Assembly (NCBI GenBank): GCA_002753735.1
Contig: PEAN01000042.1
Coordinates: forward strand, 1-35,458
Direction of reading: 5' to 3'
Length of the DNA: 35,458 nt
Source of the DNA: Magnetococcales bacterium DCbin4
GTDB lineage: Bacteria; Pseudomonadota; Magnetococcia; Magnetococcales; UBA8363
A program made the position numbers and the translations under genes. The notes below the pieces were generated by a model. That model had not been told where the DNA came from. It saw only the letters and a list, made by a program, of their open reading frames with translations, and ran no database searches. Each line of letters opens with the position of its first letter. The stretch's first letter is position 1. Of the stretch, positions 1-35,458 are shown one piece after another.

Positions 1-451
1 GCTTCGGGTGAAATGGCGCGTAAAAAACAAAATCAAAATCAAAGTCAAAGTCCTGGGGGCAATCCCTTAAGCCCCCTTTTTTCTTTCAATAATTTTTCGA
101 GTGTCAACAATCCCTGATTAATGAATGTGACAAAGTAGAATTAAGAAAAAAAAGGGGGCGTGAGGGATTGCCCCCAGGGTATTGACTTTGTTTTTGAATT
201 CATACAAAAAGGTTTCCATGCCCCGCTTTTGATTTTGTTTTCAAAGTCAAAACCCTGATGGAAATCCCCCAGACCCTTGTTCTTTTTCAATATGGAGGGG
301 ATGCTGAATCGTTACAAACCAAGGAAACAAAACCTTGGAGGAGTTCGTCCCCCAACCCCCTGTGGGAGATGTAAAAACAAAGTCAAAATCAATTTCCTGG
401 GGGCAATCCCTTAAGACCCCATTTTTTCTTGATCCTTTCCATTGGAATGCC
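1..451. repeat. Cluster of dispersed G/C-box repeats upstream of the Pat-like gene
   Basis: No convincing gene lies here. The stretch holds at least four copies or part-copies of one dispersed repeat. Its core is a G5-CAAT-C3 to C5 box flanked on one side by CAAAGTCAAAAC-like sequence and on the other by a C-rich then T-rich run. Copies near 40-100 and 363-430 read on the + strand, and the one near 146-200 is inverted, so the first two copies face each other. A second module, with GCTGAATCGTTAC near 303, links to copies near 30850 and 31034. Several hairpins end in T-runs (for example positions 76-83) and resemble intrinsic terminators. Confidence 0.8.
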
Positions 452-3139
452 ATGACCATCAGACATCTGAAATATCTGTTCAATCCCTCATCCATCGCCG
501 TGGTGGGTGCCTCGACCCGTCCCGGATCCATCGGTGCCCTGGTCTGCCGCAACCTGCTTCAGGGGGGATTTTCCGGACCCATCATGCCGGTCAATCCCAA
601 ACATGAATCGGTCGGCGGCGTCCTGGCCTATCCGACCATCGCCGACCTGCCCAAAGTCCCCGATCTGGCGGTCATCTGCACCCCCCCGAAAACCGTCCCC
701 GATATGATCACCCGTCTGAGCCATCGCGGCACCCGGGCAGCCATCATCATCACCGCCGGATTGCAACTGCATCAGGATGGAAGCGGCAACAATCTTCGTG
801 ATTTAACGTTGCAATTGGCCCGAGCGGGAAAGATGCGTCTGCTGGGTCCCAATTGCCTGGGATTGCTGGTTCCCAATATTGGCTTGAACGCCAGTTTTTC
901 CCATATCCAGGCCAAACCGGGCCACATTGCCTTCGTTTCACAATCGGGAGCGATGTGTACCGCCGTGCTGGACTGGGCCAACAGCCAGGGAATCGGATTT
1001 TCTTACTTTGTCTCCCTGGGCGATGCCATGGATCTGGATTTTGGCGATGTCATCGACTATCTGGGGGCCGATTCGCGTACCCGGGCGATTTTGTTGTACA
1101 TCGAATCGATTCATCAACGCGGTGAATTCATGTCGGCAGCCCGGGCGGCGGCCCGCAACAAACCCATTCTGGTCATCAAGTCGGGACGCGCCCCGGAAGG
1201 GATTCGCGCCGCCGCCTCCCATACCGGTGCCATGGCAGGCTCGGACAAGGTGTTCGATTCAGCGATCCGCCGTGCCGGAATGCTCAGGGTCTATGAACTC
1301 GACGAACTGTTCGCCGCCGTGGAAACCCTGGCCCGTGCCAACCCCATCAGAGGAAATCGGCTGGGGATTGTCACCAATGGCGGCGGGATCGGGGTCATCG
1401 CCGTTGACAGCCTCATGGAACGTGGCGGAGTCCTGGCCCCCTTGAAACCGGAAACCATTCAAGCCCTCGATGCCGTCCTCCCCTCGACCTGGTCGCGATC
1501 CAATCCGGTCGATATCATCGGCGATGCCTCCGGGGAACGTTACGGCAAGGCGGTTGCCCTGTTGGCGGCGAGCAACGATGTCGATGCCCTGCTGGTCATG
1601 CATGCCCCGACTGCCACCGCCGACAGTACCGAAGCGGCCCTGGCAACCATCGCCGCCGCCAAACGGTTCAATACCAACATTCTGACCTGCTGGATGGGCG
1701 GCAATGGCGTCGCTGCCGCCAAACAGGCATTTCACCAAGCCGATATCCCCACCCATGATTCCCCCGAACGGGCGGTGATGGCATTCATGCACATGGTGCG
1801 TTATGCCAAAAACCAGGAAATTCTCATGGAAACCCCCCCGTCGGTGTTGGAAGATTTTTTTCCCGCCACCGCCACCGCCCGCCTGGTCATCGAAAACAAC
1901 CTCGTTGCCGACAAGGAAATCATGAGCGAAGCGGAATCCAAGGCAGTCCTGTCCGCCTATGGCATTCCCACGGTGGAAACCCATATCGCCAAGTCACCCG
2001 ATGACGCCTTCAACATTTCCAAAGAGATGAAATTTCCCCTCGCCCTGAAAATTCTCTCTGAAGACATCCCCCACAAAAGTGACATCGGAGGGGTTGTGTT
2101 GTTTCTGGACTCGCCACATGGGGTCCGATCAGCGGCGGAATCGATGTTGAAAACCATCCTTGAAAAAATGCCCCATGCCAGAATTCAAGGGTTTTCCGTG
2201 CAGGAAATGGCCATTCGTCCCGGTGCCCACGAACTGCTGGTCGGGATGACCACCGATCCCATTTTCGGCCCGGTCATCATGTTCGGCCAGGGAGGAACCG
2301 CCGTCGAGGTCATCGATGACAGTGCCGTTGCCCTCCCCCCCCTCAACATGAATCTGGCACGCGAACTGATTTCACGCACCCGGATTTCCAGACTGCTCAA
2401 AGGGTACCGTGACCACAAACCGGTCCACATGGAAGCCCTGTGTACCGTTCTGATCAAACTGTCCCAATTGATCGTGGACATTCCGGAAATTGCGGAACTC
2501 GACATCAATCCATTGTTCGCCGATGAACATGGGGTGATTGCCGTGGACGCCAGGATCCGCATTTCCACGACCCATCGTACCGGGAACGGGGGACAAAGAC
2601 TGGCCATCCGTCCCTATCCCAAGGAGTTGGAAGAAACATGGTTGCTCGAAGGCAGGCAACCGGTGCTGTTGCGTCCGATCCGCCCCGAAGATGAACCCCA
2701 GCATCATGATTTCATCTCCAAGCTGTCACCTGAGGACCTGTTCTTCCGCTTTCTTTCGGTACGCAAAGCCCTGCCCCACCCCGAGATGGCCCGGTTGACC
2801 CAGATCGACTACAACCGTGAAATGGCGTTTATCGCCTCGCTCAAGAATGCTGTGACCGGTCAGCGGGAGACCTTGGGCGTCAACAGAATCTTCCTCGACT
2901 TCGACAAGGATTCCTGCGAATTCGCCATCGTGGTCCGGTCCGACATCAAAGGGATGGGCCTGGGCCGCAAACTGATGGAAAAGACCATCGACTATTGCCG
3001 CAGCCGTGGCATCCGGATCATGGAAGGTCATGTCGATCCGTCCAACCATCGCATGATCGAATTCGTCAAGGAGTTTGGTTTTTCGGTGCGGCGCATCAAC
3101 GATCATGATTTGATCATTGCGCACAAGGAGATTGAATGA
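452..3139 (+). CDS. Pat-like fused NDP-forming acyl-CoA synthetase / GNAT protein acetyltransferase
   Basis: The predicted protein has 895 residues, close to E. coli PatZ. The order is an N-terminal CoA-binding Rossmann domain (VVGASTRPGSIG, about residues 15-130), succinyl-CoA-ligase-like domains with SHTGAMAG (His257 in this numbering), an ATP-grasp domain (KILSEDIPHKSDIGGV, about 500-720) and a C-terminal GNAT domain with the acetyl-CoA loop RSDIKGMGLGRKLM. In characterised relatives the GNAT domain acetylates lysines of metabolic enzymes such as acetyl-CoA synthetase, and the synthetase part senses acyl-CoA. The His typical of active ADP-forming synthetases is kept, so real acyl-CoA synthetase activity cannot be excluded. 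The frame is open from an upstream ATG at 335, but those extra codons lie in repeat DNA. The ATG at 452 starts directly before the conserved domain. The gene converges on kup with 9 bases between stops. Confidence 0.87.
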   Translation: MTIRHLKYLFNPSSIAVVGASTRPGSIGALVCRNLLQGGFSGPIMPVNPKHESVGGVLAYPTIADLPKVPDLAVICTPPKTVPDMITRLSHRGTRAAIIITAGLQLHQDGSGNNLRDLTLQLARAGKMRLLGPNCLGLLVPNIGLNASFSHIQAKPGHIAFVSQSGAMCTAVLDWANSQGIGFSYFVSLGDAMDLDFGDVIDYLGADSRTRAILLYIESIHQRGEFMSAARAAARNKPILVIKSGRAPEGIRAAASHTGAMAGSDKVFDSAIRRAGMLRVYELDELFAAVETLARANPIRGNRLGIVTNGGGIGVIAVDSLMERGGVLAPLKPETIQALDAVLPSTWSRSNPVDIIGDASGERYGKAVALLAASNDVDALLVMHAPTATADSTEAALATIAAAKRFNTNILTCWMGGNGVAAAKQAFHQADIPTHDSPERAVMAFMHMVRYAKNQEILMETPPSVLEDFFPATATARLVIENNLVADKEIMSEAESKAVLSAYGIPTVETHIAKSPDDAFNISKEMKFPLALKILSEDIPHKSDIGGVVLFLDSPHGVRSAAESMLKTILEKMPHARIQGFSVQEMAIRPGAHELLVGMTTDPIFGPVIMFGQGGTAVEVIDDSAVALPPLNMNLARELISRTRISRLLKGYRDHKPVHMEALCTVLIKLSQLIVDIPEIAELDINPLFADEHGVIAVDARIRISTTHRTGNGGQRLAIRPYPKELEETWLLEGRQPVLLRPIRPEDEPQHHDFISKLSPEDLFFRFLSVRKALPHPEMARLTQIDYNREMAFIASLKNAVTGQRETLGVNRIFLDFDKDSCEFAIVVRSDIKGMGLGRKLMEKTIDYCRSRGIRIMEGHVDPSNHRMIEFVKEFGFSVRRINDHDLIIAHKEIE

Positions 3140-3148
3140 GTCCACGGT

Positions 3149-5095
3149 TCAGCGGGAAGGGATCTCGGAGGTACCATCCTGATGGCCATTCAGGACGATG
3201 CGGGTCCCGATATCCACGACCCGTACCGGCGGCAGGTTGAAAAAATGGGTGGCGCTTTCCGAGTTGCGGAACAAGGTCAGAAAAAAGTGCAACCGCCAGG
3301 TTGCCATTCCCGACGGATGGCCCGCCACGAAATTGGCCTTGCCCAGGAAAAAATGGGTCTGTTCCACATCGACCCGCTCCCCGTTGGGAAGGATGCATTC
3401 GGCCAATGCGCGGGGAACATCAGGGCTTTCCATGAAACCATACCGCAGGGTGATGCGGTACAGATGCGAAAAAGGGACCTCCACCGCCATCCGGTCGGAG
3501 TGGGCCACGAAGGGGATATCGATGTTTTGCACACACACGATGATGGCCCGTTCCTTCAAGGTCAAGGTATGCGCCACCATCTGCACCAGGGCGGGAGGGG
3601 CGACTTCGAGGTTGGAAGTCATGAACACGGCCGTCCCCGGCACCCTGTTGATGGCGGTCGCATCAAACCGGCGCAGAAAGGGTTCGAGGAGGATTTCTTC
3701 CTTGCGGACCGCCTGACGCACCATTTCCTGTCCCTGTCGCCAGGTCAACATCAGGAAAAACAGCACCGCACCGATGGCCAATGAAAACCAACCGCCATCG
3801 AGGATCTTGATGGCATTGGCACCAAAAAAAACCATATCCACCGTCAGGAAAAAGACAAGCAACGGAATCGTCTTGAACCAACTCCAGGAACACATGTGGC
3901 GCAACACGATACCAAAGGCCAGGATGGTGACCGAAATCATGGTACCGGTGACGGCAATGCCATAGGCCGCCGCCAGGTTGCTCGAATTTTCAAAGCCGAT
4001 CACCAGGGCTACCACCGCAAGCAACAGCAACCAGTTGGTGACCGGAACATAAATTTGACCGATTTCGGAAGATGAGGTGTGGACCACCCGCAATCGTGGC
4101 AGGTAACCCAGTTGCATGGCCTGTTGCGTCGCCGAAAAGGCCCCGGAGATCACCGCCTGCGACGCGATGATGGTTGCCGCGGTTGCCAATGCCACCATGG
4201 GGAGCAACCCCCATGTCGGGACACTCAGATAGAACGGATTGGTCACTGCCGTCGGATCCCCCAGGATCAACGCCCCCTGCCCCAGATAATTCAAGGTCAA
4301 TGCAGGAAAGACCACACTGCCCCAGGACCAGTTGATGGCCGATTTACCGAAATGCCCCATGTCCGCATAGAGCGCCTCCGCCCCGGTCACCGCCAGAAAC
4401 ACCGACCCCAGGACCGGAAAGACGCTGCCATGAGACCCGTCCAGAAGAAATCGAATGCCATGGAGGGGATTCAAGGCGGTCAGGATGCCCGGATGTCCGA
4501 AAATTTCCTTGAGTCCAATCCCCGCCAAGGCCAGAAACCACACCAGACAAATGGGTCCAAACAGCCGTCCGATCCTGGCGGTTCCCTTGCTTTGAACGGA
4601 GAAAAGCAGGAACAACACCAGGAGTGTCACAGGGATGATGTACGGCTTGAATGCGGGGGTTGCCACTTCCAATCCTTCCACCGCCGACAGCACGGAAATG
4701 GCAGGGGTGATGACCCCGTCACCAAAAAACAACGACACCCCGATCATGCCGGTGATCATGACGAACCGATGGAGATGGGCACTGCCGCTGGAAAATTTGC
4801 GCGCCAACGCCACCAGGGCCAGGGTTCCCCCCTCCCCGTGATTGTCGGCACGCATGATGAACAACTGATATTTCAACGTCAGCACCACCAGAATGGTCCA
4901 GATGATCAGGGAGATGACCCCCAACACGTTCTCCGGCAGGGGAGCCGGGGCATGCGCCCCCCCCAATGCCTCCTTGACCGCATACAGTGGGCTGGTGCCG
5001 ATGTCACCAAACACAATACCGACAGCACCGATCATGAGCGTCAACAGACCACTTCGTGCGTTCTGTCCCTGCGCCGTTGTGTTCATGGGGGTCAT
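3149..5095 (-). CDS. kup: Kup low-affinity potassium transporter
   Basis: The 648-residue protein is the usual length for Kup/HAK transporters (about 620-650). It begins its first membrane helix with the family signature FGDIGTSPLYAVKE and continues with about 12 hydrophobic segments. These are followed by a soluble C-terminal domain of about 200 residues, as in E. coli Kup. Family members import K+ by proton symport at the inner membrane. The ATG at 5095 overlaps the stop of the small upstream gene as ATGA, with GAGAGG seven or so bases before it, so translation is probably coupled. A second ATG three codons in (MTPM) is also possible. The stop is 9 bases from the convergent Pat-like gene. 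Confidence 0.95.
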   Translation of the reverse strand: MTPMNTTAQGQNARSGLLTLMIGAVGIVFGDIGTSPLYAVKEALGGAHAPAPLPENVLGVISLIIWTILVVLTLKYQLFIMRADNHGEGGTLALVALARKFSSGSAHLHRFVMITGMIGVSLFFGDGVITPAISVLSAVEGLEVATPAFKPYIIPVTLLVLFLLFSVQSKGTARIGRLFGPICLVWFLALAGIGLKEIFGHPGILTALNPLHGIRFLLDGSHGSVFPVLGSVFLAVTGAEALYADMGHFGKSAINWSWGSVVFPALTLNYLGQGALILGDPTAVTNPFYLSVPTWGLLPMVALATAATIIASQAVISGAFSATQQAMQLGYLPRLRVVHTSSSEIGQIYVPVTNWLLLLAVVALVIGFENSSNLAAAYGIAVTGTMISVTILAFGIVLRHMCSWSWFKTIPLLVFFLTVDMVFFGANAIKILDGGWFSLAIGAVLFFLMLTWRQGQEMVRQAVRKEEILLEPFLRRFDATAINRVPGTAVFMTSNLEVAPPALVQMVAHTLTLKERAIIVCVQNIDIPFVAHSDRMAVEVPFSHLYRITLRYGFMESPDVPRALAECILPNGERVDVEQTHFFLGKANFVAGHPSGMATWRLHFFLTLFRNSESATHFFNLPPVRVVDIGTRIVLNGHQDGTSEIPSR

Positions 5096-5301
5096 GGCCT
5101 CTCTTTTTGAATGGATGGCATGTCACTGCTGGAAAATGGCGGTTGCCCGGGATCGATTCCCATCCGGAAGGAGTGATGTGGCAGAAGGATCCCTCGCTCA
5201 AAACCTTCCCCACCCGCACGCAAAATCGGATGACCTCCAAACCAGGCCAATACCAGCAGGGCCAGGGCAACCCACATCCCAAACATCATGTTGGTATCCA
5301 T
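5092..5301 (-). CDS. Small single-pass membrane protein coupled to kup
   Basis: This 69-residue protein has one strong N-terminal hydrophobic helix (MMFGMWVALALLVLAWFGG) and a polar tail. I recognise no family. The ATG at 5301 is preceded by AAAGGAATTCCC, a good ribosome site. A GTG five codons upstream (5316) keeps the frame but would place that site inside the gene. Its TGA overlaps the kup ATG (ATGA), which strongly suggests a real, translationally coupled gene. A role as a small subunit or modulator of Kup, by analogy with KdpF in the Kdp system, is inference only. Confidence 0.6.
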   Translation of the reverse strand: MDTNMMFGMWVALALLVLAWFGGHPILRAGGEGFERGILLPHHSFRMGIDPGQPPFSSSDMPSIQKERP

Positions 5302-5593
5302 GGGAATTCCTTTCACGTCTGAACAGAATGGAGATCAATTCTAGGAGGAAAAAGATCAAAACGGTCACAAAACGGGGCGGGAAATAATCAAGATTTTGTC
5401 AAGAATGCCAAGCCGGCCCGCTTTTGGGTGGATAGTGCCGATCAAGCTGGAGTTCGTCGCTCATGGATTGCCGCAATAGTCAGGATCAATGAGCGTCTCG
5501 CAAGAAAAAAGCTTGGTGGACTGACACCGTTTCATGCAATCAACGTTTTGTGATATAAAGGCTTTTCCGTTCCACCAAGGGGGAGGGAAGGCC
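5302..5593. other. Intergenic region between the kup operon and the chimeric ORF
   Basis: No gene is supported. The 9-base inverted pair CTTGGTGGA (5512-5520) and TCCACCAAG (5571-5579) lies just before the transposase-derived start. It could be a regulatory palindrome or part of the old insertion-sequence end. I could not identify a clear IS terminal repeat or target duplication. Confidence 0.4.
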
Positions 5594-5998
5594 ATGGATG
5601 GGCCAGAGATCGTTTTGGATGTTGGATGTGTGAATCCAGAATGCGAACATTTCGGGATCAAGGGGTTGGGGAACGTGATGGTCCGTCGCCGGTATGGGAC
5701 CAGCGGAATCCGGTTTCTTCGGTGTCGGCATCGTCAGCATGAATTTTCCGAACGGAATGGCACGCCTCTGTACGACCTGCGGGTCCCCAAGGAGAAGATT
5801 GTGGCCGTGGTCAGCCATCTGGCGGAGGGAACCTACGTGCGCAAGACAGCCCGGTTGACCGGAGTATCCAGGGACACCGTTGGCCGCATTCTCAAGCGGG
5901 TTGGTCGCCATGCCCGGGAGATTCATGACCGGTTGGTCCGAGATCTGGAGATCCCGGAAGTCCAGATGGACGAAATGTGGTCCTTCGTGGGAAAAAAT
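5594..5998 (+). mobile_element. Truncated IS1-type transposase gene remnant (5' part)
   Basis: This part encodes the DNA-binding front of an IS1-like transposase and stops just after the first acidic catalytic motif (DEMW). The remaining DDE region and the right end of the element are missing, because the frame runs into glycosyltransferase sequence near base 6000. The element cannot transpose by itself. The boundary is judged from the change in protein similarity, so it is accurate only to perhaps 15 bases. Confidence 0.7.
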
Positions 5999-7348
5999 TT
6001 CCACAAGCTGCAAATCTGCTCCCGGGACGATCCCCTGGATCAGGCGATCACCCGTCTGCGGACCCTGATCCACCAGAACGTCGGCGACATCGATCCCTAT
6101 CTGCTGGTCTTCATCTGCCGCAGTCCCGCCGAACTGCAAAAAGCGGCGCGCAACTACAGTCGGCATCTCCTGGCCGCGGTCACCCCGCTGCCACCCACCC
6201 CTTCCGTGCAACGACAGCGGGTCCATATCGGCTATCTTTCAGCCGACTTCCACCAACACGCCACCAGCGTTCTGGCAGCAGAACTGTTCGAATCCCACGA
6301 CCGCAACCGGTTCCACATCTCCGCCTATTCCGTGGGACCCGAAGATCACAGCCCCATGCGGGATCGGCTGTACCACGCCTTCGACCATTTTTGCGATGGG
6401 AGCAACCTGACCGACGAAGCCCTGGCCCAGAAAATACGCCAGGATGGCATCGACATCCTGGTGGACCTCAAAGGGTATACCCGTGATGCCCGCCCACGGG
6501 TCCTGGCCATGCGCCCCGCCCCCCTGCAGATCAACCATCTGGGCTTCCCGGGGACCATGGGTGCCCGCTTCATGGATTATATCGTCGCCGATGGCATCGT
6601 CCTGCCGCCCGAACATGAACCCTTCTTCGATGAACACCCCATCCGGCTGCCCCACGGCTACCAGGTCAATGATGCCCAACGCGCCATCGCCCCGGATCCC
6701 CTCACCCGCCGCCAGGCGGGATTACCTGAGCGGGGAATGGTGTTTTGTTGCTTCAATCAAAGCGCCATGATCACCCCGGAACTGCTGGCGCTCTGGCTAC
6801 GGCTGCTCAAACACATCCCCGAAAGCATCCTGTGGCTGTTGGCGTTCCACCCCTTCGCCATGAAACGGTTACATGCCATGGCCGCCTCCGTCGGCATCGA
6901 ACCACAACGGCTGATCTTTGCCCCCCGCCTGCCGTTGGCGCAACATTTAGCCCGCTATCGCCTGGCCGATCTGTTTTTGGATACCCTCCCCTGCGGTGCC
7001 CATACCACCGCCAGCGATGCCCTGTGGGGCGGTTGCCCCGTTCTGACCTGCATGGGCCCCACCTTCCCCGGCCGGGTCGCCGCCAGCCTGCTCATTCATC
7101 TGGGATTGCCCCAACTGGTCACCACCACCCTGGCCGAATATGAACGCATGGCCATGACACTGGCGCTGGATCATCAACAGCGGCAACACTTGCGTCACCA
7201 CCTGCACCAACGGATCACTTCAAGCCCGATTTTCAACGGCCGCATCTTCGCACGGCATCTGGAACAGGGATTCCTTGAAGCCTGGAAACGTCACCTGCAA
7301 CACCGACCCCCCGCCCCCATTCACATCCAGGCATCCATGATGATGTGA
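5594..7348 (+). CDS. Chimeric ORF: IS1-type transposase N-terminus fused to SPINDLY/O-GlcNAc-transferase-like domain
   Basis: The ATG at 5594 follows a strong ribosome site (GGGAGGGAAGG). Residues about 1-135 resemble an IS1-family transposase front: a zinc-finger-like segment (CVNPEC then CRHR), a helix-turn-helix (ARLTGVSRDTVGRILKRVG) and the start of the catalytic region (QMDEMWSFVGK). From about residue 136 (near base 6000) the sequence changes to the region before the catalytic domain of SPINDLY proteins. The GT41 domain follows: GYLSADFHQHATS, LGFPGTMGARFMDYIVAD, FCCFNQSAMITPE, and LADLFLDTLPCGAHTTASDALWGG. GT41 enzymes move GlcNAc or other sugars from nucleotide donors to Ser/Thr. The usual N-terminal TPR repeats are absent. 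The fourth zinc-finger cysteine is Arg (R47) and the lysine of the FN..YK motif is Met (M392). It may be a decaying gene fragment captured by an IS remnant, or a new fusion protein. The stop is 2 bases from that of convergent zapE. Confidence 0.8.
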   Translation: MDGPEIVLDVGCVNPECEHFGIKGLGNVMVRRRYGTSGIRFLRCRHRQHEFSERNGTPLYDLRVPKEKIVAVVSHLAEGTYVRKTARLTGVSRDTVGRILKRVGRHAREIHDRLVRDLEIPEVQMDEMWSFVGKNFHKLQICSRDDPLDQAITRLRTLIHQNVGDIDPYLLVFICRSPAELQKAARNYSRHLLAAVTPLPPTPSVQRQRVHIGYLSADFHQHATSVLAAELFESHDRNRFHISAYSVGPEDHSPMRDRLYHAFDHFCDGSNLTDEALAQKIRQDGIDILVDLKGYTRDARPRVLAMRPAPLQINHLGFPGTMGARFMDYIVADGIVLPPEHEPFFDEHPIRLPHGYQVNDAQRAIAPDPLTRRQAGLPERGMVFCCFNQSAMITPELLALWLRLLKHIPESILWLLAFHPFAMKRLHAMAASVGIEPQRLIFAPRLPLAQHLARYRLADLFLDTLPCGAHTTASDALWGGCPVLTCMGPTFPGRVAASLLIHLGLPQLVTTTLAEYERMAMTLALDHQQRQHLRHHLHQRITSSPIFNGRIFARHLEQGFLEAWKRHLQHRPPAPIHIQASMMM

Positions 7349-7350
7349 AA

Positions 7351-8424
7351 TCACAGCGTACAATTCAAACGCATCAGTTCATGACAACGCGATGCCGCGC
7401 GCCGGAATTCAAAAGCAACCGGCCCTTCAGGACATAGTTCGTCGAACTCCAGGTCACTGAAAAGTCGCAACGGCATGCGGGATTCGTAAAGCAGGTCCAC
7501 CAGAATGACGAACCGGGAGGCGGAATCCACCACATTGGCCCGCAGATCGGGGATGCCGGAAATCATCACGGTCGTCGCCACCTCGCACAGATCCATGTAG
7601 TCGGCAACCCCCAGGGGACGCATGCATAATTCACGGAAGTCAAACCAATACAACCCATCCTTGTGGCCCCGCACCGCAACCTCATGACGGCCCAACACCA
7701 TGGTTTCGGACCGGGGCGCCATAAGGGCCAACCGGGTGAACTCCGCTGCGGGGTCCCCGCCCTTGATGCTGGTGGCGGGACCGCCCTTGCGCCGCCAGTC
7801 GGCACCACTGGAAAGATCCAACGGTTCGACATGCTTTTTTATGACTTTCAACAACGGGAGAAAACTGGCCCGGTTGTAGCCTCCCTTGAACAGATTGTCC
7901 GGTTCCCAGTTGGATGTGGCACACAGGGTCACCCCGCATTGAAACAAGGCATCCAACAATCGGCCCAACAGCATTCCGTCCGCAATGTGGTCGATGAAGA
8001 ATTCATCGAAACACAACAGCCGCGACTCCATGGCGATCTCGCTGGCGATATACAACATCACATCCACATTGACTTCCGGCCTGGCCTTGTGCAAACGATT
8101 GTGCAACTCGTCCATGAACGGATGAAAATGGACGCGGCGTTTTTCCGGAAACGGGACTGCATCGAAGACCGACTGCATCAACATTGACTTGCCCCGTCCC
8201 ACCGGCCCATGCAGATACAGCCCCCTGGGTTCCGGCACCCCATCCTCATAACGCCAGACCATCACCCCCTTATGCGTCGTCACCACCACCGGACGACACA
8301 ACGCTTCTACCAAACCATCCAGATAAGCCAGGGCAGCCGATTGATCCGAATCCGACGTCAACTGGCCATTGTTCAATTGTTCCTGATACTGTTGGCTGGG
8401 TTTGATCATTTTTTGTAGGGACAT
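7351..8424 (-). CDS. zapE: ZapE/AFG1-like cell-division ATPase
   Basis: The protein has 357 residues from the ATG at 8424 (MSLQKMIKPSQQY), a typical length. It carries a Walker A motif GPVGRGKS (residues 73-80) and a Walker B motif RLLCFDEFFI. The following ATSNWEPDNLFKGGYNRASFLPL segment is characteristic of the AFG1/ZapE family. In E. coli ZapE associates with the Z-ring and affects it in an ATP-dependent way; mitochondrial AFG1 works in protein quality control. Reading frame continues upstream to 8613, but those codons lack family similarity. It is divergent from the MerR gene and convergent with the chimeric ORF. Confidence 0.92.
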   Translation of the reverse strand: MSLQKMIKPSQQYQEQLNNGQLTSDSDQSAALAYLDGLVEALCRPVVVTTHKGVMVWRYEDGVPEPRGLYLHGPVGRGKSMLMQSVFDAVPFPEKRRVHFHPFMDELHNRLHKARPEVNVDVMLYIASEIAMESRLLCFDEFFIDHIADGMLLGRLLDALFQCGVTLCATSNWEPDNLFKGGYNRASFLPLLKVIKKHVEPLDLSSGADWRRKGGPATSIKGGDPAAEFTRLALMAPRSETMVLGRHEVAVRGHKDGLYWFDFRELCMRPLGVADYMDLCEVATTVMISGIPDLRANVVDSASRFVILVDLLYESRMPLRLFSDLEFDELCPEGPVAFEFRRAASRCHELMRLNCTL

Positions 8425-8803
8425 GGCAGGGTATCCACAAAGCTTTAGTCTTGAACAGAAAGGGAAAGGATCCTTTGCAACGGAACAATGACCGTGAACC
8501 GTTTGAGTTAACAAAGGTCGGCGGTCATTGTCAAACAACGATTTCTTTTTTTCCACATTCCATTCCATCCGCACCGATGTTCCAAGGATTGACAAGGATT
8601 GCACAAAGGCCATACCATGAAGCGGTGAAGGGGTTCGTCAAGCAACCATGGGGTCAGGTACCATTCACGTGAACACATGTCGGAGCCATCCGCACCATAT
8701 TGCGGACCACCGGGACCAGACCCGGGAACCGTCTGAACAACATCCAGCCGCTCCGCCGTACCCGGTCGCAACTGATATCGCCCCCTGTTCCTCCGACACT
8801 GGA
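8425..8803. promoter_or_regulatory. Divergent intergenic region between zapE and the MerR gene
   Basis: No gene is supported in these 379 bases. A TTGACA hexamer (8589-8594) followed after 18 bases by TACCAT (8613-8618) could be a sigma-70-like promoter for the rightward genes, but the -10 match is weak. No clear MerR-type spaced palindrome was identified by eye. Confidence 0.25.
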
Positions 8804-9220
8804 ATGGTCAAAATCGGCGAAGCCGCCAGGATTCTTGGGATTTCCATTCGTACCATCCATATGTACGAACGGGAAGGATTGTTCATTTCCTTCAAGAATG
8901 AGGCGGGAACCCGCTATTTTTCCAAGGATGACATCCAATGGTTGATCGAACTGCGCCGAATGATCAAATCCAGCTTGAGCATTGCCGGAATCCGGGCATT
9001 GATGGCGCTGATCCCTTGTTGGGAAATTCGCCACTGCGACTATCGTTCGCGCAATAATTGTCCCGCCATCACCGATCACGATGCCCCTTGCTGGGCCAAC
9101 CAGAACAATCTGTGTGAAGAGACCGGACAACAATGCCGACAGTGTGAAGTCTACAAACTGCGCTTCAAGGTGGCCACCCTCAAGAACATCGTGGAAATCA
9201 AACTCAAGGAAGGACCTTGA
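8804..9220 (+). CDS. MerR-family regulator with Cys/Trp-rich C-terminal domain
   Basis: The 138-residue protein starts with a MerR winged-helix domain: VKIGEAARILGISIRTIHMYEREGL, then RYFSKDDIQWL. It then has a compact cysteine-rich part, with CWEIRHC near residue 70, followed by CPAI, PCWAN, LCEE and CRQCEVY. This spacing resembles the two-CW type putative metal-binding domain that appears in bacterial sensory proteins. The long dimerisation coiled coil of classical MerR proteins is replaced by this domain, so it may sense metal or redox state; that is inference. The ATG at 8804 directly precedes the HTH. The open frame upstream to 8648 has no family similarity. The gene lies 52 bases before the SppA-like gene and may share its transcript. 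Confidence 0.85.
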   Translation: MVKIGEAARILGISIRTIHMYEREGLFISFKNEAGTRYFSKDDIQWLIELRRMIKSSLSIAGIRALMALIPCWEIRHCDYRSRNNCPAITDHDAPCWANQNNLCEETGQQCRQCEVYKLRFKVATLKNIVEIKLKEGP

Positions 9221-9272
9221 TCCCCCCGCCCGGTTACCCGTTTTCCTCGAATCCAACACAGGTTGATTACGA

Positions 9273-10316
9273 ATGGATAAATTTGAACCGGAACTTTCAG
9301 ACCAAATAGATTCCGGAAAAACCGCTCCCAAAGATGATTTTCTCGAATTCCTGGAAAAGGAACGTTCCTCCGAACGGCGCGTTCTGGAAGAATTGTTGTC
9401 TCAGTTTTTGCGGGAACAACGTCGGGGTCGGCGCTGGAAACTCATGTTTCGACTGTTCATTGTCGGTTATCTGTTGTTTCTGGCCGCGATGGGACTGAGT
9501 GGCCATTGGGATGAGGTGACCCTGAATGCGTCGGACGATGCCAAGGGACACACGGCGGTCGTCGAACTGATCGGCCCCATTGCCAGCGGGACGCCTGCCG
9601 GGGCACAAAACGTCATCAAAGGATTGCAGGCCGCCTTCAAGGATCCCGATACCCGGGGGGTCATCCTCAAGATCAACTCGCCCGGGGGATCGCCCGTTCA
9701 GGCGGGCCTGATCTACGATGAAATCAAACGGCTCAGGAAAAAATATCCCACCATTCCACTCCATGCCGCCCTGGAGGACGCCTGCCTGTCGGGGGGCTAT
9801 TACGTCGCGGCGGCGGCGGACGGCATCCATGCCGACAAAGCCTCGCTTGTCGGTTCCATTGGGGTCGTATTCTTCAATTTTGGCCTGGAAAAGGTTTTGG
9901 AAAAAATCGGCATCGAAGATCGCAATTTGACGGCGGGACGCAATAAAGCCTTTCTCAATCCGTTCAAACCCATGCAGGAAGATGAAGTCAACCATGCCAA
10001 GGGAATCCTCGACCGGATCCACGGCCAGTTCGTCCAGGCGGTCAAAGATGGACGCGGTGACCGCCTGAAACCATGGAAGAAAGAATTGTTCCAGGGTCTC
10101 TATTGGACGGCCGACGAAGCCATCGAACTGGGCCTGGTCGATGCACTCGGATCGGTCGATTCGATTGCCCGTGATGTGATCAAGGTCGAAAAGACCGTCG
10201 ATTTCACCTTTGAAGACCATTGGGTGGACCGGATTGGACGCCGGTTGACCGAAACCATGGCTCAGGCGTTGACCCGGACGGTTCTGTCGCTCTCAGACCA
10301 CCCCGTGGCACAATGA
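9273..10316 (+). CDS. sppA: SppA-type signal peptide peptidase (S49 family)
   Basis: The 347-residue protein matches the short (single catalytic domain) form of SppA. It has a charged N-terminus, one membrane helix (LFIVGYLLFLAAMGLSG, about residues 63-80) and an S49 protease domain with the segment INSPGGSP. Ser173 in ACLSGGYYVAAAAD and Lys225 in AGRNKAF are the likely Ser/Lys catalytic pair. Their spacing of 52 equals that of B. subtilis SppA (S147/K199). It would cleave leftover signal peptides or membrane protein fragments at the inner membrane. It sits behind the MerR gene and is convergent with the FHA gene. Confidence 0.92.
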   Translation: MDKFEPELSDQIDSGKTAPKDDFLEFLEKERSSERRVLEELLSQFLREQRRGRRWKLMFRLFIVGYLLFLAAMGLSGHWDEVTLNASDDAKGHTAVVELIGPIASGTPAGAQNVIKGLQAAFKDPDTRGVILKINSPGGSPVQAGLIYDEIKRLRKKYPTIPLHAALEDACLSGGYYVAAAADGIHADKASLVGSIGVVFFNFGLEKVLEKIGIEDRNLTAGRNKAFLNPFKPMQEDEVNHAKGILDRIHGQFVQAVKDGRGDRLKPWKKELFQGLYWTADEAIELGLVDALGSVDSIARDVIKVEKTVDFTFEDHWVDRIGRRLTETMAQALTRTVLSLSDHPVAQ

Positions 10317-10351
10317 GTCATGAAGATTGCGGCGATCTCAATGCAACGGCC

Positions 10352-11485
10352 TTACCGGCGTACATTTTCAGGGGTGATGTGCAGGTAAAGCGATCCAGGG
10401 AAAAGAAACAAAAATTCAAACCGCCCCATCTTGATCCGTTGACCATCCAGCAGGTCCTGCCCTTGTTTGGGAATCGGTTTATTGTTGATGAATGTACCAT
10501 TGGTTGACCCCAGATCGGTCAATCGATACTGCCCCGGTCCCAACAGATCGATGGTGGCATGACGATTGGAGATGGACCCTTCGGGCATGATGATGTCGTT
10601 GGTTTCGGCGCGACCAATCCGGAGGACGGGATGGGACGTCTCTTCCGTCTCCGATACCACCAGGGGATAAATGGCCCGCTCCAGCATCTTGAGCTGTTTG
10701 GATTGCGCCCCCAGGGTCAGATCGGGGAGAAAGGCCAGGGTTGAATTGGAATCTTCGGATGAGCGCTCCAAGGAATAACCGCGAAACAATCCCGAGCCGA
10801 CAAAACTGGGATTCATGATCAATTGCACAAACATCTCCTGACCATGGCGGATGGCGTAGTTTTTAAGCGCATCATGATCCGCCTTCCCCAGGGAATCGAG
10901 AAAGTTTTGGATCCGCAGCTTCAGTTCCACCCCCCTGAAACGGCAGTAGAGCGCGCTTGGCGACAAAAATAGAAATTCGTAACGGCCAAACGTCAACCGA
11001 TCCTCATCGTGTAAAAACACTTCCGCTTGATCAGAACGACGACCATTGAACAAAGTGGGATTGGTCGCAGAACGGTGATGCAACAGATACCGATTGGCAC
11101 CGGTACGGCGAATCCCCGCCTGAACCATGGAGATGGTATAGTCGGGCAGGACGAAATCGTTATATTCCCCGCGACCGATGGTGAAATAATCCTGTCGTTC
11201 CGAATCACTCTGCTTGATGAACGGGAAGATCAGATGCATCAAGGGTGGACGTAACAGAATCTGACGTTTTTTGATGTCGGGTTCTTCGGGAACGAACACC
11301 GTGGCATCCCCCACACGGGTCGTCAATGTTCCGATAAGAACTTCATTACCCATCAGCACCGGAACCTGAAGCAAACGAGTGAATTCCTGTTCGTCATGGC
11401 TCAGGGCAAAGGACTCCAACGCCGCAAAGTCCAAGCGTCCAGAATTTTTAAGGAAACGGTGAATGGCAGGTACGTCCCGGGGCAT
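10352..11485 (-). CDS. Protein with two FHA domains
   Basis: This protein of 377 residues has two forkhead-associated domains, which bind phosphothreonine peptides. The second, near the C-terminus, is canonical (LRIGRAETNDIIMPEGSISN, RHATIDL, then LTDLGSTNGTFINN). The first, in the middle, is diverged: FTIGRGEYNDFVLPDYTISM keeps the GR motif, but the SxxH position is altered (ISMVQAG). The N-terminal part is unassigned. No transmembrane segment is visible. FHA proteins often scaffold type VI secretion, Ser/Thr kinase or cell-envelope systems, but no such partner is in the window. The start is uncertain: ATG at 11485 or an in-frame TTG at 11500, neither with a strong ribosome site. Confidence 0.85.
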   Translation of the reverse strand: MPRDVPAIHRFLKNSGRLDFAALESFALSHDEQEFTRLLQVPVLMGNEVLIGTLTTRVGDATVFVPEEPDIKKRQILLRPPLMHLIFPFIKQSDSERQDYFTIGRGEYNDFVLPDYTISMVQAGIRRTGANRYLLHHRSATNPTLFNGRRSDQAEVFLHDEDRLTFGRYEFLFLSPSALYCRFRGVELKLRIQNFLDSLGKADHDALKNYAIRHGQEMFVQLIMNPSFVGSGLFRGYSLERSSEDSNSTLAFLPDLTLGAQSKQLKMLERAIYPLVVSETEETSHPVLRIGRAETNDIIMPEGSISNRHATIDLLGPGQYRLTDLGSTNGTFINNKPIPKQGQDLLDGQRIKMGRFEFLFLFPGSLYLHITPENVRR

Positions 11486-11828
11486 GATTGGAATAAACAA
11501 TTGGTTGGCGTTGAATCGTAATCCTCTGCATGAATCATGCTACAGGAACGCTTTCTTGTCAAAACATCTGGAAGTTTCATAAAAACAATGAAGTCCATAG
11601 ACAGAGTTGTCAGCTGATCGAATTCATTAATGATAGAGCATGGAAAATAGTCGTGATTCAAGTTACTCTTTCAATGTAAGATTGTTACTGCGTTTCCTAA
11701 TGTCGCCCAACCTCCGTATTGCGATTTGGATATTTGTTCGTGCCGTGCCTGGTGTGAGCTTCAGTCATCGACCTTTTCCGCTGTAGATCAGGTCTTGAGG
11801 AGAAACAAGTGGCAACCGGAGCGATCCC
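11486..11828. other. AT-rich divergent intergenic region
   Basis: The region separates the leftward FHA gene from the rightward histidine kinase gene and must hold both promoters. It is AT-richer than its neighbours. I found no convincing -35/-10 pair, operator or small gene. Confidence 0.4.
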
Positions 11829-14800
11829 ATGGGCGTGAAGATCAGAAAACGGATCCAATCGATTACATTGGCGTCGGTCATCCTTTGGACCTTTCTCGTC
11901 ATTGGATCGCTGTTCTGGAACATCGAGCGTGAGAAACGCGAGACCCGGAGCATGGCGACCCTGACGGCCCGTGCCAACTTCAACAAGGACCAGGCGTTTC
12001 GCTTGTGGGCGACGACGCATGGCGGGGTCTATGTGCCCATCGACGAACGAACGCAGCCCAATCCCCACCTTTCCCACATCCCTGACCGAGACCTGGTCAC
12101 CAGCAGCGGCAAGCGGCTCACCCTGATGAATCCGGCCTTCATGCTGCGCCAACTGATGAACGAGTACCCGGGGCTCTACGGCGTGCGTGGCCGCATCACC
12201 AGCCTGAAGCCGCTCAACCCACAGAACGCCCCTGATGCTTGGGAGATCTCTGCACTTGAAGCGTTCGAACGGGAGGGCCGGGAGGAGGTGTTGGACTGGA
12301 CGGACATGGACGGAGCGCCCCATCTGCGGTTGATGCGTCCGATGATCGTCAAGGAAGGATGCCTCAAATGTCATGGCTTTCAGGGGTATCACGTTGGCGA
12401 CATACGCGGCGGCGTGGGCGTTTCCGTTCCCCTGGCACCCTATCTGGCGATGGAACGGGAGGCGATCAGCGACATTTTATGGTCCCATGGTGCCTTTTGG
12501 CTGGTCGGCCTGTTCGGCATCGGCGTCATCTCCCGGCGTCAACGGCAGCAACAGCACGCCGAGGCGGTGCTACTCGCCGAGCAGAACTTGATCCGTCGCA
12601 GCATTGATGCCCTCGACGACACCTATTTCATGTTCGACCCGGCGAGCGGAAGGGCATTTCGCTGGAACCGCAAATTCCGTGAAGTCAGCGGCTACTCAGA
12701 CGTTGAGATCGCCAACCTCAAGGCCCCGGAGCACTATTACAGCCCGGAAGATCTCTTGAAAGCCGAGGACGCCATTCGGGCGGCGACCGAAACGGGAACA
12801 GCCACTGTCGAACTCTCCCTCATCTGCAAGAACGGCGCGATTGTTCCATTCGAGTATTCCGCATCCATGATCCCCTCCCGGGATGGGTTGTTGATGATCG
12901 CCATTGGACGCGACATGACGGAACGCCATCGGGCGGAACAGCATCTGCGTGAAAGCGAACAGAAGTTCCTGAGATTGTTCCAGGAGGTGTCGATCGCGAT
13001 GTGCTTTGTCAACCGGGACGGTGTCCTGGTTCATATCAATCAATGGTTCACCAAACTGCTCGGCTACACCCGGGAGGAGGTGCCCGATCTGGAATCCTGG
13101 TGGCCACGCGCCCATCCCGATCCGACGTATCGCGCATGGGTAAGGGAAACCTGGAATTCAGCAGTGGCCCGGTCGATGGCTGAAGGGACCGACATCACCC
13201 CCCTCGATTACGAAGTGACCTGCAAGAGTGGTGAAGTCAAAACGATCCGAATCGGAGGGGTCACCTTCGGGGAGGATTTTGTGGCCACCTTCATGGACAT
13301 GACCGAACACATCCGGAGCAGGCGGACCTTGCAGGCGGAACGGGACTTCGCGGACAGTTTGGTCAATACCGCCCAGACCGCCATCGTGGTCCTGGATGTC
13401 AAAGGCCGCATTGTGCGAATCAACCCCTTCATGGAAGAACTGTCGGGCTATTCCCAGGGGGAGGTACAAGGGCGGGACTGGTATACCACGTTTCTGCCGG
13501 GTGCGGATGCGGAGTCGATTCGCACCCTTTTCAACAAGGCGGTCGGGGATAACCAGACCAATGGCAATGTCAATCCCATCCGCACCAGGGACGGCCGTCT
13601 GCGGGACATCGAATGGTACGACAAGACGCTGAAGGACAATGACGGCGAGGTGATGGGGCTGCTCGCCATCGGATATGACATCACCGAACGCAAGCGCCTG
13701 GAGATCGAACGGGAGGCGGCCCTGGAACGGGCCGAGTCGGCCAACCGTACCAAAAGCGAATTCCTGGCCATGATGAGCCATGAGATTCGCACGCCCATGA
13801 ACGCGATCATCGGCATGGCCGACGTCTTGTTGGAAACCGACCTGGATCCGGATCAGCGCAACTATCTCAACATCCAGGTCCGCGCCGGCCAGGTTCTGAC
13901 ATCCCTGATCGGGGACATTCTTGATCTTTCCCGGATTGAAGCGGGACGCATGGACCTGGAGGTACGTCCGTTCAATCTTCGGCGGATGGTGTCGGAGGCG
14001 GTCGAGATCCATTCCCTCAACGCCAGCGCCAAGGGTTTGGACATGATGGTCGATTTCGCTGACGGGCTGCACGCCATGCCGACGGGAGATCCCCGGCGCA
14101 TCCGCCAGGTGCTGCTCAATCTGATCAGGAATGCGGTCAAGTTCACCAACGTGGGAGCGATTCGGGTGACGGTTGCCATCGAAGAACCCGACCAGATCAT
14201 GTTCACGGTGGCGGACACCGGCATCGGTATTGATGCGGCGCACCAGAAGATGATCTTTGATCCCTTCTCCCAGGTTGATGGATCGAGGACACGCAGTCGG
14301 GGAGGCGCCGGCCTGGGGCTGGCGATCTGTCACCGCCTGGTCCAGATCATGGGTGGACGGTTGTGGGTGGAGAGCCGAAAGGGTGAGGGGAGCGCCTTTT
14401 CCTTTACGGTACCGATCCATCACGGAATCAGGGATGGTGGATCCGGAGCCCCGGGACATGACGGAACAGGGGCCGGGAAGGGAGACGGCCGGACTGAAGT
14501 TTTGTCAAGCCGTCCCCTGTCGATCCTCATGGTAGAGGATTCCGAAGACAACCGGATGGTCATCAAAGCGTTTCTCAATGATCCGAGGTATGCCATTGAC
14601 ATGGCCTGCGACGGCGCGGAAGGACTCGCCCTGTTCAAAATGGGGGGGTACGATCTGGTCTTGATGGACCTCCAGATGCCGGTCATGGACGGCTTCGAAG
14701 CCATGCGGGAGATCCGGGCTTGGGAACGGGAACGGGGCATTCCCAGGACGCCAATCATTGTGTTGACCGCCCATGCCCTGGGCGAGGCCGTGACACGAAG

Positions 14801-14903
14801 CCGTGAGGCCGGTGGCGACAATCTTCTGACCAAACCCGTGCGCAAGAAGACGCTGATCGAAATGATCGAGGGAATGGTGGGCGCTGGTTCGGCTGTCGGG
14901 TAA
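11829..14903 (+). CDS. Hybrid sensor histidine kinase with heme-type DUF3365 sensor and three PAS domains
   Basis: The 1024-residue protein has a membrane helix (about residues 13-33), then a periplasmic DUF3365/Tll0287-like domain with CLKCH (Cys178, Cys181, His182), a c-type heme attachment motif. A second helix lies near 217-235, followed by three PAS domains (about 255-370, 375-495, 500-630). The kinase core follows with H651 in MMSHEIRTP, the N-box [12 protein letters not shown], and G-boxes ADTGIGID and GGAGLGLAI. The C-terminal receiver domain has the phospho-acceptor Asp947 (LVLMDLQMP) and Lys in LTKPV. All residues needed for autophosphorylation are present. It probably senses redox state or a small ligand through bound heme. 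GGAG lies about 7 bases before the ATG. No output regulator is next to it, so the partner is encoded elsewhere. Confidence 0.93.
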
Positions 14904-15204
14904 AGGGTTGGGACGGACGAATGGCGCATCCGGTCGGATTTTGGACGCGATTGGAGCCCGTGTTGACAAATTCCAGTGGACGGGGGGAGTGAAATCCAGG
15001 ACAATCGGGTGGCAGGAGCATTGTTTGCGTGTGGTCCCACGCCGGAACCTCAGAGTTTGGACGTGGAATGAACACTGAAATCAGTATTCTGTGCGTATTT
15101 CCCTCCTCCTTTGCGAAGATGGGAACTTTTATGATCATCACGGGGGATTGCCCCCTGAGTTGTGCAATGAACCATGGTGGACGCAAATAAAAAGGGGATG
15201 ACCC
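14904..15204. other. Intergenic region before acnB
   Basis: No gene is supported. A short relic of the dispersed repeat core (GGGGGATTGCCCCC, near 15149-15162) is present. The acnB ribosome site AAAGGGG (15191-15197) lies at the end. No clear promoter hexamers or iron-responsive element were recognised. Confidence 0.4.
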
Positions 15205-17762
15205 ATGCTTGAAGCCTATCGACAACATGCCAATGAAAGAAAACAACTGGGCGTGCCCCCACTCCCGCTGTCGGCGGAGCAAACCACGGCACTGACCCAC
15301 CTGCTATGCGCCCCCCCCCCCCCGGAGAAGAAGCGTTCCTGAAGGATCTTCTGGCCAACCAGGTACCGCCGGGAGTCGATGATGCCTCCCGTGTCAAAGC
15401 GGAATTTCTCGCCAGGATTGCCAAGGATCAACTGAAGTGCCCGCTGATCGGACGCAAGGAGGCGGTGTACCTCCTGGGAACCATGATCGGAGGCTTCAAC
15501 ATTCAACCGCTCATCGACCTGTTGTCTGATCCCAACCTGGCCGATGATGCCGTGGCAGCCCTGTCCAATACCCTGATGATTTATGATGCCTTCGGACGGG
15601 TGGTTGCCCTTTCCCGGGACAATTCCTTTGCCCTGCAGGTGGTCCAGAACTGGGCCAATGGGACCTGGTTCACCTCCCGGCCCCCCATGCCAGGGGAAGT
15701 GACCGTAACGGTATTCAAGGTGGAGGGTGAAATCAACACCGATGATTTCTCCCCCGCCTCGGAGGCTTGGAGTCGTCCCGATATCCCCCTGCATGCCCAA
15801 TCGATGTTGATGACGCGTGCGCCCGGTTCTCTTGACGTGCTGAAAGGATTGCACGCCAAGGGGCACCCCATCGCCTTCGTCGGTGATGTGGTTGGAACCG
15901 GTTCGTCGCGCAAATCGGCAGTCAATTCACTGCTGTGGTTTGTAGGTCATGAAATTCCCCACGTCCCGGCCAAACGGACGGGTGGCGTCGTGCTGGGCAG
16001 TACGATTGCACCCATTTTTTTCAATACGGCCGAAGACTCGGGGATGTTGCCGATCCAGTGTGATGTCGGCGGCCTGGCGACGGGCGATGTCATCACCATC
16101 GACACCGCCAAGGGAACCATCACCCGTAATGGAACGGTTGTCACCACCTTTACCCTGCAACCCAACACCCTGGGTGATGAGGTGCGTGCAGGAGGTCGGG
16201 TCAATCTGATCGTGGGCCGCAAGCTGACCGAGCAGGCCCGTCAGGCATTGGGATGGGGGCCGACCGACCTGTTCGTCCTCCCGGATCGCCCCCCCGAAAC
16301 CGGCAAAGGCTATTCCCAGGCGCAAAAGATCGTCGGTCGCGCCGTCGGCAAGGCCGGGGTACGTCCTGGCGAATATTGCGAGCCGAAAATGACCACCGTC
16401 GGTTCCCAGGACACCACGGGACCCATGACCCGCGATGAAATCAAGGAATTGGCCTGCCTGGGATTTTCGGCCGATCTGGTGATGCAATCCTTCTGTCATA
16501 CCGCGGCCTACCCCCGGGCGGTGGACATCAAGACGCATGCCACCCTCCCCGACTTCGTCACCGAACGCGGCGGCATTTCGCTTGCTCCCGGCGATGGGGT
16601 CATCCATTCATGGCTCAACCGCATGTGCCTGCCCGATACCGTCGGAACGGGTGGCGATTCCCATACCCGTTTTCCCATCGGGATCTCTTTTCCCGCCGGA
16701 TCGGGGCTGGTTGCCTTTGCTTCCGCGACGGGTGCCATGCCGCTGGTCATGCCGGAATCGGTTCTGGTCCGGTTCAAGGGGACGATGCAACCCGGAGTGA
16801 CCTTGCGGGATCTGGTCAACGCCATTCCCTGGGTCGCCATACAACAGGGACGGCTGACGGTCGCCAAGACGGGCAAGAAAAACATGTTCGCAGGAGCGAT
16901 CCTGGAAATTGAAGGATTGGGCGATCTGAAGGTGGAACAGGCATTTGAACTGGCCGATGCTTCCGCCGAACGCTCTGCCGCCGCCTGTACGGTGTTGTTA
17001 AACAAGGAACCGGTCATGGAATACCTCCGGTCCAACATCACATTGCTCCAAAACATGATCAACCGGGGCTATCGTTCGGTGGATGCCATCAGACGCCGCA
17101 TCGCCGCCATGGAAGCCTGGCTGGCCCAACCGGAACTCCTGACTCCGGATCCGGATGCCCAATACAAGGATATTCTTGAAATCGACCTCGACACCATCAC
17201 CGAACCGATCCTCGCCTGTCCCAATGACCCTGATGATGTCAAGAAACTTTCCGAAGTCGCGGGAACCCCGGTGGATGAAGTGTTTCTGGGTTCCTGCATG
17301 ACCAATATTGGCCATTTCCGCGCGGCAGGCAATATTCTCGAAGGGCACGCCCAAACCGATGTCCGGTTGTGGGTCGTCCCGCCGACCCGCATGGATGAGC
17401 AACAATTGAAGGATGAAGGGGTCTACAGCATTTTCGGCAAGGCCGGGGCACGTACCGAGGTTCCCGGTTGTTCGTTGTGCATGGGCAACCAGGCACGCGT
17501 CCGGGACAACGCCACGGTCGTTTCAACCTCTACCCGCAATTTCGACAATCGCATGGGCAAGGGCGCCAAGGTGTTCCTCTCCTCTGCCGAGGTCGCCGCG
17601 GTCACGTCACTCCTGGGCCGCATTCCCACGGTCGCGGAATACATGAGCGCCATGAACGAACGCATCATGCCTAAAATGGATTCCACCTATCGCTACCTCA
17701 ACTTTCATGAAATTCCCGGATACGAAAAACGGGGTGTGGTCATCCCCATTCAACCGACCTGA
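15205..17762 (+). CDS. acnB: Aconitate hydratase B, frame interrupted at a poly-C tract
   Basis: AcnB interconverts citrate and isocitrate in the TCA cycle, using a [4Fe-4S] cluster. The natural start is ATG at 15205 ([20 protein letters not shown], as in E. coli AcnB), with AAAGGGG seven bases before it. This frame meets a run of 13 C at 15311-15323 and then stops (TGA at 15340). The rest of the protein, from [10 protein letters not shown] onward, is in another frame and intact to 17762. A run of 11 C restores a continuous protein and aligns best with E. coli (NPPAGEE against APPPGEE); 14 C also restores it. Cluster ligands are visible in [10 protein letters not shown] and CSLCMGNQ, and the swivel, substrate-binding and C-terminal domains are complete. 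Either the tract length is a sequencing error or it is a real slippage site. If translation instead used ATG 15306, the first 35 or so residues would be lost. Confidence 0.93.
15311..15323 (+). repeat. Homopolymer tract of 13 C inside acnB
   Basis: This uninterrupted C run lies 107 bases into acnB, at the point where the reading frame shifts. Long homopolymer G/C tracts are hot spots both for slipped-strand mutation and for sequencing error. Lengths of 11 or 14 keep acnB in frame; 13 does not. Confidence 0.95.
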
Positions 17763-17778
17763 TCTTGAAGCTTCATCA

Positions 17779-17811
17779 CCGAACTGGCAGTCAAAAGGGC
17801 TGCCAGTTCGG
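17779..17811 (+). terminator. Strong hairpin after acnB
   Basis: A perfect 12-base stem (CCGAACTGGCAG paired with CTGCCAGTTCGG) with a 9-base loop begins 16 bases after the acnB stop. There is no T-run after it, so it may be an mRNA-stabilising 3' structure or a Rho-assisted terminator rather than a classical intrinsic one. Confidence 0.7.
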
Positions 17812-18170
17812 GGCATTCTGGCAGGACGAATTGACATTCACGAATGAAATCAGGAAAAAGAATATCCCACTCCCGTGGGAATGATGGGAAATCACCCCCA
17901 TGCATTCAATTGGATGTCACGAAGGGTACCCTGTTTTGGGTATGATCAATATTCATCTTACGGAAAGACAAAGTTTACGCTGAAAAACGTTCGCAGGGGT
18001 CCGGTGGGATCATCCCCCCCGGCGGAGGTTTGGAGGCGGAGCCTCCAAGGTTGTGGATTCCTCGTGCCCGAAGGGCATCATGTTCCAAACCAGAGACCAC
18101 ATGAAATGCGTCGTTTCCGTAATTGCTACGGAAGCCTGGCCCACTTTTTCTTCTTGATCATCGTCAAGCC
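17812..18170. other. Intergenic region with a second repeat type
   Basis: No gene is supported. A hairpin TTGGAGGC/GCCTCCAA with a GGA loop (18030-18048) lies in a G/C-box stretch (about 17995-18075). It resembles another dispersed repeat class. An open frame across this stretch is translated repeat and was not accepted. Confidence 0.5.
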
Positions 18171-20456
18171 ATGATACCCCCATTGAACGTCACAGATGAT
18201 GCGGTTCGGTTATTACAACAACGTCTCGATACCATCCAGCATATTACTCAGACCGGGGACTGGGAATGGAGCCTTGAGGACAATCATCTCCGCTGGTCGC
18301 GGGAAACCTGTCGCATTTTTGGAATCGAAGGGGAATGCGACCATCCAACGATTGAATCTTTGCTCATACGAGTCCATCCCAAGGATCGTTCTCAGCTCAT
18401 CCAGGCATTGCGCCAAGCCAAAAACGGAACCCCGTTCGATCTGAAACATCGCATCGAACGCCCGGATGGCCATTTTTGCGTTGTCCGGTCCTGTGGTTCC
18501 GTTCTCATGGGGACACATAGCGCCCCTGAAACAGTCATCGGCACGGTTCAGGACATCACCCGACAGGAACAGCAGGTCATTTCCGATCAGGTCATCAACC
18601 GAATCATCGCCGCGAGCCTGAACCCTGTTTCCATGGAAGAGATTTTTTCCGAGATCCTTGGGATTGTCTTTTCCATCCCCTGGATTTCCATCGAATCCAA
18701 GGGTGCGATTTTCTTGAACGATCCCCACAACCACTGCTTGTCCCTTGCCAGCCAGATCGGGTTATCGGATCACCTGTTGACCCATTGTGCTTCCATTCGT
18801 CACGGGACCTGTCTGTGTGGTCTGGCCGCAGAGACCCGGGAAGTGGTGTTTGCCTCTCAGTTGGACGAACGACACACCGTCCGTTTCGAAGGAATGCACC
18901 AACATGGACATTACTGCATTCCCATCCTGCTGGGTGATATGCTGCTTGGCGTACTCAATCTGTATGTACCCGATGGCCACAACCGCTGCCCCGAGGAAGA
19001 ACGGGTTTTGACCACGGTTGCCAACACCCTGGCGTCTTTGATTGATCGCAAGCGCAAGGAACACCAGTTGGAATTGCTGGCACGTTACGATTCTCTGACC
19101 GGATTGCCCAACTGGATCACCTTTACCCAACAGATCGAGCAATGGATCCATTCCCGCCCCCAACCGGCACCGTTTGCCATACTGTTTATTGATCTGGACC
19201 ATTTCAAGGCGATCAACGACATTCTCGGGCACAAGGCAGGGGATGCCCTGTTGGAACTGGCGGCCAAACGTCTGCAACAATGCCTGCGCAAGGAAGATTT
19301 CCTGGGACGCAAAAGTGGCGATGAATTCGTCGCCGGCATCCGCATCGACACCTCGGACCGCGCCCGGGTGGTGGCGCAAAAGATTGTCACTGAGATGTCG
19401 TACCCCTTCAACCTTGAGGGACGTGAAGGACGGATCGGTGCGAGTATTGGCATTGCCATGGTGCCCCATGATGGCGTCCAGGTTGAGGCATTGATCAAAA
19501 AGGCGGATACCGCCATGTATTACGCGAAAAAGCAGGGCAAGAACGGATTTGCCTTTTTTTCCGACGAAATGCAATCATTTGCCATCAAACATCAACGTTT
19601 GGCGGCGCTGCTGCAACGTTGCGTACCCACGATGGAAGGATTTGAGGTTTACTATCAACCCCAGGTCAACATCGAATCGGGAGAATTGGTCGGGGTCGAA
19701 GCCTTGTTGCGCTGGAACCGTCCTGACAACCAGGAACGGGTTCCCCCTGATCTGTTCATCACCATCGCCGAGGAAGCCAATCTGATGATCAGCATCGGCG
19801 AATGGGTACTGCGTGAAAGTTGCCGTCAGGCAGCCCGATGGAAGGCCATGGGATTTCCGACGTTGCGTCTGGGAGTCAATTGTTCGCCCAAACAATTCCG
19901 AGATCCCCATTTTCCCGACACCGTGCAACGGGTGCTTGAAGAAACCTTGATCAACCCCCGCAATCTTGAACTGGAAATCACCGAAACCGCCATTGAAGGA
20001 CGCGAGGAGGAACAATTGGCGGATGGCATCCGCCGGATTGCGGAAAAGCACATCGCCATTGCCCTGGATGATTTTGGCACGGGTCAATCTTCATTGAAAC
20101 GATTGCGAACACTGCCCATCCGTACCCTGAAAATAGACAAAAGTTTCATCAACGGTTTTTTGAGCGCGGAGGAGGATTGCGCCATCGTCACCGGAACGGT
20201 CGGTTTGGCCTTGAACCTGGGCAAGGTTGTCATTGCCGAGGGGGTGGAATCTGAAACTCAACGCAAGGCGTTACTGGAGCTGGGATGCGACGAATTACAG
20301 GGATTTTATTTCAGCCCGGCGGTCAATGCAGCGGAGTTGGAGAAACTATTATTACAAAATCTGTTCATTATCCACCATGCACGCCTTAAAGACTCCCTGA
20401 CGCATCACCAGGCCCATGGTTGGCATGCACGAGACCTCATCAACGACCTGTTCTGA
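18171..20456 (+). CDS. PAS-GAF-GGDEF-EAL cyclic-di-GMP signalling protein
   Basis: The 761-residue soluble protein has an N-terminal PAS domain (about residues 15-135, GDWEWSLEDNHLRWS), a GAF domain (about 140-290), a GGDEF domain and an EAL domain. The GGDEF signature is SGDEF (residues 382-386), a first-position change that some active cyclases tolerate, so cyclase activity is open. The EAL domain looks catalytic: E510-A-L, LGVNCSP, LELEITET, ALDDFGTG, LKIDKSF and AEGVE are all present. The likely net activity is c-di-GMP hydrolysis under control of the sensory domains. The ATG at 18171 is chosen. A TTG at 18125 is not in frame, and the frame-open TTG at 18123 would add only 16 unlike residues. 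It is not in an operon. Confidence 0.93.
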   Translation: MIPPLNVTDDAVRLLQQRLDTIQHITQTGDWEWSLEDNHLRWSRETCRIFGIEGECDHPTIESLLIRVHPKDRSQLIQALRQAKNGTPFDLKHRIERPDGHFCVVRSCGSVLMGTHSAPETVIGTVQDITRQEQQVISDQVINRIIAASLNPVSMEEIFSEILGIVFSIPWISIESKGAIFLNDPHNHCLSLASQIGLSDHLLTHCASIRHGTCLCGLAAETREVVFASQLDERHTVRFEGMHQHGHYCIPILLGDMLLGVLNLYVPDGHNRCPEEERVLTTVANTLASLIDRKRKEHQLELLARYDSLTGLPNWITFTQQIEQWIHSRPQPAPFAILFIDLDHFKAINDILGHKAGDALLELAAKRLQQCLRKEDFLGRKSGDEFVAGIRIDTSDRARVVAQKIVTEMSYPFNLEGREGRIGASIGIAMVPHDGVQVEALIKKADTAMYYAKKQGKNGFAFFSDEMQSFAIKHQRLAALLQRCVPTMEGFEVYYQPQVNIESGELVGVEALLRWNRPDNQERVPPDLFITIAEEANLMISIGEWVLRESCRQAARWKAMGFPTLRLGVNCSPKQFRDPHFPDTVQRVLEETLINPRNLELEITETAIEGREEEQLADGIRRIAEKHIAIALDDFGTGQSSLKRLRTLPIRTLKIDKSFINGFLSAEEDCAIVTGTVGLALNLGKVVIAEGVESETQRKALLELGCDELQGFYFSPAVNAAELEKLLLQNLFIIHHARLKDSLTHHQAHGWHARDLINDLF

Positions 20457-20574
20457 AGCCAGATATTCATCCTGATTCAGGGATTCAGGGTATTCTCCGT
20501 GAATCAATCATCCCTACAACCCATCCTTTTATTTTCAACTGTGTTTGGCATGACCCATCGAGTGTAGTGCGATA

Positions 20575-21711
20575 TCAGGGATCCGGCTGAGCGAAGGAGA
20601 CATTTTTTTTCTTACCATGGCTCAAGGTCAGCAACGTCACTTCGGGAGGCGCCCCAAGACGTACCGGAGGGCCCCAGGTTCCCGCACCCCGACTGATGAA
20701 ATACCATCCTCCCCAGGAAGTGGACTGCAAACCCGACAAGACCCCGTTGGTTAAAAAGACCACGAGACCAAACGGGAAGATTTGCCCGCCATGGGTATGA
20801 CCTGCCAGACCCAAATCGAAAGCCCCCGCCAGATGTGGCGGCCAAACCGGCTGATGATGAAGTAATAGCATACATTCGCCCGGCTGGACTGGGTGGATGG
20901 GCCCGATCCGATCCAAAGGTATCTCGTACCGCGACACCGTGGGATCATCCCAGCCGATCACCGAAAAGCCATCGAAGGTCACCACTTCGTTGCGCAATAC
21001 TTTGAATCCTCCCCGTTCCAACCATGCCAGGGATGCGGGGATGCCGGACAATGTTTCATGGTTGCCCAACACCGCCAATTTGCCCAGGGGGGGGCGAACC
21101 GAACGCCACTGGTCCATGAACCGCCCCTGGCTGTCCCCCTCGAAATCGATGAAGTCTCCAGTCACGACGATCAGATCAGGCTGTTCCTTCTGCACCTGTT
21201 CCAACAACCATTCATGACGGGACAACGAAACCCATTGGCCATAGTGGGCATCGGAGATTTGCATGATATTGACCGGTGGGGTGTCTGTGGCCATGGAAGG
21301 TGTCGTCATCGTCAAGCGGGTGACTGTCATGTTTTGCGCTTCGAAGTACCCAAAGACGTTGATCAGAACCGCACATCCCACCGTAGCAGACCACACCGCA
21401 GGTCGGTCCCGACCCAGGCGCCACCCCGTCGCCACTTCTACGATCCACAACAATGATTTGAGACAAAAGAAGATAAAGAACAATCCCAACCATGTCGATC
21501 CCAGACGGAACAAGATCTGCCCGGGGGAAAACCATCCCCACAGGTTGAACAACCGTGACAGCATGAATGTGAAGCACAGGAGCATCAACGTCACAAACGC
21601 CACCGATTGCCCCCGCCAGCCAAGGGAAAAGATGGTCTTGATCCGGTACCAGACATACAGATGGAACAACCAATAAACGATGATCACCAGGTAAAGAATG
21701 TTTGTTTTCAT
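20575..21711 (-). CDS. Membrane-anchored calcineurin-like metallophosphoesterase
   Basis: The 378-residue protein has about four N-terminal membrane helices in its first 130 residues. A YkuE/YaeI-type phosphoesterase domain follows, with all metal-binding blocks: QISDAHYG, VVTGDFIDFEGDS, VLGNHETLSG, LLLHHQP and LAGHTHGGQ. Characterised relatives act on membrane lipid intermediates such as UDP-diacylglucosamine or on other phosphoesters; the substrate here is unknown. The ATG at 21711 has GGAAAG upstream. A perfect TATAAT on this strand (21781-21786) lies about 70 bases before the start. Confidence 0.9.
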   Translation of the reverse strand: MKTNILYLVIIVYWLFHLYVWYRIKTIFSLGWRGQSVAFVTLMLLCFTFMLSRLFNLWGWFSPGQILFRLGSTWLGLFFIFFCLKSLLWIVEVATGWRLGRDRPAVWSATVGCAVLINVFGYFEAQNMTVTRLTMTTPSMATDTPPVNIMQISDAHYGQWVSLSRHEWLLEQVQKEQPDLIVVTGDFIDFEGDSQGRFMDQWRSVRPPLGKLAVLGNHETLSGIPASLAWLERGGFKVLRNEVVTFDGFSVIGWDDPTVSRYEIPLDRIGPIHPVQPGECMLLLHHQPVWPPHLAGAFDLGLAGHTHGGQIFPFGLVVFLTNGVLSGLQSTSWGGWYFISRGAGTWGPPVRLGAPPEVTLLTLSHGKKKNVSFAQPDP

Positions 21712-21780
21712 TTCTTTCCGTTACGCCTTTCAATTAATATTTACATTGCAATACGCTAACATAATTTAAAATGATATTGT

Positions 21781-21786
21781 ATTATA
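21781..21786 (-). promoter_or_regulatory. Candidate -10 element for the metallophosphoesterase gene
   Basis: TATAAT reads on the minus strand 70 bases before the start codon in a very AT-rich stretch. No good -35 hexamer lies at the standard spacing, so the call is tentative. Confidence 0.3.
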
Positions 21787-22137
21787 CTGGATATTATTCC
21801 ACTTCCATACCAAAAGGACATTTTTGGTGGCAGATTTTCTTGGGTGTACTGACATTCAAGTAATTATTGAAAGAAAAACTGGTCTGGGGGATTGCCCCCA
21901 GGGTGTTGGTTTTGTTCATCAATTTAAACAATAAGGTTTCCATGCTTAAGTTATTGACTTTGTTTTGTTAAAGTCAAAATTAATGCACTTTTGATATGGA
22001 GAGGGAATTACCCCCTACGATGTGCGCCGATCTTATCGCAAAAAGTGCGAAAAGATCGGGAACAAGGCTCCCGTCTCACACGATCTTCGCGGAATGACGA
22101 TCATTTCAATGCATTGGAATAAGGGGAACAACGAATT
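21787..22137. repeat. Repeat-bearing intergenic region with terminator-like hairpins
   Basis: No gene is supported. A repeat copy (about 21875-21990) is similar to 170-262, including a shared AAGGTTTCCATGC. On the minus strand its CTGGGGG/CCCCCAG hairpin (21884-21901) is followed by T's, so it could stop readthrough from the upstream regulator gene. A second hairpin, CCGATCTT/AAGATCGG plus TCGC/GCGA (22027-22059), lies about 80 bases after the stop of the response-regulator gene and may end its transcript. Confidence 0.6.
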
Positions 22138-23070
22138 TCAAGGAAGCTGCGGTTGACCAGGTGCCTCCGAAAAAACCACTTGGTTTCTCCCTCGATTTTT
22201 AGCCAGGTAGAGTGCGTCGTCCGCTTTTTCCATCAGGAATTGGGCCAGATCATTTTTGTTGGGAGTGACGGAGGCGACCCCCAGGCTGATGGTGACCCGG
22301 GGTGCAACCGTGGAGGCGACATGGGGGATCCCCAGGTCGGAGACCGCTACCCGCATCCGCTCCGCGACCGCCATGGCACCCTCGGCACCCGTCTCCGGCA
22401 GGATACACGCAAACTCTTCCCCACCATAACGGGCCACCAGATCCATCGCCCGTTGAATCGGTCGCGACAATGCCCTGGCCACCTGGATCAGACAGCGGTC
22501 ACCCTGACCATGACCATAGGTGTCATTGAATCGTTTGAAATGATCGACATCAATCAGGATCATCGACAACGGATGCCCTGTCCGGATGGATCGACTCCAT
22601 TCAAAGTTTAAAAATTCATCCAACCGCCTCCGGTTGGCAATCCCCGTCAATGGATCCAGGTTTGACAAGCGCTCCAGCATGTCTCCACGGCGTTTGAGGT
22701 CCACATGCGTGCGGACCCGTGCCCTGACAATGGCAGGGTGATACGGCTTGACGATATAATCGACCGCCCCGGCATCGAACCCAACCGCTTCGTCCATTTC
22801 ACCCGTCCGGGAAGTCACAAAAATGACCGGAATATTACGGGTCAGCAAATTTTCCTTCATCCGCCGGCAAACCTCGAAGCCATCCATTCCCGGCATGATC
22901 ACATCCAGCAATACCAGATCGGGCAACGGCAAAGCTTCCAACCGGTGCAACGCCTGTTCCCCATCCTTGGCCACCACGGTACGATATTCATCGCCAAGCA
23001 ACCCGATCAAAATATCCAGGTTGATTTTTTCGTCATCGACAATCAACAACTTGGCTTTTTCACCTTCCAC
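22138..23070 (-). CDS. Response regulator with GGDEF (diguanylate cyclase) output
   Basis: The 310-residue protein joins a receiver domain and a diguanylate cyclase domain. The receiver has the acidic pair VDDE, the phospho-acceptor D56 in LVLLDVIMP, and the conserved Lys in IVKPY. The cyclase domain has an intact GGEEF active site (ARYGGEEFACILPE). An RAMD sequence five residues before it matches the RxxD product-inhibition site. It should make c-di-GMP when phosphorylated and be subject to feedback inhibition. It follows the Hpt gene by 26 bases, so the two probably form an operon. No kinase is adjacent. Confidence 0.94.
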   Translation of the reverse strand: MEGEKAKLLIVDDEKINLDILIGLLGDEYRTVVAKDGEQALHRLEALPLPDLVLLDVIMPGMDGFEVCRRMKENLLTRNIPVIFVTSRTGEMDEAVGFDAGAVDYIVKPYHPAIVRARVRTHVDLKRRGDMLERLSNLDPLTGIANRRRLDEFLNFEWSRSIRTGHPLSMILIDVDHFKRFNDTYGHGQGDRCLIQVARALSRPIQRAMDLVARYGGEEFACILPETGAEGAMAVAERMRVAVSDLGIPHVASTVAPRVTISLGVASVTPNKNDLAQFLMEKADDALYLAKNRGRNQVVFSEAPGQPQLP

Positions 23071-23096
23071 AACGCACCCGATGCCTCATATCCAAA

Positions 23097-23789
23097 TCAA
23101 GCACGCAGCACCAACCATAACCGCCTCAAGGTCAATGCCGCCTGTTCAAAATCATAATTATCCACATGACAGGCCAATTCCCGGTACAGATCGCTCTTGA
23201 CCTTTTCCCCCAACAGCCGACTCAACGCATGGAGGCACACCTTGACCTCACCATCGCCATCCACGATGGCCTGTTCCAGACACTTGAGCGCCTTTGTCAA
23301 ACACGGGTCATCCGGCGACCTTGCCCCCCCGGACAACGAGGCATCCCCCTGCGCTCCCCCACCCTCCATCTGGCCATCCAACACCGACAAGGAATTCACA
23401 ATCCGGTTCAATGCCATCTTGAAACTTGATATCTGTGGCTCCGGCACCCCTTCCCAACCAACCTTTCCCTCGCCAAAATATTGTTCCATCTCCAAAGAAC
23501 GGTCCCGCAATTCCATGGCACCCACCGTGGCGGCTACCCCTTTAAGGGTATGAAACATGCGCCGGATTTCCATCCCATCGCCCCGATTCATGTTGTCCGT
23601 CAACTGATCCATGAACGAACAACAACGCCGGGCCAGGTTGACCAACACCTTGCGATACAGCCGTTGACTGCCATCCATATTGGATAGCCCTTCCTCCATG
23701 TCGATGCCGTCCAACACCTCGGGCACCTCGGGCAAACACCCCCATTCCGAGGGATCCTCATTGGACAAGGATGGCGATTCCACAGACAT
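23097..23789 (-). CDS. Hpt phosphotransfer-domain protein
   Basis: The 230-residue protein carries a histidine phosphotransfer domain with His80 in FHTLKGVAATVG, the classic xHxxKG pattern. An acidic N-terminal tail precedes it. The C-terminal part (about residues 140-230) is helical-looking and may be a second, degenerate four-helix unit; it has no clear second HxxKG motif. It probably relays phosphate to the adjacent receiver-GGDEF protein. The ATG at 23789 has GGAG just upstream, preferred over the TTG at 23801. The 80 bases between this gene and gmd may hold the promoter. Confidence 0.88.
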   Translation of the reverse strand: MSVESPSLSNEDPSEWGCLPEVPEVLDGIDMEEGLSNMDGSQRLYRKVLVNLARRCCSFMDQLTDNMNRGDGMEIRRMFHTLKGVAATVGAMELRDRSLEMEQYFGEGKVGWEGVPEPQISSFKMALNRIVNSLSVLDGQMEGGGAQGDASLSGGARSPDDPCLTKALKCLEQAIVDGDGEVKVCLHALSRLLGEKVKSDLYRELACHVDNYDFEQAALTLRRLWLVLRA

Positions 23790-23869
23790 GCCGATCTCCA
23801 AAGACGTTCATCAAAGCGTTACCAACAGGCCGTCCCCCTTACAACAGCAATCCCATTCCCCCCATCGGG

Positions 23870-24973
23870 TCAGCCATCCAAAGATCCCGCCCCTTGGATG
23901 GGAACGCCACGTTTCATCAGCATTTTTTCCAGCTTGGCCTTTTGAAGGTCATGTTCAACCATCTCCTTGACCAACTCGCGAAAGGTGATCCGGGGACGCC
24001 ATCCCAATTTTTCCCTGGCCTTGGTTGGATCTCCAAGGAGATTGTCCACTTCCGTCGGCCGAAAATAACGTGGATCGACACGGACGATCACGCGGCCCGT
24101 TTTTTGTTCCAGCCCGATCTCTTCCAGCCCCTTTCCCTGCCAGACGATCTTCATCCCAAGGTATTCACCCACGGTTTCCACGAACGCGCGCACCGAATAC
24201 TGTTGCCCCGTGGCGATCACATAATCATCCGGTTGATCCTGTTGCAACATCAACCATTGCATCTCCACATAATCGCGCGCATGACCCCAGTCGCGCAGGG
24301 AATCCATGTTGCCCAACAACAAGGTCTCATCCAATCCCATTTTGATCCGCGTCAAGGCACGGGTGATTTTCCGAGTGACGAACGTTTCACCCCGAAGAGG
24401 CGATTCATGGTTGAACAGAATACCGTTACAACCAAAAATCCCATAGGCTTCCCGATAATTGACCGTGATCCAATAAGCGTACAGCTTGGCAGCGGCATAA
24501 GGGGAACGGGGACGAAATGGCGTCGTTTCCCGTTGTGGACATTCCTGGACCAATCCATAAAGCTCGGATGTCGATGCCTGATAAAAACGGGTTTTGCCCA
24601 CCAGATCCAGGATGCGGATCGCCTCCAGGACGCGCAATGGCCCCAGCGCGTCGGTATTGGCGGTATATTCGGGCGTTTCGAACGAAACCGCGACATGGCT
24701 TTGTGCCGCCAGATTATAGATTTCGTCAGGTTGGGTTTTTTGGATGATCCGGATCAGATTGGTGGAGTCGGTGACATCACCATAATGCAGGATGAAATTA
24801 CGGTCGGTGACATTTGGCCCCTGGTACAGATGATCGATGCGTTCGGTATTGAGTTGTGAGGAACGGCGCTTGATGCCGTGAACCACGTATCCCTTTCCCA
24901 GAAGGAATTCGGCAAGGTAGGCCCCATCCTGACCCGTGACACCCGTAATCAGCGCAACTTTTTTCGATGACAT
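23870..24973 (-). CDS. gmd: GDP-mannose 4,6-dehydratase
   Basis: Gmd turns GDP-D-mannose into GDP-4-keto-6-deoxymannose, the precursor of GDP-fucose, GDP-rhamnose and related sugars of surface glycans. The 367-residue protein has the nucleotide-binding [11 protein letters not shown], the substrate loop [15 protein letters not shown], the STSELYG catalytic region and the YAAAK motif. The ATG at 24973 (MSSKKVALI) fits the family start; the frame is open to 25054. No partner reductase (fucose synthetase or Rmd type) is adjacent, so the final sugar cannot be told. Confidence 0.95.
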
Positions 24974-25109
24974 ATCAAGTTCCATCGGTATTCGGTTCAG
25001 AGAAGGGACCCATATCCACGGCATTTTGGATGTTAACCGACGAAGGTCCACCAAGTAAAGACGAAGGAAGACAAAAGGATGTCAGCGCAAGGTGAAGACG
25101 AATCCGCCT

Positions 25110-26624
25110 TCAAACGATCGGGAGTTCGCGCCGTTTAAGTTTTCCCGAAGAAGTACGAGGCAGGATATCGACCCGGGTGTAATATTGGGGATGTTTGTAG
25201 GGTTCCAGGCGCGCGGCGACCCATTCCCGGGCCATCCGTTCATCGAACGGACACAGAGGATCGGGTTGGATGAAGGCGACCAGATGGGGCGTTCCCCCAT
25301 CCCGGCTTGCCGCCACGGCGACATCGCCGACTCCGGGACAGGCGGACAACACCGATTCGACCTCCGCCGGATGGACCTTGAACCCCCCCAGATTGATGCA
25401 ATCATCGGCGCGCCCCAGATGGTAAAAATAATTTTGTTCATCACGACGGACCAGATCCCCGGTACCAAACCATGTTCCGGTTGCGGCCTCGGATCCCGTC
25501 GGATTGAAATAACCCGGAGTCACATGAGGACCGCGGACCATCAGCTCCCCCTCCCCCCGGGATGCCAGGGTTCCCTGGTCCGATCTCAACATGACTTCGA
25601 CCCCTGGGGTGGGCTGCCCCATGGCCCCCAGGCACCCCAGGGCACGGGCCTGGTGATACTCCAGGAACAGCGACCGGGAAGCCTCGGTCAAACCATAGTG
25701 ATGCCACAATCGGGCCTGGGGCAGGAGATCGGTCAAGCGTTCCTTTTCAGCGATTTCCATGGCGGCACTGCCGATTTCCACCAGGCGCACCCCTGCCAGC
25801 CAGGGGGCCACCCGCGAACCCAGGGCCAACAACAAACGGATCCCCGAAGGGACCTGGGCGAACACGCTGGCTTCCACCGCACGGACCGCCTTGAGCAACC
25901 GTTCCGGTCGGAACCGCCCGGGTAACAGATGAACACAGCTTCCGGCGACCAAACCACAGCGCAACCGTCCCAACCCGAATGAATGATACAACGGCAGGGT
26001 GATCACCTCCACATCCGCCCCGGTCAGGCCCATGACCTGATTGATCTGTTGGGCCGCAGCGCTGATGTTACCCAGGGTCAGAAGGACATGTTTGGACGTT
26101 CCCGTGGTGCCGGTCGTCGACAGAATCTGGACCACATCCCCTGGCTCGGGAACGTCGGGCAATGGCCCCGTTTTTTGCAGCAAGGATTCCATGGTCGCCA
26201 GGGAAAGGTCCAAGCGCGCAAAATCGGATCCCGCCGATGGTCCCAAGCTATGCAAAACCGTCAACGGTGCAATCACCAGCCCCGGCGTCAGATCCTGCAA
26301 ACGTCCCCGCCATTGTGTTGCCGTCAACCCGGGATCCATCGGAAGCGCCACCGCCCCCAGGCGAAGCAATCCCAGGTAGTACAGAATCGACGGACGCGAA
26401 CCCTCCATGGCCAGGGCAACCCGGTGCCCCTTGTTCAGCCCCAGAGCCATCAAACCTCGCGCCACCCCCTCGATTAATGGCCACAAGCCCCCATAATCGA
26501 TCACCCCCTCCTCCGCCCAGACCAACGCCCGATGCTCCCGGCGTTCATGCGAATGGCGTCGCAAGGATTCGAGGATAGGTTCCCCTGAGAATGGCGTGGT
26601 CCAACTGGTCGAAGGCAAAATCAA
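25110..26624 (-). CDS. AMP-dependent (adenylate-forming) synthetase/ligase
   Basis: The roughly 500-residue protein belongs to the ANL superfamily that activates carboxylic acids as acyl-adenylates. Motifs are STTGTTGTSKH (phosphate loop), HHYGLTEASRS, GTGDLVRRDEQN, GRADDCINLGGFKVHPAEVES and the catalytic C-terminal lysine in TSSGKLKRREL. It lacks an obvious carrier domain. The substrate is unknown; a fatty or aryl acid attached to a carrier or CoA is possible. The start is uncertain: an ATG at 26681 is in frame, but its first 20 residues are translated dispersed repeat and overlap trpF. I suggest a TTG near 26624 or 26564. Confidence 0.85.
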   Translation of the reverse strand: MILPSTSWTTPFSGEPILESLRRHSHERREHRALVWAEEGVIDYGGLWPLIEGVARGLMALGLNKGHRVALAMEGSRPSILYYLGLLRLGAVALPMDPGLTATQWRGRLQDLTPGLVIAPLTVLHSLGPSAGSDFARLDLSLATMESLLQKTGPLPDVPEPGDVVQILSTTGTTGTSKHVLLTLGNISAAAQQINQVMGLTGADVEVITLPLYHSFGLGRLRCGLVAGSCVHLLPGRFRPERLLKAVRAVEASVFAQVPSGIRLLLALGSRVAPWLAGVRLVEIGSAAMEIAEKERLTDLLPQARLWHHYGLTEASRSLFLEYHQARALGCLGAMGQPTPGVEVMLRSDQGTLASRGEGELMVRGPHVTPGYFNPTGSEAATGTWFGTGDLVRRDEQNYFYHLGRADDCINLGGFKVHPAEVESVLSACPGVGDVAVAASRDGGTPHLVAFIQPDPLCPFDERMAREWVAARLEPYKHPQYYTRVDILPRTSSGKLKRRELPIV

Positions 26625-26670
26625 TACCCTGGGGGCAATCCCCCAGACCCCTTTTTCTTCTTGATCATGA
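26612..26670 (+). repeat. Copy of the dispersed G/C-box repeat
   Basis: CTGGGGG-CAAT-CCCCCAG (26629-26646) forms a 7-base-pair hairpin followed by CCCCTTTTT, flanked by CAAAATCAATAC. It sits between trpF and the ligase, where it supplies the apparent extra N-terminus of the ligase frame. The terminator-like direction (+) is opposite to the genes. Confidence 0.8.
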
Positions 26671-27315
26671 TCAAAACCCACGACAGGTACGATGAACTTC
26701 CTGGATGAAGCGCCGGATCAAGGCAGGATCCTTGATGCCAGGAGAAGATTCAACCCCGCTGGAGACATCGACGGCATAGGGGCGTACCTGAGAAATGGCC
26801 TCGGCGACGTTGCCAGGATGCAGGCCACCCGCCAAAATCATGGGCCGATGTCCCGGATGGTGCCGGAGCAATGACCAATCGAAGGTCCGGCCAGTCCCTC
26901 CCGGCACACCGGAAACCTTGGCATCATACAGAATGGCAGCCACCTGGTATGCAGCGGCGGCCCGCAGATCGCTGGCTTCGGCAACCCGCAACGCCTTGAT
27001 GATCCGGCCCGACAGGGCATTGCAAAAACCGGGTGGTTCATCCCCATGAAGCTGCCATGCATTCAAGCCGACCTGGGCGGCAATGGATTCAATTTCATGA
27101 AGTGCCGCGTTGACGAACAGGCCGGTCACCGTCACAAAAGGAGGCAAACCGGCGACCAGTTCCCTGGCCCGGGACACCGTGACGGCCCGGGGTGATCGAT
27201 CATGGAAGACCAGACCGATGGCATCGGCCCCCGCCTCAATGGCAATTCGGGCATCTTCCCTGCGGGTAATGCCGCAGATCTTGATCCGGACGGTTGGAAG
27301 GTCAGTTTGAGCCAT
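26671..27315 (-). CDS. trpF: Phosphoribosylanthranilate isomerase
   Basis: TrpF converts N-(5'-phosphoribosyl)anthranilate to CdRP in tryptophan synthesis. The 214-residue (beta/alpha)8 protein has the signature KICGITRREDA with the catalytic cysteine near the start, then AGADAIGLVFHDRSPR, and the phosphate-binding end LAGGLHPGNV and GVDVSSGVES-like YAVDVSSGVESSPGIKD. The ATG at 27315 is chosen over an in-frame start at 27342, as it begins directly before the domain. It overlaps the upstream membrane-protein gene by 14 bases. Other trp genes are not in the window. Confidence 0.95.
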   Translation of the reverse strand: MAQTDLPTVRIKICGITRREDARIAIEAGADAIGLVFHDRSPRAVTVSRARELVAGLPPFVTVTGLFVNAALHEIESIAAQVGLNAWQLHGDEPPGFCNALSGRIIKALRVAEASDLRAAAAYQVAAILYDAKVSGVPGGTGRTFDWSLLRHHPGHRPMILAGGLHPGNVAEAISQVRPYAVDVSSGVESSPGIKDPALIRRFIQEVHRTCRGF

Positions 27316-27757
27316 TGGATACCGCAGATCCCGTACCTGCAACCTCTGCGGCCCCAGCCGCCATTCCCGGAACGATCACCTCACGCGGGGCATGATCGGA
27401 AGTATCCAGAATTTCCCTTTCGGAGACCGCCCCCGTGTGATTTTTCATCCGGTCCATCATCTCCGTCTGCAATTGACCTTGAATGGTGTCATACATTCTG
27501 CGATGTGCCTGGATCCGGTATTCTTTTCTGCGATTTTCAAACTCCGCCGCCAGTTCCGCGTTCTTTCGTTGGACATAGCTGTCCAGGACCATGTAAATTC
27601 CCGACCCGATGGCGGCTACAATCACCACTGTGGCAATCAATGCCGGAGACAAAAACGATTTTTTGGGAACTTCCGCCTTGGGTTGTTTTTCCGACTCAGT
27701 CGCCGGGGCCGACGACTGGATGAGGCTATCCAATTCCGAATCCTGATTTTCCGCCAT
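27302..27757 (-). CDS. Single-pass membrane protein of unknown function
   Basis: The 151-residue protein has an acidic, Ser/Pro-rich N-terminus, one membrane helix (SPALIATVVIVAAIGSGIYM, about residues 37-57) and a charged helical segment (about 60-105, probable coiled coil). A Gly/Ala-rich tail ends it. No family was recognised. The ATG at 27757 with GGAATGATCCC before it is preferred to the TTG at 27772. It overlaps trpF by 14 bases, so both are probably translated from one message. Confidence 0.7.
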   Translation of the reverse strand: MAENQDSELDSLIQSSAPATESEKQPKAEVPKKSFLSPALIATVVIVAAIGSGIYMVLDSYVQRKNAELAAEFENRRKEYRIQAHRRMYDTIQGQLQTEMMDRMKNHTGAVSEREILDTSDHAPREVIVPGMAAGAAEVAGTGSAVSNGSN

Positions 27758-27835
27758 GGGATCATTCCACAAGAGTATGGGTTGGACAAAGCATTCGCAT
27801 CATGCCGATGCGTCGGACATCATCCGCTGCATGCA

Positions 27836-29014
27836 TCATTCATGCCCCTTTCCGCCGGAGGAGGAAACCGAACCCTTTGTCAAACGCAACCATCCCTCCG
27901 CCAGACATTCTGCAATCAAAGCGGACATTTTATCATTGTAATGGACCCGATCCACATACAGCAATTCATTCCTGCCGTTCTGGACTTCGGCACACCAGAC
28001 GAAATGGTCATCCAAGGGGACTTTTTGCAAACGCTGGACAAACGCTTCATAGCCGGGACCGCTCAGGGGATGTTCCTTCAACACACCCCGGACCAGATGT
28101 TGATTCGGGCGATGATGCCAGGTGGGGACCGGCTGCCAGGCGAAAAGGACCCCAATCCCATAAGCCTGAGCGGAAGCCCGGATCAACGTCTGGTTGGTCA
28201 AATAACGGTCGATCACGGCATGGACCACCGCAGGATCTTTTTCAGGAACCGATGCGGGAGCGGCGATCAGGCGGTGGTGTATCTTGCCGGCAAGCCGCAC
28301 CAGGGATCGTTCAGCCAGCCATGGCGGCATGCCGGAAGGTGCGTCCCGGGGCATCACCTGGCGCAGCCGATCCGTAAAGAACGGCTGGTCGCGATCATGA
28401 AAGAAATCATTGAGGCCATCCAGGAACATGACCGCATCGGGGCGGATTCCCGCGACCAACAGCCGTTGGAATTGAATCAACTCTTGAGATGAATAATAGA
28501 ATCCCTGGCCAAAGTTATAGACCCGAACCGGTCGTCCCCCCTGGCCGGAGAGCAACGGTTGGAGGTGGGCGGCGATGGTTTCCCCATCCTCAATCCCATA
28601 GCCAAAGGTCGTCGAGCCCCCGAACAGGAAGACATTCCACCCCTCCTTGTCGGGCGGCCAGGGCAAAGGGGTTCCGGAATTCCGGAATCCTACGCTTGCG
28701 ACCTGGACGTAGGTTCCAGAAAAGGCCGTTTCACGAAACTGGACAAAGGGTTCGTAGGTATAGTTTCTGGACCAGGTTTCCCGCAGCAATGCCTGAATCC
28801 TGTCCCAGGTTTTCCCCGAATAGGCCGTTTCAAGCGTCTCCTGGCCGAACTGAGCGATGATTTTCTGGTCCGGGGTCTGGGGTGGATCATAAAAATTCAA
28901 CCCGATCCCGACGACGCCGTTACCCAGAACGAGCAACAATACCGTATTGAAGACGAGCAATGCCACGGAGGTATAGGCGGTACGCCACGCCCCGATTCGC
29001 CCGTTCATGGTCAT
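27836..29014 (-). CDS. SGNH-hydrolase-like membrane-anchored protein
   Basis: The 392-residue protein has an N-terminal membrane helix (VALLVFNTVLLLVLGNGVVG, about residues 17-36) and an extracytoplasmic part. This has SGNH-type blocks: FGGSTTFGYG with the likely nucleophile Ser134, a VYNFGQG block with a conserved Gly, MFLDGLNDF with Asn, and VDRVHYNDKMS with the Asp/His pair near the end. The family includes esterases and acetyl-transfer partners that act on surface glycans. The ATG at 29014 overlaps the upstream stop as ATGA, so it is coupled to the methyltransferase gene. Confidence 0.8.
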   Translation of the reverse strand: MTMNGRIGAWRTAYTSVALLVFNTVLLLVLGNGVVGIGLNFYDPPQTPDQKIIAQFGQETLETAYSGKTWDRIQALLRETWSRNYTYEPFVQFRETAFSGTYVQVASVGFRNSGTPLPWPPDKEGWNVFLFGGSTTFGYGIEDGETIAAHLQPLLSGQGGRPVRVYNFGQGFYYSSQELIQFQRLLVAGIRPDAVMFLDGLNDFFHDRDQPFFTDRLRQVMPRDAPSGMPPWLAERSLVRLAGKIHHRLIAAPASVPEKDPAVVHAVIDRYLTNQTLIRASAQAYGIGVLFAWQPVPTWHHRPNQHLVRGVLKEHPLSGPGYEAFVQRLQKVPLDDHFVWCAEVQNGRNELLYVDRVHYNDKMSALIAECLAEGWLRLTKGSVSSSGGKGHE

Positions 29015-29691
29015 CGGATCGCCTCCAGGTTCAGGCTGATGAAAATTTTTTCTCCGGCGCAGTCGATCTTGAGTGAAGAGCAATCGGGAATCATGGGGAT
29101 CGTCCCCTCGTCGGGGTGCCAGGGGCGGACGGTCGTAAACCCTGCTGCCAACAGCAATTGGCGCAGCCAGGGTTCATCGAAGGCGGCCAGGTGGGCATTT
29201 TCCCGATAATCCTGCTGCCCGAACAGGGGGGCCTGGATTGTTTCCACGTTGTGACCGGAACGAAGGTAGAGTTCGATGATTTTTTGGAAATCGGGGACGG
29301 AAAGCCGCAGAATCCCACCCGGCTTGAGCACCCGACGCCATTCCCACAAGGTAGCGGCGATGCGTGGACGGGGGATGTGTTCGAGGACATGGGAACCATA
29401 GACCAGGTCTACCGAACCATCCGCGAACCGGGAAAGGTCGCCGACATCGCCGACCAGGTGGACATGGGGAGCGGGACGGGCATCGACGTTGATGAAGCCG
29501 GGAATGTCCAATTCACCGCATCCCAGGTGAAGCCATACCCGACCGTCGCGATGGTGCGGCAGCGGCAGGGGAAAAAACCGTTGCCATTGAAGCAGGATCC
29601 AGGATTTGATCCGTCGCCGCAATCGCAGGAACAACCAGTGTATCCGATGGATGATCCGTTCGCGCAGAGTTGCCATCCGCCCCCCCGTCAT
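29011..29691 (-). CDS. SAM-dependent methyltransferase (class I)
   Basis: The 226-residue protein has a basic N-terminus followed by a class I methyltransferase fold: LHLGCGELDIPGFINVD (SAM motif I), DLVYGSHVLEHIPRP and VLKPGGILRLSVPD. Such proteins are common in glycan clusters, where they methylate sugars, but the substrate here is unknown. The ATG at 29691 overlaps the rlmM stop as ATGA; MATLRER at 29676 is an alternative start. It in turn overlaps the SGNH gene by 4 bases. Confidence 0.87.
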   Translation of the reverse strand: MTGGRMATLRERIIHRIHWLFLRLRRRIKSWILLQWQRFFPLPLPHHRDGRVWLHLGCGELDIPGFINVDARPAPHVHLVGDVGDLSRFADGSVDLVYGSHVLEHIPRPRIAATLWEWRRVLKPGGILRLSVPDFQKIIELYLRSGHNVETIQAPLFGQQDYRENAHLAAFDEPWLRQLLLAAGFTTVRPWHPDEGTIPMIPDCSSLKIDCAGEKIFISLNLEAIR

Positions 29692-30785
29692 TCCCGCGAA
29701 GGCGGGAACCCCTTTTTCTTATTAATCATATTCAATACGCCCGTCACCTCTTCCCGATCATGGTACAATTGCCGCAGGTACAGATGGAACGGAATACCGG
29801 CCTGACGCAACGTCGCCACCATCCGTTCCCGACACAATTGCACCTCTTCCCACCGTTTTTTCATGGGCAGCTTCAGATTGAACACCGCACCACGGCACCA
29901 ACCACGGCCCCCCCACCGGGCAATCAAATCAGCGACCCGGCGTGGTTGATCGACGATGTCACACAACAACCAGTCCGCAGGGGGATGGGGCTGAAAACGA
30001 AATCCATCCTCACGCACATGGCGCACCAAAGGCGATGCCAGGACAGGAGCCGCCAACGCCCCCCGGTCCACGGCAGTCACCTTGATGCCACGCCGGACCA
30101 TGGACCAGGTCCACCCCCCGGGGGCAGCCCCCAGATCGACAGCGGTTTGTCCGGCACGGGGTGTCATGGCCTCATTGGCAAACGTGACCAGGGCCTCTTC
30201 AAGTTTCAGGGCGGAACGACTGGGGGATTCAGGGGGAAGACGCAATCTGGGCAACCCCATGGGCCAGCGGGAACTGTTGTACGGGAGGGAATACCCCGTC
30301 ATCGCCCGGGTTCCCGACAAGAACACCACCTCCCCGCGCACCCCACCCCCCTCTGGACCGGGGATCCCCTCCTCGCGCAACAAGGCACCCAAACGCCCAT
30401 CCAGGGAGTGACACAGAGGAGCCAATACCCGCCCCGCCTCCGCATCCGGCCACCCCAGCCACACATCGGAAAAGGGTCCAATCCATTGCGTCATGGCCTT
30501 GAGCCGATCACGCAAACCTTCGATGCGATCTCCCGGAGTCAGGGCGACCTCCTCCGCCGCCACTGCCACGAGATGCCGGGTGAACACCAGGTGCCGAAAC
30601 GAAATCTTTTCGAGCAGAATGCCACCATCCCCGGAATGTTCGGGTTGGATCGTGACATAACCCGAGCCGGCAGCACCGGCACCTGCCGCAGCCCGCCCCG
30701 TTTCGGCAATGACCGCTTCCAGTTCCAACCGGCATTCCTGCTCAAAACCGGCGCGGCAAAATGCCAGGAGTTGCAATGCAACCAT
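29688..30785 (-). CDS. rlmM: 23S rRNA 2'-O-ribose methyltransferase RlmM
   Basis: RlmM methylates the 2'-hydroxyl of C2498 in E. coli 23S rRNA. The 365-residue protein has the RlmM N-terminal region (CRAGFEQECRLELEA), then the SAM-binding VDLGAAPGGWTWSMVRRG, then DWLLCDIVDQPRRV and a catalytic-type lysine in FNLKLPMKKRW. Its last residues (FPPSRE) are encoded inside a small palindrome (29691-29708), so the natural C-terminus may once have been different. Confidence 0.92.
   Translation of the reverse strand: MVALQLLAFCRAGFEQECRLELEAVIAETGRAAAGAGAAGSGYVTIQPEHSGDGGILLEKISFRHLVFTRHLVAVAAEEVALTPGDRIEGLRDRLKAMTQWIGPFSDVWLGWPDAEAGRVLAPLCHSLDGRLGALLREEGIPGPEGGGVRGEVVFLSGTRAMTGYSLPYNSSRWPMGLPRLRLPPESPSRSALKLEEALVTFANEAMTPRAGQTAVDLGAAPGGWTWSMVRRGIKVTAVDRGALAAPVLASPLVRHVREDGFRFQPHPPADWLLCDIVDQPRRVADLIARWGGRGWCRGAVFNLKLPMKKRWEEVQLCRERMVATLRQAGIPFHLYLRQLYHDREEVTGVLNMINKKKGFPPSRE
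29691..29708. repeat. Short palindromic (REP-like) element at the rlmM end
   Basis: TTCCCGC-GAAG-GCGGGAA forms a 7-base-pair stem. The CATTCCCGCG...GCGGGAA form is a widespread bacterial short palindromic repeat type. It spans the last rlmM codons and the first bases of the overlapping methyltransferase start. Confidence 0.7.
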
Positions 30786-31295
30786 TCAGATCCCCCCGCT
30801 TTTGGTAACGATCAAAAAAAGGGTCTGGGAAACGAAATCCCCCAAAGTTCGTAACGATTCAGCACCCCATTTGCATTAAAATCATTGAGAAAAAAAAGGG
30901 GACTGGGGGATTGCCCCCAGGGTGTTGACTTTGTTTTTGATTTTGGTTTTACATCCCCCACATGGGGTTTGGGGGACGAAGTCCCCCAAGGTTCTGACTT
31001 TGGTGATCGATCACAATCATAATTAAAAAATTTTGGTAACGATTCAGCGCCCCCTTCATATTGGAACTATTGAAAGAAAAAAGGGGGCTTAAGGGATTGC
31101 CCCCAGGGTTTTGACATTTAAGCAAAAGCGCCAATTTTTGCTTTTGATTTCGTTTTCGACTTTAAAAACAAAGTCAAAACCCTGGGGGCAATCCCCCAGA
31201 CCCCTTTTTTTTCTTAATCATGAATGTCAACACGCCCGAAGGGGATCTGAACGGTGACGATGCAATCGATCATTCATGGGCATCGAAGGATCGGG
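30786..31295. repeat. Second dense cluster of dispersed repeats
   Basis: No gene is supported in these 510 bases. At least three copies of the G/C-box repeat are present, in both directions: near 30890-30940 (minus), 31075-31115 (minus) and 31165-31212 (plus). They are joined by modules TTTGGTAACGATTCAGC (two full and one partial) and a block near 30955-31005 (CCCCCACATGGGG...GGGGGACGAAGTCCCCC). This block matches, inverted, bases 330-380. Confidence 0.85.
30890..30920 (-). terminator. Terminator-like hairpin upstream of rlmM
   Basis: On the minus strand CTGGGGG-CAAT-CCCCCAG (30920-30903) is followed by TCCCC and eight T. It would end leftward transcripts from the glycosyltransferase genes before rlmM. 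It is part of a dispersed repeat. Confidence 0.5.
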
Positions 31296-32813
31296 TCAGC
31301 AAAAATAGGGGAAATGATGCAGGACATAATCAAGTTTCGATCTGCGGACCCCGATTTTTCTGGCAGGGATGCCCGCGACGATGGCCCCGGGTTCGACATC
31401 ACGCGTCACCACCGCATTGGTCGCCACAACCGCCCCTGCACCGATGGTCACGCCGGGAAGCACCGTTACCCGCGCAGCCAGCCAGACGTGATCTTCGATG
31501 ATGACATCCCCGCCCCGTACCCGATGATGATCGTCATGCGGATCGTGTTGCAAGGTGAACAGACAACATTCACGGGCGATATCGACATTGTTGCCAATGA
31601 CGATCCGTCCCCCCCGTCCATCCAACACCCCCCGGGTCCCGATCACCGAGTTGCGACCGATCCGAATTTTGCCCCGGTCCAGACCGGAGTAGAGGAATTC
31701 CACCCCTGGCAAAAGATTGCTCCCCGCCTCCTGGGTCAGATATCCCTTGTGCAACAGACGACGGAGGATCGCAAACGGAAGACGATTGACGATCTTGTTG
31801 TAGAAAAACAGGCGCAACCCCAACGATAGATAGATCCCCTCCATGAACCAGGATCCCAAGGGGGTCTTTTTCCATGGATCACCGCGCCGGATGCCCAACG
31901 GTTCCATCAGTTTCCAAAACAAAAATCCCCCCACGTATCCGGCATACAACCGCAACAGAAACCACCAGCCCCAGGGTGACCGACCATGACGCCAAACCCA
32001 CAAAATCTGGGTTGGCAGGTGAAACCATGATTTTTTGTCGATCAAGGAGCGGAAGAACAGATCGAAACGGTTGCGGTGGGGCAGGCCGGAACTGGAGGTA
32101 TCGTTCAAGATTTGCAGCTCGGGATGGACGGTGATGGTACATCCCGCCTCTTTGGCCCGGAGGCAATAATCGGCATCCCCCGCATATTGGGGGAACCAAC
32201 GCCCATCCCAAAACCCCACCCGATCCACCACCTGCCGATGAACGACAGTCCCCATCCCTCCCACCCAGTCCACCCGGAGCGGTTGGGCAAAAGCGGGGCC
32301 ATCCTGTTCTCCGGTTCCGATCAGGCGGCTGCGGGCCGTTTTCGGATCGAACAGACACCCCATGGAAAAGATGGTGCCGGGGGGATCGAGAAACAGCAAC
32401 TTGGAGCCGATCAGATCCAGGGGATCCTGGTGGGGAAGGAGGTCGAACAGACGGTCGAAATAATCATCCCGGCACCGGATATCGTTATTCCACAACAGCA
32501 ACCAGTCCACCTTGAGGGTATCGAGCGCATACCGCGCCCCCAGGTTGATCGCACCGCTCCACCACAGGGAACCGTCCGCAGGCAACAGGTGGATTTCAGG
32601 ATAAAGGGTACGGATGAATTCAGCGCTGCCATCGGTGGAACCATCGTCGATCACCACCACCGCGATGTTGTGACGCAGGGATTGCCGAGTCAGACTTTGC
32701 TTCAGCCAGGCAAGGGTTTTTTGGGTATGGGACCATCCATTATGGATGGGGATGAGTACCGCCACCCGAAGGCGGGAATCGACCGCTCCCGGATCGGCAA
32801 GGGTGGTCGTCAT
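31296..32813 (-). CDS. Fusion of GT2 glycosyltransferase and left-handed beta-helix acetyltransferase
   Basis: The 505-residue protein begins with a GT-A family 2 glycosyltransferase: VAVLIPIHNGW, VVIDDGSTDGS, then LLLWNNDIRCRDDYF and the acceptor-side GGMGTVVHRQV and AGDADYCLR. The middle part is hydrophobic-aromatic (about residues 270-360). The C-terminal 160 residues are a hexapeptide-repeat acyltransferase of the WcaF/maltose-O-acetyltransferase type, with GRNSVIG, VIGNNVDI, HDPHDD (likely catalytic His), IEDHVWLAARVTVLPGVTIGAGAVV and VAGIPARKIG. One polypeptide may therefore add a sugar and an O-acetyl group to a surface glycan. The ATG at 32813 overlaps the upstream stop as ATGA. Confidence 0.9.
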   Translation of the reverse strand: MTTTLADPGAVDSRLRVAVLIPIHNGWSHTQKTLAWLKQSLTRQSLRHNIAVVVIDDGSTDGSAEFIRTLYPEIHLLPADGSLWWSGAINLGARYALDTLKVDWLLLWNNDIRCRDDYFDRLFDLLPHQDPLDLIGSKLLFLDPPGTIFSMGCLFDPKTARSRLIGTGEQDGPAFAQPLRVDWVGGMGTVVHRQVVDRVGFWDGRWFPQYAGDADYCLRAKEAGCTITVHPELQILNDTSSSGLPHRNRFDLFFRSLIDKKSWFHLPTQILWVWRHGRSPWGWWFLLRLYAGYVGGFLFWKLMEPLGIRRGDPWKKTPLGSWFMEGIYLSLGLRLFFYNKIVNRLPFAILRRLLHKGYLTQEAGSNLLPGVEFLYSGLDRGKIRIGRNSVIGTRGVLDGRGGRIVIGNNVDIARECCLFTLQHDPHDDHHRVRGGDVIIEDHVWLAARVTVLPGVTIGAGAVVATNAVVTRDVEPGAIVAGIPARKIGVRRSKLDYVLHHFPYFC

Positions 32814-33646
32814 CCATGCCTCAACTGAAGGTAGCACAGCCAAGTATAGGATCCCGCTTCATCCAGATAGACCTGCTGCCAGGGATAACGCACCGTTTCC
32901 AGCAGAGGAGGAGGCGTTCCCACGGCAGGGTCATCCCAACGTCCCCCCCAGCGGGTGGTCGGCAGTTTGAATACGGGGGGCAACTCCTGATACACCGCCA
33001 CCTGTTCCAGAAAGTGGGCCGCATCATGCGAATTGGGGGCGACCACTCCGGCGGAAGGACGCAACGATTCCCGGATTTTGGCAAGCCCCTGACCGATCCG
33101 CCCCTTGATCCCCTTGGGGCGACCAAAGTTTCTTTTGAACCCGGAGTGGGCCAACACTTGTTTCAGGCTGTAGCAATCCCCCTGGCCAGGGGGATAGTTA
33201 TCCTCGAACACCAGGTGGGAAAACCCGAACCAGTGTGCCGTTTTGACCCGTTCATGGGCGTTCTGGTGGTCATCGAAGAAGAGCAAGGTTTCACGGCGCG
33301 GCAGGGCGGTCCAATCGATGCGGGAAAAATCCCGATCATGGTAGATTGCCTTTTTGGAACGATACCGGATCCGTTCCAGGTTGATATCGATGCAATGGAG
33401 TTGGGCATGGGGGCAGGCACGTTCGAAAAACCAAGTCCCCTGCCCCAACCAGACGCCACTTTCGATGATCACCCGGGGTTGCAGTTTTTTCAGGATGAAC
33501 CAGATGGCAAACATGTGGGGCGCCCCCATGCCCCCTCTGTTTTCCGGGATGGGACGATGCTGATAGAGTTCAGCGAATTCCGGCAGGGCTGCCACCAGTT
33601 CGTCTCTGGTCCAGGGTGCGGAACCGATGGCGGTGATGGGAGGCAT
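32810..33646 (-). CDS. Putative SAM-dependent methyltransferase-like protein
   Basis: The 278-residue protein has a Rossmann-like core: VIIESGVWLGQGTWFFERA resembles a SAM motif I, then LHCIDINLERIRY, then TLLFFDDHQNAHERVK and LVFEDNYPPGQGDCYSLKQ. This pattern recalls cephalosporin-hydroxylase/rhamnosyl-methyltransferase-like proteins of polysaccharide loci. I cannot name the substrate. The start is ATG at 33646, with GGAG nine bases before it. It is coupled to the glycosyltransferase fusion by a 4-base overlap, so the pair probably acts on the same glycan. Confidence 0.65.
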   Translation of the reverse strand: MPPITAIGSAPWTRDELVAALPEFAELYQHRPIPENRGGMGAPHMFAIWFILKKLQPRVIIESGVWLGQGTWFFERACPHAQLHCIDINLERIRYRSKKAIYHDRDFSRIDWTALPRRETLLFFDDHQNAHERVKTAHWFGFSHLVFEDNYPPGQGDCYSLKQVLAHSGFKRNFGRPKGIKGRIGQGLAKIRESLRPSAGVVAPNSHDAAHFLEQVAVYQELPPVFKLPTTRWGGRWDDPAVGTPPPLLETVRYPWQQVYLDEAGSYTWLCYLQLRHG

Positions 33647-33917
33647 CGTCAATACTCCAGAAGGGTCCGACCATTTCAGGAAACCATGCGCTTCTCAGCG
33701 AGTGTGCCGTGTCATCCTCACCTGTTTCAAGAGAAAAAGAGAGTAGACTGGATGTGGTCGAGAGGATTTCCGGCGTGATACGATTCCAGGGATAGAGGAA
33801 AATCGAAGACAACCACCATGTTCGACACACTCGAACTTTCCAATTGATAAGATTCAATTTCGAATTTCGGGGGGCCTCCAATTTTTTGACGGGCTGTGAC
33901 CGGGGAATGTCACGCCA
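33647..33917. other. Region between the glycan genes and the AT-rich island
   Basis: No gene is supported. Base composition falls toward AT across it. An antisense frame of about 160 codons (33570-34049) has no family look and crosses both neighbours, so I did not accept it. The leftward promoter for the methyltransferase gene is probably here. Confidence 0.4.
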
Positions 33918-34182
33918 GTGATTTCCATGTTTTATGGTTTGATTATACGCATGTTTTTCCTCGATGGAGATTGACACCATGTTCCCCACATCCATGTAGA
34001 GTTTGGGGAGATGAACTCGGTCTTTTGCATTGAGGATGGGGAAGTCCATGTGGGAGCGTTACCACGTCAAAAGGTCCGTCTGGTCCAGGCGTGGATTGAA
34101 TTGCACCGTAAGGAATTGCTGGCTGATTGGAAATTGGCCATGGTAAGGAAACGATCTCTTCCGCATTGAACCGCTGAAATGA
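33918..34182 (+). pseudogene. Broken DUF4160 gene
   Basis: Conceptual reading gives VISMFYGLIIRMFFLDGD, then an in-frame TGA (33972-33974), then HHVPHIHVEFGEM, and on through EDGEVHVGALPRQKVRLVQ and AWIELHRKELLADWKLA. This is the full pattern of DUF4160 proteins, whose usual sequence has Arg at the stop position (CGA to TGA would explain it). Near 34143-34156 the frame shifts by +1: the expected ending FRIEPLK and TGA (34180-34182) is in the next frame, while the old frame ends at 34167. The remaining open part, ATG 34011 to 34169, encodes only the C-terminal half. It lies 9 bases before the DUF2442 gene. Confidence 0.75.
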
Positions 34183-34191
34183 GGAATTACC

Positions 34192-34488
34192 ATGTTGAAC
34201 CCAAAAATTGTTGCCGTGGAAGCGTGCGAACCAGCCTCTCTGGTGTTGTCCTTCGCCAATGGCGAGCGTCGGCGATTTGATGTTTCGCCTTATCTGGATA
34301 AGGGGATTTTCAAGGAGTTGCGCGATTCCGCTTATTTTAGATGCGTGCGGGCGGTGTCCGGGTTCGTGGCTTGGCCTCGCGGTCAGGATTTCAGCCCGGA
34401 TACCTTGTATCTGAAGAGCATCCCCCTCTCCCTGACCACTTCTGACGGAAATGCCTCAAACTCCACGTATAGAAAGAACCGTATATGA
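34192..34488 (+). CDS. DUF2442 protein
   Basis: The 98-residue protein has the DUF2442 pattern: FANGERRRFDVSPYLDKG, then FKELRDSAYFRCVRAV and the ending GFVAWPRGQDFSPDTLYLKS. The family is often encoded beside DUF4160, and the pair is sometimes classed as toxin-antitoxin-like, but the function is not firmly known. AGGAATTACC precedes the ATG. The gene is intact while its DUF4160 partner is broken. Its last 15 or so residues are unlike the family and run into the ATGA overlap with the next gene. Confidence 0.9.
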   Translation: MLNPKIVAVEACEPASLVLSFANGERRRFDVSPYLDKGIFKELRDSAYFRCVRAVSGFVAWPRGQDFSPDTLYLKSIPLSLTTSDGNASNSTYRKNRI

Positions 34489-35144
34489 ATAATCAAGAAA
34501 AAGTCTCATCGTACTGCAATATTTGCCACCATGAAACTAATCATGAATTGGCACACAGAATCCACCGTATAAAAAGAGAGGGGCCCTTCGATTTTGGTTC
34601 TGTTGACTTTGAAACCATTTGGGAGGTACTCCAGTGTAAAGGCTGTGAGGAGGTCACACTGGTTCGTTACGACTGGAATTCAGAATCTATGGGTGAAGAA
34701 CCTAAAAGAACTTATTTTCCACCACGAGCATCTCGGAGAAAACCATCCTGGATGGATCAGGATCAATTGACCATTCCTGCTGAATATTTAGAACTACTGG
34801 GTGAGGTATATATAGCTCTCCACGCAGATAGCCGTCGCCTCGCAGCAATGGGAATTCGTGCATTGATCGATGCGATCATAAGGACACATGTCGGGGAACA
34901 AAATAATTTCAAAGAAGGCATATCTGCTTTATATTCAAAGCAGTTTATCAGCAGTAGAGGTCAAGAAATTATCGAAAATGCTGTAGAGGTTGGCCATGCA
35001 GCGAATCATCGTGGATATAAACCTAGCGTGAAAGACATGGGAATATTCATGGATATCGTCGAAAATCTTATTCACAATATTTTACTTCACGAACAAAGTA
35101 GTAAAATCAAGTCAAGAATACCTAAAAGAGTTAGACAGCAATAA
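34485..35144 (+). CDS. DUF4145-like protein with zinc-ribbon-like N-terminus
   Basis: The 219-residue protein begins with a four-cysteine segment, CNIC then CKGC (about residues 11-14 and 52-55), suggesting a zinc ribbon. The C-terminal half matches the DUF4145 pattern: DSRRLAAMGIRALIDAIIR, then GHAANHRGYKPS and a final helix. DUF4145 domains occur in restriction-type and other defence-associated proteins and in many stand-alone genes; the function is unknown. The ATG overlaps the DUF2442 stop (ATGA), so it is translated together with it. Codon use is AT-richer than in the rest of the window, which fits recent transfer. Confidence 0.8.
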   Translation: MNNQEKVSSYCNICHHETNHELAHRIHRIKREGPFDFGSVDFETIWEVLQCKGCEEVTLVRYDWNSESMGEEPKRTYFPPRASRRKPSWMDQDQLTIPAEYLELLGEVYIALHADSRRLAAMGIRALIDAIIRTHVGEQNNFKEGISALYSKQFISSRGQEIIENAVEVGHAANHRGYKPSVKDMGIFMDIVENLIHNILLHEQSSKIKSRIPKRVRQQ

Positions 35145-35205
35145 AATAATATGTAAACAAAATATGCATCGTTTGATAAATATATAAATATTCACTAAAA
35201 AATCG

Positions 35206-35458
35206 GTGGGCAACCAGAATGCGGATCAGATTCTGGTCGAGTTAAAGATTACCGAAATCCTGAACGAAAAAACGCTCACTTGGCTTTCGATGTACGATAC
35301 CCTGTATCTGGACGCAGCAAAATTGGAACGCCATCAATTGAAGCGTGTGATCATCAGTTCCATAACGTCCCGGAAGGAATTTCTGGCGAGACACTCTTTC
35401 AAACCTGTTGGGCCGGTTGGCGTCCATGAGTGCATTCCCCCTTGGGGCGGTGTGGTCC
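35206..35458 (+). CDS. Unidentified partial ORF at the window end
   Basis: A frame without stops runs from 35188 through the window end. The first plausible start is GTG at 35206. The reading (QILVELKITEILNEKTLTWL, later RHQLKRVIISSITSRKEFLA) looks protein-like, but I recognise no family. G+C recovers here compared with the preceding 60 bases. An opposite-strand ORF (35242-35427) covers the same bases; neither is certain. Confidence 0.3.
   Translation, partial: MGNQNADQILVELKITEILNEKTLTWLSMYDTLYLDAAKLERHQLKRVIISSITSRKEFLARHSFKPVGPVGVHECIPPWGGVV

Follow-up and report, generated by a model that had tools for sequence, protein, structure and literature searches.

The window, a stretch of 35,458 nucleotides covering positions 1 to 35,458 of the forward strand of contig PEAN01000042.1 from Magnetococcales bacterium DCbin4 (assembly GCA_002753735.1), carries on its plus strand a stop-free frame of 584 codons (5594–7348; ATG at 5594, TGA at 7346–7348). 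As the earlier note on this DNA had described, this single frame opens as an IS1-like transposase gene and runs on into the catalytic domain of a GT41 O-GlcNAc transferase (OGT), with the boundary at 5997/5998. The most upstream ATG available to it lies at 5534 and would give a product of 604 aa. The features of the locus are listed in Table 1.

Table 1. Features of the chimeric locus, in window coordinates.
Feature	Position	Strand	Basis
Left fragment of IS1-like insertion sequence	5512..5997	+	DNA alignment with IS copies from other genomes
Left terminal inverted repeat, CTTGGTGGACTGACA	5512..5526	+	Left-end copies begin at 5512
Transposase N-terminal part, codons 1–134 (zinc-finger region, HTH, first acidic motif DEMW)	5594..5995	+	NF033558, HTH families, alignment with L028, L029 and L031
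C47R, last Cys of the zinc-finger motif (CRHC to CRHR)	5732..5734	+	Cys-codon base in 8/8 other copies covering the site
G81Y, conserved HTH-region Gly, two changes in one codon	5834..5836	+	Gly in 6/6 other copies
Junction codon 135, with AA contributed by the IS A-run and T by the OGT	5996..5998	+	IS-copy and OGT-orthologue alignments
3′ three quarters of GT41 OGT-like gene, TPR region entirely lost	5998..7348	+	Pfam, XcOGT, intact orthologues
W144R, beside the junction	6023..6025	+	Alignment; Trp in 11/11 relatives aligned there
Y315H, in motif (Y/W/F)LG(Y/F)PGT	6536..6538	+	Alignment; aromatic in 24/26 relatives
K392M, catalytic Lys of GT41	6767..6769	+	Alignment; Lys in 26/26 relatives

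Domain content of the chimeric frame

The C-terminal part of the frame matched the Pfam family Glyco_transf_41 (PF13844) in hmmscan with an E-value of 9e-89 and 298.5 bits against a cut-off of 25, which identifies it as a GT41 domain. Its best solved relative is XcOGT (PDB 2jlb, E 5e-93), aligned over residues 147–536; the GT41 assignment made from the sequence alone thus stands, with XcOGT rather than SPINDLY as the closest solved relative. No TPR family was detected in the fusion protein by the Pfam scan. These repeats were detected in the intact orthologue L046, and their loss, as previously noted, is confirmed.

The N-terminal part is a more distant match. It was recognised by the NCBIfam model transpos_IS1 (NF033558) with an E-value of 8e-9 and 35.8 bits, below the curated cut-off of 100, and no IS1 model matched in the Pfam profile scan of the chimeric frame. 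A longer relative of the insertion sequence (L031) likewise remained below this cut-off, at 55.9 bits, and the description of the front as IS1-type holds as a distant likeness. Helix–turn–helix (HTH) families were found in this part by Pfam, with a best E-value of 7e-5 for the whole open reading frame and 2e-5 for the transposase part alone. A structure prediction of the fusion, with a seven-sequence alignment as input, gave a mean pLDDT of 36.5, too low to be informative.

The insertion-sequence fragment

Elsewhere in the order, genomes carry copies of the insertion sequence (IS) that align to the window over exactly the interval given in Table 1 and no further. The left 486 bp are therefore all that remains in the window of an element that measures approximately 1.2–1.4 kb when complete, and the rest of the transposase is gone with the missing right part, as the earlier note had concluded. 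The closest copy, L030, is found in a different family of the same order (genome G022) and is 96% identical to the IS part of the window, with L028, L029 and L031 at 81–84% identity. The 15-bp terminal repeat has the consensus CTTGGTGGCCTGACA, from which the window differs only at 5520 (C in 9/9 other copies). The right ends in L029, L031 and L040 read TGTCAGGCCACCAAG, the reverse complement of the left repeat, so the element is bounded by terminal inverted repeats.

Within the transposase part, DEMW is the sole acidic motif before the junction, leaving the DDE catalytic core incomplete. The HTH and DEMW elements first read from the sequence were recovered, and the zinc finger proved incomplete through C47R. 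With the IS1 family (InsA repressor and InsAB′ transposase) the window IS shares the zinc-finger/HTH part, DEMW, an A-run ending the first frame and 15-bp terminal repeats; it differs in keeping only its left 486 bp, in its changed zinc-finger Cys and HTH-region Gly, and in lacking the catalytic core and the right end. Ribosomes translating Escherichia coli IS1 shift from the InsA frame into InsB at an A6C motif close to the end of insA, and binding of the IS1 ends requires both the zinc finger and the HTH (PMC12428005).

No intact copy of the IS was found in the window's genome, where its right half is absent except for a distant 70% fragment elsewhere, and the other relatives present are limited to a degenerate 76% fragment and distant pieces. 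This degenerate fragment is a second left end of the same IS type (C92:5283-5586; L002:1501-1804), 76% identical and with stops in the transposase frame. Viral contigs yielded no confirmed relatives of the transposase part.

The junction

The break at 5997/5998 falls within the A-run at which relatives of the IS switch frame (window GGGAAAAAATTTCC, L030 GGGGAAAAAAAGAC), and homology to intact OGT genes begins at 5998. The A-run is also present at this point in L028–L031 and L033, and the frame downstream of it varies by copy, marking it as a putative frameshift run. Its length is approximately 7 to 9 A depending on the copy (L028, L029, L030, L031); owing to this variation the second frame lies in different registers, shifted in some copies and fused in one. 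The run may act by slippage or may be prone to indels. Because the break lies inside it, the fusion consists of the InsA-like part followed by the OGT in the unshifted frame. The A-run is a plausible break point, and coincidence may also lie behind the position of the break. There was no clear case of microhomology at the junction, and a join at this point should be in frame by chance about one time in three. A search for the exact junction, allowing up to three mismatches, returned the window's genome alone among 48 genomes of the order, and the same junction was not found in viral contigs.

The OGT part and its lost partner

Intact orthologues of the OGT gene (L046/L009, L010 and L047/L011, with sizes among them of 600, 636 and 592 aa) are present in three congeneric genomes (G007, G006 and G004) and are 84–88% identical to the window over the shared part. 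In all three, a TIGR03032/DUF4915 gene lies within a few bases upstream of the OGT gene (family assigned for L046), and the pairs occupy L046:1038-3941, L047:4468-7332 and L010:1372-4290. Since the two genes adjoin despite differing wider neighbourhoods, they resemble a pair that is mobile or maintained together. TIGR03032 has no known function; it might act together with this OGT. A 1539-base query spanning TIGR03032 and the TPR part matched strongly in G007, G006 and G004, which served as positive controls, and gave no match in the window's genome. The OGT TPRs and the TIGR03032 gene are thus absent from this genome, along with the IS right half save for its distant fragment.

Each relative has a different set of genes around its OGT gene, and the two genes on either side of the window copy, kup and zapE, sit elsewhere and apart in the relatives; for these reasons the ancestral site could not be located by synteny. 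The earlier note had named intact genes at this locus in relatives as grounds against its reading; an uninterrupted TPR-OGT gene does occur in relatives, but at other loci. At the 3′ side, the OGT frame in the window is intact almost to its natural C-terminus. A second rearrangement point is probable at approximately 7340, where homology to the orthologues stops, and just 3 bases separate the end of the chimeric frame from that of a convergent AFG1/zapE-like gene (window 7340–7360). Elsewhere in the window, candidate long plus-strand frames with no Pfam match at E 1e-6 lie at 23771–24859, 27392–28492 and 29670–30854.

Residue changes in both halves

Conservation of the OGT part was assessed in an alignment of 26 relatives, in which 78 sites were at least 90% conserved. 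The window deviates at one of these sites, residue 392, and the three intact orthologues at none. Residue 392 falls in the column of the Lys of XcOGT CCFNNSYK, and the catalytic Lys of the CCFNxxxK motif is therefore missing from the fusion. We take this Lys to be K388 of XcOGT, equivalent to K842 of human OGT. Like its GT41 homologues (XcOGT, 2jlb/2vsy; human OGT; SPINDLY), the fusion has an alignable catalytic domain with most motifs kept, among them AHTTASD and His222 (the counterpart, by alignment, of the His in XcOGT GAHPTG); unlike them, it is without TPRs, has Met in place of the catalytic Lys (K388/K842) and begins with a transposase. W144R and Y315H are radical changes additional to K392M. 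K842M is in standard use as an inactive form of OGT. Activity is undetectable in human OGT K842M and Drosophila OGT K872M, yet the human mutant retains UDP-GlcNAc binding (PMC4703063), and K842M abolishes both Nup62 glycosylation and HCF-1 proteolysis (PMC4840301). With K392M and no TPRs, the fusion protein is predicted to be without glycosyltransferase activity.

In the IS part, the window-only changes other than C47R and G81Y are V29M, I64V, two silent changes and one in the terminal repeat, and the coding changes amount to 5 nonsynonymous and 2 synonymous. From C47R and G81Y, DNA binding through the zinc finger is predicted to be weakened or absent.

Selection and age

Pairwise dN/dS for the OGT part is 0.16–0.22 among all four genomes, and the value for the window against G007, 0.18, is not elevated. 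Window-only codons in the OGT part comprise 23 synonymous and 9 nonsynonymous changes, and the other three genomes are alike (Fisher p = 0.53). Setting the IS part (5 nonsynonymous, 2 synonymous) against the OGT part (9 and 23) gave a difference that is suggestive only (Fisher p = 0.075). Relaxed selection was considered as the main proof of decay and rejected, as dN/dS of the OGT part is not raised. Either the fusion is young, then, or selection continues to act on it. On the simplest reading the OGT part had acquired nearly all of its divergence before the fusion arose; the same dN/dS picture would result if selection had continued on a non-catalytic role.

Stop codons arise from 2.8% of point changes in the chimeric frame, and the probability that it carries no stop after 20 changes is 0.57, so the open frame carries little weight as evidence of function. 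We infer that the frame is open through recency and not through selection.

Origin of the chimeric frame

The locus is, with high probability, a recent, in-frame chimeric pseudogene generated by an insertion sequence. An IS1-like element would have landed within or next to a TIGR03032–TPR-OGT gene pair. A subsequent deletion or rearrangement would have taken out the IS right part together with the TIGR03032 gene and the portion of the OGT gene that encodes the TPRs, leaving the A-run of the IS joined bluntly, and in frame by chance, to the linker that separates the TPRs from the catalytic domain. The end state is observed directly, and the order of these events is our reconstruction. Chimeric and truncated pseudogenes made by insertion sequences in bacteria typically place an IS end against a truncated host gene whose 5′ part and neighbour have been lost; the architecture here is the same, but in frame over 584 codons. 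The earlier note had offered two readings, a DNA-binding glycosyltransferase or a fortuitous in-frame relic. The relic is the better of the two: an in-frame join is expected about one time in three, the fusion is recent or at any rate shows no accompanying decay, each half has lost key residues, and the junction is shared by no relative. A 584-residue protein could nevertheless be made if the frame were transcribed from the IS end.

Such a protein might have been retained as a pseudoenzyme, expressed from an IS promoter and serving a non-catalytic role, for instance UDP-sugar binding coupled to binding of IS-end DNA in the manner of the InsA repressor. The InsA-like part is kept in its main reading frame as far as the frameshift run, nonsynonymous changes are not in excess in the OGT part, and the equivalent human mutant, K842M, retains UDP-GlcNAc binding (PMC4703063). 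Against this, C47R and G81Y strike the DNA-binding part at fully conserved positions, the fusion occurs in no relative, and the low dN/dS is equally well explained by recency; we regard this reading as improbable. Its more specific form, in which a recently born fusion of an InsA-like DNA-binding part with a catalytically dead, UDP-sugar-binding OGT domain owes its expression to the IS end and has been preserved as a pseudoenzyme with a regulatory role, is slightly less probable still.

An assembly chimera, in which the junction or the K392M base would be an artefact of a draft assembly of 148 contigs, is about as improbable as a retained pseudoenzyme. A single genome and a single assembly underlie both the fusion and the K to M change, and the junction lies at a homopolymer. 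However, the junction is internal to a 35-kb contig and neither missing half (IS right part or OGT front) is found elsewhere in the genome; moreover, the IS is no long repeat in this genome, so that an assembler would meet no such repeat to mislead it.

An active DNA-binding O-GlcNAc transferase, with the transposase part targeting the GT41 enzyme to DNA, would be in keeping with the uninterrupted frame, a GT41 domain that is complete by profile, and the kept His222 and AHTTASD motifs. The catalytic Lys is Met, a change that inactivates human and fly OGT, and the loss of the zinc-finger Cys, the TPRs and the partner gene, together with occurrence in a single genome, makes this enzyme very unlikely. 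Equally remote is translation of the OGT domain by itself, free of TPRs, from a start inside the frame, with the transposase part as no more than a leader: the OGT frame is intact nearly to its natural C-terminus, but a promoter scan over 5096–7420 gave no sigma-70-like site on the plus strand and a single site in all, at chance level, and the product is in any case predicted to be inactive (K392M).

Were the chimeric protein produced and maintained, a new DNA-binding pseudoenzyme would have been caught at birth, a prospect against which the residues argue. As the pseudogene that we favour, the locus is a snapshot of an insertion sequence building a long in-frame chimeric open reading frame by accident, and a warning against reading function into a fused frame because it is long and open.
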